A DNA stretch of 64,000 nt from Alphaproteobacteria bacterium (GTDB lineage: Bacteria > Pseudomonadota > Alphaproteobacteria > Rhodospirillales > Rhodospirillaceae). Positions 1 through 64,000 of this stretch are shown here, one piece after another. Positions within the stretch are counted from its first letter, which is position 1, and every line of letters starts with the position of its first letter. The stretch spans positions 1 to 64,000 of the forward strand of contig JAURPI010000005.1 of assembly GCA_030835385.1 (NCBI GenBank). The letters run 5' to 3'. A model generated the notes under the pieces. The model had not been told where the DNA came from, did no database searches, and saw only the letters and a list, made by a program, of their open reading frames with translations. Position numbers and translations under genes: made by a program.

Positions 1-973
1 AATAGCTCTGGATACGCCCGTATTGTTGGCACCGATGTCCGGTGTGACAGATCAGCCATTCCGGGCTTTGGTTCGCGGTTTTGGAGCTGGTTTGGTGTTC
101 TCTGAAATGATCGCCAGTCAGCAAATGATCAGAGCCCACAAAGATACGCTGCGCATGAGTACTGCTTGCGAAAGCGAAAAGCCCCTGGCGGTTCAACTTG
201 CTGGATGTGATCCTGCAGTTGTGGCTGAGGCAGCCCGTTTAAACCAAGACCGGGGAGCTGCTTTGATAGATATCAATATGGGCTGTCCCGTGAAGAAAGT
301 GGTGAAGGGGTGGGCCGGCTCTGCGCTCATGCGAAATGAAAGTCATGCCCTTAGTATTATTGAAGCCGTCGTTGAAGCTGTCGATCTACCAGTAACGTTG
401 AAGATGCGTCTTGGATGGGATCACGACAGTTTGAACGCTCCTTCGTTAGCGCGAAAGGCGGAGGCAGCAGGTATTCAGATGATTACGATCCATGGGCGCA
501 CTCGAATGCAAATGTACACAGGGTCAGCCGACTGGAGGGCGGTAGGATCTGTAAAGAGTGCGGTCGATGTGCCGGTGGTCGTTAACGGTGATATCAAAAC
601 GGAAGAAGACGCAGTTCAGGCATTAAATTTGTCGGGAGCGGATGGCGTTATGGTTGGCCGCGGGTGTTATGGCAAACCCTGGTTTCCGTCGCAGGTGTCT
701 CACTATCTAAAAACTGGTGAAAAGTTGCCTGACCCAATCCTCGATATTCGTCGCGATACGATGTTGGAACATTATGACGCAATTCTGTCCCACTACGGCA
801 CAGGTAAGGGAATAAGAGTAGCGCGTAAGCATCTTGCGTGGTCTGCGTATGGGTTACCTGGGGCAAACTCATTCCGGGCAGCTATCAATACTGAAACGGA
901 CTCAGAGACCGTAAAAACACACATCAAAGCCCTGTACGCTTTACAATTTGCGTCGCTTGCAGAGGCTGCCTAA
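1..973 (+). CDS. dusB: tRNA-dihydrouridine synthase DusB (NifR3), 5' end outside window
   Basis: FMN/NADPH-dependent reductase that converts uridines in the tRNA D-loop to dihydrouridine. The reading frame is open to the left edge: codons before the listed TTG still read [20 protein letters not shown], the typical DusB N-terminus, so the true start lies upstream and the gene is partial. Family motifs include [10 protein letters not shown] (the region of the catalytic Cys), [19 protein letters not shown] and [10 protein letters not shown] (FMN phosphate binding). The stop overlaps the ntrB start as TAATG, so the two are translationally coupled. In alphaproteobacteria this gene (nifR3) classically leads the ntrBC operon, which matches the context. 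Identification is secure; only the 5' end is missing. Confidence 0.96.
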
Positions 974-2088
974 TGGCCGAAACTTCGCCAATTGTAGCTC
1001 TTGAGCACCCTATTCGTGCAGACGAAATTTTATCCGCGTTAGGTGCATCTACGTTCGTCGTCGATCAGGCATTTCGATTTCGATATGCGAATGGAGCTGC
1101 AGAGCAGTTGTTTCAGTCCAGTTCTGCCACGCTCATAGGCCAAAGTTTGGCAGACTTTTTGCCAACGGATGGCCCTGTACAGGCGTTGATTGAGCAAGTT
1201 TTTCGCGAACAAGCGCCGGTATCTGAATACGGGGTCTCGCTAAATACGCCAAAAACTGGAACCAGGGTGATGGCTGTTCATGCGGCACCCCTGATTGAAC
1301 GCAGTGACGCTGTTGTTGTGTCTCTTCAAGAACAAACCCGTGCGCTTAAAATTGGTCAGCAATTAGAGAATCGCCATAGTGTACGTTCCGTGACCGCGAT
1401 GGCAGCGCTGCTCGCTCATGAGGTAAAGAACCCGCTATCCGGGATACGCGGTGCTGCGCAGCTGTTGGAGCAAAACGCGGCCGGTGACGATATTCCACTG
1501 ACACAACTAATTCGTGATGAGGCTGATCGTATTGTCGCTCTGGTCGATCGGATGGAGGTTTTCTCCGATGATCGACCACTCGAACGCAAAGGGGTGAATA
1601 TTCACAGGGTGCTCGAGCATGTTCGACGTATTGCCGAGCATGGCTTTGGCAGTCGAGTTAGGTTTATTGAGAAGTATGACCCATCTTTGCCACACGTATA
1701 CGGCAATCGAGATCAGTTAATTCAAGTTTTTCTCAATCTCATTAAGAACTCAGTTGAGGCTATACCGAAGAGTGATGGTGAGATCACTATATCTACGGCC
1801 TATCAACCCGGCGTGCGTGTTAAAATTCCCGGGCAATCTAATCGGCTTCAACTTCCACTCGTTGTCAGCATCACAGACAACGGCGTAGGTATTCCAGAAG
1901 ACTTAAGTTCTCATTTGTTTGATCCGTTCGTTACAACAAAGTTGAACGGAAGCGGTCTTGGGCTTGCGCTGGTAGCAAAAATTGTTTCCGACCACGGTGG
2001 TGTCATAGAGTTTGAAACTGCTTCGCAGGGCACAACATTCAAGATAATGCTGCCCATTCTTACAGACCCTGAGGTGCCACATGACTGA
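973..2088 (+). CDS. ntrB: Nitrogen regulation sensor histidine kinase/phosphatase NtrB
   Basis: Cytoplasmic sensor kinase that phosphorylates and dephosphorylates NtrC in response to nitrogen status relayed by PII proteins (family knowledge). The 371 aa protein has an N-terminal PAS domain (about residues 15-125), a HisKA domain with the phospho-acceptor His in [20 protein letters not shown] (about residue 150), and a C-terminal HATPase domain with the N box ([10 protein letters not shown]), G1 box (DNGVGIP) and G2 box (GSGLGLALV). There are no membrane segments, as expected for NtrB rather than NtrY. The start overlaps the dusB stop and the stop overlaps the ntrC start by 8 bases, which indicates one operon. 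Confidence 0.97.
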
Positions 2089-3520
2089 GGCATCTATTCT
2101 TGTTGCTGATGATGATACGGGCATTCGTACCGTTTTGAACCAAGCGTTGGGTAGGGCAGGCTATGCCGTGCGCTCGACCGGAAACGCGGCAACGTTGTGG
2201 AACTGGATCGAATCCGGGGACGGCGATTTAGTGATCACCGATGTGGTGATGCCTGACGAAAACGGACTTGACCTCATTCCTCGTATTCGCAAGTTGCGAC
2301 CGGATCTTCGGATAATAGTCATGAGCGCCCAAAACACTTTGCTTACTGCTGTAAAAGCAGCGGAGCGGGGAGCATTCGAATATCTTCCGAAACCGTTTGA
2401 TCTCAGTGAATTGGTGACGGTGGTAAAACGCGCACTTGATACACCGTCAGATAAACCCTCGAGCAAGTCGCATACGGACGATGAGGAACGTTTGCCTTTA
2501 ATTGGACGTTCGGCGGCGATGCAAGAGGTTTATAGATCGGTTGCACGTCTTATCAGTACAGATCTCACGGTTATGATCACGGGTGAATCTGGCACAGGTA
2601 AGGAGCTTGTTGCGCGCGCGCTGCATGATTATGGGCAACGTCGGTCTGGCCCATTTGTAGCTGTGAATATGGCGGCTATTCCACGTGAACTGATTGAAAG
2701 TGAACTGTTCGGGCACGAGAAGGGTGCTTTCACTGGGGCGGCGCAACGAACTTCAGGTAAGTTTGAGCAAGCCGCTAGTGGAACTTTATTTCTCGACGAA
2801 ATTGGCGACATGCCTTCAGAGGCGCAGACCCGGTTGCTGCGTGTTTTGCAAGAAGGTGAATACACCATTGTCGGTGGACGGAAGACAATCAAGGCTGATG
2901 TCAGAATTATCGCTGCGACGCACCGGGATCTTACCGAACTGATTAAGATGGGCTTGTTCAGAGAGGATCTGTACCACCGATTAAATGTTGTTCCTATGCG
3001 ATTACCAGCATTGCGCCAAAGAACGGAAGACATACCGGAATTGGTTCAGCATTTTCTTGCAGAAGCGGTCGCCGACGGCTTGCCAGAAAAAACTATCGAG
3101 CCGGCTGCGGTTGCGCGGATGAAGTCTTATCGTTGGCCTGGGAATGTCCGCGAATTAGAAAACACGGTGAAGCGATTAGCTGCTCTCTATGCCGAAGAGT
3201 CGTTAGGAATAGATGCGGTTGAGATGGAACTTGCCACTGTGTCTTCAACGCCATCATCCGATGAGACTTCGCAAGAAAACCTCACGGATGCCGTCGAAAA
3301 ACATCTCAATCAATATTTCTCCAGGTATGGAACCGATCTACCACCTGACGGTCTGTATGACCGTGTTCTTCGTGAAATTGAGCGCCCCCTTGTCTCGCTG
3401 ACGCTGAATGCGACGGCAGGCAATCAATTAAAAGCGGCGAGAGTGCTGGGGCTTAATCGCAACACTCTTCGGAAGAAGATCAAAGACCTTGATATTAACG
3501 TCATTCGTGGAATTGGTTAG
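2081..3520 (+). CDS. ntrC: Nitrogen regulation response regulator NtrC (sigma-54 activator)
   Basis: Enhancer-binding transcription activator of nitrogen-limitation genes, partner of NtrB. The 479 aa protein has a receiver domain (acidic DDD near residue 10, phospho-acceptor Asp in [13 protein letters not shown], conserved Lys in LPKPFD). It continues with an AAA+ domain carrying Walker A GESGTGKE, the sigma-54 contact loop GAFTGA, Walker [13 protein letters not shown], the arginine-finger region and [11 protein letters not shown] Fis-type helix-turn-helix lies at the C-terminus ([16 protein letters not shown]). With GAFTGA intact it should work with sigma-54, unlike the NtrX encoded downstream. 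It overlaps ntrB by 8 bases. Confidence 0.97.
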
Positions 3521-3562
3521 GACAAGTATCGACATGTACTGCCCAATTAAAATGACAAGGGA

Positions 3563-5875
3563 ATGGTGTTCCGAATGGAGGTAGCCCAACGACCATTGTC
3601 ACTGCGTCGTCTAAGTCTGCGGTTCATTATTTGGGCGCGGCGGACCAAGCTCGTCAATGCGTTGGCCATGATTTTATCATTGGCTGCGGTTGTATCAGGC
3701 GTGGCGACATACGCGGCACTTTCGAATTGGGGCGGAGAAGGTCCGAGTGCAAATACGGTCCTTATCCTCTTAAACATCGACTTGTTCCTATTATTAGCGC
3801 TTGGTGTTTTGGTGTCTCATCATGTGGCCCGGCTGTGGACCAATCGGCGCTCAGGAACGAGTGGCAGTCGTCTTCATGTGCGCTTAGCGCTTCTCTTCGG
3901 TGTAGTCGCGATTACTCCCGCCATCGTCATGATGGTTTTTGCCGCTCTGCTATTCACGCTTGGAGTTGAAAGTTGGTTCAGTGAGCGGGTGAGGACTGCA
4001 CTCGTTGAGTCTTCAGAAGTTGCAGAGGCCTACCTCGCAGAACACATTCAAGTGATCAGAGCAGATGCACTTTCAGTGGCAAGCGATATCAATCGGCAAT
4101 GGCCGCAACTAAATCGTTCAAATGATGTGTTGAATAGATTTCTCTCGACGCAAGCTGGGCTGCGCGGACTTACAGAGGCCGTAATTTTTCGCGAAGATAT
4201 GCAGGTTATTGCGAAGGCGGGATACACATTCGCGCTTCAAACAGGCGAGCAAATTCCGCTAAGCGTGATTGCTGAAGCAAATATGGGTGAAGTTGCAGTC
4301 TTAACGGGCGAGGGCGGTGACCGCGTGAGGGCGCTGGTACGGCTAGAGGCTTTGCCCGGGAATTATCTTTATGTCGGACGTTTCATCGATGCAACAGTGC
4401 TTGGCCGAGTGGCGCGCACACAGGATGCTGTCGACGAGTATTTGCTGTTAGAAGGCCGGCGCTCAGATATCGAGATCAGCTTTACGCTACTGTTTATTGT
4501 TGTCGCCCTATTGTTGCTAATAGCGTCGGTTTGGTTTGGTCTTACCTTAGCAACAAGATTAGCAAAACCGATCGTAGATCTCATTGAGGCGTCAGAGCGG
4601 GTTCGCCGCGGTGATCTATCTGTACGTGTGGAGGAAAAAGCGACCAGCGACGAGATCGCTTCACTTGGCCGCGCGTTTAACCGTATGACAAGCCGCCTTG
4701 GCACTCAACGGGAAGCCTTGGTTGAAGCGAACAGCCAACTAGATGAGCGTCGTCGTTTCACAGAAGCAGTGCTGTCGGGTGTAACTGCAGGAGTCATCGG
4801 TCTTGACCCGGCGGGCAACATAACTTTACCCAACAGAGCTGCGTCGGACCTTCTTGGGGTCTCATTGAATGATAGTGTCGGAGTACCCCTTTCAGATTTT
4901 GTGCCTGAATTTGTGCCACTGATAGAAGAAGTTAAAGCGAATAGAGACCGGACGATTGAACGAGAGACGCGTGTAAAACGCGGCGGTAAACCAAGAGTGT
5001 TTCTGGTCCGGCTCACCGTTGAGCAAACCGATAATCGTGTCGTTGGATTTGTCTTTACCTTTGACGATATAACTGAGCTGCAAGCCGCGCAGCGGAAAGC
5101 CGCGTGGGCAGATGTGGCTAGGCGCATCGCGCACGAAATTAAGAATCCACTGACACCCATTCAACTTTCAGCGGAGCGACTTAAGAAGCGATACCTGTTA
5201 CGTGTCGGCGACGATACCGGGGCGTTTGAGTTGTGTACGGACACAATTATCCGGCACGTTAGTGAGATCGGTCAGATGGTCGATGAATTCTCATCCTTTG
5301 CGCGCATGCCGCAACCCTCAATGGCGGTCACTGACCTCGCAGAGTTAGTGCGAAGTGCAGTTGTTTTACCGCAAACCGCCTACCGTCATATTTCGATACA
5401 GCTCTCAGCACCGTCCGATGAAATTTTGATCAATAGTGATGCGCCGCAAATACGACAAGCGATTGCTAACATCCTAAAAAACGCTGTAGAGGCAATTGAA
5501 GCAAAGACGGGCGGAAGTCGCGAAAAGGATTCAGGACAGATTACTGTCGAGGTGGGTGCCAGCAATAATGAAGCTTTCGTCGAAGTAACGGATAATGGTG
5601 TTGGTTTACCCGAAGATGATGTCAGGCAAAGACTAACCGAGCCATACATTACGACCCGTTCTAAAGGGACAGGGCTTGGGCTTGCTATCGTATGGAAGAT
5701 TATCGAAGACCATCGGGGTAGGCTCATTATGGAAGATGCACCTGGCGGCGGTGCCAAAGTCCTGTTTCGTTTTCCGATGGTCGACCAGTCTTCTACTGCT
5801 GTTAAAGTGATGACCGGCGACAATCAATTAAGCTCTAAAGAACCGAGCATTAAAATCACTGCAAAGAGTGCGTAG
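3563..5875 (+). CDS. ntrY: Membrane sensor histidine kinase NtrY
   Basis: Membrane-bound sensor kinase of the NtrY/NtrX system, implicated in nitrogen, nitrate and redox/microaerobic control in alphaproteobacteria. The 770 aa protein has about three N-terminal membrane segments (roughly residues 32-53, 65-92 and 104-140), a periplasmic region of about 150 aa, another membrane segment (about 302-328), a HAMP domain (LAKPIVDLIEASERVRRGDL), a PAS domain, HisKA (VARRIAHEIKNPLTPIQLS) and HATPase (NILKNAVEAIE, DNGVGLP, GTGLGLAIV). Two in-frame ATGs (3563 and 3575) are both plausible starts; the purine-rich stretch before 3563 sits too close to it, so 3575 is possible. ntrX follows 5 bases after the stop. 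Confidence 0.95.
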   Translation: MVFRMEVAQRPLSLRRLSLRFIIWARRTKLVNALAMILSLAAVVSGVATYAALSNWGGEGPSANTVLILLNIDLFLLLALGVLVSHHVARLWTNRRSGTSGSRLHVRLALLFGVVAITPAIVMMVFAALLFTLGVESWFSERVRTALVESSEVAEAYLAEHIQVIRADALSVASDINRQWPQLNRSNDVLNRFLSTQAGLRGLTEAVIFREDMQVIAKAGYTFALQTGEQIPLSVIAEANMGEVAVLTGEGGDRVRALVRLEALPGNYLYVGRFIDATVLGRVARTQDAVDEYLLLEGRRSDIEISFTLLFIVVALLLLIASVWFGLTLATRLAKPIVDLIEASERVRRGDLSVRVEEKATSDEIASLGRAFNRMTSRLGTQREALVEANSQLDERRRFTEAVLSGVTAGVIGLDPAGNITLPNRAASDLLGVSLNDSVGVPLSDFVPEFVPLIEEVKANRDRTIERETRVKRGGKPRVFLVRLTVEQTDNRVVGFVFTFDDITELQAAQRKAAWADVARRIAHEIKNPLTPIQLSAERLKKRYLLRVGDDTGAFELCTDTIIRHVSEIGQMVDEFSSFARMPQPSMAVTDLAELVRSAVVLPQTAYRHISIQLSAPSDEILINSDAPQIRQAIANILKNAVEAIEAKTGGSREKDSGQITVEVGASNNEAFVEVTDNGVGLPEDDVRQRLTEPYITTRSKGTGLGLAIVWKIIEDHRGRLIMEDAPGGGAKVLFRFPMVDQSSTAVKVMTGDNQLSSKEPSIKITAKSA

Positions 5876-5880
5876 AGAAT

Positions 5881-7299
5881 ATGTCTGCAGATATACTGAT
5901 AGTTGACGACGAAACAGATATCCGTGTTCTGATTGCTGGGGTTTTGGGAGACGAAGGATATAGTACACGACAGGCCGGAAATGCCGAGCAGGCGTTAGAG
6001 GAGGTAAGGGCCAGGGCGCCATCTGTCATACTTTTGGACATTTGGTTAGAGGGAAGCTCCATGGATGGCATGGAGTTGCTTAAAGCGATCAAACGACTTC
6101 GCCCGCAGACTCAGGTCATCATGATCAGCGGTCACGGCACGATTGAAACTGCGGTCAAGGCAATGAAGCTAGGCGCCTACGAGTTTATAGAAAAGCCGTT
6201 CCAGTCAGATCGCCTTCTTTTGCTTGTCGAACGGGCGATCGAAGCGGCTAAATTACGGCGGGAAAATCTCGAACTTCGGTCCCGAGCGGGAGGCCCTGAA
6301 GACTTAATTGGTGCCTGCACGTCGATAACAAGTTTGAGTAGAACGATTGAAAGAGTCGGACCGACAGGATCACGTGTGCTCATTACTGGACCGGCGGGTT
6401 CGGGCAAGGAGATTGTCGCCCGCCTAATTCATCGAAATTCAAAGAGGTCTGGTGCACCGTTTGTTGTAGTCAATTGTGCGTCTCTTCAACCAGATCGCTT
6501 GCAAGAGTATCTGTTTGGTGGAAATGAAAGCTCTGCCAACGGTGGTGTTTTTGATCAAGCAGATGGCGGTACATTACTGTTGGACGAAGTTGCCGACATG
6601 CCGTTGGAAACCCAGAGCCGCATCATTCGAATTTTACAAGAGCAAAGGTTTGAAAGAGGTCACGGGCAAGGACAAGTCGAAGTTGATGTTAGGGTTATTT
6701 CGACAACCAACCGTGATCTAAAGCAAGAAATACGAGACGGCCGTTTTAGAGAAGAATTGTTTTATCGATTGGCCGTGGTTCCGGTTGACGTGCCGTCGCT
6801 CTCAGATCGACGGGAAGATATACCTGATTTAGCAAGATACTTTATGGAACGGGGCGCTCAGACTGCCGGCATCCAGCCACGGACAATCGCTGAAGATACA
6901 ATTGCGGCTTTACAAACCCATCCGTGGCCAGGCAATGCCAGGCAACTCCGTAACGTTATTGACTGGCTTTTGATAATGGCTCCAGGGGATGGGTCAGACC
7001 CAATTCGCGCAGAAATGTTACCCGCCGATTTATCCAGTGATGCCCCGCAAATGCTGCGACTGGAGCGTTCTGACGAGATCATGATGCTGCCACTTCGCGA
7101 TGCACGGGAAATGTTTGAGCGAGAATATATGATGGCTCAGGTAATTAGATACGGTGGTAATATATCGCGCACGGCTGAGTTTGTTGGTATGGAGCGCTCG
7201 GCGCTGCACCGTAAGCTCAAGTCTCTTGGTGTAACGACCGAAGTTCGGTTGCTGCGGGAAGGCGCGAGTGACAACTCAAAAAAAGCCGCAGAGTATTAG
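5881..7299 (+). CDS. ntrX: Response regulator NtrX (NtrC-like, lacks GAFTGA)
   Basis: Response regulator partner of NtrY. The 472 aa protein has a receiver domain (DDE near residue 10, Asp in VILLDIWLEGSSMDGMELL, Lys in EFIEKPFQ), an AAA+ core with Walker A GPAGSGKE and Walker B GGTLLLDEVADMP, and a C-terminal Fis-like HTH (ISRTAEFVGMERSALHRKL). The loop where NtrC has GAFTGA reads GGNESSANGGVFDQADGG, so the sigma-54 contact motif is missing. This is known for the NtrX family and suggests it does not act as a classical sigma-54 activator. Five bases separate it from ntrY; trkA follows by about 20 bases on the same strand. Confidence 0.95.
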   Translation: MSADILIVDDETDIRVLIAGVLGDEGYSTRQAGNAEQALEEVRARAPSVILLDIWLEGSSMDGMELLKAIKRLRPQTQVIMISGHGTIETAVKAMKLGAYEFIEKPFQSDRLLLLVERAIEAAKLRRENLELRSRAGGPEDLIGACTSITSLSRTIERVGPTGSRVLITGPAGSGKEIVARLIHRNSKRSGAPFVVVNCASLQPDRLQEYLFGGNESSANGGVFDQADGGTLLLDEVADMPLETQSRIIRILQEQRFERGHGQGQVEVDVRVISTTNRDLKQEIRDGRFREELFYRLAVVPVDVPSLSDRREDIPDLARYFMERGAQTAGIQPRTIAEDTIAALQTHPWPGNARQLRNVIDWLLIMAPGDGSDPIRAEMLPADLSSDAPQMLRLERSDEIMMLPLRDAREMFEREYMMAQVIRYGGNISRTAEFVGMERSALHRKLKSLGVTTEVRLLREGASDNSKKAAEY

Positions 7300-7320
7300 T
7301 TCCAAGGGCGAGGGAAAGCA

Positions 7321-8697
7321 ATGAAAGTCGTTATTTGTGGAGCCGGTGAAGTTGGCTCCAATATTGCACGCTATCTCGCGACTGAAACCAATGATGTGAC
7401 GGTTGTTGATCAGAGCCCTGAGCTCATTCGGCAGCTTTCTGAATCATTTGACGTAACTGGGCTCGTCGGTCATGCCTCACAGCCTGATGTGCTCGAGCGT
7501 GCCGGTATTGAAGATGCGGACATGATTATCGCAGTTACATTTACTGACGAAGTGAACATGATTGCCTGTCAGGTCGCTCATTCCTTGTTTGGTGTACCTA
7601 CTAAAATTGCACGAATACGCAGCCAAAGTTACTTGCAGCCCATGTGGGCTAACATGTTTACCCGTGATCACCTTCCCATCGATGTTGTGATTTCGCCCGA
7701 AATTGAGATTGCCCGTGCGGTGACTCGACGTTTGGAGGTGCCCGGTGCGACAGAAGTTATTCCACTGTCTGATGACAAAGTGAGGCTGATTGGTGTGCGT
7801 GTCACAGATGAGACGCCGCTTATCAATACGCCATTACGACAGTTAACCAGTTTATTTCCTGAGATGCAGATCATCATCGTCGGAATTAAACGTGGAGACA
7901 CATCTATCGTTCCTCATGCGGAAGACGAAATGTTTCCCGGTGACGACGTCTATTTTGTTGTTGCATCAGATCAATGTGAACGCGCGATGGCAGCCTTTGG
8001 TCATGAAGAGCCTGAGACGCGACGCGCTGTCATATTTGGTGGCGGTAACATTGGCCTGTTTCTGGCTCAAGAACTTGAAAGAGTTCATTCAGAAATCAAC
8101 GTCAAGATTATTGAGTTGAACCGACAGCGGGCGGAAGTCGTGTCCGCCGAATTAAAGAATGCTGTGGTGATTAACGGAAACATTCTTGAGCCGGATATCC
8201 TTTACGAATCCGGGGTTGATAAGTCTGAGACGGTTATTGCTGTAACGGAGGACGATGAGACCAATATTCTAGCCTCTCTACTAGCCAAGAAATGTGGTGC
8301 GCAACGTGCGATTACCCTAGTTAACAAGTCGACCTATAACCCGTTGATGGGGCCACTTGGTGTTGACGTCGTGGTCAATCCGAGGTCCATAACCGTGTCG
8401 CAGATTCTCTCCCATGTTCGACGTGGCCGTGTTCATTCAGCCTATTCTGTTCAGGAGAATTTTGGCGAACTGATCGAAGCTGATGCCATGGAAACGTCAA
8501 TTTTGGTTGGTAAACCTTTAAAAGAGGTCGACTTACCAGATAAGACTCGCGTTGGAGCCATCATTCGAGATGGTCACATTATTGTACCCAGACCACAAAC
8601 GGTCATTGAAGGGGGAGACCGGATAATCCTTTTCGCAGCGACAGAAGCCGTGCGTAAGGTTGAGAAATTATTCTCGGTCCTCCTAGAGTACTTCTAG
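7321..8697 (+). CDS. trkA: Trk system potassium uptake peripheral protein TrkA
   Basis: Cytoplasmic NAD(H)-binding regulatory subunit that gates the TrkH/TrkG potassium channel. The 458 aa protein has the duplicated layout of full-length TrkA: two Rossmann RCK-N domains (MKVVICGAGEVGSNIARYLA at residue 1 and RRAVIFGGGNIGLFLAQEL at about 235), each followed by an RCK-C domain (about 140-220 and 375-455). The ATG at 7321 is preceded by GGGAAAG-type purines. The gene is regularly found after ntrX in alphaproteobacteria. No trkH lies in the window, so the channel subunit must be elsewhere. Confidence 0.96.
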   Translation: MKVVICGAGEVGSNIARYLATETNDVTVVDQSPELIRQLSESFDVTGLVGHASQPDVLERAGIEDADMIIAVTFTDEVNMIACQVAHSLFGVPTKIARIRSQSYLQPMWANMFTRDHLPIDVVISPEIEIARAVTRRLEVPGATEVIPLSDDKVRLIGVRVTDETPLINTPLRQLTSLFPEMQIIIVGIKRGDTSIVPHAEDEMFPGDDVYFVVASDQCERAMAAFGHEEPETRRAVIFGGGNIGLFLAQELERVHSEINVKIIELNRQRAEVVSAELKNAVVINGNILEPDILYESGVDKSETVIAVTEDDETNILASLLAKKCGAQRAITLVNKSTYNPLMGPLGVDVVVNPRSITVSQILSHVRRGRVHSAYSVQENFGELIEADAMETSILVGKPLKEVDLPDKTRVGAIIRDGHIIVPRPQTVIEGGDRIILFAATEAVRKVEKLFSVLLEYF

Positions 8698-8704
8698 AAA
8701 TACC

Positions 8705-9586
8705 ATGACTCGTTTCGCGTATGTCAACGGCCGCTATGAGACACAAAGCGCGGCTTCAGTCTCGATTGAAGATCGTGGGTATCAATTCGCAGATGGAGTT
8801 TACGAGGTCGTTGCATTGTGGAACGGCTGCCCAATTGACCTATTAGGCCATATGGATCGACTAGAACGGTCAATGGCAGAGGTGCAGTTTCCCAACCCGC
8901 CTTCACGAATGGCATTAAAAGTTATTGCTCGGGAGCTTGTCCGCCTCAATAGGATCCGAACAGGTATTCTCTATATTCAGATCAATCGAGGTGCTGCTCC
9001 TAGAAACCATCCTTTCCCAGGCGATCATATCAACTGTTCAGTTGTCATGACGGTCCGGCACGGCCTCGGTCCGTCAGACACAGAAATTGAGAACGGTGTA
9101 GCTCTAAAAGTTGAAGAGGATCAGCGGTGGCGAAGAAGGGACATAAAAACAATTGGTCTATTGCCCAATGTTCTGACCAAGCAAGCTGCAAAATCTGTTG
9201 GTGCATTTGAGGCTTTGTTAGTTAATCCTGATGGAACAGTGACAGAAGCGAGTGCCGCTAATGTTTGGCTTGTGGACGCGGGCGGCGATCTTGTGACTCG
9301 TCCGCTGGGCCTAGATATTTTAGGTGGCATTACGCGGGCGCGGGTTATGGCGCTAGCGGCAGATGCCGGTCGAAAGGTGCGTGAAGCAACGTTTACTCTT
9401 GATCAGGTGTTAGCAGCACGTGAAGTTTTCCTGACGGGGACCACAACCTTTGTTTTGCCGGTTACCAAAATTGACCACACAGTGATTGCTAACGGGCATC
9501 CGGGTGAAATCGCTTGCGATCTTCGAGATCGTTACCAGGCGTTTCTAAATGCTCACGAACCAGATACAAGCTGGCATGTCGGCTGA
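8705..9586 (+). CDS. D-amino-acid transaminase-like class IV aminotransferase
   Basis: PLP-dependent fold-type IV aminotransferase of 293 aa. The N-terminus FAYVNGRYETQSAASVSIED is typical of D-alanine/D-amino acid transaminase. The PLP lysine lies in LLPNVLTKQAAKSVGAFEAL, and EASAANVWLVD and FLTGTTTFVLPV are the usual cofactor-binding segments. By family the reaction is reversible transfer between D-amino acids and 2-oxoglutarate, but branched-chain aminotransferase and aminodeoxychorismate lyase share the fold. The conserved position between trkA and hfq in alphaproteobacteria supports a D-amino acid transaminase (dat) assignment. It begins 7 bases after trkA and overlaps the following HAD gene. 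Confidence 0.88.
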   Translation: MTRFAYVNGRYETQSAASVSIEDRGYQFADGVYEVVALWNGCPIDLLGHMDRLERSMAEVQFPNPPSRMALKVIARELVRLNRIRTGILYIQINRGAAPRNHPFPGDHINCSVVMTVRHGLGPSDTEIENGVALKVEEDQRWRRRDIKTIGLLPNVLTKQAAKSVGAFEALLVNPDGTVTEASAANVWLVDAGGDLVTRPLGLDILGGITRARVMALAADAGRKVREATFTLDQVLAAREVFLTGTTTFVLPVTKIDHTVIANGHPGEIACDLRDRYQAFLNAHEPDTSWHVG

Positions 9587-10244
9587 GAAAGAAGGGACCG
9601 CGCTGGCAAAGCCTGAAGCCATCTTATTCGATTGGGATGGAACACTCGTTGACAGCCACCCGGTTCTAGCGGCCGCGATGAATCACACGTTGGAATTTTA
9701 CGGTCGTGAACCATGGACCTATGAACAGTGGCAAGCATGGTTAGGTCTGTCCGCTCGGGACGCATTTCCAAAAGAGTTTGGCGAAGACTGGCAACAAGCG
9801 CGAACCATTTATCTCGACGCCTACGGAAAGCTACATTTGGAAAAAATCCAGTTGCTTGAGGGTGCAACCGAATTGATCACCATGCTGGCGAATGAGTCTG
9901 TTCCGCTTGCCGTCGTTAGCAATAAAACCGGTCACTACCTCCGCGCTGAAGCGGCGCATTTTGGATGGCAGGACACGTTCTCCGCTTTGGTTGGATCAGG
10001 TGATAGTCAGCGTGACAAACCGGCTACTGATCCAGTTTATGACGCGATGCGCCCTATGGACCTTCAGCCGGGAAAAACGACTTGGTTTATCGGCGATAAT
10101 GATGTCGATGTGGCCTGCGGTCGCGCTGCGGAATGCACAACAATTTTGGTTGGTGAGGGGTACCCAGACTCAGACCCGGACCACAGAGTGAGAGGTCTAG
10201 TCGCGCTTCGAAACTTGATTCTCGAGAAGCTCAAATCGGATTAA
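9576..10244 (+). CDS. HAD-superfamily phosphatase (phosphoglycolate phosphatase-like)
   Basis: Haloacid dehalogenase-type hydrolase of about 222 aa. Motif I is ILFDWDGTLVDSHPV (nucleophile Asp), motif II is AVVSNKT, motif III is the Lys in QRDKPATDP, and motif IV is WFIGDNDVDVACG. The layout with a helical cap after motif I fits the Gph/PGP-like subfamily. The ATG at 9576 is chosen because it overlaps the previous stop as ATGTCGGCTGA (11 bases); the ORF track's ATG at 9549 would create a longer overlap. The natural substrate cannot be read from sequence; phosphoglycolate or a nucleotide are candidates. Confidence 0.85.
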   Translation: MSAEKEGTALAKPEAILFDWDGTLVDSHPVLAAAMNHTLEFYGREPWTYEQWQAWLGLSARDAFPKEFGEDWQQARTIYLDAYGKLHLEKIQLLEGATELITMLANESVPLAVVSNKTGHYLRAEAAHFGWQDTFSALVGSGDSQRDKPATDPVYDAMRPMDLQPGKTTWFIGDNDVDVACGRAAECTTILVGEGYPDSDPDHRVRGLVALRNLILEKLKSD

Positions 10245-10363
10245 ATCAGCTCTCAGTGAGAGACGTGGTTGACCCACTCGAAAGAAACCCTCTAGATACG
10301 GGGGCAAGTCCGCGCACAATCAATGCCACCGGATAAAAAAGAAAATAATCAAGGTGTTAACCT

Positions 10364-10633
10364 ATGTCTGGCGAAAAATCACAAAACGTACAGGACGTCT
10401 TTCTCAACACAATTCGAAAGAATAAGACCCCGGTGACCGTATTTCTGGTCAACGGGGTCAAACTCCAAGGAATCGTGACTTGGTTTGACAACTTTTCAAT
10501 GCTGCTCCGCCGCGATGGTCATACCCAGCTGGTTTACAAGCACGCCATTTCAACGGTGATGCCGTCTGGCCCATTGCAGCTGTTTGATCCTGAAGTCCAA
10601 GATGACTCGGCTAAGGAAGAGGGTGCCGAATAG
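10364..10633 (+). CDS. hfq: RNA chaperone Hfq
   Basis: Sm-like hexameric RNA chaperone mediating small RNA-mRNA pairing. The 89 aa protein shows Sm1 ([40 protein letters not shown]) and Sm2 ([16 protein letters not shown]), with the conserved Gln near residue 10 and the YKHA motif of the proximal RNA-binding face. A short acidic tail follows. The gene is 120 bases after the HAD gene and 12 before hflX, the classic hfq-hflX pair. The spacer before it contains a short palindrome (CTCTCA-G-TGAGAG at 10250-10262) of unknown role. Confidence 0.98.
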
Positions 10634-10645
10634 GCTTTCATCCGT

Positions 10646-11968
10646 GTGACCGCTACCGGCCAATACTCCGATCCCGCGGCTACTGCGAAAGCAAAGACCC
10701 GCGTAGTTGTTCTTTATCCTGATCTGCGGCAACGACCGGCCGCGGATGAAACGCGCGCGCGCGTCGAAGAAGCCTGTGGACTGGCGGCGGCGATTGATCT
10801 CGACGTCGTTCATGCGGAACATATTTCTGTTTCGCGTCCGCGCCCGTCGACATTGTTTGGCAAAGGCGTGGTTGAACGCTTCGAAGCGTTGATTAAAGCC
10901 TTGGAGGCAGACCTTGTTGTCGTTGATCACAGTTTATCCCCGGGCCAGCAGCGCAATTTAGAGCGGGCCTGGAAATCAAAGGTTATCGACCGGACTGGTC
11001 TCATTCTGGAAATCTTCGGTGAACGAGCGCGAACTCGAGAAGGGATGCTGCAAGTTGAATTGGCGCATCTCACCTACCAAAAGAGCCGGCTTGTCCGAAG
11101 CTGGACTCACTTGGAGCGGCAAAGAGGCGGCGCGGGTTTTCTTGGTGGTCCAGGGGAATCCCAAATCGAAATTGACCGCCGCTTGATTGCAGACCGCATT
11201 ACACGTCTTAAAAAAGAATTGGATAAGGTCGTGCGCACCCGCGACCTGCATCGTGCCGCTCGCAAACGGGTGCCGTATCCCATTATCGCGCTAGTCGGTT
11301 ACACCAACGCTGGAAAGTCCACGCTGTTCAATTATTTGACGGAATCTGCTGTGCATGCACAGGACCAGTTGTTTGCAACCTTGGATCCCACCATGCGTGC
11401 TCTCGAGCTTCCGTCTGGTCGTAGGGTGATTCTCTCTGACACGGTTGGATTTGTCTCAGACCTTCCGCACGAGTTGGTTGCTGCCTTTCGAGCTACGCTA
11501 GAAGAAGTGATTGAAGCGGATGTCATCATCCATGTGCGCGACATTTCTCATGCGGAAACTGAAGATCAGAAGCGCGATGTAGAGGAGGTGCTTTCTCGGA
11601 TGGATATTGAATCCAGCGACAGGCACCCCATTCTAGAAGCCTTGAATAAGGTTGATCTACTCGATGGCTCGTCACGAGGGTTGATGCATGACCCAACGGC
11701 AAGTGATGCAGCCGCGTTACCCGTGTCGGGATTAACCGGTGATGGCACCGCGGAGCTCATTGCCCATGTCGAGCGGCTCATTTCTATCGGACGCCGCGAG
11801 CTTGGCGTAGCGGTCCCCGTGGAAGACGGTAAAACTTTGGCCTGGCTCTATCGCAAGGGTGAGGTTGTTGCGCGGGAAGATGGAGACAGTGAAACAAAGG
11901 TCACGGTGTTTCTCGACCCTGCCGATGCGGATCGCCTGTCTGCAAATGAGTCAGTCCGGCTGTTGTGA
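10646..11968 (+). CDS. hflX: Ribosome-associated GTPase HflX
   Basis: GTPase that binds and splits stalled 50S/70S ribosomes. The 440 aa protein has the N-terminal HflX domain with SRPRPSTLFGKG, the glycine-rich linker RGGAGFLGGPGESQIEIDRR, then the G domain: G1 GYTNAGKS, G3 DTVGF, G4 NKVD, G5 SGLTGDG. The start is GTG at 10646, right after hfq. The stop overlaps the start of the truncated downstream ORF as GTGA. The order hfq-hflX is conserved across Proteobacteria. Confidence 0.97.
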   Translation: MTATGQYSDPAATAKAKTRVVVLYPDLRQRPAADETRARVEEACGLAAAIDLDVVHAEHISVSRPRPSTLFGKGVVERFEALIKALEADLVVVDHSLSPGQQRNLERAWKSKVIDRTGLILEIFGERARTREGMLQVELAHLTYQKSRLVRSWTHLERQRGGAGFLGGPGESQIEIDRRLIADRITRLKKELDKVVRTRDLHRAARKRVPYPIIALVGYTNAGKSTLFNYLTESAVHAQDQLFATLDPTMRALELPSGRRVILSDTVGFVSDLPHELVAAFRATLEEVIEADVIIHVRDISHAETEDQKRDVEEVLSRMDIESSDRHPILEALNKVDLLDGSSRGLMHDPTASDAAALPVSGLTGDGTAELIAHVERLISIGRRELGVAVPVEDGKTLAWLYRKGEVVAREDGDSETKVTVFLDPADADRLSANESVRLL

Positions 11969-12156
11969 CTCCGTCTACCTATTCCCCCGCACTAATCCGC
12001 GACGTTGAAGAGCTAATTCAGGCGGTTTCCAAAACCACGATTTTTTTTAGGTACCAAAGTCTCGCTAATAACGAGATCCGCACCAAAAGTGGGCCTGGTG
12101 CTCTTGTCACCATTGCCAATGAAGAAGCCGAAAGTGCCTTGGCTGATGACTCTTAA
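11965..12156 (+). pseudogene. N-terminal remnant of an inositol-monophosphatase-family gene
   Basis: A 63-codon ORF starting with GTG that overlaps the hflX stop (GTGA). Its residues RDVEELIQAVSKTTIFFRYQ and KSGPGALVTIANEEAESAL match the N-terminus of alphaproteobacterial inositol-monophosphatase/histidinol-phosphatase-like proteins, where KSGPGDLVTIADEEAE leads into the metal-binding domain. The catalytic part (GE...DP.DGT and later motifs) is absent: the frame stops after LADDS and convergent mazG-side sequence follows. Such a gene is often next to hflX in related genomes, so this looks like a full-length gene cut by a deletion. The stub probably has no enzyme activity. Confidence 0.75.
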
Positions 12157-12165
12157 GTCTAGAGG

Positions 12166-12462
12166 CTAGGCGCCTGGACCCGTCGTCGCCAGCTGTCTAT
12201 CCAATTGCAGTGACATTTTCGGCGCCTTTTGCCGGAACGAGTTCACCTTCCAATCATACATCACGTAGCCGGGCATTGGGGCTGGGAGAACAGACATGGC
12301 GTTGTGACTCAGCACCGGGGCGTCGGTGACGATGCGCAGTAAGCCGTCGGTTTTGGTAATGCGTATTTCAGAACCGAATTTGTATGGCGCCCAACATGAG
12401 GCGAGGGGTAGCGCGACCAGAAGGCCAATCAAAGCTCGAGAAATTCGCTTTGTGTTTTTCAT
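12166..12462 (-). CDS. Small putative lipoprotein of unknown function
   Basis: A 98 aa protein with an N-terminal signal (MKNTKRISRALIGLLVALPL) ending in the lipobox LASC, so it is predicted to be lipid-anchored after cleavage before Cys. The mature part (about 75 aa) contains WAPYKFGSEIRITKTDGLLR and resembles no family I can name. Its ATG overlaps the mazG stop as ATGA, so it is very likely translated with mazG. Its 3' end lies 9 bases from the inositol-monophosphatase remnant, close to the presumed deletion junction. Confidence 0.7.
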   Translation of the reverse strand: MKNTKRISRALIGLLVALPLASCWAPYKFGSEIRITKTDGLLRIVTDAPVLSHNAMSVLPAPMPGYVMYDWKVNSFRQKAPKMSLQLDRQLATTGPGA

Positions 12463-13274
12463 GGGGCGTCTACTTCTGCCTCAGTTTTTGCCTGCTGCCA
12501 AAGGTCTTCCAACTCGTCTAAACTGGCGTCCTGCGGTGCTCGTCTCTCTTTTGCTAGCATGCGCTCAATATAACGAAAGCGCTGCTCGAACTTGAGATTG
12601 GTTTGGCGCAAAGCAGACCCGGGCTCAACCTTGATCTTTCTTGCCAAGTTGACCACTGCGAATAGCAAGTCACCTAATTCATCTTCAATACGGTCAGAGT
12701 CTGAGCCAGCCGTCAATTCGGCTTCCAACTCCCCAATTTCCTCTCGAATTTTATCAAACACGGGCGCAGTCTCCGGCCAATCAAAGCCGACCCGCGCCGC
12801 GCGCTTCTGCAACTTCTCAGCCCGTTTCATGGCGGGCAGGGCGGTTGGAACGTCATCAAGCACACTTGGCAGCGCATTGGGTTTTTGCTTCTCAGCCCGT
12901 TCGCTGGCTTTTATTGCCTCCCAATTCGCTGTCTGGGCGTCTGATCCCTTAATCACCGCGTCGCCAAAGACATGAGGGTGTCGCCGGATCATCTTAGCTG
13001 TGATAGCGTCTGTGACGTCGCCGAAATCAAACCAGTTTTCTTCTTCTGCCATGCGGGCGTGGTAGACCACCTGCAGGAGCAAATCCCCCAACTCGTCTTT
13101 CAGCGCGGCCATATCATTGCGGGAGATGGCATCGGCCACTTCATAGGCTTCTTCAATTGTATAGGGGGCTATGGATTTGAAGTCCTGCTCGATGTCCCAG
13201 GGGCAGCCGGTGTCAGGATCGCGCAACTGCGCCATAATATCCAATAAAGCCGCCAATGTGTGCTGTTTCGCCAT
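12459..13274 (-). CDS. mazG: Nucleoside triphosphate pyrophosphohydrolase MazG
   Basis: Hydrolyses nucleoside triphosphates to monophosphates and PPi (house-cleaning). The ORF track gives 343 aa, but the family is about 260-275 aa and homology begins at MAKQHTLAALLDIMAQLRDP. The ATG at 13274 is therefore chosen (271 aa) and the extra 72 N-terminal residues are judged non-coding. Two MazG domains are visible: CPWDIEQDFKSIAPYTIEEAYEV...DELGDLLLQV and a second with EEIGELEAEL...DELGDLLFAV, each with the EExxE/ExxD metal-binding pattern. The gene runs opposite to the hflX block. The lipoprotein gene is coupled to its stop. Confidence 0.95.
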   Translation of the reverse strand: MAKQHTLAALLDIMAQLRDPDTGCPWDIEQDFKSIAPYTIEEAYEVADAISRNDMAALKDELGDLLLQVVYHARMAEEENWFDFGDVTDAITAKMIRRHPHVFGDAVIKGSDAQTANWEAIKASERAEKQKPNALPSVLDDVPTALPAMKRAEKLQKRAARVGFDWPETAPVFDKIREEIGELEAELTAGSDSDRIEDELGDLLFAVVNLARKIKVEPGSALRQTNLKFEQRFRYIERMLAKERRAPQDASLDELEDLWQQAKTEAEVDAP

Positions 13275-13643
13275 GGCCAACGGCTTAGCGCGCCTGGGCT
13301 TTGCAATCAACCAGAGGCCCCAAGACTGGTCGATTTTGTAGCAATCAGGCGTGATCAGTAGCAGCGTACCGCGCAGTGAAGCTTGCCTGAATCGACCTTG
13401 GAATACTGGCGCGGGAAGCTTCCCGGGCGATAGCGGCGACACGGATCGTGGCACGGCCGGAAACGGCGCGACCTCGGCAGGAGCCGGCAACCCCGGCCGC
13501 GGGGTGATCTTCTGAAGTTCCGCCTGTCTGCCGCAAAATTTTCAGGCACTTTCGCCTTTCGAGCGCGAGCGCGCCGGCCCTTGAGATTAACCTTTGAGAA
13601 GCGCAGAATTGCAACACAAAGCGTAACTAGGGAGGGCAGCGTC
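13275..13643. other. GC-rich intergenic region between divergent mazG and the 13644 gene
   Basis: 369 bases upstream of both mazG (minus) and the small-protein gene at 13644 (plus). Several frames are open only because the DNA is GC-rich; none gives a recognisable protein or has a good ribosome-binding site. It must hold the promoters for both transcripts. A good Shine-Dalgarno (AGGGAGGGC) lies just before ATG 13644. I found no convincing riboswitch, terminator or operator by eye. Confidence 0.5.
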
Positions 13644-14060
13644 ATGGCTGACTCAAATTCGAAACGAAAGTCCTATACGGCGGACTTCATTAAATCAGAT
13701 ACCGACGAAGCGGTGTTTCTTGGCAATCCGCTGATGGACGACATGATGACGTCGATTATCGCTCTTGGGGCCGAGGTGTGGGCCAACCGTCGGCGCACCC
13801 GAATCATTGAATTGCTGATGGAAAAGGAAGGCGCGGTCACCCGTGAGATGATCGAGGCCTATGTGCCGACCGAGGACGAAGAGGCAGAAATGCGCGATGA
13901 GCGCGATGCTTTTATTCAATTGACCTACGGGCATATCGCGCGGACCGGCGAAGACCAAACCGCGCTCGATGGCAGTGCCAAAACAAACCCTGGCAAAGCC
14001 TCGGCCAACGAAACTGACGACGACATGACCGGCGATGCCGGTATGGGAATGGGAGGCTGA
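13644..14060 (+). CDS. Uncharacterised acidic protein upstream of Tat methyltransferase
   Basis: A 138 aa protein I do not recognise. The ATG at 13644 is preferred over the ORF-track start (13581) because AGGGAGGGC lies just upstream. The N-terminal two thirds are predicted helical (FLGNPLMDDMMTSIIALGAE, WANRRRTRIIELLMEKEG) and strongly charged; the last 40 residues are low-complexity and end in a Gly/Met-rich tail (DAGMGMGG). There is no signal peptide or membrane segment. It sits 2 bases before the Tat methyltransferase-like gene, so the two are probably co-translated. A partner or regulator role is inference only. Confidence 0.7.
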   Translation: MADSNSKRKSYTADFIKSDTDEAVFLGNPLMDDMMTSIIALGAEVWANRRRTRIIELLMEKEGAVTREMIEAYVPTEDEEAEMRDERDAFIQLTYGHIARTGEDQTALDGSAKTNPGKASANETDDDMTGDAGMGMGG

Positions 14061-14062
14061 CC

Positions 14063-15262
14063 ATGATGAACAGACGGACTCTATTTGGAGCCTCAGCGGC
14101 CACGGCTTCTTTTGTCGGCGCTTTGTTCGGCAGCAAGAAAGCCTCAACAGCGACAACGACCTCTTCCAAATTTTCATCTGCTGATGTGGAACCCCGTGGC
14201 TCTAAGGGCCGCCTCGAACGGCTGCCGCGCCAGCACCTAGAAGCGCAACATGATTTCATCACCGGATTTCGTGTGTTCGCCAATCGCGACATGACCAGCG
14301 CCGCGCGGCGACGCATTGCCAAGATTATGCGGGCCAAGGGCATCGACCCCACCAAGCGTCTCTCTTATAAAGAAGTGCTAGGTCATGTTGGTGGTGACCC
14401 ACTCGTGGCGGCAAGTGCGCGCATGTGGCTTAGCGCCCAGCAAATTAATTGGAAAACCCTGTACGACGAATTTCATGGCAATGCCAACGCGTATCTTGCC
14501 GAAATGGAAGCAACCGACAATGCAGGTCCGGGCACGTTAGAACTCAATCCGGATATGTATATTCCAGAATATTTAACCCATGAAATTCACATTCAACCCG
14601 GTGGCTACGTCGGGGATGAATTTGCTGGTCACATTTATCACTACGGCACCAATAACTTCTTTGAAGGCCGTAATGATCAAGACGAGTTGCATATCGGTCT
14701 TGCCACAGCCATGCCCGAGCCAGAGGACGGCAAGGTGGTACGGGTGCTTGATCAAGGGTGCAGCTGTGGCCAGTTGAGTGTGGCGCTCAAGGAACGATTC
14801 CCAGACGCCGAGGTGTGGGGCATCGATGTTGGTGGGCCAATGGTCCGCTATGCCCACATGCGGGCAGTCGACATTGGCATTGACGTGAACTTCGCACAGC
14901 GCCTGGCTGAGGACTCTAAGTTCCCAGACAACCATTTTGACATTGCCACCAACAACATCATGTTCCACGAGGTGACAACCGAAGCGGCGCATGAAATTCT
15001 CGCGGAGTCCTTCCGGGTGTTACGTCCGGGTGGGGTGTATTACCCAATCGATTTCTATACCGGGAATCCGGCACCGAAAGGTGTGTTTAGTACCTTCCGG
15101 CAATGGTGGGACAGCCGCTGGAATGGCGAGCCCTGGCGATTAGACTATGCCAAGTTCGATATGGCGGCGGCGATGCGCAAGGCTGGATTCATAGTCAATG
15201 AAAACGGTCCGCCGAGCCGACGCGGCGCAAGACGTAATATTTTAGGAACGAAACCGACCTAA
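14063..15262 (+). CDS. Methyltransferase-fold protein with twin-arginine signal
   Basis: A 399 aa protein beginning MMNRRTLFGASAATASF, a twin-arginine type N-terminus (RR followed by a mildly hydrophobic segment). It is followed by a conserved family segment PRGSKGRLERLPRQHLEA and, at about residue 225, a class I SAM-methyltransferase domain. The glycine loop is VLDQGCSCGQ, where paralogues at 56288 and 57415 have GCGIG or GCGLG; one loop Gly is Ser. The acidic residue after beta-2 is in VWGIDVGG and the post-II region is FRVLRPGGVYYPIDFY. SAM is not known in the periplasm, so export of an active methyltransferase would be odd. It may be a repurposed fold, or the signal may not be used. The substrate is unknown. 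Confidence 0.8.
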   Translation: MMNRRTLFGASAATASFVGALFGSKKASTATTTSSKFSSADVEPRGSKGRLERLPRQHLEAQHDFITGFRVFANRDMTSAARRRIAKIMRAKGIDPTKRLSYKEVLGHVGGDPLVAASARMWLSAQQINWKTLYDEFHGNANAYLAEMEATDNAGPGTLELNPDMYIPEYLTHEIHIQPGGYVGDEFAGHIYHYGTNNFFEGRNDQDELHIGLATAMPEPEDGKVVRVLDQGCSCGQLSVALKERFPDAEVWGIDVGGPMVRYAHMRAVDIGIDVNFAQRLAEDSKFPDNHFDIATNNIMFHEVTTEAAHEILAESFRVLRPGGVYYPIDFYTGNPAPKGVFSTFRQWWDSRWNGEPWRLDYAKFDMAAAMRKAGFIVNENGPPSRRGARRNILGTKPT

Positions 15263-15301
15263 TAGCCCTCATTTGCGCGCGTAGTAGTTACCCGTTGTTA
15301 C

Positions 15302-15326
15302 CCAGAAAGCCTGCATTTCTGGGGTT
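15302..15326 (+). terminator. Hairpin terminator-like element
   Basis: Inverted repeat CCAGAAA / TTTCTGG with a 7-base loop followed by GGTTT, 40 bases after the methyltransferase stop. The 3' T-run is short, so termination may be weak. Its 3' half (GCATTTCTGGGGTTT) recurs in the hairpin at 21918, suggesting a repeated terminator design in this genome. Confidence 0.45.
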
Positions 15327-15401
15327 TCCTCGGGTATACAGGAGTGGCCTCTGAAGAGTATTTGTCAGAGGAGTTTTGGACTGCCGATTGGACTTTTATA
15401 G

Positions 15402-16460
15402 ATGCCACTAAACAAGACATGGATATCTCTGCTCGTTGTCGGAGTGATTGGCGTCACGGCGATCTACCTGTGGCAAGATGATGCCGCCGCGCCGGCCAGT
15501 GCGGATATTCAAACCACTAAAGTCAGCCGGGAAACACTGACCCGGGAAGTGATCGCAACCGGAGTCATTCGACCGGTCGTTGGCGCTGAAATTAACGTCG
15601 GCTCGCGGGTATCAGGCATTGTTCAAAACCTACCGGTCAAGGTGGGGGATCGTGTAGAAGCCGGTGAGCTTCTCGCCCAATTAGATCCAACACCGTTTGA
15701 AGCCCTGGTTCAGCAAGCCACCGCAGATGTGGATTTATCCAAAGCGGAATTGGCGTTGGCCGAAAGTAATTTGGCCCGCAAACAGAATTTGGCAGCAGAG
15801 GGCTTCAGTCCGGAAGCGGATTTGCAGCAGGCTATTCGGGATATCAATGTGGCGCGGGCAAAACTGGCGCTCAACGACGCCAAGCTAAGATCCGCTGAGA
15901 TTGATTTAGGGTACACGCGCATCACCGCGCCGATCAAAGGTGTAATCGCCGATGTGACGACGCGGGAAGGGGAGACAGTTGCGGCCAGCTTCTCTGCGCC
16001 CAAGTTTGTATCGATCGTTGATCTTGATCGTCTTGAAGTTCAGGCCTTTGTTGATGAGACAGATATCGGTCGCGTGTTTGTCGGCCAGAATGCGCGTTTT
16101 GAAGTGGACACTTATTCGGATCGGGATTTCCAAGCCAAGGTAACGGCCATCAACCCTAAGGCGGAACTCCAGAACAGCGTGGTCAATTATATCGTCGTGC
16201 TCGACTTTGAAGGACAAGAGGGCAGCATCTTGCGTCCAGAAATGACAGCCCATGTGCGGCTACAGCTAGAGGAACGTAACAATGTTCTTACAGCTCCGCG
16301 CAGTGCCTTGCGCCGACAAAATGGGCGGCAAATGATTGTGGTTCAACGCGACGGAGATTGGACCACTCAGCCGGTCCGTATAGGATGGCGAACAGATCAA
16401 AAAGTTGAGATTGTAGATGGCGTGACGGAAGGCGATGTCATTCAACTTAATCCAAGTTAA
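15402..16460 (+). CDS. Periplasmic adaptor (MacA/HlyD family) of an ABC exporter
   Basis: Membrane-fusion protein linking an inner-membrane ABC transporter to the outer membrane. The 352 aa protein has one N-terminal membrane anchor (WISLLVVGVIGVTAIYLW), a lipoyl-type half-motif (VGSRVSGIVQNLPVKVGDRV), a predicted coiled-coil hairpin (about residues 100-170), the second lipoyl half (YTRITAPIKGVIADVTTREG), then beta-barrel and membrane-proximal domains. The context matches MacA: an ATPase and two FtsX-type permeases follow on the same strand with gaps of 27, -4 and 10 bases. The gene is 139 bases after the Tat methyltransferase-like gene. Confidence 0.9.
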   Translation: MPLNKTWISLLVVGVIGVTAIYLWQDDAAAPASADIQTTKVSRETLTREVIATGVIRPVVGAEINVGSRVSGIVQNLPVKVGDRVEAGELLAQLDPTPFEALVQQATADVDLSKAELALAESNLARKQNLAAEGFSPEADLQQAIRDINVARAKLALNDAKLRSAEIDLGYTRITAPIKGVIADVTTREGETVAASFSAPKFVSIVDLDRLEVQAFVDETDIGRVFVGQNARFEVDTYSDRDFQAKVTAINPKAELQNSVVNYIVVLDFEGQEGSILRPEMTAHVRLQLEERNNVLTAPRSALRRQNGRQMIVVQRDGDWTTQPVRIGWRTDQKVEIVDGVTEGDVIQLNPS

Positions 16461-16487
16461 TCGCCCTCGGGGGAAAAGGAGCGACCA

Positions 16488-17210
16488 GTGATTCAGTTAA
16501 AGGGGATTTGCAAATCCTATCCGCGGCCAGATGAAGGTCCGCTTGAAGTCTTGCGCAACATTGAGCTGAATATCTACGAAGGCGATTACATTGCCATTGT
16601 TGGTCCATCAGGCTCGGGCAAGTCAACATTGATGAATATTCTCGGGCTGCTCGATCATGCGGACAGTGGTGAGTATGTGATGGATGGTGAGAATGTCGCA
16701 GGTTTATCGCCTGCGAAACTCGCCAAGCTGCGGAACGAAAAAATCGGGTTTGTGTTTCAGCAATTTCATTTGCTGCCTCGGACGACCGCGATAGAAAACG
16801 TCGAAATTCCATTGATTTACTCCAACGCCGACAACCCGGAAGAGCGGGCCATAGAGGCTCTTAAGAATGTTGGGCTTGAGGAGCGTTTGAAGCATATGCC
16901 CGAAGAGCTTTCTGGTGGACAGCAGCAGAGAGTCGCCATTGCGCGGGCGTTGGTTACAGACCCGCAGCTGATCCTCGCTGATGAACCGACCGGGAATTTA
17001 GATAAGGCTTCGGGTGAAGGCCTGATGGATTTACTTCAAAATTTAAATGAGGACGGCCGGACCATCGTGGTGATTACCCATGATGAGAATCTGGCCAAGC
17101 GGGCGAAACGGACGGTGCGTATCGATGATGGCCGTCTCAGTGAATTGCGTGATGTTACCCCGGACTCAAGTGGGAGTTCTGGCGAAACCCAAATGGGAGA
17201 TGTGGCATGA
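16488..17210 (+). CDS. ABC transporter ATP-binding subunit (MacB/LolD type)
   Basis: ATPase of 240 aa with Walker [10 protein letters not shown]-loop [10 protein letters not shown], signature LSGGQQQR, Walker [13 protein letters not shown] and the H-loop His in VVITHDE. The sequence [14 protein letters not shown] is characteristic of the MacB/LolD/FtsE group. It is a stand-alone ATPase, not fused to the permease as in E. coli MacB. The start is GTG at 16488 with AAAAGGA upstream. The stop overlaps the next gene by 4 bases (ATGA). Confidence 0.93.
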
Positions 17211-18418
17211 ACACGAAACTTCTATTCGCAGGTAGCGCGCGCATGATGATGCGCTACAAAATGCGGACTTTCTTTATGGCAATTGGTATTGTGGTTGGCG
17301 TGACCGCGCTGGTCTTTATGCGGGCCATGGGTGTTGGCGCCGAGCAGGCGATGATGGATACGGTCAACAAAACCTTCTCTACGGCAACGATCAACTTGGT
17401 TGCTGGTGGTGGGCATATGGGGCCGCGGGCTGGCGGGCCGGTGACTTCGCTTAGAGTTGCTGACTTTGATGCCATCGAGAATCAAATTGATGGCGTTGTT
17501 ATAACTGGTGCGATGCAGTGGCTCCCTAGTGAGGATATTCGTTATCAAGGCAATACACGACAAATGAGTATCTACGGATATACGGATCAAACCGAAGCTG
17601 TTTGGCTCCGCGGTGTTGAATATGGTGAGTACTTCACGTCCGAAGATATTGAGTCTGCATCGCGTGTTGCGGTAATCGGACAACGGGCCGCAGAAGCGTT
17701 GTTTGGAGATGAAGACCCTATCGGCAAGCAGATCCAAGCAGGCTCTGTGCCACTTCGAATTAAAGGTGTGCTCGAGTTGCAGGGGATTGATACCCACGGC
17801 GCCGATAAGGATGACGAAATTCATGTGCCCGTGACAACGTTGATGCGTCGTCTGATGAATGTGGACCACGTGTTCGCAGGTCGAGTAATTATTGATGACC
17901 CCGACAACGTGGAAAATGTTGGAGAAGAAATCAAATTACTCATGCGGGAGCGGCATTCTCTAAATGAAGGAGAACCTGACGACGTTGTTGTGATTACGCC
18001 GAATCTTGTTCAGGACATTGTGAGCAACGCGAACCGGGTACTCGGACGGTACCTTCCAGCCGCCGCAGGTGTGGCGTTGTTAGTGGCTGCGATTGTCATT
18101 GCAAACATCATGCTGATTGCGGTGAAGGAGCGGGTACCGGAAATTGGTATTCGCAAAGCGGTTGGCGCTGAAAGCGGTCAGATTAACTTTCAGTTCCTGA
18201 CTGAAACCGTGGTGATTGCGTTGACCTCTGGCTTGTTCGGTATCGGCATCGGGATGATCGCGGCTGTCGCATTTGGAAATTTGAGTGATGTGCCGATGAT
18301 TGTGACGCCAGGGTCCTTGGCTCTTGGACTCGGCGCTGCCGTGTTGGTCGGCATCTTTGCGGGTGTTATGCCAGCACGCCAAGCCTCGGCAATGGATCCA
18401 GTAAACGCATTGCGGTAG
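17207..18418 (+). CDS. ABC transporter permease (FtsX/MacB type), first copy
   Basis: A 403 aa permease with the FtsX/MacB layout: one N-terminal membrane helix (MRTFFMAIGIVVGVTALVFM), a large periplasmic MacB-like core domain (about residues 45-265), and three C-terminal helices containing VKERVPEIGIRKAVGAESGQ, the usual cytoplasmic loop that contacts the ATPase. It is translationally coupled to the ATPase gene and followed by a second, divergent permease, so the transporter is probably a heterodimer. By family it is likely to act in mechanotransmission or export of an amphiphilic compound or peptide rather than import. Confidence 0.9.
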   Translation: MNTKLLFAGSARMMMRYKMRTFFMAIGIVVGVTALVFMRAMGVGAEQAMMDTVNKTFSTATINLVAGGGHMGPRAGGPVTSLRVADFDAIENQIDGVVITGAMQWLPSEDIRYQGNTRQMSIYGYTDQTEAVWLRGVEYGEYFTSEDIESASRVAVIGQRAAEALFGDEDPIGKQIQAGSVPLRIKGVLELQGIDTHGADKDDEIHVPVTTLMRRLMNVDHVFAGRVIIDDPDNVENVGEEIKLLMRERHSLNEGEPDDVVVITPNLVQDIVSNANRVLGRYLPAAAGVALLVAAIVIANIMLIAVKERVPEIGIRKAVGAESGQINFQFLTETVVIALTSGLFGIGIGMIAAVAFGNLSDVPMIVTPGSLALGLGAAVLVGIFAGVMPARQASAMDPVNALR

Positions 18419-18428
18419 ATCTCCATAA

Positions 18429-19646
18429 ATGAAGTGGCAGAAAAACCTCCGCTTCTCCTTTAGAGCGATCAACCGGTCCCGAGGGCGGGCACTACTGTCT
18501 ATCAGTGGTGTCGCGATCGGTATTACGGCTGTGGCAATTCTCATCGGCGCCGGGGCAGGGGCCGAGCGGGCGTTTCAGAAATCTCTGGAGCAACTCGGTG
18601 AGAATCTTATGGCCGTCAACGCGGCTCGCACAGAGACGGATGCACTGCGCGGCGCGAGCCAGCTCTACCGCACCCTCAAGCTCAATGATTGGGAAGCGAT
18701 TAAGTTTCTTGAAAGCGTTAAGCGTGCAGCTCCCGTTGCCGATGGCGGTCGTACGCTAAAAGTCGGGCGCATTGCGCAGGCCTTTACAGTGCTCGGCACG
18801 ACACCAGAGTTTCAAGAGGCGAAGAAATTTAATCTCGTTGCAGGACGATTCATAGACCAGGACGACATTGATAATAGACATCGTGTTGCCGTCGTCGGCG
18901 CGGACGTGGTGAGCGATTTGTACTTTGGAGAATGGCCGTTAGGAGAGCGGGTGTCCGTTGGTGGCGTGCCGTTCACCATTATCGGTATTCTTAAACGGAA
19001 AGGATTGAACCCGGATGGGACAAGCGATGATGGACAAATCATCGTTCCCGTGACAACTGCGCAACGTCGTGTGTTCAATATTGACTACTTGTCGCGAATC
19101 TTTGTGCAAGCTGTGTCTCAGCCTGCAATTGATGAAGCGAACAAAGATATTACGGCCCTTCTTCGAGATGAGCATGGTTACGGCCAGCCTAACTATACCG
19201 ATGATTTTGAAATCCAAGATCAAGACTCATTGCTGGCTACTCAAGAGCAAATGAAAGGTTCTTTCAGTGAACTGACAGTGGGGCTTGCTGCTTTGACATT
19301 GGGGCTAGGTGGGGTCGGATTGCTTGCCGTGTCATTGTTATCTGTAAGAGAGCGGTATGGCGAAATTGGATTGCGCATCGCCGTTGGGGCCAGGCCACGC
19401 GACATACTGACTCAGTTTCTGACAGAGTCCGTATTGCTGGCTGTGATGGGTGGAATTACGGGTATTCTTGTCGGCGGCGCGTGTATTCTCATTGGCAGCC
19501 AGCTTACCGGATGGAGCATGATTCTAACTTGGGAATCCGCGGCCTATCCGTTCTTAATTTCGCTCGCTATCGCAGTAGTTTTTGGTGCATTTCCTGCGCT
19601 TCGGGCGGCGCGGCTTGATCCAATCGTGGCGTTACGAAGTAAGTAA
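18429..19646 (+). CDS. ABC transporter permease (FtsX/MacB type), second copy
   Basis: Second FtsX-type permease (405 aa), 10 bases after the first. It starts KWQKNLRFSFRAINRSRGRA, has an N-terminal membrane helix (LSISGVAIGITAVAILIGAG), a periplasmic core domain, and three C-terminal helices with VRERYGEIGLRIAVGARPRD as the ATPase-contact loop. It pairs with the 17207 product. The whole set (adaptor, ATPase, two permeases) resembles a split MacAB efflux system. About 110 bases separate it from the secreted nitrilase-like gene, so that gene may have its own promoter. Confidence 0.9.
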   Translation: MKWQKNLRFSFRAINRSRGRALLSISGVAIGITAVAILIGAGAGAERAFQKSLEQLGENLMAVNAARTETDALRGASQLYRTLKLNDWEAIKFLESVKRAAPVADGGRTLKVGRIAQAFTVLGTTPEFQEAKKFNLVAGRFIDQDDIDNRHRVAVVGADVVSDLYFGEWPLGERVSVGGVPFTIIGILKRKGLNPDGTSDDGQIIVPVTTAQRRVFNIDYLSRIFVQAVSQPAIDEANKDITALLRDEHGYGQPNYTDDFEIQDQDSLLATQEQMKGSFSELTVGLAALTLGLGGVGLLAVSLLSVRERYGEIGLRIAVGARPRDILTQFLTESVLLAVMGGITGILVGGACILIGSQLTGWSMILTWESAAYPFLISLAIAVVFGAFPALRAARLDPIVALRSK

Positions 19647-19759
19647 GAAAAGTTGCGCATTAGGTATATTTGAGTCCATTGACTCACCCCTGGGGAGGGC
19701 GCACCGTTAGGAATTAGACGCACAAAAAAGACACCTTCTAAAATAAGGAGAGAGCGACC

Positions 19760-20899
19760 GTGAAAACGCGATCAATGACAAAAGCCATCGGGCTCTGCGG
19801 AACACTGCTCGCCGGTGTGTGGACTGCGGGTGCACTTGCCCAATCCGTACCTGAGTTGGTTCGTCCTGATGGAAGCTATCCAACCGTTCCGTTGGAAAAA
19901 GATGTGGTCGTTCTCAAGGTCGTTCAAAACGAGCCTCAGCTTCTTCAAGAGGCCGAGAGCGTTGAAGCGGGCCTTAAAGAAAACGTCCGCCGGATGGGCT
20001 ATTGGATCAACAAGGCCTGCACGGAAGGCAAAAAGCCTGATTTCATTCTGTTCAATGAGTTTCCGCTGACCGGGTATTCCTCTGGCACGCGTGAAGAAAA
20101 ACTAAAGTTCACCATTCAAGTCCCTGGCCCCGAAACAAAAGCTATCGGTGAGTTTGCCAAAGCGTGTGACACCTACATCATCTTTGGTAGTTACGCGACG
20201 GACCCGGATTGGCCAGGCCATATTCTGAGCCTTAATCCAGTGATTGGCCGAGACGGTGAAATCAAACACACCTATTGGAAAACCCGCAACGCCTCTCGGT
20301 ATACCGATGACGGTGGAGAGATACCCACCACGACGATTGAAAACGTCCGAACCAAGTTTCGGGCGAAGTACGGCATTGCGGAAGAATTCCCGGTTCTGCA
20401 AACGGAGTTTGGCAATATCGCCGTGAGTACGGTTCAGATTGACCCATTTGTCTTTGCCGCCTTTGCCATGCGGGGGGTTGAGATCATGTTGCGCACGGCG
20501 ACCGGGTTTTCTGAAGTCGATGTGCAGGGGATTGCCTATTACAACAACGTCTATTCTGGTATGTCGAATATCACGTTCCCATCTAACCCGAACTTCCCCA
20601 AAGGGTTCGGCGGAAACTCGCTGATCGTCGCGCCGGGCGGCAAGATTTTAGCTCAGGAAAAAGGTGACGCCGAAGCCATCGTCGAAGCGGAACTTAATAT
20701 CGCAGAACTACGCAAGGATCGGCGTATCCCGCGTTATCCGATGGAAGTCGTCAAGCCGGTCTTCGATCAGTTTGTTCAGGAAGTTCCGATCGATATTCTT
20801 GATATCCCGCAAGATGAATTGCCGCAAACGCGACAAGATATGAAAGGGCTGATGGACCAGCGCAGCCGGTGGCTCAACCTGCAAGGTGATGCCGGCTAA
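19760..20899 (+). CDS. Secreted nitrilase-fold protein lacking the catalytic cysteine
   Basis: A 379 aa protein with an N-terminal signal peptide (hydrophobic GLCGTLLAGVWTAGALAQ, cleavage likely after ALA). The nitrilase fold is recognisable: the Glu of the triad lies in FILFNEFPLTGYS and the Lys in HTYWKTRNAS. The nucleophile segment reads FGNIAVSTVQIDPFVFAAFA, where active members have a Cys before a Gly/Asp-Glu, and no Cys occurs anywhere after about residue 135. It therefore cannot use the normal C-N hydrolase mechanism. The start is GTG at 19760 with AAGGAGAG upstream. Binding or chaperone-like roles outside the cytoplasm are possible; no function is shown. Confidence 0.85.
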   Translation: MKTRSMTKAIGLCGTLLAGVWTAGALAQSVPELVRPDGSYPTVPLEKDVVVLKVVQNEPQLLQEAESVEAGLKENVRRMGYWINKACTEGKKPDFILFNEFPLTGYSSGTREEKLKFTIQVPGPETKAIGEFAKACDTYIIFGSYATDPDWPGHILSLNPVIGRDGEIKHTYWKTRNASRYTDDGGEIPTTTIENVRTKFRAKYGIAEEFPVLQTEFGNIAVSTVQIDPFVFAAFAMRGVEIMLRTATGFSEVDVQGIAYYNNVYSGMSNITFPSNPNFPKGFGGNSLIVAPGGKILAQEKGDAEAIVEAELNIAELRKDRRIPRYPMEVVKPVFDQFVQEVPIDILDIPQDELPQTRQDMKGLMDQRSRWLNLQGDAG

Positions 20900-20925
20900 G
20901 GTTTTCAGACACTTAGCGTTCAATG

Positions 20926-20967
20926 CGGGCATGGTGGGAATGATATCCTTCCATGCCCGTTTTGCTT
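20926..20967 (+). terminator. Rho-independent terminator after the secreted nitrilase-like gene
   Basis: Perfect 9-bp stem CGGGCATGG / CCATGCCCG with a 16-base loop, followed directly by TTTTGCTTTT. It lies 27 bases past the stop at 20899 and closes the 13644-20899 accessory block. Confidence 0.8.
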
Positions 20968-21093
20968 TTGGGGTGAGAGGACGGATGCCCACCCGAGCCT
21001 TTATCCAGCGTTGCATTCTATTTTTAATTGTTGGCAGCCCGTGCCTTCAAGCTCTATAAATGTTCTTATTATGTTCTATCGGGAGGATTAGCG

Positions 21094-21828
21094 ATGTGCG
21101 GCAGTTTATCTGGCTATAAGCCATGGAAAGACATCCATGACCATTATGCGCTTTCCATTGCCAGTGAGCCGCTTAAAAAAGCTGACCCACAGCCAACAGC
21201 CGTTGTGCGTCCGACGGACCAGAGACCTTTTATTCGCGTGGCCGGGGGGAAAAAGGGGCTCGACCTTGGGATTTGGGGTTTTCCACCGCCGGAAGGACGA
21301 TCTAACCCGATCATCAATGCCCGTTGTGAGACAGTTTATGTGCTGCCGACCTTTGCCAAAGCCTTTGAAAAGCACCGCTGCGTGATACCGGTCACCGGAT
21401 ACTATGAATGGAAGAAAGAAGTCGACGGGTCTAAGACGCCGTGGCGCTTTTGTCTCGATGGACCGGCCAACAATGGTGGCGCTGTCAGCGAACGGATGAC
21501 GGCGCGAAATCGGAAGTTTGAGGGTGAGGGTGGCAGCCTGTTTGTTTTAGCGGGCATCTTCATGGTCAACCGAGCAACCGGACATCGGCATTTCGCCATA
21601 ATCACGACAGAGCCAAACGAGCTGGCGGCCGAGATCCACGACCGCATGCCCTTAATTCTGACAGACTCAATGATGGACCTCTGGCTGACACCCTACACAG
21701 CGCCTCAGGCGTTAAAACGGATGTGCCGACCTTACGAAGGCAGCAACCTGATTGCCCAGCCAGTTTCCAAAACACTGCATCAATCACCAAAGTATGTAGA
21801 CGAAAATCAGATGAGTTTGGGGGTGTGA
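21094..21828 (+). CDS. SOS response-associated peptidase-family (SRAP/YedK) protein
   Basis: HMCES/YedK-type protein that covalently captures abasic sites in single-stranded DNA through its N-terminal Cys2 after removal of Met. The ATG at 21094 is chosen because it gives the required MCG N-terminus and follows GGGAGGA; the ORF-track start at 21028 would bury the Cys. The 244 aa protein shows INARCETV, the conserved Glu in TGYYEWKK, and the His in GHRHFAIITTEPNE, followed by HDRMPLIL. It is transcribed as a single gene. Confidence 0.93.
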   Translation: MCGSLSGYKPWKDIHDHYALSIASEPLKKADPQPTAVVRPTDQRPFIRVAGGKKGLDLGIWGFPPPEGRSNPIINARCETVYVLPTFAKAFEKHRCVIPVTGYYEWKKEVDGSKTPWRFCLDGPANNGGAVSERMTARNRKFEGEGGSLFVLAGIFMVNRATGHRHFAIITTEPNELAAEIHDRMPLILTDSMMDLWLTPYTAPQALKRMCRPYEGSNLIAQPVSKTLHQSPKYVDENQMSLGV

Positions 21829-22154
21829 GTAAGAGTTGGGGAGACCTGCGAAACCAGAAAGCGTCATACCAAGTTGTCGCATAATGTATATTATGTATAT
21901 TTTAGTTATATAAGAATCCCAGCATTTCTGGGGTTTAGGCTTTGCGTTCTTTTTGTCTGCTCTCTTACGCCTGACAGACATATTGCTCGCGATGTTCTTA
22001 AAGCTTGGGTCTAACTACACTCAGCTTACCTGTTGTTTTTAATCGCAAATCCCCCTTTAACCGAACCGCGCTTTTAACGTCCGCGCAGTGCGGTATGATC
22101 GAAGCCATTCTTCTAATCAAAAAAACACATACGGGCTTAAGCACAAACTCCAGC
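21829..22154. other. AT-rich intergenic region with a small hairpin
   Basis: 326 bases between the SRAP gene and the methyltransferase start at 22155. It is AT-rich (TATATTATGTATATTTTAG) and includes CCCAG-CATTT-CTGGG followed by GTTT at 21918-21936, a short terminator-like hairpin sharing GCATTTCTGGGGTTT-type sequence with 15302. The ORF track extends the methyltransferase frame back to 22005, but no family homology is visible there. Confidence 0.45.
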
Positions 22155-23528
22155 ATGCCAAATTCCACTGATAGTCATGTCGCATCACACTCCTATGCGT
22201 CGAATTTCTATAAAGAGCAAACACCCGCGCATCTGCATTACGCCCAGTTGTGTGGCGTCGGAGGCCAAGCTGGTGTCGGCTTACCCACGGCGTTTTCATC
22301 CGATGACATGTTTGCCAGCTGCGATATTGGCTGTGGTTTTGGTCTTACGCCACTCATTACAGCGGCTGTCGATCCAACAGCTGATATTTGGGGCTTTGAT
22401 TTCAATCCGGAGCACATTTCCAGTGCCACAGCGCTCTCGGAGGTTGCCGGTATTTCAAATGCCACGTTTCTAACGGCAAGCTTTGAAACGTTTCTGGATC
22501 AAGAAACCCCAGATTTTGACCTCATTACCCTGCACGGCATCTTTTCCTGGGTAAGCCCGGAAAACCGGCAGCAAATCAGAGATATCCTGGCGAAAAAGCT
22601 AAAGCCCGGCGGTATGGTTTACGTCAGCTACAACTGTTCTACGGGTTGGGCCTCTGCCGCGCCAATGCAACAGTTTTTATGTGATTACGTCGATAGACAT
22701 GGATCCGAGCTAAAGAAAGGAGCCATAGACTCTGTTGTATTGGTTGACCAAATGCGCACGGCTGGGGCGTCATTTTTTGGCGTAAACCCACAAGCTGGGA
22801 AAATCTTAGATAAGGCGCTCCAATCGGACCCTCGCTATCTGGTTCACGAATACCTCACGGGGCATTGGACCGTGTTTTCACCGGCGCAGGTGGCAAATGA
22901 GCTGTCAGGCGCTGGTTTGGAATACGCCGGAAGCGCTGATGTCACCCATGCGTTCGATGTGTTCCACATGACTCCTGAGGCTCAGGCAATGCTGAACAGT
23001 ATTGATGACCCGCTATTGCGGCAGGGTGTTCGTGATTTCTTCATGACCCCCCTGCTCCGCAAGGATATTTTTGTTAAGAATCCGCAACAGATATCACCTA
23101 AACAACAGACAGAACTCCTTCTAGACCAACGGTTTTGCACCACCAAAGCCGCTGATCAACTGCCGCAGCATTTCAACTTTCCACGCGGCGGCGTGAGTCT
23201 GACAGCAGAGGCGCACGCGGCCATCAAAGCGGCGATGATTCAAGGGCCGGCTTCAGCGCGTATGATCATCGACGCCAGCAGTACGGAAACGAAAAGCGTT
23301 TTAAACGGCCTCAAGCTATTGACGAATATTGGATTTCTCGCCCCAGCTTTACCTGAGGCAATGACAAAAGCAGCCCAAGAGCAAACATACCGGTTTAACG
23401 CGGCGCTGGCCGGATTCGAAGAAAATGGCGATGAGCCCGTGCCATTCTATGCCTCACCGGTTACCGGCGGCGGTATTTCTCGCGATACTGATCCAGCGTT
23501 ACGGCAGGCACTGGGCATTAGAGTTTGA
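22155..23528 (+). CDS. Class I methyltransferase with methyltransferase regulatory domain
   Basis: The start at ATG 22155 gives a 458 aa protein; the longer ORF-track N-terminus is not conserved-looking. The methyltransferase domain lies at about residues 40-200, with the SAM loop CDIGCGFGLTPLITAAVD, the acidic Asp in IWGFDFNPEH, and DLITLHGIFSWVSPENRQQI. This 'LHG(I/V)fSWV' stretch followed by a long helical part is typical of proteins with the methyltransferase regulatory domain (PF10119 type), which fills about residues 220-310. It is not closely related to the Tat-type methyltransferases in this window. The stop overlaps the convergent MBL gene by 11 bases. The substrate is unknown. Confidence 0.85.
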   Translation: MPNSTDSHVASHSYASNFYKEQTPAHLHYAQLCGVGGQAGVGLPTAFSSDDMFASCDIGCGFGLTPLITAAVDPTADIWGFDFNPEHISSATALSEVAGISNATFLTASFETFLDQETPDFDLITLHGIFSWVSPENRQQIRDILAKKLKPGGMVYVSYNCSTGWASAAPMQQFLCDYVDRHGSELKKGAIDSVVLVDQMRTAGASFFGVNPQAGKILDKALQSDPRYLVHEYLTGHWTVFSPAQVANELSGAGLEYAGSADVTHAFDVFHMTPEAQAMLNSIDDPLLRQGVRDFFMTPLLRKDIFVKNPQQISPKQQTELLLDQRFCTTKAADQLPQHFNFPRGGVSLTAEAHAAIKAAMIQGPASARMIIDASSTETKSVLNGLKLLTNIGFLAPALPEAMTKAAQEQTYRFNAALAGFEENGDEPVPFYASPVTGGGISRDTDPALRQALGIRV

Positions 23529-24333
23529 CGACCATTCCATCGTAGGCGGGTGTCACCCCAGCTGGGCATTTTTCCAACACGGCATCGTAATCTAGGCTTG
23601 GTCCCATATGCGTGACGATCGCGCGCTTGGGCTTGAGTTCGTCTATCCATTCAAGGGCTTGGCTCAGGCTCACATGTGTTGCGTGGTCGCGCTTATTGGT
23701 GAGCGCACCAATGATCCACACGTCGAGGTCTTGAAGCGAGTCCATAGCTGCGTCTGGCAAGTTCATAAGGTCGGTCGAGTACGCGAAATCACCAATGCGG
23801 AACCCGAGGGTGTTCATTACGCCATGATCTTGGAGAAAAGGCGTAATGGTCATATTGCCAGCAGTAAACGGCATTGGAGCATCTATGATGTTGGGTAGCA
23901 GCCATGGCCGAAATATGGGCTGACCGGGCGCAAGCCCTTCGAAGGCGTAGCCAAAGCGCGTTTCGAGATCTTTCATGGTGTCGACGTCGGCCCAAATGTT
24001 GAGTGGGCCACCAAGCACGCGGTTTACTTCACGTAACTCGTCTAACCCGTTGGTGTGATCGGCGTGACCATGGGTAAAGAGAACGGCGTCGAGGGTTTGT
24101 ATACCTGCATCCAAACATTGAACCCGTAAGTCTGGCGAGGCATCGATGAGAATGCGGGTGCGGCTAGTTTCGACGAGAAGGGACGCACGACGGCGATTAT
24201 TACGCGGATTGCCTTGGTTGCAGGCACCCCATCCGGCTGAAACCGAGGGCACACCCCCTGCTCCACCGCAGCCAAGAATGGTGATTTTAACGTCCTCACC
24301 AGCAGGCGATAGCTTTTCGGCTGGTACGGCCAT
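23518..24333 (-). CDS. Metallo-beta-lactamase-fold hydrolase (PhnP/PqqB-like)
   Basis: A 271 aa metal-dependent hydrolase. The N-terminal KITILGCGGAGGVPSVSAGWGAC with CNQGNPRNNRRRASLLVE is typical of the PhnP/phosphoribosyl-1,2-cyclic-phosphate phosphodiesterase-like group. The metal motif HGHADH follows at about residue 90, and further ligands are the Asp in YSTDLMN and the His in IVTHMGPSLD. The substrate is not certain. It starts 9 bases after the tatD stop, and the operon order metG-tatD-MBL is commonly seen in alphaproteobacteria. Confidence 0.9.
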   Translation of the reverse strand: MAVPAEKLSPAGEDVKITILGCGGAGGVPSVSAGWGACNQGNPRNNRRRASLLVETSRTRILIDASPDLRVQCLDAGIQTLDAVLFTHGHADHTNGLDELREVNRVLGGPLNIWADVDTMKDLETRFGYAFEGLAPGQPIFRPWLLPNIIDAPMPFTAGNMTITPFLQDHGVMNTLGFRIGDFAYSTDLMNLPDAAMDSLQDLDVWIIGALTNKRDHATHVSLSQALEWIDELKPKRAIVTHMGPSLDYDAVLEKCPAGVTPAYDGMVVKL

Positions 24334-24342
24334 GAGCCCCTG

Positions 24343-25122
24343 TTATGCCGCAGCTTTGCTAAACAGGCGGAAAAAGTTCTCTGTGGTTTGTTCAGCAAGG
24401 CTTTCAGGAGACAACCCATGGAGTTCAGCCACACACGCAGCTGTGTGCGCGACAAAGGCCGGTTCATTGCGTTTCCCGCGTTTCGGCACGGGGGCTAAGT
24501 AAGGTGAGTCTGTTTCAACCAATACCCGATCCAGGGGCACGCGTTTTGCCGTCTCACGCAATTCTTCCGCTTTTTTGAAGGTGACTATCCCTGAAAGCGA
24601 AATATAAAGCCCTAAATCTACTGCTTTTTCAGCGAGTTCTGGGCCGGAGCTAAAGCAATGTATAACGCCAGCAAATGGGCCCGCTGCCATTTCGTCTTCA
24701 AGAATACGAGACATCTCTTCGTCCGCATCTCTGGTGTGTATGACGATTGGCAGCCCGGCCTCGCGTGAGGCTTGGATGTGGGTGCGAAACTGGCGCTCTT
24801 GAACGGCCCGAGGGCTGTTATCGTAAAAGAAATCTAGTCCAGTCTCGCCAAAGGCAACAACTTTGGCGTCATTGGTGGCAATATCGATCAGTTTTTCCTT
24901 GTCGATTTCGGGTTCATTTTCGGCTTCATGCGGATGGATTCCGACGGTGCAGTGCATGTCGTCAAAGCGTGCTGCGATCGCCCGCACCTGTTCGAATTTG
25001 GTGATATGGGTGCAGATGGTCAGGAAATGCCCGACCCCTGCTTCCCGTGCGCGCCCTACGACCCCTTCTAAATCATCCTGGAAATCAGGGAAATCAAGAT
25101 GGCAATGGCTGTCGACTAACAT
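24343..25122 (-). CDS. tatD: TatD-family deoxyribonuclease
   Basis: Metal-dependent TIM-barrel DNase/hydrolase of 259 aa. The HxH motif is in DSHCHLDF at the N-terminus, the metal Glu in VAFGETGLDFF, then His in LPIVIHTRDAD, GVIHCFSSGP, and the final Asp in VLVETDSPYLAPVP. These are all family ligand positions. It lies 14 bases after metG and 9 bases before the MBL gene, in one minus-strand operon that continues from rlpA/dac through tmk and holB. Confidence 0.95.
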   Translation of the reverse strand: MLVDSHCHLDFPDFQDDLEGVVGRAREAGVGHFLTICTHITKFEQVRAIAARFDDMHCTVGIHPHEAENEPEIDKEKLIDIATNDAKVVAFGETGLDFFYDNSPRAVQERQFRTHIQASREAGLPIVIHTRDADEEMSRILEDEMAAGPFAGVIHCFSSGPELAEKAVDLGLYISLSGIVTFKKAEELRETAKRVPLDRVLVETDSPYLAPVPKRGKRNEPAFVAHTAACVAELHGLSPESLAEQTTENFFRLFSKAAA

Positions 25123-25136
25123 CTCGATGCCTCCCC

Positions 25137-26720
25137 CTACTCCGCGCCTTCGTCTGTGAACTCTAATCTTTGGAACACGGGTTCTGGCGTAGGTAATTCC
25201 TCACCCGGTACCGGCGCATGCCCAGGCGCGAATGCCATGAAATCTCGTTGGTCCTCAGGGACAGCCAGCTGGTCGAGAATATCCTCGGTGGCATGTGGTG
25301 TGAAAGGTTGCATCACCAGGGCAAGCAGGCGGATGACATCGGTTAGCACGTACAACACGGTGGCCATCCGCTCTGGATCTTCTTTACGCAGGACCCACGG
25401 AGCTTGTTTATCGACATATCCGTTGGCGGCGCGCACCACGGTCCAAATGGATTCCAAAGCATCATGAAACGCTTGACGGTCAACGGCCTCGCGTACCGGA
25501 TCTAGCATCTCAGCTGCAGCATTAAGGATGTTTGCGTCATCAGGCGTGAAATTGCCTGGTGTTGGCACCTTGGCATCGCAGTTCTTGTGAATCATCGACA
25601 GGACGCGTTGTGATAAGTTGCCGAATTCGTTCGCAAGTTCGCCATTTGCTCTTTGTATCAGGGCTGTTTTTGAGAAATCGCCATCGTTGCCAAAGGGCAC
25701 TTCTCGCAGCAGGAAGTACCGCAATTGATCGAGGCCGTAGTCTTCGATCAGAGCGTTGGGATCTATAGCGTTGCCCAAAGACTTCGACATCTTTTGGCCT
25801 TCGATAGTCCACCAACCATGGGCAAAGATGCGTTTTGGGAGAGGCAAACCGGCGGCCAGCAAAAACGCGGGCCAATAAACACAGTGAAAACGAATGATAT
25901 CTTTGCCGATCATATGCAGATCAGCAGGCCACAGAGCTGTATATTCCTCAGCGTTTTCATCGGGATAACCGACGGCTGTCAGGTAGTTTGTGAGGGCGTC
26001 AATCCACACATACATGACGTGTTTATCATTGCCAGGTACGGGTACACCCCAGTCAAAGGTGGTGCGAGAGATTGAAAGATCTCGCAGACCGCCCTTAACA
26101 AAGCTGGTGACTTCGTTTCGACGGCTTGCGGGAGCAATGAACTCTGAATAACTATCGTAGTACTCCAAGAGGAGTGGCTCAGCCGCTGAGAGACGGAAGA
26201 AGTAGCTCTCTTCCTCGACCCATTCTACTGGATTACCGTTGGGCGCAAGCTTTGTGCCGTCTGGTCCTGAGGTTAGTTCGTCTTCTGTGTGGTAGGCTTC
26301 GTCCCGGACTGAATACCAGCCAGAATAGGTGTCGAGAACAATCCACGGCTTGCCATCGGGCGCAGTGTTGTCAGCGATACGGGTCCATAAGGCTTGGCAG
26401 GCCCGTGTATGGCGCTCTTCCGTGGTTCGAATGAAATCGTCATTGGTGACATCAAGATTTTCTGTCAGATCACGGAATGTCTTGGATACTTCGTCGGTAA
26501 AGGCTTGCGAGCTGACCCCTTTTTCAGCTGCTGCTTTAGCTACTTTTTGTCCGTGTTCATCGGTTCCGGTCAGAAACTTGACTCGATAACCGTCCAACCG
26601 CTTGAAGCGCGCCAATACATCGCAGGCTATGGTTGTGTATGCATGGCCTGTATGGGGCTTGTCATTGACGTAATAAATTGGCGTCGTGACGTAAAAGGTT
26701 TTGTCTGATCCGGTTGCCAT
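25137..26720 (-). CDS. metG: Methionyl-tRNA synthetase
   Basis: Charges tRNA-Met. The 527 aa protein has the class I signature as HTGH (in DKPHTGHAYTT) and KMSKS (in EGQKMSKSLGN). The CP1 region reads LDTYSGWYSVRDEAYHTEDE with no zinc-knuckle Cys pairs, so it is the zinc-free type. An anticodon-binding helical domain follows (about 380-500). The ATG at 26720 has GGAG six bases upstream; the ORF-track TTG at 26726 overlaps that spacing and is less likely. The gene lies 40 bases after holB. Confidence 0.97.
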   Translation of the reverse strand: MATGSDKTFYVTTPIYYVNDKPHTGHAYTTIACDVLARFKRLDGYRVKFLTGTDEHGQKVAKAAAEKGVSSQAFTDEVSKTFRDLTENLDVTNDDFIRTTEERHTRACQALWTRIADNTAPDGKPWIVLDTYSGWYSVRDEAYHTEDELTSGPDGTKLAPNGNPVEWVEEESYFFRLSAAEPLLLEYYDSYSEFIAPASRRNEVTSFVKGGLRDLSISRTTFDWGVPVPGNDKHVMYVWIDALTNYLTAVGYPDENAEEYTALWPADLHMIGKDIIRFHCVYWPAFLLAAGLPLPKRIFAHGWWTIEGQKMSKSLGNAIDPNALIEDYGLDQLRYFLLREVPFGNDGDFSKTALIQRANGELANEFGNLSQRVLSMIHKNCDAKVPTPGNFTPDDANILNAAAEMLDPVREAVDRQAFHDALESIWTVVRAANGYVDKQAPWVLRKEDPERMATVLYVLTDVIRLLALVMQPFTPHATEDILDQLAVPEDQRDFMAFAPGHAPVPGEELPTPEPVFQRLEFTDEGAE

Positions 26721-26759
26721 AACCAACTCCAGCGCGGCGCCAAGGCCTGAGCTGCCAGA

Positions 26760-27884
26760 TTATCCGGCCGCCCTATGTTCAATGGCGAGAAGCGCGTTGA
26801 GAACGGTCCGCTTTTTGTCGAGATGTACCGCATCGGCACGTTCGAAGAGGCGGGCGATGTTTTCCCACACCTCCACCCATTGATCAAGGCCAGCACTGGC
26901 ACACAGCCTGTCGGCGATAGCATGTTCGCCGGGCACTATTTCTTGGGAGTGAGCCCATTCGTTCCGAGCGGTGACTGAGACCATGCGCGCTAGCCACCAG
27001 GTCATAAGATCTGCGACTGTGCGGAACCCCTCGCCCTTAAAAGTGGCGTCGGACAGAGCGTGCGCCATGCCGATATCCATTTTAGGCATGGTTGCCAGGA
27101 CACCGATCAAACTGCGGAACAGGTCGAGACCACCGGCATTGGCCAGTTCCAAAGCACGGCCAATTGACCCATCAGCCAGCACCGACAATGGTCTAGTATC
27201 CTTGCTGTCGAGATCTGGTCGATAGCGCATAATAAGGTTCGCCACGGTTTGCGACGGCAATGGGGACAAATCCATGCGCCGACAGCGTGATCGAATAGTG
27301 GGTAGTAGCCGTGCAGGATTATGTGAAACTAAAAATATCAATGCCCGCTGTGGCGGCTCTTCCAAAATCTTCAAGACGGCGTTTTCAGCATTACGGTTCA
27401 TTTCATCCGCAGCATCGATCAGAACAACACGCCATCCGCCTTCTGCCGGCGTAAGCCTTAAAAAACTGCCGATCCCTCTCACCTCACCGACAGAAATAGA
27501 TGCTTTCCTCTTGCTTTGTTTGGTGTCGGCCCAGGCTCTCTCGATAGCGCGGAAATCACCATGGCCGGACGCTGCGACCCGTCGAAAAACCAGGTGTTCG
27601 CCTGACATTTGTAAGGTGTCAGCTACAGGCTCAGTGTCTCCAAAAAGCCCTGGCCCACTGTCCTCGTCATTGGGCTGTGAAAGCGCAAATCGGGCCATGC
27701 GATAGGCCAGGTTCGCCTTGCCAATGCCGCGAGGTCCACAAATCAACCAGGCATGGGCGAGACGTCCAGATTTCCAGGCATCCAGAAACGTTTGCTCAGC
27801 CTCGTCGTGTCCGGTGAAAAACGGATTGTCGCGAGATTGCGGAATTTCATTTTCCGGCGCGATAGTCTTTGATTTTTTAGCCAT
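26760..27884 (-). CDS. holB: DNA polymerase III subunit delta'
   Basis: Clamp-loader subunit that helps load the beta sliding clamp. The 374 aa AAA+ protein has the region ICGPRGIGKANLAYRMARFA (Walker A), VLIDAADEMNRNAENAVLKI (Walker B-like) and SHNPARLLPTIRSRCRRM (sensor 1 / SRC motif). The Cys set of the zinc module is absent, as in many alphaproteobacterial delta' proteins. Its start overlaps the tmk stop by 8 bases, the classic tmk-holB pair. Confidence 0.94.
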   Translation of the reverse strand: MAKKSKTIAPENEIPQSRDNPFFTGHDEAEQTFLDAWKSGRLAHAWLICGPRGIGKANLAYRMARFALSQPNDEDSGPGLFGDTEPVADTLQMSGEHLVFRRVAASGHGDFRAIERAWADTKQSKRKASISVGEVRGIGSFLRLTPAEGGWRVVLIDAADEMNRNAENAVLKILEEPPQRALIFLVSHNPARLLPTIRSRCRRMDLSPLPSQTVANLIMRYRPDLDSKDTRPLSVLADGSIGRALELANAGGLDLFRSLIGVLATMPKMDIGMAHALSDATFKGEGFRTVADLMTWWLARMVSVTARNEWAHSQEIVPGEHAIADRLCASAGLDQWVEVWENIARLFERADAVHLDKKRTVLNALLAIEHRAAG

Positions 27885-28515
27885 GCCAGGATTCTATCAC
27901 CGGAATGACGACTTCTTGAAGGCGGCTCTCCACCTCATCTTCAGACCCTTTGGCGTCAATGATGCGGCAACGATAGGGCGCACGCTTAGCTATATCTAGG
28001 AAACCGTCCCGCAGGCGGTGGTGAAACGCCACGTCCATGTCCTCATACCGCTGCTCCGTGCCTCCACGGGACACGGCGCGCTTTAATCCTTCTTCAACGG
28101 GTATATCGAGAATCAAAGTTAAGTCTGGTTCAAAACCGCCCAGGGCCAAGTCGTTTAGTTTTTCCACGGTTTCTCGACCGAGGTCATGGCCATATCCCTG
28201 ATACGCCATTGTTGAATCCGTAAAGCGGTCGCAGATAACGACATGTCCCGCTTCCAATGCAGGATTAATTGTGCGTTCGACATGATCTTTGCGCGCTGCG
28301 AAAAGCAGAAGAGCCTCTGTCATTCCGTCCCATCGATCCGCGTCTCCTGTAACGAGGAGTGAGCGAATAGATTCTGCGCCGGGAGATCCGCCAGGCTCTC
28401 GGGTCACTGTAACCTCATGCCCAAGAGACTCTACAGTCGCGAGAAGCCTCTTGGCTTGGGTCGACTTACCGCTGCCTTCCCCACCCTCTAACGTAATAAA
28501 TAGGCCCCGCGCCAC
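27877..28515 (-). CDS. tmk: Thymidylate kinase
   Basis: Phosphorylates dTMP to dTDP. The 212 aa protein shows the P-loop EGGEGSGKSTQ, the DRY-like motif CDRFTDSTMAYQGYG, the region VTREPGGSPGAESIRSLL, and a LID region (RGGTEQRYE). The start is a typical ATG with a MARGLFITLEGGEGSG N-terminus. The stop overlaps holB by 8 bases; the D,D-carboxypeptidase gene lies 38 bases upstream. Confidence 0.97.
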   Translation of the reverse strand: MARGLFITLEGGEGSGKSTQAKRLLATVESLGHEVTVTREPGGSPGAESIRSLLVTGDADRWDGMTEALLLFAARKDHVERTINPALEAGHVVICDRFTDSTMAYQGYGHDLGRETVEKLNDLALGGFEPDLTLILDIPVEEGLKRAVSRGGTEQRYEDMDVAFHHRLRDGFLDIAKRAPYRCRIIDAKGSEDEVESRLQEVVIPVIESWHG

Positions 28516-28553
28516 GTAACTCGTAATCCTGTTTGTTTGAGCTGAAGCTCGCG

Positions 28554-29723
28554 TCAGTTGCCGCTGGAGAAACCGAATAAGATTTGCGACGCCGCAGCTT
28601 GGATCCGTCCCGTGAAGCCCAGTTTTGCGACAGAGGCACCAGCCGTTAGATCATATTCCAATGGATCCATTCCGTCTCCATTGATGACAAGTTTCGCTAC
28701 AGCTGTTCCTTGTTCGATAGGAGCTGCGATCGGCCCCTCGTACACAGCTTTAACTTCAAGGGTGCGCCAGGCCTGCCGCGGTATTGTGACGGTGATATCT
28801 TCGTTGATTATCAGGGGAATTGTTGGTTCAAGTCCAAGCCACACCTCAGCATCAGAGACCATCTCTCCAGCCCGGAATAAATCCTTATTTGTAAAGTTCC
28901 GGAATCCCCAGTCCATGAGTTTCGCAGTTTCTTCCGACCGCGCCTGTGTGCTCGCCATTCCATTGGCAACCAAAATCAAACGACGACCATCACGAACAGC
29001 CGAAGCGGTTAGGCCATACCCAGCAGAATCCGTGTACCCCGTTTTTAGACCGTCAGCGCCACCTGGGCGATAAAGCAAGGGGTTGCGATTAAACTGCTTG
29101 ATATCGTTGTAGGTAAATTCGGTCTCTTCGTAGAGCGAGTAGTATTCAGGAAAATTGGTAATGATGAGTCGTGCGAGTAAGGCCAAGTCTTCAACCGTCA
29201 TGTAATGGTTTGGGTCTGGCAATCCGCTCGCATTGGCAAAATTGCTGCCTGTTAAACCCAAATCGCGCGCCCGTTCTGTCATTTCATCGGCAAACGCGTC
29301 TTCACTTCCTGCCATGTTTTCTGCAACCACAATGCAAGCATCGTTACCTGACTGAATAATGATTCCACGCAAGAGATCTTCGACGCGAACGCGACTATTC
29401 GGCTCCAAAAACATTGTTGAGCCACCTGAAGCGGCACCACCTTGGCGCCAAGCGTTTTCACTCACCATGAATTCATCATCGAGAGAAAGCGCGCCTGAAT
29501 GAATTGCTTCAAAAACCATGTACGCAGTCATTAATTTTGACATCGAAGACGGTGGCATGGATTCAGTTCTGTTCTGGCTATCAAGAACGGAACCGGTTTG
29601 AAAATCGACCAGGATGAATTCTCGTGCCGCAATCTCGATTGCTACGGAAGTAGACGATTGGAATGTCAGGCTGGCGAAAATTCCGAGAATTAAACCTGTT
29701 AGCGCTCTTCTATGGTGATTCAT
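28554..29723 (-). CDS. D-alanyl-D-alanine carboxypeptidase (PBP5/6 type)
   Basis: Periplasmic penicillin-binding protein that trims the terminal D-Ala of peptidoglycan stem peptides. The 389 aa protein has a signal peptide, the SxxK motif in PPSSMSKLMTAYM, SGN in IIQSGNDAC and KTG in DGLKTGYTDSAG. The C-terminal PBP5-like domain (about residues 285-370) carries the beta-sandwich that places the enzyme at the membrane, ending in a probable amphipathic helix. It lies 47 bases downstream of rlpA and upstream of tmk, a cell-envelope cluster order common in alphaproteobacteria. Confidence 0.95.
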   Translation of the reverse strand: MNHHRRALTGLILGIFASLTFQSSTSVAIEIAAREFILVDFQTGSVLDSQNRTESMPPSSMSKLMTAYMVFEAIHSGALSLDDEFMVSENAWRQGGAASGGSTMFLEPNSRVRVEDLLRGIIIQSGNDACIVVAENMAGSEDAFADEMTERARDLGLTGSNFANASGLPDPNHYMTVEDLALLARLIITNFPEYYSLYEETEFTYNDIKQFNRNPLLYRPGGADGLKTGYTDSAGYGLTASAVRDGRRLILVANGMASTQARSEETAKLMDWGFRNFTNKDLFRAGEMVSDAEVWLGLEPTIPLIINEDITVTIPRQAWRTLEVKAVYEGPIAAPIEQGTAVAKLVINGDGMDPLEYDLTAGASVAKLGFTGRIQAAASQILFGFSSGN

Positions 29724-29770
29724 AGGTCTGCTTTTCGCTCCCCAATATGGCTATCGAATGGCACCGTTTG

Positions 29771-30772
29771 TCAGTCTTCAACTATACGGGCGCTGTCATA
29801 TCCGCGACTTAGCATGTCGGACAGCAACTGCTGTGCCGCCGCTTGATCAATCATTGGTCCGATACGGACACGATGAACTACACGTCCCCCAATGTCTGCC
29901 ATCGCTACAATTATATTTCCGATGCCTGACAGTTGCGCTTCAAGCCTGCGGGCATTTTTGATGTCTGAGAAGGCGCCTGCTTGAACAAAAATTCCAGATT
30001 GTGTAGCGCTAGCGGACACAGTAGCCACAACCGACGCGGTTTCCGTCGTCGCTCCGGGTGGCGGAGCTAACGGCGTGCTTGTGATGCTTGGGGCTGGTGG
30101 AGACGGCACTGGAACAGTGACCGGTGGACTCACAACTGCGACAGGCGGAGTTAAAGTTTCTGCGACCACCGGTCCGCGTGGGGACCCGACCACGGTTGGC
30201 ATTTCGGCAATGGGCGGTTGGCCGCGCGCGTCTAGCGCCATGTTCTTGAGTGTGAGTGAGTCCTCTGGCACCAGCTCTACACGCACTTTTGCGATTCCAC
30301 TCCGTATAACATCGAGCTCTTGGGCCGCGCGTCGTGATAAGTCGATGATACGACCTTCAACGAACGGACCACGATCATTGATGCGCAACTTCATGGACCG
30401 CCCGTTTTCTAAGTTTGTGACTTTGACAACCGACGGTATCGGCAAGGTTTTGTGGGCGGCGGTTAGCGCATCCATGTCATAAACTTCGCCATTAGCCGTG
30501 CGCTTGCCATGAAAGTTTGGGCCATACCAAGAGGCAATGCCCTCTTCCAGATAGCCAAAATCTTCGGCGGGGTAATACCACAGTCCTGCAACCTGATACG
30601 GGTTCCCAACTTTATAAGAGGTCACAAGCTTGCCGCTGGGGTCACGACCGAGTTGTAGGTAGTGAGGTAGACTAGAGTTGACAGGGGACGTGCGATCGCT
30701 GGCGCAGCCAGCCAAAACAAGCAATGTAAGGCCGAGAGCTGCGAACGCCTTCACCGGTTGAGATTCCCTCAT
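29771..30772 (-). CDS. rlpA: Septal ring lytic transglycosylase RlpA family lipoprotein with SPOR domain
   Basis: Outer-membrane-directed lipoprotein that cleaves denuded glycan at the septum. The ATG at 30772 is chosen because it gives a proper lipoprotein signal (ALGLTLLVLAGC, lipobox LAGC) and has AGGATCC upstream; the ORF-track start at 30838 adds 22 unlikely residues. The double-psi beta-barrel contains EEGIASWYGPNFHGKRTANGE and LRINDRGPFVEGRIIDLS, with conserved Asp and Glu/His. A Pro/Thr/Val-rich linker (about 190-260) leads to a C-terminal SPOR domain (GIFVQAGAFSDIKNARRLEA). Confidence 0.93.
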   Translation of the reverse strand: MRESQPVKAFAALGLTLLVLAGCASDRTSPVNSSLPHYLQLGRDPSGKLVTSYKVGNPYQVAGLWYYPAEDFGYLEEGIASWYGPNFHGKRTANGEVYDMDALTAAHKTLPIPSVVKVTNLENGRSMKLRINDRGPFVEGRIIDLSRRAAQELDVIRSGIAKVRVELVPEDSLTLKNMALDARGQPPIAEMPTVVGSPRGPVVAETLTPPVAVVSPPVTVPVPSPPAPSITSTPLAPPPGATTETASVVATVSASATQSGIFVQAGAFSDIKNARRLEAQLSGIGNIIVAMADIGGRVVHRVRIGPMIDQAAAQQLLSDMLSRGYDSARIVED

Positions 30773-30846
30773 ATTGTGGATCCTAATCCCACCCGCCACA
30801 GAATATTCCATTTTATGGGTGTGCTGGGTACGAAGCAAGGAAAGGT

Positions 30847-32118
30847 CTAGGGGGTAGGCCGATTGAGATTGGCTGCGTTGACAATGGCCTCATAAACGGT
30901 GCTATCAGGATAGCCATCAGCCGGCAATCCTGTCGCTTTCTGAAAGGCTTTCACAGCCGCACGCGTTCTCGGTCCGGCTTGCCCATCCGGTTCACCAGCG
31001 TCGTGATTTAACGTGTTCAAGAGCTCTTGCAATTTGGTGACCTGATCACGGGACAGAGGTTTCTCTTGCAGCCGCGGTGATTGCAATGGACCTAGGCCAA
31101 TCAAGCGGTCTGCTAAGTGACCGACCGAAATCGCATACAACAGAGAACGGTTCCAATTCAGAATTGCATTAAAATTTCTGTAGACCAAAAACGCAGGGCC
31201 GCGATGGCCAGCAGGAATTATAACGGCGCCCGTGATGTCAGCATTTGGGAGATCGAGACCATCGATACGGCGTAAACCCAGGTTTTGCCATTCAGAAAGC
31301 GTTTTCTTAGTGCGCAGCTCAGCGAGGTCGAGATCAAAACCTTTCGGTAACTGAACCTCCCTACCCCAGGTGTATTGGTTGTCCCAGCCTAATCCGCTCA
31401 AATAGTTTGCGGCTGAACCGAAGACGTCAGGTAGTGATCCCCAGATGTCCTTTTGGCCATTGCCATCTTCGTCAATGGCATAGCGTGCAAATGTCGATGG
31501 CATGAATTGGGGTTGTCCCATCGCGCCGGCCCAAGACCCCACCATGTTTTTGCGGTCGATATGACCCTGTTCCAGGACTGTCAGCGCATCAAAAAGTTCT
31601 GCACGGAAAAATGCGCTGCGCCGATCGTCGTATGCCAATGTGGCGAGGGCATCGATTACGGAGAAACCACCAAGAAACTGTCCAAAGTTCGTTTCTAACC
31701 CCCAGAAGGCAACAAGAAACCGCCCTTGGACACCGTGCTTCTCTTCGATTCTAGACAAGAGTTGCTTGTGTTGAGCAAGAAGTTGGCGGCCTTTTTTGAT
31801 GCGGTTCTCTGAAACGCGTCCGTTTAAGTATGTCCAAAAGGTTTGAGTGAACTCTGGCTGATGGCGATCTAGTTCAAGGACGCGCTCGATGGGCTCAACG
31901 CCGTTTAACGCTTCTTCCACTGCGGAGGCCTCGATACCCCTTGTCTTTGCTTCTTCGGCGACACCTTGTAGCCAAATCTCAAAGGTAGGCTTAGGAGCCG
32001 AACCAGTGGGAGCCTGGGCATAACCGGGGACGACAAGATAGGAGGAAAGCGCCAGGAAAATCATGGCGAATTGTTTGAAATATAGGGGAATCTGGGGTTT
32101 TTTAAGCATATAGAACAT
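30847..32118 (-). CDS. Membrane-bound lytic murein transglycosylase (MltB family) with PG-binding domain
   Basis: Cleaves peptidoglycan glycan strands to 1,6-anhydro-muropeptides. The 423 aa protein has a signal peptide (residues about 15-35), the MltB/SLT catalytic domain with the Glu in FWGLETNFGQFLG, and SWAGAMGQPQFMPSTF, GNGQKDIWGSLPDVFGSAAN. A C-terminal peptidoglycan-binding domain (about residues 350-415, AGPRTRAAVKAFQKATGLPAD) follows. It has no Cys lipobox. It lies upstream of rlpA in the same direction. Confidence 0.94.
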   Translation of the reverse strand: MFYMLKKPQIPLYFKQFAMIFLALSSYLVVPGYAQAPTGSAPKPTFEIWLQGVAEEAKTRGIEASAVEEALNGVEPIERVLELDRHQPEFTQTFWTYLNGRVSENRIKKGRQLLAQHKQLLSRIEEKHGVQGRFLVAFWGLETNFGQFLGGFSVIDALATLAYDDRRSAFFRAELFDALTVLEQGHIDRKNMVGSWAGAMGQPQFMPSTFARYAIDEDGNGQKDIWGSLPDVFGSAANYLSGLGWDNQYTWGREVQLPKGFDLDLAELRTKKTLSEWQNLGLRRIDGLDLPNADITGAVIIPAGHRGPAFLVYRNFNAILNWNRSLLYAISVGHLADRLIGLGPLQSPRLQEKPLSRDQVTKLQELLNTLNHDAGEPDGQAGPRTRAAVKAFQKATGLPADGYPDSTVYEAIVNAANLNRPTP

Positions 32119-32341
32119 CTAGGTGTCATACCCTTTCATCTCACCATTGAAAAGGAAAAGCGGATGCCTGGCGTTTGGCAAAGCGAGCAGCGCTGAGCTA
32201 AAATGTTGTATGTTGCGTCGCAGGCAAAAATCGCTTCTATTTCAGCCTGTTGGAGCTCTGCAGAGGGTGGCAGAAGAGACTTTCAGAGAACGGATGGGTG
32301 AAGGACCTTATCTGGGTCAACGCCGATTAAGGGGTTAGGTT

Positions 32342-32419
32342 ATGGTCACGGGCAACGATATGTTTGGTGACGGTGTGAACATTGCTGCGCGTATTGAACC
32401 CAAGTCATGCGCGGCCTAA
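32342..32419 (+). pseudogene. Remnant of a class III adenylate/guanylate cyclase gene
   Basis: A 25-codon open stretch reading VTGNDMFGDGVNIAARIEPK, which matches the highly conserved catalytic core segment of class III cyclases (typically GDDxFGDGVNVAARLE). Just upstream the same frame carries a TAG where the family normally has the Asp of a GDV triplet. No other cyclase parts are visible on either side, so this is a deleted gene fragment. Its 3' end overlaps the ATG of the substrate-binding protein gene. Confidence 0.65.
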
Positions 32420-33435
32420 GAAGAATAACGCTAGCGTTCGTAGCTTTTGTTCTTGCTTCAATTAGCATCTTAGCGTCGCCAAATGCTTCATGGGCCGCAG
32501 ACAAAATCACCTTCGGGACCGATTGGCGCGCGCAGGCTGAGCACGGCGGATTCTATCAAGCCCTCGCCCTAGGTTTTTACGAAGACGCGGGAATTGACGT
32601 TACAATTCGGCAAGGCGGGCCTCAGGTCAATCATTCACAACTTCTGGCTGCTGGCCGTTTAGATTTCGGTATGGCGCCCAATTCTTTCCTGCCGCTGAAT
32701 TTTGCATTTCAGGAAATTCCAGTCGTGGCGGTTGCAGCGATATTTCAAAAAGACCCGGCGGTTCTTATTGCACACGCATCACGCGGCTATCAGACTTTAT
32801 CCGACCTGCAGTCTGAGAAGGTCATGATTTCCCCGGAAACCAGAATTGGTTTTTGGAGATTTCTAAAGGTTCGGTATGGCTTCGTGGACTCACAAATTGC
32901 GCCATACACATTCAATGTCGCGCCCTTTCTGTCCAACGACATGGCCGTGCAGCAGGGCTACCTCACAAGCGAACCTTACGTCATTGGTGAAGCTGGAATT
33001 GATCCCTCGGTTTTTCTGTTAGCAGACTCAGGATATGCGAGCTATGCGGCTGTTATTCAAACTTCTCAAAGAATGATCGACAGCAATCCCGACCTTGTTC
33101 AACGGTTTGTCGATGCCAGTATACGTGGCTGGTACAGCTTTTTGTATTCGGACCCCTCGCCCGCCTATGCGCTGATTAAGAAGGACAATGCGGATATGAC
33201 AGATGGCCTACTTAGTTACGGCCACGAAATGCTACGGCGTTATGGTTTGGTCGATAGCGGCGATGCCGCCCGGGACGGTATTGGTATGATGACGGAGGCG
33301 AGATGGCGCGCTTTCTTCGATGTTATGGCCGAAGACAATGTGTATCCCGGTGACATGGATTTTCAAAAAGCCTACACACTTCGATTTATCGGTAAAAGAG
33401 TCGGAATGGATACAGTGCTGCGTGGCGCTGATTAA
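32407..33435 (+). CDS. ABC transporter substrate-binding protein (NMT1/ThiY-like)
   Basis: Periplasmic binding protein of the NMT1/THI5-like/SsuA group, 342 aa. It has a signal peptide (ITLAFVAFVLASISILASPN..WAA). The mature N-terminus KITFGTDWRAQAEHGGFYQA and GFYEDAGIDVTIRQGGPQVN are typical of thiamine-precursor (hydroxymethylpyrimidine) and related binding proteins. The start codon lies inside the cyclase remnant, so the promoter region has probably been remodelled. ATPase and permease genes follow immediately. The ligand is not certain: a pyrimidine precursor, nucleobase or sulfonate are all possible. Confidence 0.88.
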   Translation: MRGLRRITLAFVAFVLASISILASPNASWAADKITFGTDWRAQAEHGGFYQALALGFYEDAGIDVTIRQGGPQVNHSQLLAAGRLDFGMAPNSFLPLNFAFQEIPVVAVAAIFQKDPAVLIAHASRGYQTLSDLQSEKVMISPETRIGFWRFLKVRYGFVDSQIAPYTFNVAPFLSNDMAVQQGYLTSEPYVIGEAGIDPSVFLLADSGYASYAAVIQTSQRMIDSNPDLVQRFVDASIRGWYSFLYSDPSPAYALIKKDNADMTDGLLSYGHEMLRRYGLVDSGDAARDGIGMMTEARWRAFFDVMAEDNVYPGDMDFQKAYTLRFIGKRVGMDTVLRGAD

Positions 33436-33441
33436 AGTCTA

Positions 33442-34203
33442 ATGACGCAAAGCCCTCAGCACCAATTGCTTACCCTTAGGGACGTCGCCAAAACGTTTGG
33501 CACGGGTACTGAAGCGCTCGCCCCGACTGCTTTCTCACTTAAAGAAAGTGAGTTCGTGTCCCTCGTTGGACCATCCGGCTGTGGTAAGTCGACCCTACTT
33601 CGTATCATCGCGGGGTTAGTACCTCAAACCGCTGGTGACCTTGCGGTGAATAATCCAAAAATAGGGTTTGTGTTTCAGGAACCAACGTTGATGCCGTGGG
33701 CGACTGTGATTGAGAATGTGCAACTGCCATTTCATCTGACCTCCAAACCCGAAGGCCAGGCAGCTGATCACGCAAAGACTGTGCTTGAATTAGTTGGCCT
33801 CGCAGATTTTGCTAATGCCTACCCTCGCGAACTTTCTGGAGGAATGCGCATGAGGGTTTCTATAGCCCGCGCGTTGATTGGTGAGCCGACCCTCCTTTTA
33901 CTTGATGAGCCTTTCGCCGCATTGGATGAGTTTAACAGAGCGCAACTCAATGAAGACTTATTGCGCTTATGGGAGGAGCAAAAGTGGTCGGCTATTTTTG
34001 TGACTCACAGTATTCGCGAAGCGGTTTTTCTGGCAAATCGTGTTTTGGTTATGTCGCCCCGCCCTGGACGCATAATTTCCGACATAGAGGTTCCGTTTGA
34101 CTATCCGCGAAAAGATGCTTTGCGTAATGATCACGCCTATTCCGATCTTTGCGCTTCGATATCTCAACAATTGGCGTCATCGATGCACGAGAGTGCGTTA
34201 TGA
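33442..34203 (+). CDS. ABC transporter ATP-binding protein (SsuB/TauB/ThiZ type)
   Basis: A 253 aa importer ATPase with Walker A GPSGCGKS, Q-loop FVFQEPTLMPWATV, signature ELSGGMRMR, Walker B LLLLDEPFAALDE and H-loop FVTHSIREAVFLA. The signature and Q-loop are characteristic of the taurine/sulfonate/HMP importer subgroup. It starts 6 bases after the binding-protein stop and overlaps the permease by 4 bases (ATGA). Confidence 0.93.
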   Translation: MTQSPQHQLLTLRDVAKTFGTGTEALAPTAFSLKESEFVSLVGPSGCGKSTLLRIIAGLVPQTAGDLAVNNPKIGFVFQEPTLMPWATVIENVQLPFHLTSKPEGQAADHAKTVLELVGLADFANAYPRELSGGMRMRVSIARALIGEPTLLLLDEPFAALDEFNRAQLNEDLLRLWEEQKWSAIFVTHSIREAVFLANRVLVMSPRPGRIISDIEVPFDYPRKDALRNDHAYSDLCASISQQLASSMHESAL

Positions 34204-34988
34204 ATAGCGCGAAACGATTGCTTTTGCCGATCTTCTTTGGATTAGCATTACTCGGAATGTGGGAGGTGCTCGTCGCTGTTTACGAAGTGCCACCTTATAT
34301 TCTGCCGTCACCCGCGGATATTGGTAAGTCTCTATGGGTTGACGGGGCAAGCCTTCTAACCGCTCTAGCGGTCACTCTTCAAGTCACACTTGCGGCGCTA
34401 GTTCTGGCGTGTCTTACCGGTGTGGGCATTGCTGTTTTGCTTGTTCAATCCAAAGCACTAGAGCGCATGTTGTTTCCCTATGCAGTGTTTCTCCAAGTTA
34501 CGCCCATTGTCACCATTGCGCCCTTCATCATCATTTGGGTTGATAATATTTTCGTTGTCCTTTTGATTTTGGCGTGGATGGCAGCTGTCTTTCCCATAAT
34601 CTCAAATACGCTTCTTGGTCTTAAAAGTACTGACAGAAACCTCCATGATCTTTTTACGCTATACGGTGCTAATCGATGGCAAGTTTTGCGACGCCTCCTT
34701 GTGCCAACAGCGTTGCCCTACTTCTTAGGTGGATTACGTATCAGTGGAGGCCTCGCTCTTATTGGGACGGTTGTTGCAGAAATGGTGGCAGGAACCAGTG
34801 GAGAGAGTTCTGGCATAGCTTCCCGTCTGCTTGAGGCGAGCTATAGATTAGAGTTGGCGCGCGCTCTGGCGTGCTTCGTTCTTCTAAGCATCACGGGGTA
34901 TGGCATCTATGCTTTTCTCAATTGGATTTCTTATCGCCTCCTCCGGCACTGGCACGAGAGTGCGTTAGACGATCCGTCTAAGGCCTAG
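34200..34988 (+). CDS. ABC transporter permease (SsuC/TauC/ThiX type)
   Basis: A 262 aa inner-membrane permease with about six membrane helices. The ATG at 34200 overlaps the ATPase stop as ATGA; the ORF-track start at 34149 lies inside the ATPase gene. The motif YEVPPYILPSPADIGKSL near the N-terminus and LFTLYGANRWQVLRRLLVPT (EAA loop) are typical of this subgroup. The last gene of the + strand transporter operon, it converges on the MTA salvage operon with a 16-base gap. Confidence 0.92.
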   Translation: MNSAKRLLLPIFFGLALLGMWEVLVAVYEVPPYILPSPADIGKSLWVDGASLLTALAVTLQVTLAALVLACLTGVGIAVLLVQSKALERMLFPYAVFLQVTPIVTIAPFIIIWVDNIFVVLLILAWMAAVFPIISNTLLGLKSTDRNLHDLFTLYGANRWQVLRRLLVPTALPYFLGGLRISGGLALIGTVVAEMVAGTSGESSGIASRLLEASYRLELARALACFVLLSITGYGIYAFLNWISYRLLRHWHESALDDPSKA

Positions 34989-35004
34989 ATACACTTTAAT
35001 CGCC

Positions 35005-35679
35005 TTATATGAGTCCGTCGTCAAACGGCGCAGTGTGATCTCCATAGGTTTCGAATTTCTTTAGAACGCGCCGCATTTCTTCATTGCTCAAAAGCTTAGG
35101 CGTTCCACCCTGAGAACTTTGCCAATACATGTTGGCTAGTGTCTCAACCTCGCCCGCCATTTTGAGAGCTCCTGCCAAGTCGTCACCCATTGCAATCTGA
35201 CCGTGGTTTGCCAAGAGGCAGGCTTTTCTGTCTTCAAGCGCTGACATCGCATTGATTGATAGAGCTTCTGTTCCAAATGTCGCATATGGCGCGCAGCGAA
35301 TATTGTCTCCGCCGGCGATCGCAACCATGTAGTGAAATGGCGGTATCCCTTCAGCGCGACAAGCCAACGCCGTTGCCGCGTCAGAGTGGACATGAACAAT
35401 GGCATTTATGTCACGTCGAGTTTTCATAATATCTCGATGAAAACGCCATTCCGAAGATGGCTTTCGCCCTCCAAATAATTGCCCGTCTTCATTGAGACGT
35501 ACGATGTCCTTTGGTTGAAGGTCATCGTAATTTAGCCCCGTTGGGGTGATTAGTAGTGAGTCACCGTCCAGACGTACGCTCGCATTTCCAGATGTGCCAA
35601 AAGTTAACCCAGTCTCAGACATAGCCTGACAGGTTTGTATGAGCTCCGCGCGCAAAGTCTCTTCACGTTTGGTCATCAT
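35005..35679 (-). CDS. Class II aldolase/adducin family protein of MTA/5'-deoxyribose salvage
   Basis: A zinc-dependent class II aldolase-fold protein (about 224 aa). The ATG at 35679 overlaps the mtnA stop (ATGATGA). Family motifs are [30 protein letters not shown], the metal ligand pair in [14 protein letters not shown] and a later His in [11 protein letters not shown]. Next to mtnA and mtnP it should act on 5-methylthioribulose-1-phosphate or 5-deoxyribulose-1-phosphate. Since no mtnC/mtnD/mtnE genes accompany it, an aldolase of the DHAP-shunt type (as in Rhodospirillum rubrum) is at least as likely as an MtnB dehydratase. Confidence 0.85.
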
Positions 35680-36773
35680 GTTTTTTGCTCTGGATAGAGA
35701 TTTAACAAGCCCTGAACGGAAGCCTCGCATATGCCACGTTCTGTAATTAATCCTGTGACATATCGCGCGGGTGTTACATCAAATGCAACGTTTAGGGCAG
35801 CAGTGTCGTCAGGTGTAATTTGAACTGAGGCTACCTCACCCTCAGAATCCTTGCCCCACACATGGGTGACTTCCTCGGGTGAACGAATTTCTATCGGAAC
35901 ATCGCGAATGCTATCATTGATAGACCAATCTATGGTCGAGTGAGGTAGCGCAACATAGAAAGGAACGTCATTATCATGGGCAGCCAAAGCCTTGAGATAG
36001 GTTCCAACCTTGTTGCAGACGTCACCAGCGGCCGTCGTACGGTCTGTCCCTACGATACACATGTCGACCTGCCCATGCTGCATCAGGTGTCCGCTGGCGT
36101 TGCCTACGATCACAGTGTGTTTAACTCCGTGTTTGCCTAGTTCCCACGCAGTTAAACTGGCACCCTGATTTCGCGGACGGGTTTCATCAGCCCATACATG
36201 TACGGGGACGCCTTTTTCGTGAGCGCCGTATATCGCAGATAATGCTGTGCCCCAGTCTACCGTCGCCAACCATCCCGCGTTGCAATGCGTAAGGATGTTG
36301 ATGCGGTCTGGCCTTCCCTTACTTATCCATAGTTTTTCGATAATACTTGCGCCGTGTTCGCCTATGGCGCGGCAGGTTGCGACATCGTCTTCACATATTT
36401 CTGAGGCTCGTTGGTAGGCAGCAGCTTCGCGCTGGCTCTCTGGTAACGGTATCAGCACCTCTTTTAAATTGTTCAATGCCCAGGCCAGGTTGCTTGCTGT
36501 CGGACGCGTCTGGAGCAGTGCATCTGAGGCTGAATCTAGGTTGGTGTCACTCGCGTCCTCTCGCATCGCCAAGGCTAGACCATAGGCCCCCGTAGCTCCG
36601 ATAAGAGGTGCGCCTCGGACCAGCATGTCGCGGATAGCTGTCGCAGCGTCCAGAGCTGACTTTAGGTCAGCAATCTCAAAAATATGAGGCAGCTTCGTTT
36701 GATCAATTATATGGACTGTTTGGCCATCATCCGCCAACCAAATACTGCGATAAGGCGTGCCATCGATCTTCAT
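35676..36773 (-). CDS. mtnA: S-methyl-5-thioribose-1-phosphate isomerase MtnA
   Basis: Converts methylthioribose-1-phosphate (or 5-deoxyribose-1-phosphate) to the ribulose form. The 365 aa protein of the eIF2B-alpha-like family shows [20 protein letters not shown] near the N-terminus, the catalytic Cys in [37 protein letters not shown] and the catalytic Asp in [20 protein letters not shown]. It starts 11 bases after mtnP and overlaps the aldolase gene by 4 bases. Confidence 0.96.
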
Positions 36774-36784
36774 GATGTCCGTCC

Positions 36785-37672
36785 TTATTCACCAAGGACA
36801 CGGGCAACAAGTGGGCCAAGAGCCTTAACCTTATCTGGGTCTTGGGACTCTGGCGCCGTAATAATCGAATTATCGAGCGCGGTATGACAGCCTTGGCTGC
36901 ACGTTTCACGTCGTTCAGCCAGCATTGGAATTACCGCCTTCACAAGGGCGCGCGCCTGATCGGCATTCGACAACAGGGTTTGAATGACTTGGTCTACCGA
37001 GACGGCGTCATGATCTGGGTGCCAACAATCGTAATCTGTCACCATCGCAACGGTGGCAAAGCATATCTCTGCTTCTCGGGCTAGTTTGGCCTCAGGCATA
37101 TTGGTCATGCCGATGACGTCACAGTCCCAAGACCGATACAAATTTGATTCTGCTAGAGTGGAGAATTGAGGCCCCTCCATCGCGAGGTAGGTGCCACCGC
37201 TCTGATATGGAATTTCAAGATCTCTAACCGCGGACTCGAGATTAGTGCAAAGGCGCCCACATGTAGGATGAGCCACAGACACATGAGCGACAAAACCTTC
37301 TCCAAAGAAACTTTTTGCCCGTGCAAACGTGCGATCAATGAATTGGTCGACTAATACAAAGGTGCCTGGCGGCAACTCTTCTTTGAATGACCCGCAGGCG
37401 CTGAGCGACAGTATCTCTGTCACACCTAAGGTTTTGAGGGCGTAGATATTGGCGCGATAGTTTAGGTCAGATGGGGATAGCTTATGACCGCGGCCATGCC
37501 GAGGCAGAAAGACCACTTTCTGGTCCCCATAGGTCCCAGTTAGCAATTGATCAGATGGTGGCCCATAGGGTGTTTCTACGTTGACCCAACTCGTATTTTT
37601 GAGTCCGTCGATGTCGTAGAGGCCCGACCCGCCGATAATACCGATGACGGGCGGTGTTTCTGCCTGAGCCAC
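36785..37672 (-). CDS. mtnP: S-methyl-5'-thioadenosine phosphorylase
   Basis: Phosphorolysis of 5'-methylthioadenosine (a product of SAM-dependent reactions) to adenine and methylthioribose-1-phosphate. The 295 aa protein has [15 protein letters not shown], the phosphate-binding [14 protein letters not shown], and [20 protein letters not shown], followed by [20 protein letters not shown], the classic PNP/MTAP family 2 signature. The start is GTG at 37672 with a GGAG Shine-Dalgarno. It leads the mtnP-mtnA-aldolase operon. The window also encodes several SAM-methyltransferase-fold proteins, but MTA arises from polyamine or homoserine-lactone synthesis rather than methyl transfer. Confidence 0.96.
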
Positions 37673-37796
37673 TCTTTTTTCTCCTTTAGGGTGGGCGGAA
37701 GTGTGACACAGGCCACGAAACCCACAAAGTCATCTTGACCCCGCCCGGACCCTCCGGTATCCCGCTCATCTTGTAATTGATCGCTTCACTTCATGC

Positions 37797-37886
37797 GGAT
37801 GGGTGGCCGAGCGGTTGAAGGCACTGGTCTTGAAAACCAGCAGGCGTGAAAGCGTCTCGTGGGTTCGAATCCCACCCCATCCGCCA
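37797..37886 (+). tRNA. tRNA-Ser (anticodon UGA)
   Basis: A 90-base class II tRNA. The acceptor stem is GGATGGG (37797-37803) pairing with CCCATCC (37876-37882), with discriminator G and encoded CCA. The D-arm region is TGGCCGAGCGG, the anticodon stem CTGGT/ACCAG presents TGA (37831-37833), a long variable arm (CAGGCGTGAAAGCGTC) follows, and the T-arm contains GGGTTCGAATCCC. The long variable arm and UGA anticodon identify serine. No other RNA gene is seen nearby. Confidence 0.97.
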
Positions 37887-38149
37887 GATCTTTCAGAAAA
37901 ACTTTTCTTATCAATTGCTTGACTTAAGAGTGGCTCAGGTCAAATCTCCATAACGGAATTTGACAAATAACGAGCATAGAATTCTGCCAGTCTAGGTGGA
38001 ACACCTTCACCGTAGGCGTGCGCTAATCCGATTCTTCGGCAGTGCCTTTCCGTATAGCAGCGGTAGCGGTTTGTCAGTTTGCGACTAGTCCTCTTTTTGG
38101 CCAGGTGTTCTCTGGTCAGCCCTAGTGAATTGAAAAATCTCTTCTGATC

Positions 38150-38899
38150 CTAAAAAAGTGCCGAATAACCCTCTTCTTCTGGGCCTAAGCTTTCTAGAAA
38201 CGCTTGTATTTTCGGGTCCGCTTTAACTTCTTCAGAAACGTATTCTAATATATCTCTGGGCGCGTGCCCTAGGTTTTTAGTTGTGTTCAATGCTTTCATC
38301 ACAATTTCTATGTCAGATTTTAAGTTCTCTGCGGCAGAAGAGAGTGCATGCCCATTCGATTCAACTGCTGTCAAAACTATCTCTCTATCGCCCTTGAGGT
38401 CTTCGGAAGCATATTGCAGAGCCGTACCATTTTTGAGAACAGCCGCTAAAACTATCTCTCTGTCTCCCATCAACTCTGCGTCATCACTTATAAAAATAAG
38501 CGAATATCTGCCCCGTTCAGATCTGCAGGCAGTCAGAACTATTTCTCTATCTCCTCGGATCTCCCAGTAAACATCTTCAAGCGCATCGCTATTATTTCTT
38601 ACCGCTGCCATAGCAACGTCTTTGCTTTTTTTTAAGGCTTTCCGAGGCCCACTCTAGAGCCCTCCCATGTTTGCTGACTAGTGGTAATACTATTTCGTTG
38701 TCGGCGGCCAAATCTGAGGATACGTATTCAAACTGTCTGTAAGAAAAATCATCTTCATCACTCATTTGTTCAACCCAAGCCATTATAATCTCCTTATCTG
38801 ATCTAAGTTCTTCAGATAGATCCTCTAAGGAGTTTTCATCGTAAAAAAAACTCCGTTCTTTATTAAGTCGAGAACTTTGGCCTTATCACTTACTTGCAT
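38150..38899 (-). pseudogene. DUF4116-repeat protein gene broken by two homopolymer frameshifts
   Basis: Reads as three pieces: a start at 38899 (MQVSDKAKVLDLIKNGVFF, with GGAG seven bases upstream), a middle piece from about 38841 to 38634, and the 3' piece ending at 38150. Repairing one base in the 8-T run at 38843-38850 (minus strand) and one in the 8-A run at 38626-38633 gives a continuous protein of about 249 aa. It is built of repeats of the form GDREIVLTAVESNGHALSSA, the DUF4116 type, probably 7-8 units. The two shifts cancel, so the ends share a frame. This is either real decay or homopolymer sequencing error. Function unknown. Confidence 0.7.
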
Positions 38900-38941
38900 T
38901 TTTAGGCTCCGTTTTAATTTCAGGTGATTAATAGGTAGGCC

Positions 38942-38965
38942 TTCCTGGGGCAAAAATGCCAGGAA
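38942..38965. other. Hairpin upstream of the DUF4116 gene
   Basis: Inverted repeat TTCCTGG / CCAGGAA with a 10-base loop, followed by AAAACC. It lies about 43 bases before the DUF4116 start on the minus strand and could be a terminator of the upstream minus-strand transcript (SNase gene) or an operator. The surrounding 38900-39155 region has no other feature I can support. Confidence 0.35.
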
Positions 38966-39155
38966 AACCGCACAGTGTTCGGCCTAGGGTCAATTAGCTG
39001 AAATTACTTTCCATTGCTATTGTGACGCTGTTTTTGCTCAATTAAAGGACTTTGCCAACCAATCACCAAGCCCTCCTCGAAACTACCCGCATGTTCGAAC
39101 TACGGATCGATAACCATCTACCAGAACTTCGCGCACACCCGAAGAACGGACTCAT

Positions 39156-39626
39156 CTAGTGTACTCTGCGCCACTTCCATGGTGTGATAAAGGTGCCATT
39201 CCACAGACCGCGCCCACCGGTTTTCGCCACCGCTTCCTCGTCCACATAGTCTTTTGAGTAAATTCGGTACGCCAGCGCCCAACCGTTGCTAACCATCCAC
39301 TCACCTATATCAGTTCCGTCCGGCATGAAACACTTAGCAACCATGCGGCCATAGCGGTCTGTGTCTAACCGCTCACAACTAAGACCGGCACCGCCCACAT
39401 AATCGCGTAACGCCTTGGATGCTTCTTGCCCACATAACCAATCCAGCCCATCACGCTGACAGGTTTGCTTGGTCTCGGGAGCATCAATGCCATACAGACG
39501 TATCCGTGTTCCGTCTATTACCAGGGTGTCGCCATCAACGATGCGTGGTGTGCCTGAAATGCTTGCGACATCTGAAGCCGCGAGCGCTGGTGAGGTTAGG
39601 AGTAGTAGGGCCGCAAAAAGCTTCAT
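39156..39626 (-). CDS. Secreted SNase-like (thermonuclease-family) nuclease
   Basis: A 156 aa protein with a signal peptide (MKLFAALLLLTSPALAA). The OB-fold SNase core shows RIVDGDTLVIDGTRIRLYGI with the Asp/Arg catalytic set: VDGDT, RLYGIDAPE, then the Glu/Arg positions in TDRYGRMVAKCF. Four or five Cys residues suggest disulfides after export. It probably degrades nucleic acids outside the cytoplasm. It stands alone on the minus strand between two decayed elements. Confidence 0.9.
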   Translation of the reverse strand: MKLFAALLLLTSPALAASDVASISGTPRIVDGDTLVIDGTRIRLYGIDAPETKQTCQRDGLDWLCGQEASKALRDYVGGAGLSCERLDTDRYGRMVAKCFMPDGTDIGEWMVSNGWALAYRIYSKDYVDEEAVAKTGGRGLWNGTFITPWKWRRVH

Positions 39627-39791
39627 TGGTGGGTCTAAAAGAATTTCCGATTGGTTTATGAATGGTAGTATCCACCCATGCTCAAAGGAACCCTACAAGA
39701 CTGGCTTGACGCGCACGTCACTATTTTCCTTCCGCCTTAAAACTGGGCCAAGTGTTGCTTAGCATTTAGTCTGGATTTTGGAGGGCTGGAG

Positions 39792-39863
39792 ATGGCCCGG
39801 AAGCGGCATTCGGACGAGGATGTATTGAATCTGCTGCGGCAGATTGAGCTGGACCTGTCCTAG
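39792..39863 (+). mobile_element. 5' stub of an IS3-family transposase orfA
   Basis: A 23-codon ORF reading MARKRHSDEDVLNLLRQIEL, which matches the start of IS3-family OrfA proteins (x-R-K-R-H-S-x-E-x-x-x-x-L-L-R). It stops at TAG 39861-39863, inside a CTAG that is also the stop of the convergent membrane-protein gene. The rest of the element (helix-turn-helix, orfB integrase) is missing. The 60-odd bases before it (ACTGGGCCAAGTGTTGCTT) may contain the left terminal repeat, but no partner end is visible. Confidence 0.6.
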
Positions 39864-40561
39864 AACATAGCCGCGAATTTCAGCACCATTTCGTTACCTG
39901 GCTTAACCACACCCAAGACCGCCTCTAGAAAAACGATAAACCAAATAAACAGAACCCAAGGTTTCGCATTCTTTAGCCCGGCGGCCATTTTGGTGTTTTC
40001 TTCAGCAGTAATTGAGCCCTTGGCCAATGCCTGTATGCCAGCAATATAGTCTGGCAAGTGCCGCCGGATCATTACGCCACACAAGATTAACAAGCCAAAC
40101 AGTCCGACTTTTGCTGTTAGCCATGGCGTATCAGCCAGACGACCAGTGTAAAGCGTGTAGGCCACCGACAACGCTATTCCTGCGATTAAAATACGACGTA
40201 GCCAGGTGTCTACGACCCCCATCGTTTTGGCGAGCGGATTGCCGTGGTTGAAATGCATGTAGATCACCATGAACAACCAGACCGGAGATAAAATCCAGAG
40301 GGCGATCATCTGTCCTGGATAGTGATCAACACCTTGAAAGCTAGCCAATTGCGCACCGATCGTTAGCATGAGTGTCATGCAGATTCTCGGTATCAAATCC
40401 AAGTCCATCATAATTTTTGAAGCGGTCAGGCGTGTTTCAGCTGAATACTTCGGATTGATCACGAAGCCACTGGAATAGAAGACGCCGATATCGCCACCGA
40501 GCCAGTACACAAAGCCCAAGAGGTGTAAGATGAGAAAAAGATCGTACGCAAATTCGGTCAT
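39860..40561 (-). CDS. Polytopic membrane protein of unknown function
   Basis: A 233 aa protein with about six membrane helices (first LFLILHLLGFVYWLGGDIGV, last WVLFIWFIVFLEAVLGVV). Conserved-looking features include HLLGFVYWLGGD at the N-terminus, the pattern of CopD/DUF2214-like membrane proteins, and several His that could bind haem or metal. I cannot name it with confidence. The stop overlaps the IS3 stub at CTAG. It precedes, on the same strand, nothing closely; the ferredoxin-type gene lies 144 bases upstream, so it could be a membrane partner of the Mo enzyme. Confidence 0.75.
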   Translation of the reverse strand: MTEFAYDLFLILHLLGFVYWLGGDIGVFYSSGFVINPKYSAETRLTASKIMMDLDLIPRICMTLMLTIGAQLASFQGVDHYPGQMIALWILSPVWLFMVIYMHFNHGNPLAKTMGVVDTWLRRILIAGIALSVAYTLYTGRLADTPWLTAKVGLFGLLILCGVMIRRHLPDYIAGIQALAKGSITAEENTKMAAGLKNAKPWVLFIWFIVFLEAVLGVVKPGNEMVLKFAAMF

Positions 40562-40705
40562 AGTCTATCCCCTGACGAAGGCCCCAGAATGAGCTTAAAT
40601 TTGGCTGAATAATGCTGTTTATGGAAGAGAGTAGATAACAATTTCAGACTACACCAAAGTTCTGGATCAATACCAGATTCCTTGCCTACAGCAACAAGCG
40701 TTACA

Positions 40706-41557
40706 TTATCCCTCAAGCATCAATGTGCCGAGATAGAGACTCTCCTCTTGAACCTCGACTTTGGCAGAGTATTTGCCACCTGAGCCCTGGCTAATCTCAA
40801 GATCATAGGCGCCACTTCCCGGTGCTAACTTGTCCAGTTTGAATTCTCCAAAAACATCGGTCGACGCGCGAGCGATTTCAATTCCATTTTGGGACAAAAC
40901 GGCAGTGGCATTTTCCGCGCATTCGTCGACGCCATCGATCATGGTGACAACAGAACCGGCTACAAAGCAGCTATTCATCAAATGCAGGTTTTTGTAATAA
41001 ACGCGCGGCTTTGTTCCCTCCTCGGGAAGAAGCACGTCTAGCTCTTCTTCCCCTTTGATCCGCTGCATTTCAGCATCGCTGACTTTCAGAGTCTCAAAGA
41101 CATTTGTTGGGCAACTTTGCTGTGCGCGGGGCTTGGTCCAGCCTGAATCCAATAGATGGGCGTCGAATATCCACGCCTGAGGTATTTGCTTCTCTTCATT
41201 CCAGTAAACGGCGCCATATGGGCAGGCATCGACTATTTCTTTCTGCCCTTTGGATTTTTCTGGATCGATAATAACAATGCCGTCCGAGCGTTTTTTGATA
41301 GCGCCGTCTTTAGCAACCTTCATGCACGGCGCATTATCACAGTGATTGCACATCACGGGCATAAAATTAGCTTCTACAATTGGGTAGCTTCCCCGCTCCT
41401 TGTGGCGGATATCAACCCAACTGTGCTCTTTCTCAGGCTGAGCCGCCGCGTACCCTGGAAAGTCATTGCTAATGTGCTCGTCCTTAGCGGCAAGAAAACA
41501 ATTGCGACAATTGTCGCAGCGGGCAACATCAACGACCAGATTCCACTTCTTACTCAT
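40706..41557 (-). CDS. Transhydroxylase-type iron-sulfur small subunit
   Basis: Electron-transfer subunit of about 283 aa. The ATG at 41557 overlaps the large-subunit stop as TAATG; the ORF-track start at 41599 lies inside that gene. Cys motifs for [4Fe-4S] clusters are CDNCRNCFLAAKDEH, CNHCDNAPCMKVAKDGA, CPYGAVYW and QSCPTNVFETLK. The C-terminal 80 residues (GVDECAENATAVLSQNGIEI...TDVFGEFKLDKL) form an added carboxypeptidase-regulatory/transthyretin-like beta domain, a layout matching the beta subunit of pyrogallol-phloroglucinol transhydroxylase. It has no signal peptide, so the complex is likely cytoplasmic. Confidence 0.85.
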   Translation of the reverse strand: MSKKWNLVVDVARCDNCRNCFLAAKDEHISNDFPGYAAAQPEKEHSWVDIRHKERGSYPIVEANFMPVMCNHCDNAPCMKVAKDGAIKKRSDGIVIIDPEKSKGQKEIVDACPYGAVYWNEEKQIPQAWIFDAHLLDSGWTKPRAQQSCPTNVFETLKVSDAEMQRIKGEEELDVLLPEEGTKPRVYYKNLHLMNSCFVAGSVVTMIDGVDECAENATAVLSQNGIEIARASTDVFGEFKLDKLAPGSGAYDLEISQGSGGKYSAKVEVQEESLYLGTLMLEG

Positions 41558-44520
41558 TAGACCGCCTCCGCCCGTTGCCACGTATCGACGCCGGTCCATT
41601 TCTCCATCTGGATTAAGGTCGTGTTGGGCTTAATGCTGTGGGTATGCTCCGTCATATTTTCGCTTGAGTTGAGCATGTTAACGCAACCACCGAGGTCTGT
41701 TGAATTTCCTGGCTCTCCAGCAGGTCTATATTCAGCTGATGCCGTTGGGGCACTCACCACACCCGGCTGAACGCGGTCTGTCACAAAAGCGGCGCAAACA
41801 ACAGACCCACGGTGATTCCACAATCGAATCAGATCACCACTCGCAATATCTCTATCTCGCGCATCTTTGCCGCTAATCGTGGCAACCAAATATTCGTGGC
41901 CGTCTACTCTCAACCGATGATCTTTGATGTCTCTTATCGTACAGCCCTTCTCATCTCCCATAATGTGGAAGGGATAACGGGTGTGCGGGGTTAGAAGCTG
42001 GAGAGGAAAGCCAGACAGGTGCTCATCTCTCTCTGGGTCCTCGTAGGTCGGCATATATTTATTCAGGGGCGGACGCCCAGAATCATCGATGTTCTTGAGT
42101 GAACTCGCGACAAACTCAAATTTGCCTGATGTTGTTTGTAGTCCCTCGCCAAAATTACCCTTGTAATCAGCGGGCAATGGATATGGTTCTGGGGTGTCTT
42201 TCTTACGCCCTTCATAAAACCAGCGATTTCCGGTAGGAGCGCGTGTCCCTTCAGAGACCGGCGGCACGACGTAGTAACCCTTTTTGAGGAAGTGCTTCCA
42301 CGTAATGTGCTTAGACATGTCAGATGAATCAAAAGCGCGCTTACACCAATCTAGCTCAGTATTACCGCCTTCAGAGTACATCGCCCCCATATCGAGGCGC
42401 TTCATAATCTCTAAGAAGATATCATGATCTGATTTCGATTCTCCGAGAGGTTCAATGCACTTGTGTTGCATTGAAATAACGCGGTGATTGTTCATGGAGT
42501 ACATGTGATGAACGTAACCCGCGCCCACATTGTACCACTCACCAATGTCATCGTGTTCAAAGACCGTGCATGCCGGTAGAACAATGTCGGCGTACTTTGT
42601 TTCGCCCTCCCACCAGATTGATTGGTTTACCACGAAGGGAAGTTTCTCGGATTGATACATCTTGATGTAACGGTTGGAGTCCATCTGTGTGCCCATGGAT
42701 GAACTGCCGTATTTGTACATCATCTCAATCTTGGCGTGGCCAGGCGCAGGATAGCCAACCTTCATGAATTGACCTTGAACCGTTGACACATCGGTCAGGT
42801 GACCAAGGGCGACGCCGTCAAGTATTGCCTCGGGGATAAACTTCCGCGGTATCGCCTGCCGCACCGTACTCATGGTGACGATATGCGGCATGCGTTGATA
42901 GTTATTGGCCGCGTTTGCGCTTTGTGTCAGTTCGCCAGACATACCGCCTTCGGCATATCCCGGGAAATAGAATGAGAAATCTACGGGTGCGCCGAACTGG
43001 AGATTGCCAAAGTTAACACCTGGTCGTCCATAGCCCTGCATGGCGCCGAGAATAGTCATCATCCGGGCCCATTGCGCCCCCATGGGACCACGCCCTGCTC
43101 CACCGAGACCACAGCCCCAACTTCCGGCGCCAAGATAGGTTTTTTTACGACCCCACTCTCGTGCAAGGGCTCGCACGTCGCGCGCCGGGATGCCCGTTTC
43201 CTTTTCTTGCCAATCTGGATCTTTAGGCGTGTTATCTGAGAGGCCGAGAATGTAATCCTTCCATTCCTCAAAGCCCTCGGTTCGCTTCTCTACAAACTCT
43301 TTGTCGTAAGTTCCTTCGGTGATCCAGACATGACATAAAGCTTGTGCTAATGCGGCATCTGTTCCTGGTTTTGGTGCGAACCACTTGCCGCCCATTAGGG
43401 CTGCCGTATGATTGAGATAAGGATCAATGTGCACCATTTTGATGCCCAGTTCCTTTGCCCAGGCCCGTCGGATGGTTCCTTCATAGCCATAGGTTTTGTC
43501 TGGATCGCTTGACCAGAAAACCATCATCTCTGCTTCTTTAAGGCAGTCTTCTACTGTGCCATAAAATTCTGGCGTACCGAGGCGCATGCTATTGCCCCAG
43601 TGGTGCATCGCTCCCCAAAACCAGCCTTCCCAACTATCGGGGCTGCCCATCATTTTTGTGCAGCCTAGAAGATTGGTGAATCTTCCAAACGCACTCAGGT
43701 AGTGACCAAAGTTACCCCATTGATGGTGTGATCCTGAGTTCGCAAATATTGCGCCGCGGCCCTTCGCCTTGGAGCGCTTGATTTCTTTTACTACTATATC
43801 GAGAGCTTCATCCCAGCTGATCGGGACAAACTCAGATTTGCCGCGGTTCTGAATATTGCGTTCGCCATCGACATCAAAATCCACCCGCTTCATCGGTGAC
43901 ATGATCCGATCTTCGGAATAGACCATCGACTTCAGGGCCAAGCCATGCGCTGCCAATGAGGTCTTACGAGGTGGCGTAAATTTCTTGCCCCGCGCTTCAA
44001 TAGTCCACGACTCTGCGTCGTCGTCATCGAATTCCATCGGTGTAATTCGAATAATTTTACCTTCTTTGACGTAGACAAAGATGGGGCCGCCATTTGTACC
44101 GTTGGTGTACCGGGTGACACCATTGCCCATATCGGTGCCGCTCTTCCAACCCACGGTGGTCATATAAGTCAAAGTGGAGGCGAACCAGACGACGAGTTCG
44201 TCAGGCCCTTCCATGCCGACTTTGAAGTTTTTCGCTGCATCAATGCGGGTCAATTGGTCAAATGGAGGCGTTAGAAATTCGGCCGCAATTGCCTTGTTAT
44301 GAAAGAAGAGGGAGAGATCTGGATTCTTATGAATTCCGCTCCCTGACTTAATTTTACCGTTCATGAACTGAATCCAACGTCCCGCTGAATTATCTTTCAG
44401 TTTGAACTGAGCAATGACGTCCCGCTCTTTCACACGAGCAGCGAACTTAGGATAAATACGGGTTGCTATACGGAGGGCCTGAACCAACCCCCATAGAATG
44501 ACAGAAAACTTCATTAACAT
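41557..44520 (-). CDS. Mo-bis-MGD enzyme large subunit, transhydroxylase-like, with SCP2-like N-terminal domain
   Basis: A 987 aa DMSO-reductase-family protein. Residues about 1-130 (AARVKERDVIAQFKLKDNSA, then a segment about NGKIKSGSG and NPDLSLFF) look like an SCP2-type lipid/hydrophobe-binding domain; the Mo domain follows. There is no Fe-S Cys motif, as in transhydroxylase alpha subunits. The sequences SGSHHQWGNFG and GSPDSWEGWFW place a His 30 residues before an Asp-Ser pair, the same spacing as His144 to Asp174-Ser175 (Ser ligating Mo) of Pelobacter pyrogallol transhydroxylase (spacing from memory of the structure). It may act on polyphenols or another hydroxylated ring, but the substrate is unproven. 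Confidence 0.85.
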   Translation of the reverse strand: MLMKFSVILWGLVQALRIATRIYPKFAARVKERDVIAQFKLKDNSAGRWIQFMNGKIKSGSGIHKNPDLSLFFHNKAIAAEFLTPPFDQLTRIDAAKNFKVGMEGPDELVVWFASTLTYMTTVGWKSGTDMGNGVTRYTNGTNGGPIFVYVKEGKIIRITPMEFDDDDAESWTIEARGKKFTPPRKTSLAAHGLALKSMVYSEDRIMSPMKRVDFDVDGERNIQNRGKSEFVPISWDEALDIVVKEIKRSKAKGRGAIFANSGSHHQWGNFGHYLSAFGRFTNLLGCTKMMGSPDSWEGWFWGAMHHWGNSMRLGTPEFYGTVEDCLKEAEMMVFWSSDPDKTYGYEGTIRRAWAKELGIKMVHIDPYLNHTAALMGGKWFAPKPGTDAALAQALCHVWITEGTYDKEFVEKRTEGFEEWKDYILGLSDNTPKDPDWQEKETGIPARDVRALAREWGRKKTYLGAGSWGCGLGGAGRGPMGAQWARMMTILGAMQGYGRPGVNFGNLQFGAPVDFSFYFPGYAEGGMSGELTQSANAANNYQRMPHIVTMSTVRQAIPRKFIPEAILDGVALGHLTDVSTVQGQFMKVGYPAPGHAKIEMMYKYGSSSMGTQMDSNRYIKMYQSEKLPFVVNQSIWWEGETKYADIVLPACTVFEHDDIGEWYNVGAGYVHHMYSMNNHRVISMQHKCIEPLGESKSDHDIFLEIMKRLDMGAMYSEGGNTELDWCKRAFDSSDMSKHITWKHFLKKGYYVVPPVSEGTRAPTGNRWFYEGRKKDTPEPYPLPADYKGNFGEGLQTTSGKFEFVASSLKNIDDSGRPPLNKYMPTYEDPERDEHLSGFPLQLLTPHTRYPFHIMGDEKGCTIRDIKDHRLRVDGHEYLVATISGKDARDRDIASGDLIRLWNHRGSVVCAAFVTDRVQPGVVSAPTASAEYRPAGEPGNSTDLGGCVNMLNSSENMTEHTHSIKPNTTLIQMEKWTGVDTWQRAEAV

Positions 44521-44628
44521 CTCCTGGTACGCGCACGGTATTTGGCCGTCTGCGCGGTATTTTCTTGAATGCTAACCTAAATGCGCTGGCCAAGCTTTGG
44601 CAATACCTGCGAACCAATGTCTAGCCTG

Positions 44629-44672
44629 CCTAAATTGCATAGGAGCGCGTACTGGGGAGGTCTTAATTTAGG
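44629..44672. repeat. 8-bp inverted repeat in the DUF1838-Mo enzyme spacer
   Basis: CCTAAATT and AATTTAGG, perfect inverted repeat with a 28-base spacer, the right arm ending at the DUF1838 stop. It lies upstream of the Mo-enzyme start on the minus strand together with a short hairpin GCCAA-GCT-TTGGC at 44589-44601. It may be an operator for the Mo-enzyme operon or simply a terminator stem. Confidence 0.35.
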
Positions 44673-45515
44673 TTACAATTCGAGGTAATCGTCTAACTCT
44701 TTAACTATGTCCGGAAAATGTATCTGGTTATTTCGGGCAAGATCGCTTGGCAGTTCTTCGTAATCAGCGATGACCCGTCCCGCTCCACGAGACATTGTAA
44801 CACCATGGATTTCGGCCATATCCATCCAAGGCCGCCAACTGATGATATTCACTTTATCAACGGTTGTTGGCACGTGAGATATTGAACTATTAACAAGAGC
44901 ATTGGCGTCCGCCCGGAAAGCGAACACCTCATGAAATTTGAGCGGCGCTCCTCCGTCCGTCATCGGTGGAACGTATGAGTCAATACGTTCATTTAACATC
45001 ATATCCCCACCGACACTTGGCAGTGGTTCTAACCAATGCGTGTTGACCACACCTTCCATAGTGTAGGGTTCATTTATGATTTTGAGGTCGAGAGGAATTT
45101 CGAAGCGAGTTGGGCCTAGTACTTGCGCAGGCACTGTGACTGTTCGGTCGGTGTACGGGTTGTTCCATATTTCCATCACTGCGCCAGTCTTAAGGTCAGT
45201 GAAGAATACGAATTCAAAGTATACAGCCACGTAGCTGCCGTCTTCGCGACGTCGATGACGTGTAAAGACCTGCTGCGATATGCCCATTAGTTGGGTGGTC
45301 TCTTGTTCAATGATTGCTGACAAGACGCCATAGGTCCACCGGATGGCAATTTTTCCATCCGTTCGGCCCATCATACGAATTATTTTGTCTAATCGATCGG
45401 CAGGTTCTCCCCATTTCAATGAGGTCGCTACTGGACTCCTTAGACCACTGGACAAGAGTGTGATTGCGCCAAGCGCCGCTGTCGCACCGAGGTGTCGTCT
45501 AGAAAGAAATGGAAT
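44673..45515 (-). CDS. DUF1838-family protein with twin-arginine signal; probable ATT start
   Basis: DUF1838 protein of unknown function. The ORF track starts it at TTG 45455, but upstream codons in the same frame read FLSRRHLGATAALGAITLLS, a textbook Tat signal (SRRHLG plus hydrophobic stretch). No ATG, GTG or TTG precedes it before the in-frame TAG; the only plausible initiator is ATT at 45515, eight bases after GAGG. Family features include WNNPYTDRTVTVPAQVLGP and FFTDLKTGAVMEIWNNPYT, and the C-terminal SRGAGRVIADYEELP. The ATT start could be genuine (as in infC) or a mutated ATG. It sits between a membrane protein and the Mo enzyme, all on one strand. Confidence 0.75.
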   Translation of the reverse strand: MPFLSRRHLGATAALGAITLLSSGLRSPVATSLKWGEPADRLDKIIRMMGRTDGKIAIRWTYGVLSAIIEQETTQLMGISQQVFTRHRRREDGSYVAVYFEFVFFTDLKTGAVMEIWNNPYTDRTVTVPAQVLGPTRFEIPLDLKIINEPYTMEGVVNTHWLEPLPSVGGDMMLNERIDSYVPPMTDGGAPLKFHEVFAFRADANALVNSSISHVPTTVDKVNIISWRPWMDMAEIHGVTMSRGAGRVIADYEELPSDLARNNQIHFPDIVKELDDYLEL

Positions 45516-45557
45516 GCTGGCGCCCTCAAACTACGTTTATGATCGTTGCGTTGGATT

Positions 45558-46280
45558 CTAAGCTTCCCCTAAGTCTCTCTCATCCCTGCCTCCAAATCTA
45601 TACGCTGCAGCTATTAAGCCCGCGTTAAAGATGGGCTCCCCAAAATTACCCAGAATTTGGCCATAATAGAATCCAGGCATCTGCGATAAGCCTGCTGCGA
45701 CAAACATAAATAGGCAGCAGAGGGCCAGCCATTTAAAGCCATGCCTTATCCAAAGTGCAAATCCAACGAGCATCAGAGTGACATTGATAGAGATCGCAGG
45801 GATGGGGGCGACTGAAATACCTTCCGGGGGTGGATTGGCAGGATCACAGATTTGACCGGCTGGAACATTGGTCACCAGCCGAAATGTCTCTCCGTAGCAG
45901 GCTGGGTAAAAGTCGACCTGGAAGATGTAGGGCACGTCCATCGCCATGAAAACAATGGCCACGACGCAGAACAACCCCATAACAACCTTCTTCTGGACAA
46001 AAGCAAAGCCACTCTTACGCAATAGAATGCCGGCAACAATCATTAAGACTGGAAGGACCTGCCAGTGCATGAAATACCGAGTGTAGCTCATTGCCGTAAG
46101 TAAGGCGCCCTCGCCGACATACGCGCCGACCGCAATGGCAAAGTTATCCAGCCACAACATGGATAGGGCGGCGAGAATGAGAAGACTCATCGCATCCTTT
46201 CGTTCCAGCCATAGCTTGACTGAGTAATACAAAGCGACCAGGCACATTACTGTGATGATCGAATAACCAATCGTGATCAT
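45558..46280 (-). CDS. Multi-pass membrane protein of unknown function
   Basis: A 240 aa protein with about seven membrane helices (first MITIGYSIITVMCLVALYYS, then LILAALSMLWLDNFAIAVGA) and a loop near the middle containing FYPACYGETFRLVTNVPAGQ and CDPANPPPEG (two Cys that may bond outside). I recognise no family. It lies 42 bases upstream of the Tat DUF1838 gene in the same direction, so the two are probably co-transcribed with the Mo enzyme. A role in anchoring, quinone interaction or transport is conceivable but not shown. Confidence 0.7.
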   Translation of the reverse strand: MITIGYSIITVMCLVALYYSVKLWLERKDAMSLLILAALSMLWLDNFAIAVGAYVGEGALLTAMSYTRYFMHWQVLPVLMIVAGILLRKSGFAFVQKKVVMGLFCVVAIVFMAMDVPYIFQVDFYPACYGETFRLVTNVPAGQICDPANPPPEGISVAPIPAISINVTLMLVGFALWIRHGFKWLALCCLFMFVAAGLSQMPGFYYGQILGNFGEPIFNAGLIAAAYRFGGRDERDLGEA

Positions 46281-46538
46281 GGTTCCCGTCTCCTCATTAA
46301 TATCCCATACACGTGTAGAGATTTCGCCACATCTTCCGCTCTATCCGCTATTATTTAAACGATAGGCGCAACGGAGCATCTTCGTCTGTTCTTTATGTGG
46401 ACAGAGATGTTGTCTCATAGAACGCTATTGGCTCATGGTTTGAGGACGAGTAGGATTAGGTCTGCTCGATATCACTTGACCTGGGTGCGGTGAAGAACTC
46501 TTACGCCTTTCAACAATGGGAAGCCTGCTACTAATGAC

Positions 46539-46691
46539 ATGGTGACTTGGAGATATGATAAGTTAGAAGATCTTCCCGCAACTATGCGTGAATATGTAGA
46601 AACGGAAGCCCCTTTTGGTGCGCTCCGCCCCTTTACCTTGAAGATAACCAGTCATTACAAGTTGCTGAGCCTTCTAAGTGAAGAAAAGTAG
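46539..46691 (+). CDS. Small hypothetical ORF before the FrnE-like gene
   Basis: A 50 aa ORF (MVTWRYDKLEDLPATMREYV ...) ending 6 bases before the FrnE-like start. The frame is open for about 15 further codons upstream (to 46494). Composition looks protein-like, but the Shine-Dalgarno is poor (GGGAAG about 14 bases upstream), so it may be the 3' remnant of a larger gene. The rest of 46281-46538 shows no feature I can support. Confidence 0.35.
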   Translation: MVTWRYDKLEDLPATMREYVETEAPFGALRPFTLKITSHYKLLSLLSEEK

Positions 46692-46697
46692 TTCATT

Positions 46698-47357
46698 ATG
46701 CGCATTGATATTGTTTTCGATACAGTTTGTCCTTGGTGCTATGTGGGAAAGCGCCGATTTGATAGCGCGTTAAAATTGCGACCAAATCTAAAGCCAGAGA
46801 TTCAATATCGCACCTTCTTATTGAACCCCGACCTTCCAGCTGATGGCGTTGATCGCCAAGAATTTTTGGAACGTAAGTTTGGGTCTTCACATCATTACGA
46901 GCGGGTCATTGAAACGCTTATATTTACGGGCAAAGGTGAAGGCATAAATTTTGCTTTAGATAAAATAGATCGCACCCCCAATTCAGCAAACTCTCATCGG
47001 TTGGTTCGGCTGGCTCAAACCATCGGTGCCCAGGGGCAAGCAGTAGACGCGCTATTTGCCGCCTACTTCGAACGCGGCATGGATATTGGTAATCCGGAGG
47101 TTCTGATCCAACTAGCAGAGGAAATTGGACTCGACCGACAGGTTGCGACAAAACACATGCTAAGTGAGAGCGACCTCAACTCAGTCTTTAATGAGAATGC
47201 CCGGATGCATCGGCTCGGCGTTACAGGCGTGCCATGTTACATCTTTGACGAAAGCAAAGCGATTTCAGGTGCCCAGGAGCCAGAAATCATTGTCCGCATG
47301 CTTGATATGGCGTCTGCGCAGGAAGCTGAGCAACCAACTCTGCAAAGTACAGGCTGA
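46698..47357 (+). CDS. DsbA-family oxidoreductase (FrnE-like)
   Basis: A 219 aa cytoplasmic thioredoxin-fold protein beginning MRIDIVFDTVCPWCYVGKRR, with the CPWC active-site motif and the helical insertion of the FrnE/2-hydroxychromene-2-carboxylate isomerase group. GVTGVPCYIFDESKAISGAQ contains the cis-Pro loop (GVPCY) and the AISGAQ C-terminal motif typical of FrnE. It has no signal peptide. It could act as a disulfide isomerase or, in a degradation cluster, as a glutathione-dependent isomerase. The convergent nitrilase-type gene ends 9 bases after its stop. Confidence 0.88.
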   Translation: MRIDIVFDTVCPWCYVGKRRFDSALKLRPNLKPEIQYRTFLLNPDLPADGVDRQEFLERKFGSSHHYERVIETLIFTGKGEGINFALDKIDRTPNSANSHRLVRLAQTIGAQGQAVDALFAAYFERGMDIGNPEVLIQLAEEIGLDRQVATKHMLSESDLNSVFNENARMHRLGVTGVPCYIFDESKAISGAQEPEIIVRMLDMASAQEAEQPTLQSTG

Positions 47358-47365
47358 CCTGTTTT

Positions 47366-48409
47366 CTATTTGTCTTCAGGTAGATTCACCACGCCTGCCT
47401 CGGCCATCTTGCCCAAGGCCTCCTCTTGCAGTTCCATGATTCTCGCTTTTGAATCCATTGGAGCATCTGCAAATGCATTCGGCGGGTAGAATGAAGACTC
47501 ATTGTACAATGGTCGATACATCTCAATACGTTGGCGCAAAAGCCTATTGCCTGCTCCCGGTATACGTCGTTCGCGACGCAACGCTTCGACATCAATAGTT
47601 GCTGACGCCACAGTGCTCTCTCCAGGGCCACCGACATCAGCAAGAATACGTCCGTGAAAGTCGATGATTTTGGAGTGACCAAGCGTTTGCCCCTCTGGAA
47701 TAAAGGCTCCGATTTGTCCCGTAGCATTTGTTGAGATGAGATACATCATGTTCTCTGAGGCCCGAACTTTCTTAGCTGATTCCCAGCCCCATTTATCTGC
47801 AGCTCCATGATCAGAGGTCGGGTGAAGCAGCACTTCAGCTCCTCTAAACATGAACATCCTGGCGGCTTCCGGATACATGATCTCTCCACAGGGCATCATT
47901 GCGATGTTGCCTAATGGGGTCTTAGCAACCGGGAACGTGCCCTCTAGGCCATACTTGTCCAAATACGCATCCATGAAGTCGTGGGGTGATGCGGTATGAA
48001 CCGTATTAATACGGCGATACTTAAGAATGATGTCGCCTGATGGGTCAATTAGGTAGCAGCAATTAAAATAGCGTCCCGGCCAATCAGGATCTTTTTCATA
48101 ACTGTTCGCGCCGATATAACACTTAAGGTCCTGTGCTGCTTTTTGAAGCTTGGCTGTTTCAGGGCCAGGAATCTCAATACACGCTTTATCAATCCACTCC
48201 TCCGCCGACTCAAGAAGTGGAAAGCCAGTTAGAGCAAACTCCGGGTACAATAGTACGTAGGGCCCTACCCCCCTTGCAGTTCCCTTCGCGAGAGTCACCC
48301 AGCGATCGAGGCTTTTGTTTACAATCGCCATCGCTTCTTCGCGATTGGTCGCGCTGTTGACGGTGTGTGTGTAGACCTGCATGCAGGTCGCTGTCCAAGG
48401 CTGAACCAT
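47366..48409 (-). CDS. Nitrilase/amidase-family protein, triad Lys replaced by Arg (copy A)
   Basis: A 347 aa carbon-nitrogen hydrolase-fold protein without a signal peptide. The triad Glu is in LLYPEFALTGFP and the nucleophile Cys in GNIAMMPCGEIMYPEAAR, followed by FRGAEVLLHPTSD. The Lys segment reads ILKYRRINTVHT, where the catalytic Lys of the family (as in KYRK) is Arg. Its tandem neighbour at 48433 shares this change and about the same length, so it is a subfamily feature, not a sequencing error. Possible substrates are amides, nitriles or ureides. It may be a changed-mechanism enzyme or a binding protein. Confidence 0.87.
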   Translation of the reverse strand: MVQPWTATCMQVYTHTVNSATNREEAMAIVNKSLDRWVTLAKGTARGVGPYVLLYPEFALTGFPLLESAEEWIDKACIEIPGPETAKLQKAAQDLKCYIGANSYEKDPDWPGRYFNCCYLIDPSGDIILKYRRINTVHTASPHDFMDAYLDKYGLEGTFPVAKTPLGNIAMMPCGEIMYPEAARMFMFRGAEVLLHPTSDHGAADKWGWESAKKVRASENMMYLISTNATGQIGAFIPEGQTLGHSKIIDFHGRILADVGGPGESTVASATIDVEALRRERRIPGAGNRLLRQRIEMYRPLYNESSFYPPNAFADAPMDSKARIMELQEEALGKMAEAGVVNLPEDK

Positions 48410-48432
48410 GACTCTCTCCTAGTGTATATTCG

Positions 48433-49470
48433 TTACTTGCGTGGTGGCAGCATGTCGTTATTGACCATGTTATCTAAGGCAACGTTTAGCGCCTCTTTGA
48501 CCGCCTTACGAGATTCCATTGGTTTTTCTGCAAACCTATTTACAGGGTAAATTGAAGTGGAGGCGTATAAGGCTGCATACGCTTCTGGACGGGATTGCGC
48601 CAATCGGTTGAAACCGCCCCGTGTAGAGCGCACACGACGCAACGCCTCAACGTCGATCAGCGAAGAGCATCGTAACGATTCCCCTGGTGTAGGACCTTGC
48701 GTCAGAACTCTTCCTTCCCAGTCGAAGATTCTAGATTGCCCAGCGATATCGTTAATGCCGCGGTAGGCTTCTGGCATACCGCCAGCGTTTGCCGAGATAA
48801 AGTAAACCATGTTTTCTGAGGCACGGACCTTCTTTGCGGATTGCCAACTCCAATTATCGTCTGCGCCATAATCAGATGTTGGATGGAGGATAACTTCAGC
48901 TCCCCTAAAGGCCAACGCTCTTGCTGCTTCGGGATACATAACTTCACCGCAGGGCATCATGCCAATGTTGCCCAGGGGAGTCTTGGCGACAGGGAACATG
49001 CCCTCGATACCGTACTTGTCGAGATACTTATCTAGAAAATCATGTGGTGACGCAGAATGGGCCGTGTTGATGCGCCGGTATTTCAAGATAATTTCACCCG
49101 AGTCATCTATTAGGTATGAGCAATTGAAGTAACGGCCAGGCCACTCCGGATCAGTTTCGTAACTGTTCGCACCGATGTAGCATTTGTAGTCCTGAGCCAA
49201 TTTTTGCAGGCGCTCTGTCTCTGGTCCAGGAATCTCAAAGCATGCTTTGGCAATCCACTCTTCTGCACTCTCATGAATGGGAAACCCTTGTAGGGCAAAT
49301 TCGGGAAACAACATCAGCTGTTTTTCGTCGCTGCGTTTGGCGGCCCCGACCAGTTCCGTCCAACGGTCGAGACTTTTATGTACGATTGCCATTGCATCGT
49401 CGCGGGTCGACACCCGATTAAGAATGCGGGTGTAGATCTGCATACAGGTCGCGCGCCACGGATTAATCAT
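48433..49470 (-). CDS. Nitrilase/amidase-family protein, triad Lys replaced by Arg (copy B)
   Basis: A 345 aa paralogue of the 47366 product, 23 bases upstream of it on the same strand, from a tandem duplication. Glu is in MLFPEFALQGFP, Cys in GNIGMMPCGEVMYPEAARAL, and the Lys position is Arg in ILKYRRINTAHS. The long segment PHDFLDKYLDKYGIEGMFPV is shared with copy A. It also resembles the secreted Cys-less nitrilase at 19760 in PDWPG/PEWPGRYFNCSYLI and in the region after the Lys. It is expected to be cytoplasmic; the product is unknown. Confidence 0.87.
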   Translation of the reverse strand: MINPWRATCMQIYTRILNRVSTRDDAMAIVHKSLDRWTELVGAAKRSDEKQLMLFPEFALQGFPIHESAEEWIAKACFEIPGPETERLQKLAQDYKCYIGANSYETDPEWPGRYFNCSYLIDDSGEIILKYRRINTAHSASPHDFLDKYLDKYGIEGMFPVAKTPLGNIGMMPCGEVMYPEAARALAFRGAEVILHPTSDYGADDNWSWQSAKKVRASENMVYFISANAGGMPEAYRGINDIAGQSRIFDWEGRVLTQGPTPGESLRCSSLIDVEALRRVRSTRGGFNRLAQSRPEAYAALYASTSIYPVNRFAEKPMESRKAVKEALNVALDNMVNNDMLPPRK

Positions 49471-49675
49471 GATAGGTTCCTTGTCAGCGAATAAGCCACA
49501 ATATTTTAGTTACGATAGATCAGTGTTGAGCAGACCGGCTTACCCAACATATCTGCCTCCACTAGTTAGCCATTCTCATAGGTTGATGGGAATATCAAAG
49601 GACCCATTCCTTGGGCGGGCCGACAATAATCAATGCACGCCGGTCATTCCCAAAAGCAGGTAGCGCTCCTAAGTC

Positions 49676-50908
49676 TTAAACCTCTGACCTTAAGCGGGTT
49701 GCTCTCTGCATACCAAAGATTGTTAGAATAATAGCAATTTGAAATAAACCGGAAATTAAGAAAACGTTTTCTGCCCGTCCACCGTCTAATAAAACACCGA
49801 ACACGATAGGCGCCACTATTCCTCCGACGTTTAGCCCTGTGGACACAAAACCAAACACCGTTCCGATAGAATCTTTTGGAGTTACGGCTCTTACGAGCAA
49901 GTCACGAGACGGCGCTGTCATTCCGGTTGCAAAGCCAGCTACGGACATTGCAACCATGATGGCTACCACGGTCATTTCTGTCAGGCCCATGGTAAGAATC
50001 GCTACTCCTGAAAATACAGTTCCGTAGATAGCGATCAGATCGTGACGATGAGTCCGGTCACTAAGCGCGCCTCCAAAAAGTATCCCAACACTACTCGCCG
50101 CCAGGAATACCGTGAGTGTAATATTTGCAGTGGCAAGCGGCATTTCATACATCTGATCGAACACGGAAACAGAAAAGTAAGAAACACCGGTGTGAGCGAC
50201 TGAGATGAACAGCCAAAAAATGAAGCCCATCAGAATGGGCAATGATAGCAATAAACCTGCGGTCCGTTTCAGCGTACCACCTGTTTTTCGCCGCTCCCCT
50301 TCATTCGCAGGGTCTGGCGTCTCTGGGTCCACCAAGATATGGCCACAGACTTGAAGAATCCCCGCAATTACAAGGCCTCCACCGCCTATGAGAACTACTG
50401 CTGTTTCCCAATTAATTGTGGTGGCGAGTATCACCATTATCAAAGGTGCAGTTGCGCTACCGGCAAAGCCAGAGACCGTGTGGACGCTAAAAGCGCGGCC
50501 CATCATCTCTGGGGCAACAGTGCGATTAAGTATAGAATAATCTGCGGGATGGTATACGGCGTTGGCTAGACCTGCTGGCACCATCATGACCAATAAAATC
50601 CAATATGAGGACGCAAGTCCAATTACAATCAACGACAGTCCCTGAAGGGCAACAGCGGTAGTAAGCAGCTTCGGTGCATCTAGCCGGTCGACCAGCATGC
50701 CCATTGGCAGCTGGGTCAAAGCGCTCACAACATTGAACACAACAATGAGCAATCCTAATTCCGTATAGCTGACGGAGAGATCGTCTCTTAAGAGTGGAAA
50801 TAGCGGCGGTAGAACGAAAAAAAAGAAATGACTGTATAGATGAGCAAGACTGATGAGACCTGTTACCTTAATGCTGTTTGCTGTTTCGGATGTGGATGAT
50901 TCTATCAT
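49676..50908 (-). CDS. MFS transporter (12 TM)
   Basis: A 410 aa major facilitator protein with about 12 membrane helices. MFS signatures include LPMGMLVDRLDAPKLL (loop 2-3) and GGALSDRTHRHDL (loop 8-9). The substrate is unknown. The start overlaps the upstream MFS gene by 4 bases (ATGA), so the two pumps are made together. The lack of a regulator in the cluster leaves the inducer unknown. The gene could export a product or import an aromatic substrate for the nearby enzymes. Confidence 0.88.
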   Translation of the reverse strand: MIESSTSETANSIKVTGLISLAHLYSHFFFFVLPPLFPLLRDDLSVSYTELGLLIVVFNVVSALTQLPMGMLVDRLDAPKLLTTAVALQGLSLIVIGLASSYWILLVMMVPAGLANAVYHPADYSILNRTVAPEMMGRAFSVHTVSGFAGSATAPLIMVILATTINWETAVVLIGGGGLVIAGILQVCGHILVDPETPDPANEGERRKTGGTLKRTAGLLLSLPILMGFIFWLFISVAHTGVSYFSVSVFDQMYEMPLATANITLTVFLAASSVGILFGGALSDRTHRHDLIAIYGTVFSGVAILTMGLTEMTVVAIMVAMSVAGFATGMTAPSRDLLVRAVTPKDSIGTVFGFVSTGLNVGGIVAPIVFGVLLDGGRAENVFLISGLFQIAIILTIFGMQRATRLRSEV

Positions 50909-52143
50909 GGCGTTACACTGTCTTTGATATCAGCGGTGTCTCGACGTCGACCGTCAACTATTGGCGTACTTAGAAAGAGACCAAGAGCAACGACGGTAAT
51001 CACGCCGGTAATCCCGAACGGGAGCCAATTTGCGGTTTGATAAAGCGCTGCTGCTGAAGCCGGTGCAACAAGGAAGGCGATTGACTGAGTCGATGTTGAA
51101 ATGCCGGCCAAACGGCCCTGAGAGTCAGGACCAGAAGCGAGGGAAAGAGAGGTGTTTATTGTCGGCATTGAGAAACCCTGCCCAAGTCCATTACACACCA
51201 TAGCGGCTATAAACATTGCCTGGGTCGAGCTTGTCCATAGCAATCCTATGGAAAGTAAAGTCACGCTTACGCCGATGACTATAAGTGTTTTTGGGCTCTG
51301 GTTAATGCGTCGTAGAACAAATGCCTGGATAAACACATTTGCAGCCGCAGCGCACATAAGGCCTAACCCCATTGCTTGGGCAGCTGGAACTGGTTCTAAA
51401 GAAAAACGATCTTGCACAAAAAAGCCTACAATGGAGAACGTACCGTAGGTGCCTACCAAGAAACACGCTGCGCTAACCGCGATTTTGAGTATCGGTCCTT
51501 TTAGTAGATGACGATAACGAACATTTGTCGCGCTAGTCGACGATCGCGTTTTCGGTAAGAATAATCTTGCGAATATAGCCGAAAAGAGTCCCGTAACTGC
51601 GATGATGTAAAACGGTGCAGATAACCCAAAGCCGGTAAAGAATGCGGATACTGACGGTCCTAATATAGCCCCCGTACTTGTAGCTGCGGTCAACATAGAT
51701 ATTGCACGCAGGCGCATCTCTGGAGAGGACATATCGGCGGCCAGTGCCATAGCCGACGGAGTAACAGCCCCAGCCCCCACAGCGAACAAAGCTCTTGAGC
51801 CCACGAGCATCCACAAAATAGCCATTCCCGAAACTAGCCCGCTAATCGCCGCATCAACGATCAGACCAAACATCACGACGGATATCACGAAAGCGAAACA
51901 GCCGATGATGATCACTCGCCGCCGTCCCCAAGTTTCGCTCACGGCGCCCCACATCGGCCCGGTAAACAACATAAAAAGGCCGTGGACAGACATAACCAAA
52001 CCAATTTGGTAGTCCGCCATGCCTACTTGTCGGCCGATAGGAGGCAAAATCGTGAACAGAAATGCCTGCCCCACAATCATGATCATAACTGCGTAAAAGA
52101 GAGACGCGCTGACTTGAAATGGCAGTTTGCCGTCGACGGACAT
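50905..52143 (-). CDS. MFS transporter (12 TM), second
   Basis: A major facilitator protein of about 412 aa. The ORF track starts it at 52362, but that N-terminus is not transporter-like and runs into the divergent hydrolase promoter. ATG 52143 (MSVDGKLPFQVSASLFYAVM) is used; GTG 52179 with AGG six bases upstream is an alternative. The loop 2-3 signature is GPMWGAVSETWGRRRVIIIG, typical of drug/proton antiporter families. It is coupled to the second MFS gene. Confidence 0.87.
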   Translation of the reverse strand: MSVDGKLPFQVSASLFYAVMIMIVGQAFLFTILPPIGRQVGMADYQIGLVMSVHGLFMLFTGPMWGAVSETWGRRRVIIIGCFAFVISVVMFGLIVDAAISGLVSGMAILWMLVGSRALFAVGAGAVTPSAMALAADMSSPEMRLRAISMLTAATSTGAILGPSVSAFFTGFGLSAPFYIIAVTGLFSAIFARLFLPKTRSSTSATNVRYRHLLKGPILKIAVSAACFLVGTYGTFSIVGFFVQDRFSLEPVPAAQAMGLGLMCAAAANVFIQAFVLRRINQSPKTLIVIGVSVTLLSIGLLWTSSTQAMFIAAMVCNGLGQGFSMPTINTSLSLASGPDSQGRLAGISTSTQSIAFLVAPASAAALYQTANWLPFGITGVITVVALGLFLSTPIVDGRRRDTADIKDSVTP

Positions 52144-52336
52144 GACGGGTGGCGACGCTTCTGTAGGAGATGAGGACACGAAGAACCTGACTAGATAATC
52201 AATGGAGACGGATTTGACCTCTTTGACAGGCAGTACGCAAGGGTGAGGAAATTGCCGTGTTCGCGTGGCGCAGAATTGACCTGGGCTCGGTATAGTGGTT
52301 TTAAGTAAATACATTGAAATACGAGGATATATCCTG

Positions 52337-53140
52337 ATGACACGACCCCGCCGCGGATACACCGATGGTCCTTTTGGCCAAATCCATTTTCAGGACACGG
52401 GGGGTGACGGATTCCCCCTCATTCTTTGCCATCAAGCTCCCATTACCTCTCGTCAATACGACACGGTCTATCCGCTTCTCGCTGCTGAGGGTATTCGGGC
52501 CATTGGTATTGATACACCGGGATTTGGATTGTCTGACGAGCCCGATCATGTTCCGACGGTGGAAGAATACGCGACTGCAATACCGCCCGTCCTCGATCAC
52601 CTTGCAATTACGCAAACAGATATTTTGGGGCATCACACTGGCGGGTTGATTGCGACTGAAGTCGCCCTTCAATTCCCAGATCGCGTACGCAACTTGATTA
52701 TCAATGGTCCCTCCCCCTTCACGCCGGAAGAGATTGTTGAATGGAATGGGTTTGTTGAAAAGTTCGAGAAAAACTTCGAGCACAAAAAAGATGGCACACA
52801 CTTAAGCAAATTGTTCGCTCGACGGTGGGAATGGGCGGATGAAGATACCGATCCCGCCTTAGTAACTCGGTATGTTGTCGAGCAACTGCAGGGCTATGGA
52901 CCATTTTGGTACGGACACAATGCGGCCTTTTCATACGACCACAATGTTACTCTCCCAAAGATCAATCATCGCACGATGATTCTGATAAATACCGGCGATA
53001 TCATCTACGAACACGCGAAAAAAGCTCACGAGATACGACCAGACTTTGAATTTTGTGAGCTCAAAGGCGGAGGTATCGACATAACCGATCAAATGCCCAA
53101 GGAATGGGTCGATGCAGTCGCAAACTTTCTCAAAGGCTGA
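52337..53140 (+). CDS. Alpha/beta hydrolase-fold protein with His at the nucleophile position
   Basis: A protein of about 267 aa. ATG 52337 is used; the ORF-track start at 52295 is upstream of GAGGATAT. The core is clear: HQAPITSRQYDTVYPLLAAE (oxyanion region) and TPGFGLSDEP. The nucleophile elbow reads ILGHHTGGLIATEVALQF, where active hydrolases have GHSTGG or GHSMGG. Ser/Asp/Cys is absent at that position and His is there instead. It may have lost the usual catalysis or use a different mechanism. It converges with the next hydrolase gene 5 bases downstream. Confidence 0.85.
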   Translation: MTRPRRGYTDGPFGQIHFQDTGGDGFPLILCHQAPITSRQYDTVYPLLAAEGIRAIGIDTPGFGLSDEPDHVPTVEEYATAIPPVLDHLAITQTDILGHHTGGLIATEVALQFPDRVRNLIINGPSPFTPEEIVEWNGFVEKFEKNFEHKKDGTHLSKLFARRWEWADEDTDPALVTRYVVEQLQGYGPFWYGHNAAFSYDHNVTLPKINHRTMILINTGDIIYEHAKKAHEIRPDFEFCELKGGGIDITDQMPKEWVDAVANFLKG

Positions 53141-53145
53141 GGGTT

Positions 53146-53970
53146 TTAAACGCCCAAGAAAGACATAATGGAAGTTGCCGTGTCTTCCGGCTTGTCTTGA
53201 TGAGGGAACGCACTCGCATCTTGAATTGCCTCAGACTGTCCGTTCTTCATTAGTGCGATCGCTGGTTCAGCGAAGCGACCGTAATTTCCGTTTGTGCCGT
53301 AGGCCATGAGAACAGGTGCGTCGATGCGCGGTAGAATACTGAGATAATCATACAATGCCACACCTCTCGCACAGGGTTGAATCCACCGCCCTGCTGCTTG
53401 GCGACTGAGTGTCATCTCTTCCATATGCGCGGGGTCGCGCATTCCAAAGATATTTTCCATAAAGGAGTGAGGGCGTGGCAACGGAACCTCATTACTATCA
53501 AAAAGACCATCTGCGATGGCTTCAGCTGCGTCCGACTTCAGAGAAGAGTGAGGCACGCCCCCTCCTAAAGCTGAACCAACAGTAATCAATGCACGGATCC
53601 TCTCTGGCCAAAGACTTGCGCACACAGCGCCGACACAGCCACCAATAGAACTTCCAACGATACTCACAGTGTGTTCATCGACCTCGTTGAGCGTCGCCAT
53701 AAGGTGAGACGCCAGCTCTTCCTGGGTCGCGATGAAGGGGGCCTCCCCGTTCATACTTGAGCTACCGTGTCCGGTTAGATCGACAGCCATGACCCGCATA
53801 CGTGTTGCGAGAATGGGCATGACCCCGCGCCATTCTGAGGTCCAGCCGCCAAGCTTATGAAGAAGAAGAACAGTCTGATCACCCTGCCCACCCACAACAT
53901 AATGAATTCTTCCGCCGACGACAGGAATATGCCCCTCAGAAAATCCTGGAAGTGTCGATACATCGGACAT
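53146..53970 (-). CDS. Alpha/beta hydrolase, intact nucleophile
   Basis: A 274 aa hydrolase with a Ser nucleophile elbow VGSSIGGCVGAVCASLW and a predicted catalytic His in the C-terminal region (FPHQDKPED). HKLGGWTSEWRGVMPILA and DLTGHGSSS are the oxyanion and strand-5/6 regions. The ATG at 53970 has GAAGG 9 bases upstream. It resembles the 3-oxoadipate enol-lactonase / C-C hydrolase group of the fold. The substrate is unknown. Unlike its neighbour at 52337 it keeps the triad. Confidence 0.87.
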   Translation of the reverse strand: MSDVSTLPGFSEGHIPVVGGRIHYVVGGQGDQTVLLLHKLGGWTSEWRGVMPILATRMRVMAVDLTGHGSSSMNGEAPFIATQEELASHLMATLNEVDEHTVSIVGSSIGGCVGAVCASLWPERIRALITVGSALGGGVPHSSLKSDAAEAIADGLFDSNEVPLPRPHSFMENIFGMRDPAHMEEMTLSRQAAGRWIQPCARGVALYDYLSILPRIDAPVLMAYGTNGNYGRFAEPAIALMKNGQSEAIQDASAFPHQDKPEDTATSIMSFLGV

Positions 53971-54112
53971 CGTATATGCACCTTCTCTAGCATAAATCTC
54001 GGTCTTGAGCCCTGGTTATAGGGTCGGTCAATATGTCCCGGGGGGCAAGCTTGAAATGGCGGAAAAATCGCAGCACGATCAATCCAAAATGGGAAATTAG
54101 AAAGAGTATGAG

Positions 54113-54346
54113 GTGGCAGTGAATAAGGCCATCTCTGAGCTCACAAGCGAGACAATTCCAGATCACGAACAAGCGTCTGACGCATAAGCGTCAGTAGGAG
54201 AAGATAATGATGACCAAGAGTTGCAGGCTAAGCGCGACGCTATTAAAGCAAAAGCATCTGCTAAGATGCGTAAAATGGGATTATTAGCTCGGGTTCTAGA
54301 CGCTATCATTCCGTGGTCTGGAAAAATACTAAGCGTAAGGGGTGTT
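54113..54346 (+). other. Stop-interrupted reading frame upstream of the DUF1330 gene
   Basis: Between the hydrolase at 53970 and ATG 54347 there is one frame that reads like protein but contains a TAA at 54185-54187: VAVNKAISELTSETIPDHEQ, stop, then DNDDQELQAKRDAIKAKASA and KMGLLARVLDAIIP. A perfect inverted repeat CTGACGC-ATAA-GCGTCAG (54177-54194) overlaps the stop. This could be a gene remnant or chance; the ORF track's 54221 start for the DUF1330 protein extends into it. Apart from this, 53971-54112 shows nothing recognisable. Confidence 0.35.
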
Positions 54347-55057
54347 ATGAAAACTAAGTTCTCAACAGCGGTGCTAACGTTTTTTGTGCTGTGCAGTCCC
54401 TTGATGGACGTTGTGCGTGCCGAGGATTCACCTGGCTTTCTTTTCGTCAATGCTACGGTAACAGACACACAAAAATTAGGTGCCTACGGCGCTGCTCTAC
54501 CCCCCGTTTACGCTAAGTACGGCGGTCGATATTTAATATTTGGCGGTGTTGGGCGCGGCATCACGGCATTGGCTGGTAGCCTACAACATGAGTCCGTAAT
54601 TTTTGCTGAGTTCGATAGCCTCGCAGATGTCGAGAAATTTTGGTGGTCAGATGAATATCGAGCAGTTGTACCCTTGAGAGATGGAGCAGGGCAATTCGAC
54701 GTCTTGGGCTTATCCGGAACGGGTATAGAGCCTTACTCTGCTCAGAATGACGTTCAGCCCGCATACATGTTCACGTACATAAAGATGATCAATCGCGATA
54801 AGGCCATGGAATACATGGCCGCGGCGCAGGATACGATTTCTTCGTCTCCCGGACGCATTATTGCCTTGGTACGGCCCGAGGATATGTCCGTCTTGGAAGG
54901 ATCGACGCCGGAGTTTACGATCGAAATATCTTCATGGCCCAGTCTGGCCGCGATTGACGCGTTTATGTCTGATCCGATGTATCAGGCCGCCATCCCTCTC
55001 AGAGACGCCGGGATGGAAGTGATAGTGCTCACGGCCGAACTGCCGAAGCCTCGTTAA
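54347..55057 (+). CDS. Secreted protein with two DUF1330 domains
   Basis: A 236 aa protein starting at ATG 54347 (AAGGGG upstream) with a signal peptide (KFSTAVLTFFVLCSPLMDVV, cleavage near RAE). Two tandem ferredoxin-like DUF1330 units follow: the first has YGGRYLIFGGVG and WWSDEYRAVVPLRDG; the second has YMAAAQDTISSSPG and MSDPMYQAAIPLRDAG. The family (dimeric alpha-beta barrel) usually occurs as a single cytoplasmic unit, so a secreted tandem form is less usual. Function unknown. It converges on the 55063 methyltransferase-like gene. Confidence 0.82.
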   Translation: MKTKFSTAVLTFFVLCSPLMDVVRAEDSPGFLFVNATVTDTQKLGAYGAALPPVYAKYGGRYLIFGGVGRGITALAGSLQHESVIFAEFDSLADVEKFWWSDEYRAVVPLRDGAGQFDVLGLSGTGIEPYSAQNDVQPAYMFTYIKMINRDKAMEYMAAAQDTISSSPGRIIALVRPEDMSVLEGSTPEFTIEISSWPSLAAIDAFMSDPMYQAAIPLRDAGMEVIVLTAELPKPR

Positions 55058-55062
55058 CTCGA

Positions 55063-56262
55063 TTACTTCCAGCTGCCGAAGATAAACCAACTCGCGCCAT
55101 TACCATGCTGCGGCACTGGCATATCTCCATTCACAAATGCCTCAAATTTATCGTGCCCAAAGGAGGAATAGTTGGGTATGAGGAATTTCAAACACTTCTC
55201 AGACTGGAACCCGGCGTCGCTGCAAAGCCCCAGAACATCTTGATTTCTGAATTCGGCGTAGAAAGGTTCATTATTGTTGGAGCCTGCGTCCCAATCTAAG
55301 TAGAACGCATAGTAGGGATCGACCTCAGAATTGGGCGGTAATTCCATATGGACCATGAGGCCACCGGGCTTAAGAACACGGTACGCCTCTCCAAAAATGG
55401 CTTGCGTTGATTTGACCGGCAACTCGTGTAGAAAAAAGCTCGACGTAACGATGTCAAAGGTGTTGTCTTCAAAATCTAAATGTTCTGCATTCTGTTGAGA
55501 AAAGTGTACCGGATGCCCCTCATAAGACGCGACGGCATGACCATAACGAAGCAGGGGCGCTCCGACATCGACACCATAGGCTTCAGCATTTGGAAAAACG
55601 TCAAGGTAAGGAAAGAGGTTCTTTCCCGTATTGCAACCAAGATCCAGAATGCGCCTAGGGTCGAACTCTGGGTGTTTTAACTTGAGATAATGCGCTATCG
55701 ACTCCCCAACCCCGCCTGGATTGCCTTTTCTATGGCGAAACCCACCCCGAAAGACGTCACCACCAGCAACCTGTACTGCGCCCTGCGCTACATCATCCTG
55801 CGTATGTTCAGTATGAAAACATCCAGGCATGAGATGTACATCGAGCGCCGACACATAGCGAGGAATCTCTAGCTGGGGATCAAGACGGAGCGAGCCGCCT
55901 GCAGGATTCATAACGGCGGCGTCTTTGGCCAGATCGATCATCTCTGTTAAAGCTCGCTCAACACCATTTTGCACCGATGCCCACACCATTTCTTGCGCAT
56001 TGTATCGAAGAGAGCTCCACATCCTATAAAGTGTGCGGGTCTCCATGGCTTTCTTTACATCGCGTGCCGTTGAAGGTTCGGATCCCGTTTTAGCGGCGTA
56101 GGCAGGTTTAACATTGGACTCATAGTCTCTACGCATCTCAGATGCTAGATCGACCATGATGTGCTTACGCAACGCACTCACAAATCCCTGGCGTGACAAT
56201 TCTGTTGGACTGAAAGTCATCACTTCAGAAATATCAGAAAGGTTTTTGTTTTGATCGAGCAT
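55063..56262 (-). CDS. Class I SAM-methyltransferase-fold protein
   Basis: A 399 aa protein without a signal peptide. The N-terminal 180 residues are mostly helical. The methyltransferase domain follows with ILDLGCNTGKNLFPYLDVFP (SAM loop), YGVDVGAPLLRYG (acidic Asp), FDIVTSSFFLHELP (motif IV region) and YRVLKPGGLMVHMELPPNSE. It belongs to the same broad group as the two genes upstream, sharing the VGAPLLRYGHA/VGGPMIRYGHM segment after motif II, but is more divergent. It is the last gene of a three-gene minus-strand run (57415, 56288, 55063). The substrate is unknown. Confidence 0.85.
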   Translation of the reverse strand: MLDQNKNLSDISEVMTFSPTELSRQGFVSALRKHIMVDLASEMRRDYESNVKPAYAAKTGSEPSTARDVKKAMETRTLYRMWSSLRYNAQEMVWASVQNGVERALTEMIDLAKDAAVMNPAGGSLRLDPQLEIPRYVSALDVHLMPGCFHTEHTQDDVAQGAVQVAGGDVFRGGFRHRKGNPGGVGESIAHYLKLKHPEFDPRRILDLGCNTGKNLFPYLDVFPNAEAYGVDVGAPLLRYGHAVASYEGHPVHFSQQNAEHLDFEDNTFDIVTSSFFLHELPVKSTQAIFGEAYRVLKPGGLMVHMELPPNSEVDPYYAFYLDWDAGSNNNEPFYAEFRNQDVLGLCSDAGFQSEKCLKFLIPNYSSFGHDKFEAFVNGDMPVPQHGNGASWFIFGSWK

Positions 56263-56287
56263 GACAGGTACGTTCTAGGGAGCCTAG

Positions 56288-57400
56288 TTAAGCCTTCTTA
56301 GTACCTAATAAGTTATAGCGGCTACGCCACGCCGGTGGCCCCTCTCGCGTGACCTCAAATCCCGCATCAGCCATCGCTTTGGGAAAATCAAAGCGCGCAT
56401 ACTCCTGGCGCCAGACTTCTTCATTCCAACGATGATCTTTCCACTGGCTATACTTGGCATAGGCCGAACGCGCACCCGGTGACGAACCGGTCTGAAAATC
56501 GATCGGGAAAAACACACCGCCCGGACGCAGGATGCGGTGGACCTCTTTGGTGATCTCTTTAGAGATCTCTTCCGGCACTTCGTGATGGAGAATATAAGAA
56601 GCCACGACATCAAAGTGGTTGTCTGGGAACTTGGTATCTTCCGCCATGCGCTGGGCGAAATTAACGGCCACATCAAGTTCAACCGCTCGCATATGCCCAT
56701 AGCGAATCATTGGCCCACCGGCATCAATGCCCCATACCTCGGCATCGGCAAACCGCTCTTTCAGAGCAACGGCTAATTGCCCAATGCCACATCCGATGTC
56801 GAGAACTCGTGTAACTTTGCGATCTTCAGGTTCAGGTACCTGATTCCCAAGTCGGGTGTGCAGCTCATCCTGGTAGTTGAAAAGCTTACCGGCGTTATAA
56901 AAATTGTTTGTGCTGTAGTGGTAGATGTGTCCGGCAAAAGCATTGCCAACATAGCCACCCGGCTGCGTATGGATCTCATAGCGGGCGTAATCGGGAATAT
57001 CTAAATCAGGGTCTAACTCGAGACTTCCCGGCCCTCTATTGTCAAATTCTTCCATTTCCGCCAGGTAGTAGTCCGCATTCGACTTAAACTCTTCGTCAAA
57101 GTTTCGGTGCATGACGTCATGAACGCCCGTTCGATAACGAGCAGCCACGCCAATGATCGGATCACCGTCAATTGCGGCAAATATCTCTTCCATCGGTGTA
57201 TCTGTTGACTTCGGGTCGATCCCTGCTTGCTCAAGAAGCTGATCGAACCGCTTGACGGCGGCGGGAATTGCGCGATCGGATCCCCAAGTGCGATAGCCGG
57301 TGAGAAAATCATCTCGGCTTTCCACGTCAAGGGTCGCGAGGCGTTCTAAGCGCCCTTTCGAGCCGCGAGGCTCTTGGTCAAACTTTAGTTTGGACGCCAT
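56288..57400 (-). CDS. Class I SAM-methyltransferase-fold protein, cytoplasmic paralogue of the Tat forms
   Basis: ATG 57400 (with GGAGAG just upstream) gives 370 aa; the ORF-track TTG at 57412 is part of that Shine-Dalgarno. The protein starts MASKLKFDQEPRGSKGRLER, so it has the family's conserved segment but no Tat signal. The SAM loop is VLDIGCGIGQLAVALKERF, then VWGIDAGGPMIRYGHMRA, YILHHEVPEEIS and HRILRPGGVFFPIDF. It closely resembles 14063 and 57415. It lies 14 bases after the 57415 gene, probably in one operon. Confidence 0.87.
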   Translation of the reverse strand: MASKLKFDQEPRGSKGRLERLATLDVESRDDFLTGYRTWGSDRAIPAAVKRFDQLLEQAGIDPKSTDTPMEEIFAAIDGDPIIGVAARYRTGVHDVMHRNFDEEFKSNADYYLAEMEEFDNRGPGSLELDPDLDIPDYARYEIHTQPGGYVGNAFAGHIYHYSTNNFYNAGKLFNYQDELHTRLGNQVPEPEDRKVTRVLDIGCGIGQLAVALKERFADAEVWGIDAGGPMIRYGHMRAVELDVAVNFAQRMAEDTKFPDNHFDVVASYILHHEVPEEISKEITKEVHRILRPGGVFFPIDFQTGSSPGARSAYAKYSQWKDHRWNEEVWRQEYARFDFPKAMADAGFEVTREGPPAWRSRYNLLGTKKA

Positions 57401-57414
57401 TTCTCTCTCCAACT

Positions 57415-58617
57415 TTAGGCAGTTTTGGTGCCAAAGATATTGCGATTGCTATACCAGGCCGGCGACCCTTCCTTATTCACGTCGAAACCAGCTGTCTCCA
57501 TGTCGCCTGCAAAATCCATCTCTTTGTACTCAATGCGCCAGACTTCGTTGTTCCAGCGATGGTCTTTCCATTCTTGATATTGTGAATAGGCTCCCGGCAC
57601 ACCCCGGCGTCCCCCAGTATAAAAATCTATTGGGAAGTAAAGTCCGCCCTTGCGCAATACGCGGTGCGCTTCCTTAAATACGGCGCGACTGATGTCGGCC
57701 GGTATCTCATGATGAAGAATGTAACTTGTTACAATGTCAAAATGTCCGTCGGGGAAATCTGTGGCCTCAGCCAGACCTTGAACAAAATTGACTTCAACTC
57801 CTTCGTCAACGGCGCGCATATGACCGTACCGAATCATCGGTCCGCCCACTTCAACACCCCAGACTTCGGCGTCAGGGAAGCGTTCCTTTAGGGCGACAGT
57901 AAGCTGGCCTAACCCGCAACCCATATCGAGGATGCGGAGGACTTTGCCATCTTCAGGGGTTGGTATTTGTTCTGCTAGCCGAGCATGATGTTGGTCTTGG
58001 TAATTGTCAGTTGCTCGCGCCGAGTAAAATGCATTCGTTCCGTAGTGATAGAGATGCCCTGCAAACGGATTACCGACATAGCCACCTGGCTGCATATGAA
58101 TTTCATGTTTGGCATAGCTCGGGATATCGAGATCCGGATCAAGCTTTAACGTACCCGGTCCGATTTTGTCGTAAGCCTCCATCTCACCAAGATAAGTCTC
58201 AGCATCGTCCGCAAAAGCGAGATAAAAGTTCCTATGTGCAAAACGCTGGCTATAGACTCTCATTAAGCCTTCTGTACCGACCAAGTGATCTTCCGCAATC
58301 AACTCATGGATTTGCTCCATAGGCAGTTCTTGTTTGGGATCATGGCCTGCTTCGCTGATAACTTTATCAAAACGCACCTTTGCAGCACGCTGAACAGTTG
58401 AACCCCGCCAATTACGGAAGCCGGTGAGAAAGTCATCACGGCCTTCTGCGTCAAGGGTCGGCAAACGTTCTAAGCGACCTAAAGCGCCCCGTTTCTCAAC
58501 ATCGGGCAGAGCGTTTTTTGTAGAGGATTTAGCCGTTGCTTTACGGCCAGTCAGCAGCGACGCGGCAGCTGTTCCTATTCCTGCGGCAGCCCCAAATAAA
58601 GTCCGACGGTCCAACAT
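57415..58617 (-). CDS. Methyltransferase-fold protein with twin-arginine signal
   Basis: A 400 aa protein beginning MLDRRTLFGAAAGIGTAAAS, a strong Tat signal, followed by the shared segment RGALGRLERLPTLDAEGRDD. The SAM loop is LDMGCGLGQLTVALKERFPD, the acidic region VWGVEVGGPMIRYGHM (Glu in place of Asp), YILHHEIPADIS and HRVLRKGGLYFPIDFYTG. All the usual SAM-binding features are there. If exported by Tat, it would be folded in the cytoplasm and could carry bound SAM out, but this is speculation. It leads the three-gene run and is divergent from the DUF1838 pseudogene. Confidence 0.85.
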   Translation of the reverse strand: MLDRRTLFGAAAGIGTAAASLLTGRKATAKSSTKNALPDVEKRGALGRLERLPTLDAEGRDDFLTGFRNWRGSTVQRAAKVRFDKVISEAGHDPKQELPMEQIHELIAEDHLVGTEGLMRVYSQRFAHRNFYLAFADDAETYLGEMEAYDKIGPGTLKLDPDLDIPSYAKHEIHMQPGGYVGNPFAGHLYHYGTNAFYSARATDNYQDQHHARLAEQIPTPEDGKVLRILDMGCGLGQLTVALKERFPDAEVWGVEVGGPMIRYGHMRAVDEGVEVNFVQGLAEATDFPDGHFDIVTSYILHHEIPADISRAVFKEAHRVLRKGGLYFPIDFYTGGRRGVPGAYSQYQEWKDHRWNNEVWRIEYKEMDFAGDMETAGFDVNKEGSPAWYSNRNIFGTKTA

Positions 58618-58751
58618 GAGTCATCTCCTTGAATGATTTATGCGGCAGTATAACGCCATTGTAAGCCATTCGCGAGTTGCCAAAGTCACCGCGTTCACAG
58701 CATAAATATTACTGATATTTCAATATCTTATCCAATGACCAGGCTAGCAAA

Positions 58752-59552
58752 TTGACCCTACTCCCCACGCCAAAAGCTATTGATCCAAACGACCCTGATC
58801 ATTTGGACTTTCTTCATAGCAAACTCCTGTATGCGTTAGATGATAGGCCCATCTTTTGGTGGAAGCGCGGCACCAAATACGGAGTCATAGAGGGAGAAGC
58901 AAAGCCCATGTGGAATATGTGGGTGTTTTTCGTGCAACGGGTAACAGCTCATCGTGCCGAGAGCTTTGACGTTGCCTCTTTGGAAGCGATCTATCTTACA
59001 GACTTAGAAACGGGCGAGTTGCTTGAGACTTGGCACAACTTTTATACCGGAGAAACTCTTCCGGTCCCGGGCCGGTTAATGTGACCTGAAATACAAACCT
59101 TCACCAAAGACGGCAGCAGTATGGCAGCACCCCCCCCTGCCTGGGATAGAGATCAAGCGTAAACACACCCTCGGGTCAGCAACGATCGTCGGCAATGAAG
59201 CTTGGTTGTCTTTTGATTCGTTGGCCATTGTGACGCGTAAAAATGTCGACGGTAGGTCTCAGTTTCGGATCAATGACCTTGAGACTTTCAATGCAAAGTT
59301 AAACGACATACTCGACCCAGCCCAACTCAGCGCACCGGCGAGCGCTACACTACATCTCATTTCGAGTTGGCAAGGCTGGCTTAATATGGGTGACCGACCT
59401 GGAAGTCAGGTCACGCGTCTGGTGGCCAAGAAAGTGTTTCAATTTGAGGATATCGCGCCGCCCTGCAGCATTTCATACAACAAACCTATCCAGAAATTGC
59501 ATCAAATCCTGTGGCTGCTCTAAATCGAGCGCCCGAAAGTTTCGAAGACTAG
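58752..59552 (+). pseudogene. DUF1838-family gene with three inactivating lesions
   Basis: The 5' part reads DPNDPDHLDFLHSKLLYALD, then WWKRGTKYG and LTDLETGELLETWHNFYTGE, all DUF1838 hallmarks. The frame meets TGA at 59082-59084 and continues in the same frame as EIQTFTKDGSSMAAPPP. An 8-C run at 59130-59137 has one C too many; removing it gives PPLPGIEIKRKHTLGSATIV. Near 59457-59460 one base is missing; restoring it gives ALQHFIQQTYPEIASNPVAA to the stop TAG at 59550-59552. This is a decayed paralogue of the 44673 gene. The ORF track's two pieces (58752-59084 and 59206-59523) are fragments of it. Confidence 0.8.
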
Positions 59553-59562
59553 ACCCGAATTT

Positions 59563-60837
59563 TTATTCGGAAAGTGATCTTGCAACCCGGAAACCGAAGC
59601 CAGTCCCAACAGTCGTCGCGAGAATACGCAGCCGGGTTGCAGGTCGAAGTAAACCAGGAAACCCTGCCCAAGAACCTCCTTTAGCGACCCAAGCCCTGCA
59701 TTGGCGTTTGTTAAACGGCGTTCCATCCGTTGGTACATTATCGTGAGAATCTTGATAGCAGTCCTCCGTCCACTCTGAGACATTTCCTGCCATATCAAAC
59801 AAACCCCACGCGTTGGGCTCAAAACTCCCAACCGGAGCTGTGAAAACATAACCGTCATCACACTCGGCATATTGTCCATAGGGAATGTCAGGGACGTTCG
59901 GAACAAAGGCGAGATCAGCACCGTTTTGGTAAGTACAAGCGTCATCCCAATTCTCACCCCAGTACGTCGCTTGGGTTTCCGAAGTGGCACCGCCACGAGC
60001 TGCATACTCAAACTCTGCTTCGCTCGGCAGTCTGTATGCCTGTCCTGTTACTTCACTTAGCCAGTCAATATAGGCGAGCGCGTCAGGCCTCCTCACGCAG
60101 GCGACGGGATGATTGTCTGTAACTTCGAAACCAGGGTCTTCCCAATTGAGTTTAGGCTGAACCGACCACCCCGCGCTTGTAAGATGAAAACACCCAAATT
60201 TCACTTTATAGCCGGTGTCTTTAACAAAAGCTGCAAACTGGCTTTGTGTGACCTCGGTCTGACCGATAGCGAAAGATCGGCCTATCGTAATTTCAACCTG
60301 TGGCCCCTCATTCGCAGACATGCGGTCCAACATTCCCCACCGCTTACCTTCACTTTGCTCAGCTCCAAAGGTAAAGGTGCCCGGCGGTAGAACGACTAAA
60401 TTCGGACATAACTCACAATCTTTTATGGCCCTCGGCTCTTCGGCAATTTCTGCAGACACTACCGTGGCGGTTTCTCCCTTTTTCATAACAAAGGCAGAGC
60501 CTAAGACACCAGAGCGCGACCAACTGTTCATATAGGCTCCTCGCGTTGCCCGATCTGGATCAACCCAGAGCATGGCGTGACGCACTTCTCCCGCCCGAAT
60601 GTTGTCGGAAACTACGTGCATGTACCGCGACACGTCGTCATGGACATACATGGACCAATACTCAGACGCGCAACTAGCATCGTTCTTAGAAGGCTCTCGG
60701 CATTGCGTAGTGCCCTGCAAGATTTTTACGATGCCAGGTTTTCGGTCGGCTGGGTCGATCATGGTTGGCTGGGCCAAGGCCACAGCGGCAATGACTATTC
60801 CGAAAAGAGTCAGTGGGAGGGTCACTAAAATTCGCAT
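59563..60837 (-). CDS. Secreted SUMF1-domain protein (not a typical formylglycine-generating enzyme)
   Basis: A 424 aa protein with a signal peptide (LVTLPLTLFGIVIAAVALAQ). A region of about 120 residues of unknown kind precedes a SUMF1/FGE-like domain: VVLPPGTFTFGAEQSEGKRW, IGQTEVTQSQFAAFV, RLPSEAEFEYAARGG, FDMAGNVSEWTEDCY and TGFGFRVARSL. The region where aerobic FGE has its active-site Cys pair reads AKGGSWAGFPGLLRPATRLR with no Cys, so it is not expected to make formylglycine. Related SUMF1-domain proteins include EgtB-like and binding proteins. It converges on the DUF1838 pseudogene. Confidence 0.85.
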   Translation of the reverse strand: MRILVTLPLTLFGIVIAAVALAQPTMIDPADRKPGIVKILQGTTQCREPSKNDASCASEYWSMYVHDDVSRYMHVVSDNIRAGEVRHAMLWVDPDRATRGAYMNSWSRSGVLGSAFVMKKGETATVVSAEIAEEPRAIKDCELCPNLVVLPPGTFTFGAEQSEGKRWGMLDRMSANEGPQVEITIGRSFAIGQTEVTQSQFAAFVKDTGYKVKFGCFHLTSAGWSVQPKLNWEDPGFEVTDNHPVACVRRPDALAYIDWLSEVTGQAYRLPSEAEFEYAARGGATSETQATYWGENWDDACTYQNGADLAFVPNVPDIPYGQYAECDDGYVFTAPVGSFEPNAWGLFDMAGNVSEWTEDCYQDSHDNVPTDGTPFNKRQCRAWVAKGGSWAGFPGLLRPATRLRILATTVGTGFGFRVARSLSE

Positions 60838-61054
60838 ATCTGAGCGTCCAAATGATGTGGAATACTGAGACTAGACCGAAAAGCCATTTGCCCTACCCTT
60901 AAATCACGCCATATCGTTCAATGAATGAGCACTTGTTGGGTGAGTAAGCACTTAAGAGAGGTGTGCCAAGGAGACTTGCAGTCTTGTCACTGGTTCTTTG
61001 GTCCAAACTCGGGCATCACAGCATTCATCACTGAACCTCATCTGGATTTCCCTC

Positions 61055-61597
61055 ATGTCTGAAACAGTGATCGCAGTTTCTCGTAGCCCCAAACACTCCT
61101 TCTCCAAGGCGAACGAACAATACGTGAGATTGGTTGAAGGCTTGGGCGTTGACGGTGACGCCCATTCAGGTGTGACAGATCAACACCGATCTCACGTCGC
61201 ACGTAATCCTAATGCTCCAAACTTACGTCAAGTACACCTCATTCATGCTGAGCTCCATGATGAATTGGAATCTAAAGGGTTTAAAGTTGCGCCTGGACAA
61301 ATGGGGGAGAATATCACTACTCGAGGTGTCGATTTACTAGGCCTCCCGACGGGGACACGCCTTCACCTTGGAAACGAGGCCATCGTTGAAGTCACCGGGC
61401 TCCGCAATCCGTGCAAGCAACTTAATGGCATCCAAGACGGATTGATGCAGGAGACGCTTGAAAAGCGTGCTGACGGAACACTCATTCGCAAATCAGGCGT
61501 AATGTCGACTGTGATCGCCAGTGGTGAGGTCCATCAAGGAGATACGATCCGTCTTGAGTTGCCTCCCGAGCCACACAAACCGTTAGAGCCAGTTTGA
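61055..61597 (+). CDS. MOSC-domain protein
   Basis: A 180 aa protein of the molybdenum-cofactor sulfurase C-terminal (MOSC) family. ATG 61055 is preferred; the ORF-track start at 60998 has no homology. VEGLGVDGDAHSG, GQMGENITTRGVDL, LGLPTGTRLHLG and VEVTGLRNPCKQL include the conserved Cys typical of YiiM-like MOSC proteins, which handle sulfur or pyranopterin-bound ligands. Its presence about 17 kb from the Mo enzyme fits general Moco use, but no direct link is shown. It stands alone on the + strand. Confidence 0.85.
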   Translation: MSETVIAVSRSPKHSFSKANEQYVRLVEGLGVDGDAHSGVTDQHRSHVARNPNAPNLRQVHLIHAELHDELESKGFKVAPGQMGENITTRGVDLLGLPTGTRLHLGNEAIVEVTGLRNPCKQLNGIQDGLMQETLEKRADGTLIRKSGVMSTVIASGEVHQGDTIRLELPPEPHKPLEPV

Positions 61598-61689
61598 CGG
61601 ACGGGTTTGTTATTTGCTCACATCCTAGTCAGCAGAAAACTCGGATTTAGGTATATTACACAGCCCGCTCGAACTTGATATGCTGCAGT

Positions 61690-63201
61690 ATGATTAAGTC
61701 ACTGGTTCGCTTTTCACTCTTAATCTGGATCATGATCCTGAGCGCCCTTCCCGGAGCTGCTCAAGATTCCCGGACTCTCAGGGTTGGCCTGCAAGCACTC
61801 CCACCGACCCTATTCAATCCCTATCGCAACACCGGCCTCCCATACGTCTATACCTGGAGTGCCGTATTCGACGGTCTTACGTCCATCGACGCCAATGGAA
61901 CACTGCAGCCATGGCTTGCAACATCTTGGGAGCGTATCGATCCAATTACCTGGGTGATTAAACTCAGAACAGACGTCACGTTTTCAAACGGCAAGCCAAT
62001 GACTGCCCAATCAGTCGTCGCAGCTATTGAATTTCTGACCAGTGATGATGCCAAAGCTGAGACGGTGGCACGCATGCTCCGTTTCATCAATAGTGCGAGA
62101 GCGATAGATACCTTTACTGTTGAAATTACGACCAATCGACCGACCCCTCTACTCCCGCGATTTCTACCTCAGCTGTATGTAGTCGAGCCTGATCATTTCT
62201 CTTCGTTAGGGCTGGAAGCATTCGCACAGGATCCAATCGCGACAGGTCCCTTTATTGTTGAGGACATTCGACCAGAGCGCATGACACTTCGCGCCTTCAA
62301 GACAGGTTGGCGCCCTCCAAATGTTGAGCGTATGGAGTTGCTCTCTTTACCTGACATGTCGACGCGCACGATGTCTATTGGCGCTGGCACACTCGATGTA
62401 GCGGTTGGAATCGGACCCGACGAAGTCAATGCCATCGTCGCCGATGGCGGCAATAAATTCTCTTGGCATGACGCTGCTAATTGGGCCTACCATTTCATCG
62501 ACGATGTCCACCCAGCCTTGGCCGATATTCGTGTGCGGGAAGCCTTGAACCTTGCCGTCGACCGGCAGGCCATCATTGATGCCCTATTGGATGGAGCCAC
62601 CTCAGCTGCAACTCAACCTGCGCCAGAATTGGTGTATGGGTTTAATCCAGATTTACCGCCTATTCCCTACGATCCAGATCGCGCTCGCGCACTTATAGCA
62701 GAGGCCGGGTATCCCGATGGATTCAAAATGGTGATCGAAGCTACAGCTGGATCGAGCGCAAATGACAGCGCCGTCAACCTGACTGTTGCCCAATATCTGG
62801 CAGCAATCGGAGTAGAGATGGAAATCCGCACCGTTAATGTCAACCAAATCATACGCAATGTCGTCGAAGGCACTTGGGACGTTGATGCTTTCGGTTTGCA
62901 TTACAACTTCGAGCCGTCCGTCGAAGCCCTTCGTGCGTTGGATACCAATTCATGTTTATGGCGCTACCCCTGGTACTGCCGCGAAGAGGTCATGCCCCTT
63001 ATCGCCCAGGCAGAACAAGAACTCGACCCGGAGAAAAATTTGAAATTGCGCCAAGACGTAATGGCGTACTACCGCAATGACTGGGCCTCCTTATTTATGT
63101 ACCAAGCGCCACGATTTGCCGGCAGTATTGCCGGTGTGGACGGTGTCGAAGTGGTCAACAACTTCATTTTGTACGATAGAATTACGCTCGATCGCCGCTA
63201 G
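61690..63201 (+). CDS. Orphan family 5 extracellular solute-binding protein
   Basis: A 503 aa oligopeptide/dipeptide-type binding protein. ATG 61690 gives a signal peptide (FSLLIWIMILSALPGAAQ). The family 5 pattern is seen in YTWSAVFDGLTSIDANGTLQ, WLATSWERIDPITWVIKLRT, VTFSNGKPMTAQSVVAAIEF, IATGPFIVEDIRPERMTLRA and the C-terminal VREALNLAVDRQAIIDALL. No permease or ATPase genes lie nearby in the window, so its transporter is elsewhere or beyond the edge. Its stop overlaps the convergent PepSY gene at CTAG. Confidence 0.92.
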   Translation: MIKSLVRFSLLIWIMILSALPGAAQDSRTLRVGLQALPPTLFNPYRNTGLPYVYTWSAVFDGLTSIDANGTLQPWLATSWERIDPITWVIKLRTDVTFSNGKPMTAQSVVAAIEFLTSDDAKAETVARMLRFINSARAIDTFTVEITTNRPTPLLPRFLPQLYVVEPDHFSSLGLEAFAQDPIATGPFIVEDIRPERMTLRAFKTGWRPPNVERMELLSLPDMSTRTMSIGAGTLDVAVGIGPDEVNAIVADGGNKFSWHDAANWAYHFIDDVHPALADIRVREALNLAVDRQAIIDALLDGATSAATQPAPELVYGFNPDLPPIPYDPDRARALIAEAGYPDGFKMVIEATAGSSANDSAVNLTVAQYLAAIGVEMEIRTVNVNQIIRNVVEGTWDVDAFGLHYNFEPSVEALRALDTNSCLWRYPWYCREEVMPLIAQAEQELDPEKNLKLRQDVMAYYRNDWASLFMYQAPRFAGSIAGVDGVEVVNNFILYDRITLDRR

Positions 63202-64000
63202 GCCTGCCGTTTTTTCCACCAAAGCCACGCCCCCGTGACAAACAAAAACGGCATGATCAGCCCCGAAAGCAAAACTAGAAAACGCCCAAAGTTGCCGATG
63301 ATTTCGCCAGAATGAATGGCAAAAGCCCAGTCTTCGGCAAGTGGAATTCCCTCAAGGTCTTCCCAATCCCGAACAAACAGAACACGTCCGGAATGTCGCT
63401 CAAAGAAAACGCGATTGAGGGCCCGCACATTTGGGCTATCTGTGTCCAGAAAAGTGACAACGCAAACAGATCGCGCGAGGCGGATGTAACTTAAATCGCG
63501 AATGGGATCATTGGGAAAACTTGCCCGCGCTGTTTCTATAATCGTGTCTATTGGTACCGGGTTACCAGAGGTGTCCGAGCTCGCTCCTGCTGCTGCAAAC
63601 GCGCCAAAACCGCCAGAAGAGTTTGACCCGAATTCCGGGACCGTCAGCAGACCAAAAATCATCTTTCCTGACAAGGCGACCACAAAAAGCAGCACAAAAG
63701 AATACGCGCCTGAAACACGATGCAGGCCAAACAGAAATCGCTGCAATGGGCGTCGCTTAATGGTTAGCGATTGCTTCAACGTCTCGCGTCTGGGCCACCA
63801 CAGGTAAATACCTGACAACGCCATCAACAGCATAAGAAGACTGCCCAGATGCACTGCATTGATGCCGGGCGTTCCCATAGAAATTTGCTCGTGCAAACGA
63901 AACATCAGTTCAAACGGATACTGATATTTACTGCCCCATCCGGTGATCTCCCCCGTATAGGGGTTCATGCTTACATACATGTTTGGCGCTGGGGCATTGT
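63198..64000 (-). CDS. PepSY-associated membrane protein (iron-regulated type), N-terminus outside window
   Basis: PepSY/TM-domain protein, probably involved in siderophore reduction or iron uptake by family. The ORF track starts at 63980, but upstream codons in the same frame read NAPAPNMYVSMNPYTGEITG, so the gene continues past the right edge. MNPYTGEI, LHEQISMG, VHLGSLLMLLMALSGIYLWWPRRE and LHRVSGAYSFVLLFVVALSG are typical; His residues in the TM helices may bind haem. It ends with an overlap of 4 bases with the solute-binding protein gene. Confidence 0.9.
   Translation of the reverse strand, partial: NAPAPNMYVSMNPYTGEITGWGSKYQYPFELMFRLHEQISMGTPGINAVHLGSLLMLLMALSGIYLWWPRRETLKQSLTIKRRPLQRFLFGLHRVSGAYSFVLLFVVALSGKMIFGLLTVPEFGSNSSGGFGAFAAAGASSDTSGNPVPIDTIIETARASFPNDPIRDLSYIRLARSVCVVTFLDTDSPNVRALNRVFFERHSGRVLFVRDWEDLEGIPLAEDWAFAIHSGEIIGNFGRFLVLLSGLIMPFLFVTGAWLWWKKRQA

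Follow-up and report, generated by a model that had tools for sequence, protein, structure and literature searches.

The window, a 64,000-nucleotide stretch of a Rhodospirillaceae genome, encodes a methyltransferase-fold protein, P0001, whose clade is very probably exported from the cytoplasm, judging by a conserved twin-arginine (Tat) signal. The exported proteins look catalytic and SAM-binding, which makes their compartment puzzling: we know of no supply of SAM outside the cytoplasm, neither a periplasmic pool nor an exporter. If both the export and the intact active site hold, the enzymes must either leave SAM unconsumed or be supplied with it, which refines the earlier note's option that the proteins leave with bound SAM. 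The favoured explanation, to which we give a probability of roughly 0.4, is that P0001 would leave the cytoplasm folded and loaded with cofactor, that a small partner protein would ride along, and that the chemistry outside would not consume SAM.

P0001 is encoded at 14063-15262 on the forward strand and is 399 amino acids long, with the N-terminus MMNRRTLFGASAATASFVGALFGSKKASTA. An N-terminal helical region (about residues 57-215) precedes a Rossmann-type domain (about 225-399). Residues 228-324 match Pfam Methyltransf_25 (PF13649; E 3.4e-19, 69.8 bits against a cut-off of 27), which makes the C-terminal half a methyltransferase domain of class I, and Foldseek gave the methyltransferase fold a probability of 1.00. 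The AF2 model has a mean pLDDT of 91, and its disorder is limited to the first 35 or so residues: residues 1-34 are mostly below 50, as fits a cleavable signal. The earlier note had read a methyltransferase fold with a twin-arginine signal in this gene, and the translation, Pfam and AF2 bear that out. The best NCBIfam match, the corrinoid-associated methyltransferase CpaM, was dropped at 45.9 bits of a 180-bit cut-off.

Three relatives lie on the reverse strand of the window. P0002 (57415-58617) is a Tat-type paralogue by sequence and Pfam, with the signal MLDRRTLFGAAAGIGTAAASLLTGRKATA. P0003 (56288-57412), directly after P0002, belongs to the Tat clade by sequence and tree and has lost its signal; its frame opens just about 12 codons upstream, too little room for a signal, and its start is likely the ATG at 57400, behind GGAGAG. 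The signal on the first of these paralogues and its absence from the second had both been pointed out from the sequence, correctly. The P0003 orthologue in locus L121 is also without a signal, while the nearest relative (L107, 4001-5200) retains it. P0004 (55063-56262) falls in the signal-less, presumed cytoplasmic clade by Pfam and tree. Other genes of this part of the window were noted in passing. Adjoining P0004, 54221-55057 encodes two DUF1330 domains after a likely signal peptide, an arrangement kept in L121 (6326-7036). Beside P0002, the frame at 58752-59084 resembles the start of the L121 DUF1838 protein (1781-2581, 266 aa) and is only 110 aa long, possibly from a frameshift or truncation. 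By eye, the signal-bearing protein at 60837-59563 (reverse strand) is of the formylglycine-generating-enzyme type, and such proteins also occur near other family members, for example at L036:10003-10998.

The family is far larger than the second locus from which repetition had been recognized: the window's genome (3.28 Mb, 47 contigs) has 49 matches, or about 48 paralogues. They comprise 13 full-length P0001-clade genes, 11 of them with RR, 33 signal-less-clade genes and two contig-end fragments. Alignment and tree separate the two clades, P0001-like members being at least 46% identical to P0001 over the body and signal-less members at most 36%; most of the latter start near an H-D-E-x-x-R-Q motif. 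Within the window's GTDB family, the methyltransferases occur in 19 of 73 genomes and 6 of 23 genera, and class-wide 25 of 385 sampled genomes match at 1e-45. By name, the bearers are Rhodospirillaceae-like marine and freshwater MAGs, the related ones with many further copies, and MAGs under a Gammaproteobacteria label that, judging from their isolate names, may be associated with sponges. Three loci from other families were examined, of which L131 and L132 are signal-less and L130 has an RR signal. Sphingomonad plasmids carry signal-less relatives. A search of open-licence papers found no literature on this paralogue family or on the plasmid pJE1.

The predicted Tat signal of P0001 covers residues 1-30 (14063-14152, forward strand), as indicated by sequence, clade conservation and low pLDDT. 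Its RR is at residues 4-5, and KK precedes the likely S-T-A cleavage site. Signals of the clade have the RR, hydrophobic residues after it, an apolar h-region and an A-x-A site. The earlier note would have given up its reading had RR varied among orthologues; RR is retained in about 88 of 92 non-redundant clade members, a count that takes in L104 and L018, where RR is present and the upstream frames are long. For the two arginines, 5 and 6 different codons occur, combined into 23 pairs, so it is the residues that are conserved and not merely the DNA. All 86 signals examined have an A-x-A-like site after RR, and in 75 of them this site comes directly behind a basic c-region. Such a basic c-region residue is described as a Sec-avoidance feature in PMC6708511, which likewise gives the Tat consensus. 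Three of the four RR exceptions have lost the entire N-terminal extension (P0003, its L121 orthologue, and L059 1452-2570). The fourth, L015 in the window's genome, has GR, which is read as a recent change or assembly error because its relative L095 has RR. On the tree, strict rules give seven Tat-label changes, and these rules miscounted five RR members for an acidic residue or a weak h-region; the simplest reading of the signal's history is one gain and a few losses. No member of the cytoplasmic clade carries such a signal.

Further observations bear on export. Cysteines in the mature part stand at 1.51 in the P0001 clade against 3.67 in the signal-less clade, and at 0.68 against 3.0 with column 233 left out (Mann-Whitney 5e-13 and 2e-15, p-values that ignore shared ancestry). 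This scarcity is in the direction expected for proteins outside the cytoplasm; the difference is confounded with clade ancestry, and the signal-less P0003 and its L121 orthologue are also cysteine-poor. The window's genome encodes TatC (242.8 bits), and Tat-signal enzymes adjoin a family gene in some relatives, namely alpha/beta hydrolases (L052, L101) and an NAD(P)-binding protein (L109). Together with the conserved, synonymously varied RR, the A-x-A sites and the basic c-regions, these lines support the Tat export of a methyltransferase fold, which the earlier note had taken as its premise while missing the partner protein, the family's size and the signal-less clade. Rossmann proteins that bind NAD(P) and carry Sec or Tat signals were also seen adjoining family members (L024:3967-4731, L020:4228-4989, L109:1339-2121), so these clusters may export further cofactor-dependent enzymes. 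The open-licence literature searched yielded no description of a Tat-exported SAM methyltransferase.

The SAM site is preserved in the exported proteins. Motif I of P0001, D230-Q-G-C-S-C-G236 (14750-14770, forward strand), was assigned from column conservation in both clades, and the motif II acidic residue is D255. Across the Tat clade G232 is found in 92 of 92 members, G236 in 91 of 92, and D255 as 90 Asp and 2 Glu. A second conserved site is the H302-E303 pair (14966-14971, forward strand), invariant in 135 sequences, which with H176 and E356 forms a putative catalytic or metal site. P168, H176, D293, H302, E303, G323, G324 and E356 show virtually no variation in the Tat clade and almost as little in the signal-less one, and G232, D255, D293, H176, H302, E303 and E356 are equally conserved in both.

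Known class I small-molecule SAM methyltransferases (PF13649/PF08241; fold matches Rv2258c, DsyB, CysG and MfnG) share with this family the Rossmann-type domain, motif I, the motif II acidic residue and an FD motif. Unlike them, the family has a helical N-terminal region of about 200 residues without a Pfam match, a Tat signal in one clade, and its own partner protein. Two-domain fold matches to P0001 reach a TM of only about 0.4 with rmsd above 16. The best-matching solved single-domain structures are the carboxyl O-methyltransferases CysG and BelI, whose metal-binding motif is HHD (PMC11408123). H302-E303 aligns with both His of that motif: H302 takes the place of the first His, the glutamate E303 replaces the second, and the third ligand is not alignable. 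CysG and BelI are cytoplasmic and have no signal, unlike the P0001 clade.

According to the favoured explanation, P0001 would fold in the cytoplasm and bind SAM or SAH there, probably together with the small helical partner. Tat would then export it, with the signal-less partner as a hitchhiker. Outside, P0001 would use the active site that it has in common with the cytoplasmic paralogues (H176, H302-E303, E356, possibly with a metal). The chemistry would keep SAM or SAH, or a metal, as a bound cofactor and would not be a stoichiometric methyl transfer; candidate reactions are the isomerisation, elimination, hydration or decarboxylation of a small acid. We infer the bound SAM or SAH. Some SAM-binding proteins with this fold, for example LepI and RdmB, are known to catalyse reactions other than methyl transfer. 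A reaction that spares SAM is favoured, though unproven, because SAM is not known to be regenerated outside and because the cytoplasmic paralogues lie among catabolic-type genes. There is a working precedent for the loading step in the Zymomonas glucose-fructose oxidoreductase, which, as cited in PMC6708511, is exported by Tat with bound NADP, a cytoplasmic nucleotide cofactor loaded before export and not exchanged. That enzyme has an unrelated fold, and its catalytic cycle itself restores the NADP; a methyl transfer, by contrast, would use up the SAM. Signal-less subunits exported as hitchhikers also have a precedent (PMC4273604).

A somewhat unlikely alternative is that the exported proteins are true periplasmic methyltransferases, with SAM arriving through an exporter or by leakage and small acids or phenols being methylated there. 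A true methyltransferase would be expected to have just such an intact SAM site, and the invariant HE pair aligns with the CysG/BelI carboxyl methyltransferase metal site. Against this stand the lack of any known periplasmic pool or exporter of SAM and the gene neighbourhoods, where, across the loci examined, no transporter accompanies the family consistently. MacAB-like efflux genes (an adaptor, an ATPase and two permeases) lie downstream of P0001 at 15402-19646, and in L052 a Tat-signal hydrolase sits between such genes. MacAB-like efflux was rejected as a constant partner of P0001: it is present in the window and L052, but L051 and L054 lack it and L053 has a remnant at best. Near L013/L066, an EamA-like transporter was considered as a SAM carrier and set aside, as its position next to DUF1244 and pyruvate kinase appears to reflect a gene order of a general kind. 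The cytoplasmic clade has FAD oxidase, PhyH, MmgE/PrpD, cupin and solute-binding proteins among its neighbours, and the pair WP_087573421.1 and WP_087573420.1, made up of a methyltransferase and its partner on the Sphingomonas plasmid pJE1, sits in a cluster of oxidoreductases, MmgE/PrpD, a hydrolase, transporters and a TonB-dependent receptor. These surroundings of catabolic-type enzymes and transporters, among which methylation is hard to explain, are no more than suggestive. Near Tat-type methyltransferases, VanA-type Rieske oxygenases (PF00355 with PF19112), often in several copies, were seen in L055, L056, L057, L012 and L070.

The partner gene (13644-14060, forward strand) ends 2 bases before the P0001 start and encodes a signal-less helical protein of 138 aa, as characterized by an alignment of 24 homologues, AF2 and co-occurrence. 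Proteins of this kind, about 115 aa long, are the commonest neighbours of the family genes. AF2 predicts a helical hairpin with a core pLDDT near 90. Two members had no match in Pfam; in NCBIfam two had none and a third had only sub-cut-off matches; and a fold search against solved structures returned matches only at E above 5. In the 24-homologue alignment no signal peptide was seen and there is almost no cysteine. Of the 73 genomes, the 19 with the methyltransferase family all have the partner, and the other 54 all lack it. Two partner genes of one MAG are 91% identical in DNA across just the gene's 352 bases, with dissimilar flanks (L067:3619-3970, L076:3620-3971). Several contigs of the window's genome end inside partner copies (C1, C2, C7, C22, C28, C41), and the ends of C22 and C28 are identical over 141 bases. 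These near-identical copies are likely to have come from gene conversion or from duplication limited to the gene, and a near-constant partner beside divergent methyltransferases suggests that one partner serves many. A fusion of the two was sought as proof of contact, and no frame holds both; we infer their physical partnership. Trm112-type activators offer a functional analogy, as a small protein paired with several methyltransferases, and a Trm112 complex (6f5z) is among the fold matches, but the partner here is a helical hairpin with no solved-structure match.

A rather improbable alternative for the partner, compatible with the favoured view of the enzyme, is that it is a Tat proofreading chaperone with a TorD-like role, which would stay in the cytoplasm and not travel. 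It is helical and signal-less, and it usually lies directly upstream of Tat-type genes. However, TorD-type chaperones are tied to Tat substrates, and this partner also accompanies the signal-less clade, including on pJE1, so its role cannot be Tat-specific. Beside signal-less genes it more often lies downstream.

It is quite improbable that the exported proteins are not enzymes and keep the fold solely to bind a ligand, SAM or SAH, an option the earlier note had raised. Export away from the SAM-making compartment and the variable middle position of motif I (G, S, T or A) would suit such a role, but a pure binder should lose H176, H302, E303 and E356, which are 100% conserved in the exported clade, and the SAM-site and putative catalytic residues are as invariant there as in cytoplasmic members. 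Very doubtful too is that the N-terminus is no working Tat signal or a mere tether on ordinary cytoplasmic methyltransferases, for although D or N often precedes RR, the h-region is short and P0003 works without any signal, the cross-genus RR with its varied codons, the A-x-A sites, the Sec-avoidance residues, the cysteine depletion and the unsignalled cytoplasmic clade all oppose it, and anchoring, the weakest of the three options first proposed, would also place the domain outside.

Returning to cofactor-loaded export, what the family means can be put more broadly. There is about an even chance that these genes form a two-protein system of enzyme and helical partner, at some 50 copies per genome, with one branch working outside the cytoplasm on pre-loaded, unconsumed SAM or SAH or on a periplasmic SAM pool. 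It is generally assumed that SAM-dependent enzymes work only in compartments where SAM is present, and either of these, if true, would be new biology for SAM. The analysis also brings to light an unannotated partner protein beside a methyltransferase-fold family, and shows that the paralogues have multiplied to an unusual extent in marine, freshwater and sponge-associated bacteria that have been little studied. With its SAM site intact and a cytoplasmic sister clade that shares its active site, the large exported clade amounts to a natural experiment: it would point either to an entire enzyme family that can retain SAM as a cofactor or to bacteria that have SAM outside the cytoplasm.
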